In this document: piece by piece, positions 1 to 14,759 of the stretch
Numbering within the stretch: position 1 is the stretch's first letter
How the letters are laid out: each line of letters opens with the position of its first letter
From: Thioalkalivibrio sp.
Lineage (GTDB): Bacteria > Pseudomonadota > Gammaproteobacteria > Ectothiorhodospirales > Ectothiorhodospiraceae
DNA: 14,759 nt
Direction: 5' to 3'
Assembly: GCA_007120575.1 (NCBI GenBank)
Contig: SKNJ01000279.1
Coordinates: 1 to 14,759, forward strand
Notes under the pieces: model-generated
Seen by the model: only the letters and a program-made list of their open reading frames with translations
The model's database searches: none
Told to the model about the DNA's origin: nothing
Program-made: the position numbers and the translations under genes

Positions 1-57
1 CCGGATCAGGTCCTGGAAGGTCGGGCTGCTGCTGGACGGGGTGCGTTCATGCGACAT
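1..57 (-). CDS. glyQ: Start of a probable glycyl-tRNA synthetase alpha subunit (partial)
   Basis: Only the first 19 codons are inside the window; the reading frame runs off the left edge. From the ATG at 57 the peptide reads MSHERTPSSSSPTFQDLIR. A short low-complexity Ser/Pro leader followed by TFQDLI resembles the N-terminus of bacterial GlyQ, which typically begins with TFQ-LI-TLQ-YW; GlyQ is the catalytic alpha chain of the tetrameric glycyl-tRNA synthetase and charges tRNA-Gly in the cytoplasm. The frame from the nearby ATG at 50 closes after 14 codons, so the ATG at 57 is the only sensible start. The gene is divergent from the transporter that follows. The identification rests on about six residues and should be treated as a suggestion. 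Confidence 0.45.
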   Translation of the reverse strand, partial: MSHERTPSSSSPTFQDLIR

Positions 58-80
58 GCGGGATCCCGGGTCAGGGCAAA

Positions 81-97
81 GCCGACAGTATATCGGC
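81..97 (-). promoter_or_regulatory. Small dyad overlapping a minus-strand -10-like box
   Basis: A 5-bp inverted repeat (GCCGA / TCGGC, 7-nt loop) encloses TATACT when read on the minus strand (87-92), a good -10 hexamer about 30 nt upstream of the ATG at 57. I see no convincing -35 at the correct spacing. It may be the promoter of the leftward gene, possibly with an operator, but the evidence is weak. Confidence 0.25.
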
Positions 98-130
98 CCG
101 GCTTCGGCCGCGGCCACCGCCGGCAAAGTT

Positions 131-158
131 TTGCGCATGGCGGGAACATGCCCATACT
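131..158 (+). promoter_or_regulatory. Candidate sigma-70 promoter of the CDF transporter
   Basis: TTGCGC (131-136) and CATACT (153-158) are separated by 16 nt. Both are partial matches to the consensus. Transcription would begin near 165, leaving a leader of about 24 nt before the proposed CTG start at 189, which fits that start better than the GTG at 273. Confidence 0.25.
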
Positions 159-188
159 GGAGACTTCATTCTGTTCGGGAGAGCGGCT

Positions 189-1385
189 CTGAGCGACCCC
201 CTCGCCAATTCCGGACCGACGGTCACGGCGGAGAACGGCCAGCGCTATTGCGATACCCGCCGGGTCACGCTGGTGGGCGCGACCGTAAACACCTTCCTCG
301 CGGTGGCGCAGTTGGTCAGCGGCTGGCTGCTGAACTCGCAGGCCCTGATTGCGGATGGCGTGCATACCGTGTCCGACCTGGCCACCGACGCGGTCGTGCT
401 GTTCGCCGCACGCAAGGCCGCCGCCTCGCCCGATCAGGAGCATCCCTACGGTCACGCGCGGATCGAGACCCTGGCCACGGTGATCGTCGGGGTCTTTCTG
501 GCGTTCGCGGGCCTGGCGATTGCCTGGGCCGCCGGCAGTCGCCTGATCGAACCCGAGGCCATGACCGGCCCCGCGAACATGGCAATCGCCTTCGCGGTGC
601 TGACCCTGGTGGCCAAGGAGGGTCTGTACCAGTACACCCACCGGGTGGCAAAGCGTCTGAACTCGCGCATGCTGGATGCCAATGCCTGGCATCACCGCAC
701 CGACGCGATCTCCTCGCTGTTCGTGCTGGTCGGGGTTGGTGCGGCGGTTGCGGGCCTCCCGTGGGCGGACGCACTGGCGGCGCTGATCGTGGCGCTGTTC
801 ATCCTGCACATCGCCGGGCGCCTGATCGTGCGCAGCGCGGCGGAGCTGATCGACACCGCCCTGGAGCCGGAAAAGGTCAACCGCATCCACCGAACCATCC
901 TGGATGTACCCGGGGTGAAGGATGCGCACATGCTGCGCACCCGCCGCCACGGCAGCGATGTGGTGGCCGACGTACACATCCAGGTCGCGCCGATGATCTC
1001 GGTCTCCGAGGGCCACCGCATCGCCGACGCCGTGAATCGGGCAGTGACCGGGGAACATGAGCGGATCAACGACATTACCGTGCATGTGGACCCGGAGAAC
1101 GACGAGGAACAGGCCCGCAGCTCCGGCCTTCCACTGCGCCCCGTCCTGGTGGAGGCCCTGCGCGAGGCCTGGGCCGACACCCGGGAGCTGGACGCCGTGG
1201 AACACGTGTCACTGCATTATCTCGGCGGCCGGGTCCACGTGACCGTGACCCTGCGCCTTGACGGGGCAACACGCGGCGGCGACCTGGAGACCCGGGCAAG
1301 GGCCCTGGCGGACCGACTGCGGGCCCATCCAAAGGTCGGACACGTACTGGGCGAGGTGACGCTGCTGTACCGCCCATGCACTTAA
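189..1385 (+). CDS. Cation diffusion facilitator (CDF) metal efflux transporter, CTG start
   Basis: This is an inner-membrane divalent-cation/proton antiporter of the CDF family, about 398 residues from the proposed start. An HxxxD motif lies in TM2 (HTVSD, inside ADGVHTVSDLATD) and a second in TM5 (HRTD, inside NAWHHRTDAIS); together they form the usual transport site of zinc-type members. EHPYGHARIE follows TM2, as is typical. A cytoplasmic dimerisation domain (ELIDTALEP to HVDPEND) follows the membrane part, and then roughly 90 extra residues. The first ATG/GTG/TTG-type codon in frame is the GTG at 273, but that would delete the conserved RRVTLVGA lead-in and part of TM1. The CTG at 189 has GGAG at 178-181, 7 nt upstream, and restores the lead-in. 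The metal (Zn, Fe, Co or Ni) cannot be read from sequence. The stop is 22 nt before the first NtrC-like site of glnA. Confidence 0.88.
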   Translation: MSDPLANSGPTVTAENGQRYCDTRRVTLVGATVNTFLAVAQLVSGWLLNSQALIADGVHTVSDLATDAVVLFAARKAAASPDQEHPYGHARIETLATVIVGVFLAFAGLAIAWAAGSRLIEPEAMTGPANMAIAFAVLTLVAKEGLYQYTHRVAKRLNSRMLDANAWHHRTDAISSLFVLVGVGAAVAGLPWADALAALIVALFILHIAGRLIVRSAAELIDTALEPEKVNRIHRTILDVPGVKDAHMLRTRRHGSDVVADVHIQVAPMISVSEGHRIADAVNRAVTGEHERINDITVHVDPENDEEQARSSGLPLRPVLVEALREAWADTRELDAVEHVSLHYLGGRVHVTVTLRLDGATRGGDLETRARALADRLRAHPKVGHVLGEVTLLYRPCT

Positions 1386-1406
1386 TAGGTGCACACTACG
1401 CCCGAT

Positions 1407-1423
1407 CGCACCAAAGACGTGCT
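1407..1423 (+). promoter_or_regulatory. NtrC-type binding site 1 upstream of glnA
   Basis: GCAC-N7-GTGC (arms 1408-1411 and 1419-1422) matches the dyad of the NtrC consensus, including the CAA after the left arm. Its centre is about 120 bp upstream of the predicted sigma-54 start, in the distance range of the NtrC enhancers of enteric glnA. Confidence 0.7.
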
Positions 1424-1428
1424 ATATG

Positions 1429-1445
1429 TGCACAATGCTGGTGCG
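1429..1445 (+). promoter_or_regulatory. NtrC-type binding site 2 upstream of glnA
   Basis: TGCAC-N6-GGTGC (GCAC 1430-1433, GTGC 1441-1444) is a second dyad of the same geometry. The two centres (1415 and 1437) are 22 bp apart, close to two helical turns, so dimers would sit on the same DNA face. This spacing supports a true tandem enhancer. Confidence 0.7.
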
Positions 1446-1507
1446 CCCTCGCGCCCAACCCGACTCCGGGATACATCTGCGCCGCGCGCTCGCGCCAGCT
1501 GGCGGCG

Positions 1508-1524
1508 TTGGCACGATGCCTGCA
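1508..1524 (+). promoter_or_regulatory. Sigma-54 (RpoN) promoter of glnA
   Basis: TTGGCACGATGCCTGCA contains the -24 element TGGCAC (1509-1514) and a -12 element with its GC at 1522-1523. There are exactly 10 nt between the invariant GG and GC, as RpoN promoters require. Predicted transcription start is near 1535, giving an approximately 80-nt leader. Together with the two upstream NtrC sites this implies induction under nitrogen limitation. Confidence 0.8.
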
Positions 1525-1615
1525 TTGAATGCGGCGAAGCCGGACAAACCCGCAACGCGAACGCCCGGCGCAAATCGAACCGAATCGACCCAAGCAAAAA
1601 CTGAAGGAGACCCCC

Positions 1616-3025
1616 ATGTCCGCAGCCGACGTGCTGAACCAGATCAAGGAAAAGGAAGTCCGCTTTGTGGACTTCCGTTTCACCGACTCCAAGGGCAAGG
1701 AACAGCATGTCACCGTGCCGGCCCACGAGATCGAGGAAGAAACCTTCGAGGAAGGCAAGATGTTCGACGGCTCGTCCATCTCGGGCTGGAAGGGCATCAA
1801 CGAGTCCGACATGATCCTGATGCCGGATGCCGAGTCGGCGGTACTCGACCCGTTCTTCGAAGACATGACCATGAACATCCGCTGCGATGTGGTCGAACCC
1901 GCCACCATGCAAGGCTACGATCGTTGCCCGCGCTCGCTGGCACGCCGCGCCGAGGCCTATCTGCAGAGCACCGGCATCGCCGACTCCGCGCTGTTCGGCC
2001 CGGAGAACGAATTCTTCGTGTTCGACGACGTGAAGTGGGGCTCCGACCTGTCCGGTTCCTACTGCCGCGTGGACTCCGAGGAGGCCTCCTGGAACTCCGA
2101 GCGCGTGTATGACGACGGCAACATCGGCCACCGTCCGGGCGTGAAGGGCGGCTACTTCCCGGTTCCGCCGGTCGACAGCCTGCACGACCTGCGCTCGACC
2201 ATGTGCGAAGTGATGACCGAGATGGGCCTGGAAACCGAAGTGCACCACCACGAGGTGGCCACCGCCGGCCAGTGCGAGATCGGCGTCGGGCCCGCAACGC
2301 TGACCCAGAAGGCCGACGAGGTGCAGGTCCTGAAGTACGTCATTCAGAACGTGGCACACATGCACGGCAAGACCGCGACCTTCATGCCCAAGCCGATCGT
2401 CGGCGACAACGGTTCCGGCATGCACGTGCACCAGTCGCTGTCCAAGGACGGCAAGAACCTGTTTTCCGGTGACCTGTACGGCGGCCTGTCCGAGACCGCG
2501 CTGTACTACATTGGCGGCATCATCAAGCATGCCCGCGCACTGAACGCCTTCACCAACCCGTCCACCAACAGCTACAAGCGCCTGGTGCCGGGCTTCGAGG
2601 CACCGGTGATGCTGGCCTATTCCGCGCGCAACCGCTCGGCGTCGCTGCGCATCCCGTTCGTGATGAATCCGAAGGGCCGCCGCATCGAGCTGCGCTTCCC
2701 CGATTCCACCGCCAACCCGTATCTCGCGTTCGCGGCGATGCTGATGGCCGGCCTGGACGGCATCCAGAACAAGATCCATCCGGGCGACGCGATGGACAAG
2801 AACCTCTACGACCTGCCGCCGGAAGAAGAGAAGGGCATCCCGCAGGTTTGCCATTCGCTGGACCAGGCCCTGGAAGCCCTGAACCAGGATCGCGCGTTCC
2901 TGACCCAGGGTGGCGTGTTCACCGACGACATGATCGACGCCTACATTGACCTGAAGATGGAAGATGTCACGCGCATGCGCATGACCACCCATCCGATCGA
3001 ATTCGACATGTACTTCAGCCTGTAG
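1616..3025 (+). CDS. glnA: Glutamine synthetase, type I (GlnA)
   Basis: This enzyme condenses glutamate and ammonia to glutamine using ATP, in the cytoplasm, as the entry step of nitrogen assimilation. The product is 469 residues, the same length as E. coli GlnA. Visible signatures are the N-terminal beta-grasp region ([30 protein letters not shown]), the ATP/glutamate site NGSGMHVHQ (residues 265-273) and [10 protein letters not shown]. The adenylylation loop is NLYDLPPEE with Tyr398 counted from the initiator Met, i.e. the classical Tyr397, so the enzyme should be controlled by GlnE. The ATG at 1616 is chosen because AAGGAG (1604-1609) precedes it by 6 nt; an in-frame ATG at 1529 lies upstream of the predicted transcript. 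Transcription is from the sigma-54 promoter with NtrC sites and ends at the hairpin at 3069-3100. No glnK or ntrBC gene follows, so glnA is probably monocistronic. Confidence 0.98.
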
Positions 3026-3068
3026 GCAACAACCCGTCGCGGGCGCCCTTCGGTGCCCCGCAACACCC

Positions 3069-3100
3069 GCCGCCCCCGGCCATCCGCGGGCGGCTTTTTT
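3069..3100 (+). terminator. Rho-independent terminator of glnA
   Basis: An 11-bp stem (3069-3079 with 3084-3094, one C-C mismatch) with a CCAT loop is followed directly by six T (3095-3100). It lies 44 nt after the glnA stop. The stretch 3101-3248 up to the facing terminator holds nothing I can assign. Confidence 0.85.
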
Positions 3101-3248
3101 GTGCCCACTCTCGGCTACCCCGAATCAGCAAGTCGCAGGTTTTCGGCAGGTTCGGCCTGGTGGCCTGCCCGACAACGGCCGGGCACCAGGACCCACAACC
3201 CTACAGCCACGAGCCAGATGCAGGTCCGGGCGATGGAACGGCAGCAAC

Positions 3249-3276
3249 AAAAAAAGGCCGCCCGAAGGCGGCCTTT
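3249..3276 (-). terminator. Rho-independent terminator of the cold-shock gene
   Basis: Read on the minus strand this is a perfect 10-bp stem (AAAGGCCGCC / GGCGGCCTTT) with a TTCG tetraloop (3253-3276), followed by a run of T (A3249-A3255 on the plus strand). It starts 36 nt after the csp stop. The A-rich 5' side of the stem may give some termination in the opposite direction too, insulating the convergent glnA unit. Confidence 0.92.
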
Positions 3277-3312
3277 CCGATGCGTCCGTGGACGCGCCAT
3301 TCACTGCCGATC

Positions 3313-3516
3313 TCAGATCGCCTGTACTTCGCCGGCGGCCAGACCCTTGGCAGTTTCCTGGATCTCGAAGGAGACCTTCTGACCTTCGGCCAGGGTCTTG
3401 AAACCCGAACCGCTGATCGCGGAGAAATGGACGAACACGTCCTTGCCACCATCATCGGGGGTAATGAAACCGAAACCCTTGCTCTCGTTGAACCACTTCA
3501 CAACACCAGTATTCAC
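3313..3516 (-). CDS. Cold-shock domain protein (CspA family), GTG start
   Basis: This is a small nucleic-acid-binding protein of a single cold-shock domain, a five-stranded OB fold that binds single-stranded RNA/DNA and acts as RNA chaperone. It shows both RNA-binding motifs, KGFGFI (RNP1) and VFVHF (RNP2), plus the opening [13 protein letters not shown] and the G-VSFEI end strands. An ATG at 3534 would give 73 residues with an atypical MKRLQVV leader and no ribosome site. The GTG at 3516 gives 67 residues starting MNTGVVKWF, a standard family N-terminus, and has AAGAGG 9 nt upstream, made from the codons of the longer frame. I therefore prefer the GTG. The gene is monocistronic, with its own promoter, a long leader and a strong terminator. 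Whether it is cold-induced or constitutive cannot be told. Confidence 0.93.
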
Positions 3517-3636
3517 AACTTGTAACCTCTTCATGTAACGAACAAATGTGATCGCGAAATGCTGCCAACAGATCAACGGGAGCACTGGTTCAAAAACTAG
3601 AAACTTCCTAGTGTTGCCACACTTCCGCGACTCACG
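3517..3636 (-). other. Long 5' leader of the cold-shock gene
   Basis: If transcription starts near 3636, the csp mRNA has a leader of about 120 nt. Leaders of 100-160 nt that refold with temperature are characteristic of cspA-type genes. A small inverted repeat ACTAG-N7-CTAGT (3598-3614 on the plus strand) lies in it. I do not recognise a conserved cold-box sequence. Confidence 0.4.
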
Positions 3637-3642
3637 CTTCCG

Positions 3643-3672
3643 ACTATACGCCCGAATCCGGGCAAAAGACAA
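3643..3672 (-). promoter_or_regulatory. Candidate sigma-70 promoter of the cold-shock gene
   Basis: Read on the minus strand, TTGTCT (3672-3667) and TATAGT (3648-3643) are spaced 18 nt apart, a reasonable sigma-70 promoter about 127 nt upstream of the GTG start. Upstream of it, 3673-3895 separates this promoter from the end of the dehydrogenase gene; I see no gene and no clear terminator there, only a short CGTGG/CCACG palindrome near 3867-3876. Confidence 0.5.
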
Positions 3673-3895
3673 CGCCCTGCAACGAGAAGATTTCACACCT
3701 CTCGCGGGCCTCGCGTCGGAGCCCTTTCATTGCTCACGCCCGCCTGCCATGCACCCGTCAGCGCGAGACACGCAGCGACGCCACGCCCCCGCCGCGCCGA
3801 CATGCTGGCCGCGGAACCATACCAGACCGGATTCCGCAACAGCCCATGGTCGAGCGTGGCGCCCCGTGGCCACGGCGGGTGATACGGGCGGAGCC

Positions 3896-4612
3896 TCAGT
3901 CGAGCTGACGAATATCGACAAAGCTGCCGCGCTGGATCTCGCGCAGACGCGGCAGGACCCGGATGATCGCCCGCGCGGCAGTTTCCGGATCGGGCATGGT
4001 CTCGGTGCCACGCGCCGCCTTCAGCCGCTGCAGCACGGGGAAGCTCTCGCGGTCCGCTTCCTCGCAGAGGTAGTCCTGCATCGGGGTATCGACCAGACCC
4101 GGGGCCAGCGCGTTGATCGCCGTGGTGTCGGGAAACTCGTGGGCGTACAGCTGTATCAGCATATTGAGCGCGGCCTTGGACAACGAATAGCCGCTCCAGC
4201 CGGCGGCGCCCGAGACCGCCGCGCCGGAGGAAATCGCAACAATCTGCCGCACCGCCACCTCGCCGCGCAGGAGGGCGTCCAGGATGACCTTGTTGGCGAA
4301 GGTATTGACATCCATCAGCAGGCGCAGCTCGTCCATCGGCGCGTCCTGCATCCGCTGCATGTGACCCAGCAGGCCGGCGTTGAGGACCACAAGATCCAGG
4401 GACTCAACCCCCTCCAGCAAACGATCCATTGCCACGGCCGTGGCGTCGAAATCGGCCAGGTCCACCCGCTGGTCCGCAGCCACGCCGGCTTCCGGACAGC
4501 CACGCCGGCTCATCCCGTACACCTGCGCACCCTGTTCCAGAAGCACCCGGGTCAGGCCCTGCCCCAGGCCACTGGAATTGCCGGTGATCAACGCGGACTG
4601 GATATCACTCAT
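3896..4612 (-). CDS. Short-chain dehydrogenase/reductase (SDR)
   Basis: This is a 238-residue cytoplasmic NAD(P)-dependent oxidoreductase of the classical SDR type, the usual length. It has the Rossmann glycine motif TGNSSGLG (residues 10-17), NAG at 78-80, the catalytic Ser region ISSGAAVSG (127-135) and the catalytic pair Tyr142-Lys146 in YSLSK. APGLVDTPMQ towards the C-terminus recalls the benzil reductase/sepiapterin-reductase-like branch, but the substrate cannot be assigned. SR at 35-36, after the second beta strand, would favour NADPH (inference). The start at 4612 is supported by AGGGAG about 9 nt upstream; a frame extension upstream to 4801 is only open reading without coding character. 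It lies 154 nt downstream of the chemotaxis operon on the same strand and is probably independent of it. Confidence 0.92.
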   Translation of the reverse strand: MSDIQSALITGNSSGLGQGLTRVLLEQGAQVYGMSRRGCPEAGVAADQRVDLADFDATAVAMDRLLEGVESLDLVVLNAGLLGHMQRMQDAPMDELRLLMDVNTFANKVILDALLRGEVAVRQIVAISSGAAVSGAAGWSGYSLSKAALNMLIQLYAHEFPDTTAINALAPGLVDTPMQDYLCEEADRESFPVLQRLKAARGTETMPDPETAARAIIRVLPRLREIQRGSFVDIRQLD

Positions 4613-4633
4613 GGCTACTACTCCCTGACTGGC

Positions 4634-4653
4634 AAAACCCGGAACGCCCGGGT
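4634..4653 (-). terminator. Weak terminator-like hairpin between the switch gene and the SDR gene
   Basis: On the minus strand, ACCCGG-GCGTT-CCGGGT (4653-4637) runs into a short T run. The 6-bp stem and short T tract make it a weak candidate for the end of the chemotaxis operon. It is just upstream of the SDR ribosome site, so it might instead act on the SDR transcript. The rest of the 4613-4766 gap shows no clear promoter. Confidence 0.3.
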
Positions 4654-4766
4654 GCGCGGCGGGCCGGGGCTTGGCCGGATTGCCACCGGCACGCCCGGCA
4701 CGACCCCGAAATCCGGGGCAATGGACACGCCGAACCGCACCCGTGACCCGCTGAACACGCCGGAGA

Positions 4767-6503
4767 TTACCAGCAGTAGTCGGCCTCGACCACGTTGCCA
4801 CTACCCAGATGCCGAACCTGCCGACAAAGCCGGTGTACCAGAGTCAGCCCACGCCCCCATAACCGCTGGTCGCTCTGCCCCTCGATCATTTCACGGACCG
4901 CGGCGTGGTCGAAGCCGGGGCCGCTGTCACGCACGCGAACCCGCATACAGTGCCGGCCGCCCAGGGGCCGGTAGGCCAGGGAGATCGCGATCCGGCCCCG
5001 GACATCGCGCAGCCCCTGGGCGCGCGCCCGGTAGTAACGCTCGAAGCCCTCGGTGGTCGACTTCATCTCCGACTCGAGCCCCAGCACACCGTGCTCGAAG
5101 GCGTTATTGCAGAGCTCCGAGATCACCGTATGCAGCGACTGGACATGCTCGCCCAGCTCCGGGAACCAGCGACGCAACTGACGCCGGGCCTCTTCGGCCA
5201 GATCCGTGACCCCCAATTGCGCATCGGCGGCCTCGATCGACCAGCGCAGGGTCCCCGGCGTCAGTTCCTCGCTCGCGGCTGCACCCTCCAGGATCGTCCC
5301 GGGCGTGCAGGGAATGCCGACCAGGGTCATGTCGTCAGCCGGCGGACCCTCGCCGCCATGCGCCTCCAGCGCCTGCCAGATCTCGGTAAACAGTGCCTCG
5401 GGTGTCAAACCGGATCCACACAAGGAGGCCAGACGCTCCTCGCCAAACGCTCGCCCCTCGCGACCCACGGCCTCGGTCACGCCGTCGCTGGCCAGGAAAA
5501 CCCCGGTGGCCGCAGCAATCTCCTCGCGGCGTGGACCTCTGCCGACGTCCAGACGCGCCAGCACCCCCAGCGGCATGGCCCAGGACCCGATGCGGCGCGC
5601 CGGCGCCTCGGGCTCGCAGATCCAGACATCGGGCATACCGCCATTCCAGATATGCAGGGCACGCCCGTCCGGCTCGAAGGTCAGCAGGACTGCGGCCATG
5701 AACATGGTCGGCGGCAGGAAGTCGTGCAGAACGTGGTTCAGCTCGTGCAGCAACTCGCAGTCGCCGGCCCCTTCAGCGGTCAGGGTGTGGAAGGTCTCGC
5801 TGACCGGATAGGCCCCGATCGCGGCGGCCAGGCCGTGCCCGGTAAAATCGCCCAGCAGCACCCGCAGGCCCCCTTCGGGGGTGAAGTCCGCCAGCACCAC
5901 ATCGCCACTGAAGGTCGCGGCCGAGAGGTGCCCGACCCGAATGCGGTCGAGGCCGACATTGCGCCGGATAATCGCGCGCGAGAACAGGCTCTCGGCGGTC
6001 TCCTCCTCCCATGCCTGGCGCGCCTGGGCCCGGGCCAGCGCCTCGTTGCGCCGCCGCAGTCCCGCCTGCAGATCGCGCAAGCGCTCCATCGCGTGGATCT
6101 TCGCCTTCAGGATGGCCAGGTTCAGCGGCTTGCTGAGAAAGTCGTCACCGCCGGACTCGATTCCGCGCAGCAGCGAGTCCTCGTCATCCAGCGCGGTCAG
6201 GAAGATCACCGGCACGAAGTGATCGCCCATCTCCGCCTTGATGGTCCGGGTGGCCTGGTAACCGTCGACCCCCGGCATCATCACGTCCATCAGGACCAGG
6301 TCGGGCGGGGATCCCCGGCAGGCCTCGATCGCCTCCTGACCGCCAGCCGCCTCGACGACCTCGTACCCGGCGCGCGCCAGCATCAGGTGCAAAAGCCGCC
6401 GGTTGTGCGGATCATCGTCGACGACCAGCACCCGCCCGGCGCCAGAGACCGGCTCGGCGACCGGGTCCGCCCCGGGAAAGTCGTCTTCAGACGGCGCCGG
6501 CAT
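4767..6503 (-). CDS. REC - SpoIIE-type phosphatase - HATPase response regulator (HsbR-like)
   Basis: This 578-residue soluble protein has three domains. The receiver domain (about 23-140) has acidic residues Asp29/Asp30, phospho-acceptor Asp73 (LMDVMMP) and Lys125. A coiled-coil linker (about 138-172) leads to a PP2C/SpoIIE phosphatase domain (about 185-398) with metal-binding signatures SGD (199-201), GDFTGHG (218-224), SDG (339-341) and ADD (389-391). The C-terminal GHKL kinase domain (about 425-578) has N-box ELCNNAFEHG (463-472), RDSGPGF (525-531) and GRGL (550-553). Such proteins both phosphorylate and dephosphorylate a STAS partner, with phosphorylation of REC choosing the direction; P. 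aeruginosa HsbR has this layout. The partner is almost certainly the STAS gene ending 2 nt upstream. No good ribosome site precedes the ATG, so translational coupling is likely. All catalytic motifs are intact. Confidence 0.93.
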   Translation of the reverse strand: MPAPSEDDFPGADPVAEPVSGAGRVLVVDDDPHNRRLLHLMLARAGYEVVEAAGGQEAIEACRGSPPDLVLMDVMMPGVDGYQATRTIKAEMGDHFVPVIFLTALDDEDSLLRGIESGGDDFLSKPLNLAILKAKIHAMERLRDLQAGLRRRNEALARAQARQAWEEETAESLFSRAIIRRNVGLDRIRVGHLSAATFSGDVVLADFTPEGGLRVLLGDFTGHGLAAAIGAYPVSETFHTLTAEGAGDCELLHELNHVLHDFLPPTMFMAAVLLTFEPDGRALHIWNGGMPDVWICEPEAPARRIGSWAMPLGVLARLDVGRGPRREEIAAATGVFLASDGVTEAVGREGRAFGEERLASLCGSGLTPEALFTEIWQALEAHGGEGPPADDMTLVGIPCTPGTILEGAAASEELTPGTLRWSIEAADAQLGVTDLAEEARRQLRRWFPELGEHVQSLHTVISELCNNAFEHGVLGLESEMKSTTEGFERYYRARAQGLRDVRGRIAISLAYRPLGGRHCMRVRVRDSGPGFDHAAVREMIEGQSDQRLWGRGLTLVHRLCRQVRHLGSGNVVEADYCW

Positions 6504-6505
6504 CG

Positions 6506-6811
6506 TTAGGTAATGGTGAACAGACGGCCGAAGTTGGCGATATCGAGCACCTTGCGAACTCCCTCGGGCGCCCCGGTAACCCGGACATCGGCGAGATCGC
6601 CCCCGGCGTGTTCGCGCAGCAACAGCAGCATCCCCAGGGCCGAACTGTCCATGTATTCGGCTCGCGACAGATCCACCACGTAGCGCGTCCCCGGGCCCGG
6701 GGTATGGCGATAGGCGGCTCGGAAGGCCTGATGTTCCTCGAAGTCGAAACGCCCGCTGACGCTGATGCGGACTTCGTTGCTGTCACGGGAACTGTGCTGC
6801 TCGATGCTCAT
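6506..6811 (-). CDS. STAS-domain anti-anti-sigma factor (HsbA-like)
   Basis: This 101-residue single STAS domain is of the SpoIIAA/RsbV type. These small cytoplasmic proteins bind an anti-sigma factor or another partner only in one phosphorylation state. The conserved phosphorylation loop is MDSSALGML, with Asp55 and the acceptor Ser56 (Ser57 adjacent). The protein ends right after the last helix (FGRLFTIT). GAGGA about 5 nt upstream supports the ATG at 6811. It sits between the second receptor gene (44-nt gap) and the HsbR-like switch protein (2-nt gap). In P. aeruginosa the related HsbA binds the anti-sigma factor FlgM and a diguanylate cyclase; which partner is used here is unknown, as none is encoded in view. 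Confidence 0.92.
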   Translation of the reverse strand: MSIEQHSSRDSNEVRISVSGRFDFEEHQAFRAAYRHTPGPGTRYVVDLSRAEYMDSSALGMLLLLREHAGGDLADVRVTGAPEGVRKVLDIANFGRLFTIT

Positions 6812-6855
6812 GGGATCCTCGTTGCGTGTTCGCTGCGAATGCGACGGCCGGTGCG

Positions 6856-8067
6856 TCAGAAAAGTTCGACGTCCCCGGAACCCAGGCTCTCCTGGGAGAC
6901 GGCGCGGTGATAGGTCTCCTGGCGCTGGTCACGCCACGCCCGCACCCGCGCCGCCATCGCACGGGCATCCTCGGTGGAGCGCGCCTCGTGCAGGATACCC
7001 CGCAACTCCTGAAGGTGGGTCACGGCCTCCTCGGCCGTACCCAGTGATTGCCGCGCGATGTCCTCGAACTGCAGCGAGCGCACCGCGATGGACACCGCCC
7101 CGTTCATGCGTTCACTCAGTTCCGCCTCCTCGCGGATGCGCCGGTCCATCTCTGCGGTCGCGCGCTGCGCATACTCGAACAGGCGGGTGATGCGCTCCTT
7201 CTCGCCCATGCTTTCGTTCATGTCGCGCGACGCCATGTCGTGCACCGTGCCGTGCACCTTGCGGATCGACTCGCGCGCCTCGTCGATCTGCTTGCGGATG
7301 TCGTCGTGAAAGGTCGCGGAACGCTGCGACAACGAGCGCACCTCGTCGGCCACCACCGAAAAGCCGCGCCCGGCCTCGCCGGCACGGGCCGCCTCGATGC
7401 TGGCATTGAGCGCCAGCAGGTTGGTCTGCCCGGCGATCGCGCCGGCGCTGTCCAGCAGCTTGAACACTCCGTCCATGTGCTGGCTCATATCCTCTATGTG
7501 GTGGGCGCTCTCCACGCTCTGGCGGCTGATCTGCACCAGGGTGTCGATGAACATCTGCAGGGTCTCGTCGGACTTGCGGGTGAGCTCGGTAATGACCTCG
7601 GCATGGGTCATGGCTTCATTGCCGTCATCCTGGTTGATGTCGCTGCTCATCAGCTCCATCTGGCGTCCGGCAATCTCGTGCATCTCGTTGAAACTGGAAC
7701 CAAGATCTTCCACAGCCTGGGCAATCAGCCCGCGCTGACGCCCGAGCTCCAACTCGATCTGTTCCAGCTCGAAGTTCATTGCCTGATCCAGCTCGTCGGA
7801 CAACTCCGCCCCGCCCGTCTCCGCCTCGGTCGTGGCATCCTCCCGGCGCGGCCCGTCATTGTGTCCTTGCCGCAGCAGGCCCAGCGCCAGAAGCCCCGCG
7901 ACCAGGGCCAGCACCAGCGCCGCAACCGCGGTACCGGGCCGCCCCCCGGCGAGCAGCGCGATGGCTGCGAGCAACAGCAGGCCGGCCAGTACCGCGGCCA
8001 GGGTCAGGTGGGTCGAGTGACGCGACAACCACTGCATCCGGTCTTCCAAAACACTCGCTCCTGTCAT
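6856..8067 (-). CDS. Membrane-anchored methyl-accepting receptor without a sensor domain
   Basis: This 403-residue receptor has two hydrophobic helices close together (about 21-41 and 46-66, joined by GGRPG), so it has no periplasmic ligand domain. A charged linker and long coiled coil follow. The signalling tip, [34 protein letters not shown] (about 213-245), is the CheA/CheW-binding hairpin end of chemoreceptors. The protein is short and lacks a HAMP domain that I can recognise. It ends in GDVELF, the same six residues as CheD of this operon. The ATG at 8067 overlaps the cheB stop (ATGA); AGGAG inside codons 2-4 lies 8 nt before an in-frame TTG at 8049, which is a plausible alternative start. 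It could report membrane state or a cytoplasmic signal, or be a structural array component. Confidence 0.9.
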
Positions 8068-9134
8068 CCGGCCGTGGCCGTGTTGCGATGATCGCGGATC
8101 AGGGCCGCGGCGATACCGGCCAGCGGCAGCACCTGGATGGCCGCATCCCGCTTCACAGCCTCGCCGGGCATGCCCCAGACCAGACTGGTGGCCTCGTCCT
8201 GGGCGATCGTATGAGCACCGGCCTCACGCAGCGCCAGCAGGCCCCGGGCGCCGTCATCGCCCATCCCGGTCAGCAGCGCCGCCACGACATTCGCCCCTGC
8301 CTGCTCGGCGGCCGAGTTGAACAGCACATCGACACTCGGCCGATGTCGATTGACCGGGGGGGTGACATCCAGGCGGCAGACATAGCGTGCCCCGTCGCGT
8401 GCCAGGCGAAGATGATAATCCGTACCAGGGGCCACATAGGCGTGCCCGGGCATCACGATATCGCCATCCTCCGCCTCTTTTACGGTCAGCGCGGTATTGC
8501 GGTCCATGCGCTCGGCGAAGGCCTGGCTGAACCCGGCGGGGATATGCTGGGTGATCAGGATGCCCGGGGCATCCGGCGGCAGCGTGACCAGCACCTCGCG
8601 CAGGGCCTCGGTGCCGCCGGTGGAAGCCCCTAGGACAATCACGCGATCGGTGGTCTTGAAACGCTTGTTAACCGAGTCCAGACGCTGCGGCGTCGCCGTG
8701 GGTCTGACGCTGCGTGTCTGAAGACGGACACCCGCGGCGGTGCGCACCTTGCGGGCCAGCTCGTCGGCGTAGTCCTGCAAGGCGTGCGAAACATCAACCT
8801 TCGGCTTGGTGACAAAATCCACCGCGCCGACCTCCAGTGCTTCCAGGGTCACGTCAGTGCCGTCCTCGGTCAGCGACGACACCATCACCACCGGCATCGG
8901 GCGCAGACGCATCAGGTTGCGCAGGAAGGTGATGCCATCCATCTTCGGCATCTCGACATCCAGGGTCAGTACGTCCGGGGCGAGTTGCTTGATCTTCTCG
9001 CGCGCGTCATAGGGGTCGGTGGCCGCCCCGACGACCTCGATACCGGGATCCTGCGAGAGGATCTCGCCGAGCAGCTTGCGAATCAGGGCCGAGTCGTCGA
9101 CCACCAACACGCGAACGGGACGTTTTCCGGACAT
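8064..9134 (-). CDS. cheB: Chemotaxis protein-glutamate methylesterase/glutaminase CheB
   Basis: CheB removes methyl groups from chemoreceptor glutamates and deamidates glutamines, providing adaptation; it is activated by CheA phosphorylation. This 356-residue protein has a receiver domain (about 6-125; DD at 13-14, acceptor Asp59 in LTLDVEMP, Lys110), a linker of about 35 residues, and the esterase domain (about 163-350). The catalytic triad is visible: Ser171 in GASTGG, His197 in TQHIP, and Asp293 or Asp294 in TGMGDDG. The start follows directly on the cheD stop with no spacer, and the stop overlaps the next receptor gene by 4 nt, so expression is tightly coupled to both. Full length with no sign of decay. 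Confidence 0.97.
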
Positions 9135-9758
9135 CTAGAACAGCTCCACGTCGCCGCCGACCGGTTCGGTCTCCAGACGGCGCCGGTAGTCCTGCTCGCG
9201 GTCGAGCAGGGTGTTGTTGTGCAGGGCCACGAGCTTCTTTACGCGGGCGCGCCCGCTGGACGGGAAGAACATCACCTTGCGCGGCCAGGGCCCGCCAACA
9301 TCCTCGGCCACCAAAGCCAGCCCTTCGTCGCGCATGAACTGACGCAGAAACAGGATGTTGCGCATCCCGACATCGCTCATCCCCGCCATCACTCGACCGC
9401 CCCCGAACATCTTGATCCTCAGGTCCTCGCGGTGCGCCCCCAGCTTCAGCAGTTCGTTGATCAGGAACTCCATCGCATAGGTCCCGTAGCGTGTAGCACT
9501 CGAGGTCGCTGGTCCCCAGCCTCGATCGCGATCGCCATCCGGCAGCATGAAATGGTTCATGCCCCCGACCCCGGCCTGGGGTGACCACACGCAGGCCGAC
9601 ACGCAGGAGCCGAGCACCGTGGTGATCAACTCGGATTCCGAAACCGAAACGTAGCACTCCCCGGGCAGCAGTTTCGCCGCCGGGCAGGCATGTACCCGAT
9701 CCCAGTAGCGGTTGATATGCGCGAACGCGTTGTCGTGCAGGTCCGGCAATGCGGCCAT
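9135..9758 (-). CDS. cheD: Chemoreceptor glutamine deamidase CheD
   Basis: CheD deamidates specific glutamines of chemoreceptors and, in some species, tunes the array together with CheC or CheY. This 207-residue protein has the catalytic pair Cys52 (VLGSCVSAC) and His69 (GMNHFMLP); their 17-residue spacing equals that of Thermotoga CheD Cys27/His44. SATRYGTYAMEFLIN and MFGGGRVM are further family signatures. The ATG at 9758 overlaps the cheR stop (TGATG) and has GGAGG 8 nt upstream; a frame extension of 58 codons into cheR is not needed. It has no CheC partner in view. Its C-terminus, GGDVELF, extends past the usual fold and repeats the end of the second receptor. Confidence 0.96.
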   Translation of the reverse strand: MAALPDLHDNAFAHINRYWDRVHACPAAKLLPGECYVSVSESELITTVLGSCVSACVWSPQAGVGGMNHFMLPDGDRDRGWGPATSSATRYGTYAMEFLINELLKLGAHREDLRIKMFGGGRVMAGMSDVGMRNILFLRQFMRDEGLALVAEDVGGPWPRKVMFFPSSGRARVKKLVALHNNTLLDREQDYRRRLETEPVGGDVELF

Positions 9759-10579
9759 CAGGCGGCCCTCCGGTACAGGGTCTGCTCCAGCAGGCGGAAG
9801 TCCTCGGTCACCCGGAACAGCGATTCCGAGTGCCCAATGAACAGGTAGCCCTCTGGGCGCAGTAGCTGGGCGAAGCGTTCTACCAGCTTCTTCTGGGTGG
9901 GCTTGTCGAAATAAATCAGCGTGTTTCGGCAAAATATGACGTCAAGCGGCCCCTGGATTGGCCACGCGTCGAACAGATTCAGGCGCCGGAAATGCACCAT
10001 CGACCGCAATTCGTCGCGAATTTTCACCTTGCCCTCGTTGGCACCGCGGCCACGTAGCAGCCAGCGCTGCTGGCGCCCCCCGGGAATTCCGGTAACCCGG
10101 GCGGCGTCATACACCCCCGCATCGGCATGTGCGACCACCCGCGAGTCGATATCCGTGGCCAGGATGCGGGCGCCTTCCGGCGCCCCGAGGGCCTCGGCCA
10201 GCGTCATCGCGATGGAATAGGGCTCCTCGCCGGTGGAGCACCCGGCCGACCAGATCTTCAGCGGCCCGGCGGGATTGCGCTTGCGCATCTCGTCCAGCAC
10301 CGGCCCCCCCAGCATTTCGAAGTGGTGCGGCTCGCGAAAGAAAGCGGTCAGATTGGTCGTCAGCGCATTCACGAACTCCTCGAGCTCGTCCTCGTCGCCA
10401 CCTTCCACCCGATCCAGATAGGTGTCGAAGGCCTCCAGGCCAAGCGCGCGCAACCGCCGCGAAAGCCGGCTGTACACCAGATCCTTCTTGCTGTCGTTGA
10501 GCATGATCCCGGTGCGTTCCTGCGTCAGACGCACAACGCGCCGGAAGTCGCGCTCGCTCAGCCGATCGGAGGTGGCCAT
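9758..10579 (-). CDS. cheR: Chemoreceptor methyltransferase CheR
   Basis: CheR transfers methyl groups from S-adenosylmethionine to chemoreceptor glutamates. This 273-residue protein has the helical N-terminal domain (about 1-70), TNLTAFFREPHHF (75-87), the SAM-binding loop SAGCSTGEEPYSIAM (111-125), ATDID (141-145) and VIFCRNTLIYFD (214-225). A beta-subdomain-like segment (about 165-195) is present, the part that in enteric CheR grips the receptor's C-terminal pentapeptide. That fits the EWEEF tail of the receptor encoded 20 nt upstream. CRNT replaces the more usual CRNV, a mild change. A G-rich ribosome site (GGGGGG) lies about 10 nt before the ATG. Confidence 0.97.
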   Translation of the reverse strand: MATSDRLSERDFRRVVRLTQERTGIMLNDSKKDLVYSRLSRRLRALGLEAFDTYLDRVEGGDEDELEEFVNALTTNLTAFFREPHHFEMLGGPVLDEMRKRNPAGPLKIWSAGCSTGEEPYSIAMTLAEALGAPEGARILATDIDSRVVAHADAGVYDAARVTGIPGGRQQRWLLRGRGANEGKVKIRDELRSMVHFRRLNLFDAWPIQGPLDVIFCRNTLIYFDKPTQKKLVERFAQLLRPEGYLFIGHSESLFRVTEDFRLLEQTLYRRAA

Positions 10580-10599
10580 TCGGCATCAGCCCCCCGTTC

Positions 10600-12837
10600 T
10601 CAGAACTCTTCCCATTCCTCGGAGGCCTCCTGGCGCGAGGGCGCCGGGCCCGGGCGACCGGCGGAACTGCCACCGCCGGCAGACGCCGAACGCTTCAACC
10701 CGCTCGTGCCACCCGCCGCCCTGCTGGCGGCCGCGGAGGGCCGAGCGGTCGGCTGCGGCGCCGCCTGACCGGCTGCCGATGCCTGGACACCCTTGAAGAA
10801 GCTCATCATTTCGAGGAGCTCGCGTGACTGGTCGTCCAGCGACTCGCTCGCGGCCGCGGCCTCCTCGACCAGGGCGGCATTTTGCTGGGTAACCTCGTCG
10901 AGCTGGGTCACGGCCTTGTTGATCTCGTCCAGGCCGGTGGACTGCTCCTCGCTGGCCGCGGCGATCTCGGCAATGATGTCGGAGACCTTCTTCACCGAGT
11001 CAACGATCTCCTCCAGCGCCTTGCCGGAGTTGTCGACCAGCTTGCTGCCCTCGCCGATGCGCTCCACCGAGTCGTTGATCAGAGTCTTGATCTCCTTGGC
11101 GGCCTGGGCGCTGCGCTGGGCGAGGTTGCGCACCTCGGTGGCGACCACCGCGAACCCGCGGCCCTGTTCGCCGGCACGGGCAGCCTCGACCGCCGCGTTG
11201 AGCGCCAGCAGATTGGTCTGGAATGCGATCTCGTCGATCACCCCGATGATGTCGGCGATCTTCTTCGACGACTGGTTGATCTCGCCCATCGCCGCGACCG
11301 TCTTCTCGACGACCTGACCACCTTCCTGCGCCTTGTCACGCGCGGCGCTGGCGAGCTGATTGGCCTGGCGAGCATTGTCGGCGTTGGACTTGACCGTGGA
11401 GGTCATCTCCTCCATCGACGAGGCAGTCTCCTCCAGCGAAGACGCCTGTTCCTCGGTACGCTGGGACAGATCGGTATTGCCCTGGGCAATCTCGGCGGAA
11501 GCCGAGCGCACGTTGCCGGCGCCCTCGAGGATCTGCCCGACCAGGTTGTCGAGGTTATCCAGTGTCGTATGGATCGCGTCGCGGAAGTCCGCGAACTCGC
11601 CCTTGAAATCACCTTCCAGGCGCGCCCTCAGGTCGCCCTCGGCCATCGCCTGCATCACCCGGGAACCCTCGCGCAATGGGGGTACGACCGCATCCAGCAG
11701 TTCGTTAACGCCCTCGGCAATATTGCGTGCAAAGCCCTGGTAATCCTCGGACACCAGACGCTCGCCGAGGTTGCCGGCGGCCGCGTCCTTGATCAACGCA
11801 TCGATGGCATCCTCGGCACGGCGCATCTCGGTAATGTCGCGCCACTCGACCATGTTGCCGGCGTAGTTTCCGTCTTCGTCGACGATCAGGGTCGCGTTCA
11901 GATTGAACTGTAGATCCGCAACCTGAATGTTGGCTTCGTAGGGCAGGCGCGCGGGATTCTGCAGGATCGCACGCTGGTGCGACGGGTCCTTGTGAAACTG
12001 GTCGATCGACTGGCCCAGCAGGTTGTCCGGATCAAAGCCCGGTAACTCGCGACGCAAAACCTCCCCACGCTCGCGCAGCAACTGCTTTACCGCCGGGTTG
12101 GCATAGACGATATTCATGTCGGGGTCGCACATCATCAGCGCAGTCTGCGAGCTCTCCACTGCCGCCCGCATACGGGCCCGGTCGCGTTCCATGCGTGCCT
12201 GCTCGGTGATGTCCTGCCACTCGACCATGTTGCCCAGATAGTTGCCGGCATCATCCATGACCGCCGTCGCGTTCAGGCTGAACTGGAGGTCGGCGACCGC
12301 GATCTCGGCCCGATAGGGCAGACGCGCGGGATTCTGCAGGATCGCACGCTGGTGCGACGGGTCCTTGTGAAACTGGTCGATCGACTGGCCCACCAGGTTG
12401 TCCGGATCAAAGCCCGGGAACTCGCGGCGCAGGGTGTCGCGACGCTTGCGCAGAAGGTCGATCACCGCCGGATTGGCGTAGATGATGTTCATGTCGCTGT
12501 CGCACATCATCAGCGCGGTCCGGGCCCCTTGCACGGCGGCACGCATGAAGAGGCTGTTCTGGTCACTGCCAATGTCGGTTTGCGGGTTCGCTGCCATGGG
12601 GGTGTCCTCGCTTTGCTTGTTCGTCTGACGCGCCGCCGGGGTGCGGCGACGTGCGGGTTTGTTTTTCATCGGGGCCGTGGGGGATTGCGTGGCGGGGGCA
12701 TCGGATGCCGCTGTATCCCCGCCCGCGCCATCATCACGCGTTGACTCGGTGGCAACACCGGTCGTGCCGGATTCTGCATCCGGGTCCAGCCATCCCAGCG
12801 GGTCATTGCCCAGCTTGTTGCGCTTGCGTGTCGTCAT
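10600..12837 (-). CDS. Soluble chemoreceptor with basic N-terminal tail, two PAS domains, HAMP-like linkers and CheR-docking tail
   Basis: This 745-residue methyl-accepting protein has no transmembrane helix, so it should work in the cytoplasm. Residues 1-100 are disordered and charged: a basic start (MTTRKRNK), the small motif [10 protein letters not shown], an Asp/Thr/Ala-rich stretch, and a basic patch around 58-75. Two PAS domains follow (about 101-222 and 226-347, exact 125-codon period), each with [28 protein letters not shown] and GNMVEW-DIT. HAMP-like helices (about 345-430) lead to the signalling domain with hairpin tip around [20 protein letters not shown] (534-553) and methylation-type EE pairs. 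An Ala/Ser/Pro linker (about 685-738) ends in EEWEEF, matching the CheR-binding xWxxF pentapeptide. The general plan recalls P. aeruginosa Aer-2/McpB. PAS ligand unknown. The ATG at 12837 has only a weak GGGT site; an alternative ATG is at 12597. Confidence 0.94.
11948..12042. repeat. Nearly identical intragenic repeat, copy B (second PAS domain)
   Basis: This 95-nt segment matches 12323-12417 at 94 of 95 positions, 375 nt away. It encodes the PGFDPDNL to NPARLPY part of PAS2. The flanks of the two PAS copies have diverged much more. Confidence 0.9.
12323..12417. repeat. Nearly identical intragenic repeat, copy A (first PAS domain)
   Basis: This is the partner of 11948-12042. The single internal difference (12393 versus 12018) changes Val to Leu. 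The unit lies in frame with an exact period of 125 codons. Confidence 0.9.
12595..12609 (-). promoter_or_regulatory. Strong internal ribosome site and ATG within the soluble receptor gene
   Basis: On the minus strand GAGGA (12609-12605) stands 7 nt before an in-frame ATG (12597-12595), codon 81. It is a better ribosome site than the one at 12837. Starting here would yield a 665-residue receptor with both PAS domains but without the charged N-terminal tail. Confidence 0.5.
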
Positions 12838-12854
12838 CTTGTGTTACCCATGCA

Positions 12855-13637
12855 TCAGGCCTGGGCGGCCTGGGGGTCCGCGGACATGCGTTGCCCGCCC
12901 GCGGCCACCAGGTCGTCCGCCAGGTGGAGAAAGTCCTCGGCCGCACGATGGCGCGACTGATACTCGAATATGGTCTGGCCAAAACTGGGGCTCTCGGCGA
13001 GCACCACGCTCTCGCGGATGGTCGTCGGCAGAAGGCCCTCCCCGAAATGCTCGCGGATGCGCTCGCGGACCTCGCGCGAGTGGCGGCGCTGCTCGACAAA
13101 CCGGGACAGCACAACCCACTTGGGGCGCTCACCGCCCAGGCGGTCCTCCACCCCCTGCAGGATGCGCATCAGGCGCGACAGCCCGTTCAGGGAGAGGAAA
13201 TCCCCGGCCACCGGGATCAGCATCTCGCTGGCGGCGATGATCGCGTTCATCCCCAGCAGACCGGCCGACGGCGGGCAGTCGATCAGTACGAAGTCGAACG
13301 GCTGGCGCAGGTCCTCCAGCGCGCGCTTCAGGCGCCAGCCGCGTTCTGCACCACCCTCGTTCAGGTTCTCGACCTCCTGCAGGTGCTCGCCGGCCGCAAC
13401 GATCTGCAAGCCGTTGCCGGCCTCGCTACAGGCATCTTCCAGGCGCGCCTCGCCATGCAGGACCCGGTCCAGGCCGACCGGGTCCTCGAGGCCGAAGGCC
13501 ATGGTCAGGTGACCCTGCGGGTCGGCATCGATCGCCAGCACGCGATACCCGCGCAGCGCCAGGGCATGCGACAGGTTCAGCGTGACGGTGGTCTTGCCGA
13601 CCCCGCCCTTCTGATTGATCACGGCGATCGTTCGCAT
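12855..13637 (-). CDS. ParA/MinD-family ATPase of the chemotaxis operon (PpfA-like)
   Basis: This 260-residue ATPase has the deviant Walker A motif KGGVGKTT (residues 10-17, signature Lys10 and Lys15), Walker A' DADPQG (37-42) and Walker B FVLIDCPPS (116-124). Such proteins dimerise with ATP, bind DNA non-specifically and move cargo when a ParB-like partner stimulates hydrolysis. Several Arg/Lys residues around 178-196 could contact DNA. No parB or parS-like array is present; instead the gene lies between cheW (19-nt gap) and the soluble receptor (17-nt gap). That context points to positioning of chemosensory arrays, as for R. sphaeroides PpfA acting on TlpT, rather than chromosome or plasmid partition. 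The basic tail of the neighbouring receptor is the likely partner (inference). Confidence 0.93.
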   Translation of the reverse strand: MRTIAVINQKGGVGKTTVTLNLSHALALRGYRVLAIDADPQGHLTMAFGLEDPVGLDRVLHGEARLEDACSEAGNGLQIVAAGEHLQEVENLNEGGAERGWRLKRALEDLRQPFDFVLIDCPPSAGLLGMNAIIAASEMLIPVAGDFLSLNGLSRLMRILQGVEDRLGGERPKWVVLSRFVEQRRHSREVRERIREHFGEGLLPTTIRESVVLAESPSFGQTIFEYQSRHRAAEDFLHLADDLVAAGGQRMSADPQAAQA

Positions 13638-13656
13638 CCCGTTCCCGCCGGCCCGG

Positions 13657-14178
13657 TTACGCCGGGGCCCCCTCGTGAATCGCGTGCTCGCTGGCGATCA
13701 GGCCCGGCCCGAGCAGGGTGTCGATATCCAGCATCAGGATCATCTTGTCGTCGACGGTCGCCAGGCCACGCACGAAATCAATACCGATCCGGGTCCCGAA
13801 GTCGGGGGCCGGCTGCAAGTCGCCATCGCCGATGCTGTAGACCTCGGAGACCGCGTCCACGACCACGCCCATCACTCGTTCGCGGTCCTCGTTCACCACC
13901 CGCAGCATGATCACCACGGTAATCGGCCCGTATTCGAGCGGCTCCATGCCGAAACGCAGGCGCATGTCGATGATCGGCACGATCATGCCGCGCACGTTGA
14001 TCACACCGCGGATGTAGTCCGGGGTATTGGGCAGGGGTGTCGGGCGCTCCCAGCCCTTGATCTCCTGCACCCGCAGGATGTCCACGCCGTACTCTTCCTC
14101 CGCGAGAATGAAGGTGAGGTACTGATCCTCGCCGGCGGTCGCCGGGTCGTGGATGGACTGGGTTGCATCGTTCGCCAT
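13657..14178 (-). CDS. cheW: Chemotaxis coupling protein CheW
   Basis: CheW joins CheA to the receptor tips in the chemosensory array. This 173-residue protein is a single CheW/SH3-like domain after a short tail: QYLTFILAEEEYGVDILRVQEI (19-40), PNTPDYIRGVINVRG (50-64), IVPIIDMRLRFG (66-77), and a final strand DKMILMLDID. AGGAGT 7-9 nt upstream supports the ATG at 14178. It follows cheA by 20 nt and precedes the ParA-like gene by 19 nt, so it is the middle of the operon. Nothing is unusual in it. Confidence 0.97.
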   Translation of the reverse strand: MANDATQSIHDPATAGEDQYLTFILAEEEYGVDILRVQEIKGWERPTPLPNTPDYIRGVINVRGMIVPIIDMRLRFGMEPLEYGPITVVIMLRVVNEDRERVMGVVVDAVSEVYSIGDGDLQPAPDFGTRIGIDFVRGLATVDDKMILMLDIDTLLGPGLIASEHAIHEGAPA

Positions 14179-14198
14179 TGCGTTCGACTCCTTGATGA

Positions 14199-14759
14199 TC
14201 AGGCCGCGCGGGTGTCACGCCCGGCGGTCATCCGCGCGATCCCGGCGACATCCAGGATCAGGGCCACCTGGCCGTCCCCGAGGATGGTCGCGCCGGCGGT
14301 GCCGGGGACTTTGCGGAAATTGGTTTCCAGCGTCTTGATCACGACCTGCTGCTGGCCCAGCAGGTCGTCCACCCGCAGCGCCACGCGCTGGTCGTCGGCC
14401 TCGGCCACCACCAGCAGGGCACGCTCCGGCAGCGGGCTGGGCTCGGTTCGGCCAAATAGCGCCGCGAGATCGATGATCGGGATGTATTCGTCGCGCAGGC
14501 GGTACAACGGCAGCTTGCCGAAGGCCTGTTTCACGCTCTCCGGCAGCGTCTGCAGCGACTCGACGATCGCGATCAGCGGGATCACGAAGGTCTCCTCGCC
14601 GATTTTCAGCAACTGGCCATCCATGATCGACAGGGTCAGCGGCAGGCGGATGGTCAGGCGCGAGCCCTTGCCCGGCTCGGATTCCAGTTCGACGTTGCCG
14701 CCCAGGCCGCGGATGTTTTTCTTGACCACATCCATGCCGACCCCGCGACCGGACAGGTC
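14199..14759 (-). CDS. cheA: Chemotaxis histidine kinase CheA, C-terminal part (partial)
   Basis: The frame enters from the right edge and the last 186 codons are visible. It begins inside the ATPase domain at the G2 box DLSGRGVGMDVV, with the following NVELESEPGKGSRLTIRLP strand typical of CheA. The CheW-like regulatory (P5) domain comes next: LTLSIMDGQLLKIGEETFVIPL, RLRDEYIPIIDLAALF and the closing GATILGDGQVALILDVAGI. CheA autophosphorylates in response to receptors and passes phosphate to CheY and CheB. The phosphotransfer, CheY-binding and dimerisation domains lie outside the window, so their state cannot be judged. Confidence 0.97.
   Translation of the reverse strand, partial: DLSGRGVGMDVVKKNIRGLGGNVELESEPGKGSRLTIRLPLTLSIMDGQLLKIGEETFVIPLIAIVESLQTLPESVKQAFGKLPLYRLRDEYIPIIDLAALFGRTEPSPLPERALLVVAEADDQRVALRVDDLLGQQQVVIKTLETNFRKVPGTAGATILGDGQVALILDVAGIARMTAGRDTRAA

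Follow-up and report, generated by a model that had tools for sequence, protein, structure and literature searches.

The chemotaxis operon of Thioalkalivibrio sp. studied here contains a gene for a ParA-like ATPase, which raises the question of what the ATPase works on and through which partner. A cell has several ParA-type ATPases, and for many of them the partner that links them to their cargo is unknown, according to published work (PMC10241942). The original prediction for this locus was that the adjacent chemoreceptor itself takes the place of ParB by means of a basic, disordered N-terminal tail. We analysed the whole stretch of 14 759 nucleotides containing the operon, in the following called the window, together with related loci.

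Results

Organization of the che operon

All genes described are on the minus strand of the window and belong to a Thioalkalivibrio-like che operon with the order cheA-cheW-parA-mcp-cheR-cheD-cheB. The cheA gene (14199..14759) is cut by the window end, leaving the 3' part with a CheW-like domain; a full-length ORF is present in relatives, e.g. L047. It is followed by cheW (13657..14178; PF01584, 2e-34), parA (12855..13637), the receptor gene (10600..12837), cheR (9758..10579; PF01739, 9.5e-64), the cheD ORF (9135..9932; PF03975, 2.2e-28) and cheB (8064..9134; PF01339, 6.9e-62). The true start of cheD is perhaps near 9758, given its length of 207 aa in several relatives. Further downstream are a second MCPsignal protein of 403 aa at an mcpA-like position (6856..8067; PF00015, 8e-26), which has a hydrophobic stretch near residues 47–65 (hydropathy 2.79), a STAS protein (6506..6811; PF13466, 9.7e-17) whose sequence lacks the tag described below, and a response regulator-SpoIIE phosphatase-HATPase protein (4767..6503; PF00072, PF07228, PF13581). 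The succession of cheA, cheW, PAS receptor, cheR, cheD, cheB, mcpA-like, STAS and serine phosphatase genes corresponds to the published stage 1 order of F7 systems (PMC7184735), as predicted. Compared by gene order, the window shows one cheW-like gene and an additional parA, whereas two cheW-like genes are given for stage 1 in the available part of that paper.

The parA gene encodes a ParA/Soj-like deviant Walker A ATPase of 260 aa (Pfam AAA_31, 1.1e-41, AAA_31/CbiA ATPase; AlphaFold pLDDT 88), for which Soj (2bek) and ParA (8ray) are the best folds in the PDB. It is separated by 17 bp from the gene for the receptor, a soluble tandem-PAS protein of 745 aa. In this protein, Pfam identified two PAS stretches, HAMP_2 and the MCPsignal domain (residues 494–650, 10888..11358; PF00015, 2.1e-59), and no ParB family. 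A membrane span is not predicted for the receptor (19-residue hydropathy maximum 1.26, threshold 1.6), and a Pfam scan of ten window proteins revealed no parB. The ATPase thus directly precedes a membrane-free receptor with no parB in view, as had been proposed. The C-terminus of the receptor, EEWEEF (10603..10620), is the same or nearly so (DWEEF) in the complete aligned relatives and resembles the tethering pentapeptide for CheR/CheB.

The receptor starts with a short conserved island

The tail predicted to be disordered comprises about 90 residues: residues 1–91 lack secondary structure and stay under a pLDDT of 50 in an AlphaFold model that is weak overall (mean pLDDT 58, 17 sequences). 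Both basic clusters are present, at residues 4–8 and 58–75 (12613..12666), the latter being a +7 stretch, and so is the compact motif, at residues 11–20. Conservation is concentrated at the very start (residues 1–17, 12787..12837), where an alignment of 17 receptors from the genus shows no variation at 13 of the first 16 positions (M1, R4, K5, R6, N7, K8, L9, G10, D12, P13, L14, G15 and W16). Residues 17–62 do not contain a single invariant position; the next one is R63, around which the second basic island is conserved in the genus.

A conserved start might also be a translational or RNA feature, or the product of a misplaced start codon, since an in-frame ATG at residue 81 could begin a tail-less receptor. 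Synonymous change exceeds non-synonymous change, however (pN/pS 0.19 over codons 2–17; ten sequences, two identical pairs among them), and the same peptide stands at the head of proteins whose downstream sequence is unrelated. On the pN/pS value a misplaced receptor start was rejected, and we consider this whole explanation highly improbable. The island is better read as a protein motif. Its core, LGNDPLGWL (residues 9–17, 12787..12813), is the predicted ParA-docking and activating motif and will be referred to as the tag; the consensus is [LIM]-G-x-D-P-L-[AGS]-W-[LMI]. When the peptide was compared with solved structures, two matches were obtained (E 0.83 and 0.92), which were judged to be chance.

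The tag is linked to one type of ParA

A tag-type ParA was found in 43 of 370 gammaproteobacterial genomes. The gene following parA has a strict tag in 34 of the 43 cases, a degenerate one in six and none in three. In the reverse direction, a search of the 370 genomes with one DNA pattern for the tag matched 32 genomes, 28 of which are ParA genomes (Fisher p 4.9e-27). Twenty-seven of these 28 matches share the strand of parA and lie 2–393 bp downstream of it; the remaining one is at the edge of another contig in a genome where parA ends its own contig. The other four matches are not at the start of any gene. The tag accompanies this ParA, and the case that would speak against the pairing, the same tail at a gene's start without a linked parA, was encountered in none of the 370 genomes with this pattern. 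Among non-redundant parA-linked partners, 42 of 44 have the strict motif within the first 60 residues, while the remaining che-type ORFs of the collected loci, 274 with the partners excluded, do not have it within their first 100 residues (mechanical starts).

Downstream of the chromosomal ParA paralogues in the genus, the next gene is parB in 18 of 18 cases, with its own, different motif. In a phylum-wide sample, 116 of 397 genomes matched; in the 29 loci that were read (L208–L236, besides the window's own) and to which the counts apply, the tag was found three times, parB 19 times and neither of them seven times.

Linkage to parA alone may reflect a different function tied to this position in the operon. 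The tag could bind a different component of the array or pole (CheA, CheW, a pole anchor) and merely share the operon with parA; nearly all tagged genes occupy one operon position, so that most of them are linked to cheR/cheD/cheB as well as to parA. Against this, three genomes of one family (L155, L159 and L160) have parA together with a tagged STAS gene and no window-like che ORFs within about 3 kb, which indicates that the tag follows parA and not the che operon. Moreover, after the other ParA this position is occupied by the motif of parB. We regard binding of the tag to such an array or pole component as unlikely, with about one chance in ten left to it.

The tag is carried by different proteins

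Carriers of the tag encoded after parA are PAS-MCP and globin-PAS-MCP receptors, STAS and globin-STAS adaptors and, in one relative (L078), CheW. At least five changes of carrier are found on the ParA tree. In 11 STAS adaptors, which are 21–30% identical to the first one, eight columns are invariant: the start Met, the G, P, L, A and W of the tag, and two positions in the STAS domain. In a search for further adaptors, the tag was present in all 120 matches listed out of 662, a total which is not an independent count as the candidates were picked by shared words.

Basic residues are not the common element

The original prediction had stressed the basic clusters of the tail. Nine of 38 partners, however, retain the tag with a net charge of zero or below ahead of it, a count that omits six partners whose nearest ATG falls inside the tag; choosing the nearest ATG as start understates the charge where a Met lies in the tag. 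A further stretch of basic residues, with a charge of at least +7 over 18 positions, was found in 15 of 23 receptor partners versus two of 18 STAS adaptors. Because of its rarity in the adaptors, cluster 58–75 is placed outside the parA-linked signature, and it is not general in parA partners. We therefore rejected the basic clusters as a general activating element; the second island may add DNA binding.

The charge might nevertheless act by itself, the tail binding nucleoid DNA directly without ParA being its target. The precedent is FrzCD of Myxococcus, like the window protein a cytoplasmic receptor with a basic N-terminus, which sits on the nucleoid by direct DNA binding (PMC5716589, accessible part), and the basic residues of the window tail and of many receptor partners would suit this function. 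The N-termini of FrzCD, however, vary in sequence across species and keep only their charge (same source), in contrast to the G, P, L, A and W kept by the adaptors. Together with the partners that have the tag without basic residues, this makes direct DNA binding an improbable account of the tail, though one to be taken slightly more seriously than binding to another array component.

The ParB-type pocket is altered in tagged ParAs

The tagged ParAs form a single clade. The deviant Walker A motif reads KGGVGKTT, and the equivalent of K31 is present in 43 of 44 tagged ParAs, with one gap. R238, the usual DNA-binding arginine, is absent from 44 of 44, which makes nucleoid binding less certain, although R205 and R/K210 have been gained in 44 of 44 each. 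The ParB-type pocket of the tagged ParAs is altered: between the two ParA groups, divergence is stronger at the positions that contact ParB in Myxococcus xanthus ParA than elsewhere (permutation p 0.003). This difference may be due to descent, as the two groups are separate clades. In addition, L078 combines the tag LGSDPLSWI with a ParB-type pocket (Y81, E82, L150), so that the pocket change is not required for the tag. For both reasons the co-change of the pocket was rejected as proof.

Discussion

Comparison with known positioning systems

The closest likeness is to PpfA/TlpT of Rhodobacter sphaeroides, known here by description, where a che operon likewise places the gene of a ParA-like ATPase beside that of a soluble receptor. 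The N-terminus of TlpT contacts PpfA and is thought to stimulate its ATPase as ParB does (PMC3964821), and 77 of 206 species were reported to have PpfA homologues in their che operons (PMC2829493; both sources in part). The window shares the che-operon ParA without parB and the adjacent membrane-free receptor with an N-terminal extension. The predicted likeness thus holds, but it is not new, the underlying principle (PpfA/TlpT, parA within che operons) having been published. What differs is the carrier, which varies among receptor, STAS adaptor and CheW in the tag system. For the GxDPLxW motif and its portability, no published description was found in the literature searched.

In ParC/ParP of Vibrio, a ParA-like ATPase likewise has a partner with an N-terminal ATPase-binding part, as predicted for the window. 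This part of ParP, on a long linker, places arrays when moved to the P5 domain of CheA (PMC5706961, accessible text). ParP has an SH3-like AIF domain and the arrays are polar, whereas the partner in the window is the MCP receptor itself. The ParC of Halothiobacillus (Hn0722), likened to the window by description only, is a che-operon ParA required for cluster assembly; Hn0722 alone failed to complement, while Hn0722-Hn0723 did, and the authors docked CheW as partner (PMC10241942, in the part available).

Chromosomal ParA/ParB and the window have the gene order parA-partner and the deviant Walker A (Soj) fold in common, but the window partner is without the DNA-binding/CTPase domain of ParB. 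A short N-terminal peptide of ParB docks at the edge of the ParA dimer and stimulates hydrolysis (PMC12462528, excerpt). Its core, L-G-[RK]-G-L-x-A-L-[LI], resembles the tag by eye in its nine residues, L-G start and hydrophobic end; its conserved basic centre is replaced by x-D-P-L in the tag, which in addition has W. Homology is not claimed on this gapless match, as tagged starts do not score above background with a ParB matrix (p 0.9999 for higher; median −7.5 versus −4.1). The tags of L152 and L153 (MGDDPLAAL and MGHDPLAAL) look intermediate between both motifs.

A proposed tag for a clade of ParA

The sequences establish the tag and its conservation, the linkage to a ParA clade in both directions, the variety of carriers and the altered pocket. 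Within the che operon, the partner of ParA is probably the receptor, which would do the job of ParB via its N-terminal tag, the arrays being positioned by ParA. The role foreseen in the original prediction is thereby backed by the linkage of tag and ParA, with GxDPLxW and not the charge as the conserved element. From these data we infer that the tag binds ParA and stimulates hydrolysis, and that clusters are positioned, presumably with the nucleoid as track. In a cytoplasmic receptor array, the many tags would dock on ParA and release over and over, which would pull the array along nucleoid-bound ParA, and arrays would thereby be spaced and inherited. On the other carriers (globin-PAS receptor, STAS, globin-STAS, CheW), the tag presumably ties the Che complex to ParA.

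With less assurance, though still on balance, we favour the view that the tag serves one ParA clade as a natural ‘luggage tag’, portable and moved by evolution among receptors, globin receptors, STAS adaptors and CheW. Tag and ATPase pocket may then form a second recognition code, separating this ParA from chromosomal ParA/ParB in the same cell. A motif readable from sequence would name the likely partner for a whole clade of ParA proteins, and STAS proteins that now go under the names anti-anti-sigma factor or MlaB are predicted to be positioning adaptors. With the peptide of about 20 residues and the paired ATPase pocket, specificity could be examined directly, and artificial cargo could perhaps be moved as well.

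The receptor and its che operon

The first residues of the tandem-PAS receptor (window 10600–12837, minus strand; 745 residues) stand out by their conservation. Among 17 aligned receptors, 13 of residues 1–16 are invariant, not a single column is invariant across residues 17–62, and a further basic island is conserved around R63–R65. Codons 2–17 show a pN/pS of 0.19 (ten sequences). In an AlphaFold model that is weak overall, residues 1–91 lack secondary structure and score below 50 in pLDDT. The conserved start contains LGNDPLGWL (residues 9–17), which we refer to as the 'tag' ([LIM]-G-x-D-P-L-[AGS]-W-[LMI]). There are 20 relatives of residues 1–130, and most of those with a named source come from Thioalkalivibrio. 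The other receptor end, EEWEEF (10603–10620, minus strand), recurs as EEWEEF or DWEEF at the end of complete aligned relatives and resembles the C-terminal sequence by which E. coli receptors tether CheR and CheB.

The minus-strand gene order is cheA (3′ end), cheW, parA (12855–13637; 260 residues), the receptor gene, cheR, cheD, cheB, a second MCPsignal protein gene, STAS and response regulator–SpoIIE phosphatase. This is the published order of stage-1 F7 systems with parA inserted; the whole word ParA is absent from the available text of that paper (PMC7184735). Hydropathy predicts no membrane span anywhere in the receptor. In contrast, the second MCPsignal protein (6856–8067, minus strand) is probably membrane-bound, because its N-terminal stretch is strongly hydrophobic (19-residue hydropathy 2.79 at residue 47). 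ORFs named by eye resemble a cation diffusion facilitator (3–1385, plus strand), glutamine synthetase (1529–3025, plus strand) and a short-chain dehydrogenase (3896–4801, minus strand). The genome (2.15 Mb, 344 contigs) is 67% complete.

Linkage of the tag to parA

The tag after ParA is genuine and occurs widely. Of 370 gammaproteobacterial genomes, sampled evenly, 43 contain a ParA at E 1e-50 or better. The gene following parA, classed partly by eye, has a strict tag in 34 of them (including G250, split over two contigs, where adjacency is presumed), a degenerate tag in six (L133, L139, L149, L152, L153, L156) and none in three (L148, L150, L165). At L148 and L150, the ParA belongs to the tagged clade and the next gene encodes a STAS protein that lacks the tag; the stretch read has no further che-like ORF.

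The reverse search used the DNA pattern GGNNNNGAYCCNYTNKCNTGGMTN, which misses some tag variants, that of the window included, and matched 32 of the 370 genomes (reversed control: 1). Twenty-eight of these are ParA genomes (Fisher p 4.9e-27), and 27 tags are on the same strand as parA and 2–393 bp downstream of it. None of the remaining four matches is at a gene start; they fall in a short frame or inside a longer one. The original prediction that the tail occurs together with a linked parA thus held with this one pattern, as no gene-start case without parA was found in the 370 genomes.

Within the family (47 genomes, 30 from the genus), a DNA pattern for the genus tag matched ten genomes, which are the ten genus genomes having a close ParA (84–100% identity); in G044, the eleventh genome with ParA, the tag takes the form MGNDPLAWL. 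Relatives of receptor residues 1–360 (E 1e-20) occur in the same ten of the 30 genomes from the genus and in no genome among the 20 others, and therefore no tail-less version was seen among the genomes searched at this threshold.

Sequence expressions were used to class 81 loci with ParA relatives, L046 included. The tag directly follows parA in 26 (all of L046–L069, L071, L078), a ParB-type LGxGL does so in 12 (L088 and L119 being doubtful), and 43 show neither under these expressions. The tag is also present in L208 and L209, from another class of the phylum; protein P0161, whose source is named zetaproteobacterial, is 94% identical to the L208 adaptor.

Various other starts follow more distant ParAs. 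The protein after ParA in a spirochaete che locus (L084) begins RLGSDPFDFL, and a CheA-like ORF directly after parA in Spirochaetota (L109:6753–9188) starts with MKKKKVLLGETFKNLL / MKKKKVLLGETFKNLLQ. In the deltaproteobacterial loci L096 and L119, parA precedes a protein of 140–145 residues with a ParB-like LGxGL start, followed by MCP-, CheW- and CheB-like ORFs. The acidobacterial loci L070 (1186–1644) and L072 (2964–3339) have, after ParA, a small protein starting with MANKPRMGSDPFQKKNPLGWID or MSQKPRMGSDPFQRKDPLGWID, possibly a doubled or stretched tag; no che-like ORF was found on the stretch covered.

Carriers of the tag

By Pfam, the partner encoded after parA is a PAS receptor in the window, a globin-PAS receptor in L058 and L061, a STAS adaptor in L062, L063, L136, L145, L208 and, below the curated cut-off, L155, a globin-STAS adaptor in L163 and CheW in L078. 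After removal of redundancy (ParA less than 85% identical), the 44 partners comprise 23 receptors, 18 STAS adaptors (L071 and L153 by our own assignment), one globin-STAS, one CheW and one too short to class. In eleven STAS adaptors whose identity to the first is 21–30%, eight columns are invariant: one is the start Met, five belong to the tag and two to the STAS domain. Such adaptors are named by their sources as STAS domain protein, anti-anti-sigma regulatory factor or MlaB component of the ABC-type transporter Mla. Three genomes of one family have modules of parA and a tagged STAS adaptor (L155:2462–3732, L159:2998–4196, L160:3001–4245), with no ORF like the che proteins of the window within about 3 kb of the pair.

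In a tree of 56 ParAs, a branch (100/99) separates six chosen parB-linked ParAs from the rest, of which 44 are tagged and six lack a strict tag. Carrier type changes at least five times, and receptor versus adaptor four times, on this tree, which has 53 inner branches, 20 of them weak.

The ParA pocket and DNA-binding face

For a paralogous ParA of the genus (36–40% identity), the next gene in 18 of 18 loci is parB carrying MAKRGLGRGLDALL or a similar motif. This second ParA is also present (E 1e-40) in nine of the ten che-ParA genomes, the exception being the incomplete genome of the window. The tag and the che ParA may form a recognition code separate from that of the chromosomal pair. For Myxococcus xanthus it is reported that ParB L11, R13, L15, L18 and I19 bind the ParA pocket V116, L150, L152, L155, L187 and L192, with R13 near Y81, E82, D110 and E117 (PMC12462528). 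We transferred this numbering via chain 8ray, which matches the paper at the positions checked, and compared 44 tagged ParAs with 31 followed by a ParB-type motif, the doubtful L088 and L119 included. Position 150 is Ser or Ala in 42/44 tagged versus Leu in 30/31 ParB-type-linked ParAs; position 110 is Arg or Lys in 26/44 versus Asp or Glu in 28/31; and position 81 is Asp or Glu in 40/44 tagged ParAs. Pocket positions differ between the groups more than other positions do (permutation p 0.003), although the groups are separate clades and the difference may reflect descent. The small residue at 150 would presumably face the tag Trp and the basic residue at 110 the tag Asp. L078 runs counter to a joint change of pocket and tag, as it combines the tag with a ParB-type pocket.

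R238 of ParA, which we take to be a DNA-binding residue, is replaced in all 44 tagged ParAs; all 44 instead have R205 and R/K210, so that the DNA-binding face, if kept, would have moved. Where parB-linked ParAs carry basic residues, at 235 and 238, tagged ParAs do not, and Lys or Arg is common in them at 219 and 234. The nucleoid as the track for tagged ParA is thus inferred from PpfA. R238 is changed to Glu in the ParA* variant of PMC12462528.

Precedents and the basic clusters

PpfA/TlpT is a known precedent for a ParA-like ATPase paired with a receptor. Of 206 species, 77 were reported to have PpfA homologues in che operons, 86% of these together with a putative cytoplasmic receptor (PMC2829493). 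The N-terminal part of ParP still places arrays once transferred to CheA P5 (PMC5706961), and the general idea of an N-terminal 'luggage tag' is already in print (PMC10241942). Neither the tag motif nor STAS adaptors as ParA partners came up in searches of an open-licence library, which leaves out most subscription journals.

ParA/MinD activators are usually described by positively charged N-termini, TlpT and McdB being named (PMC7993993), and the basic clusters of the receptor (residues 1–8 and 58–75) had been proposed as such an activator, which would make the receptor a ParB equivalent. The proposal is partly supported: the receptor N-terminus probably acts as the ParA partner, but its conserved element is the tag rather than charge. 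Net charge before the motif is 0 or less in 9 of 38 partners. A strong second basic stretch is common in receptor partners (15/23) and rare in STAS adaptors (2/18). Cluster 58–75 is outside the parA-linked signature and, by analogy with FrzCD, may help the receptor array to hold the nucleoid.
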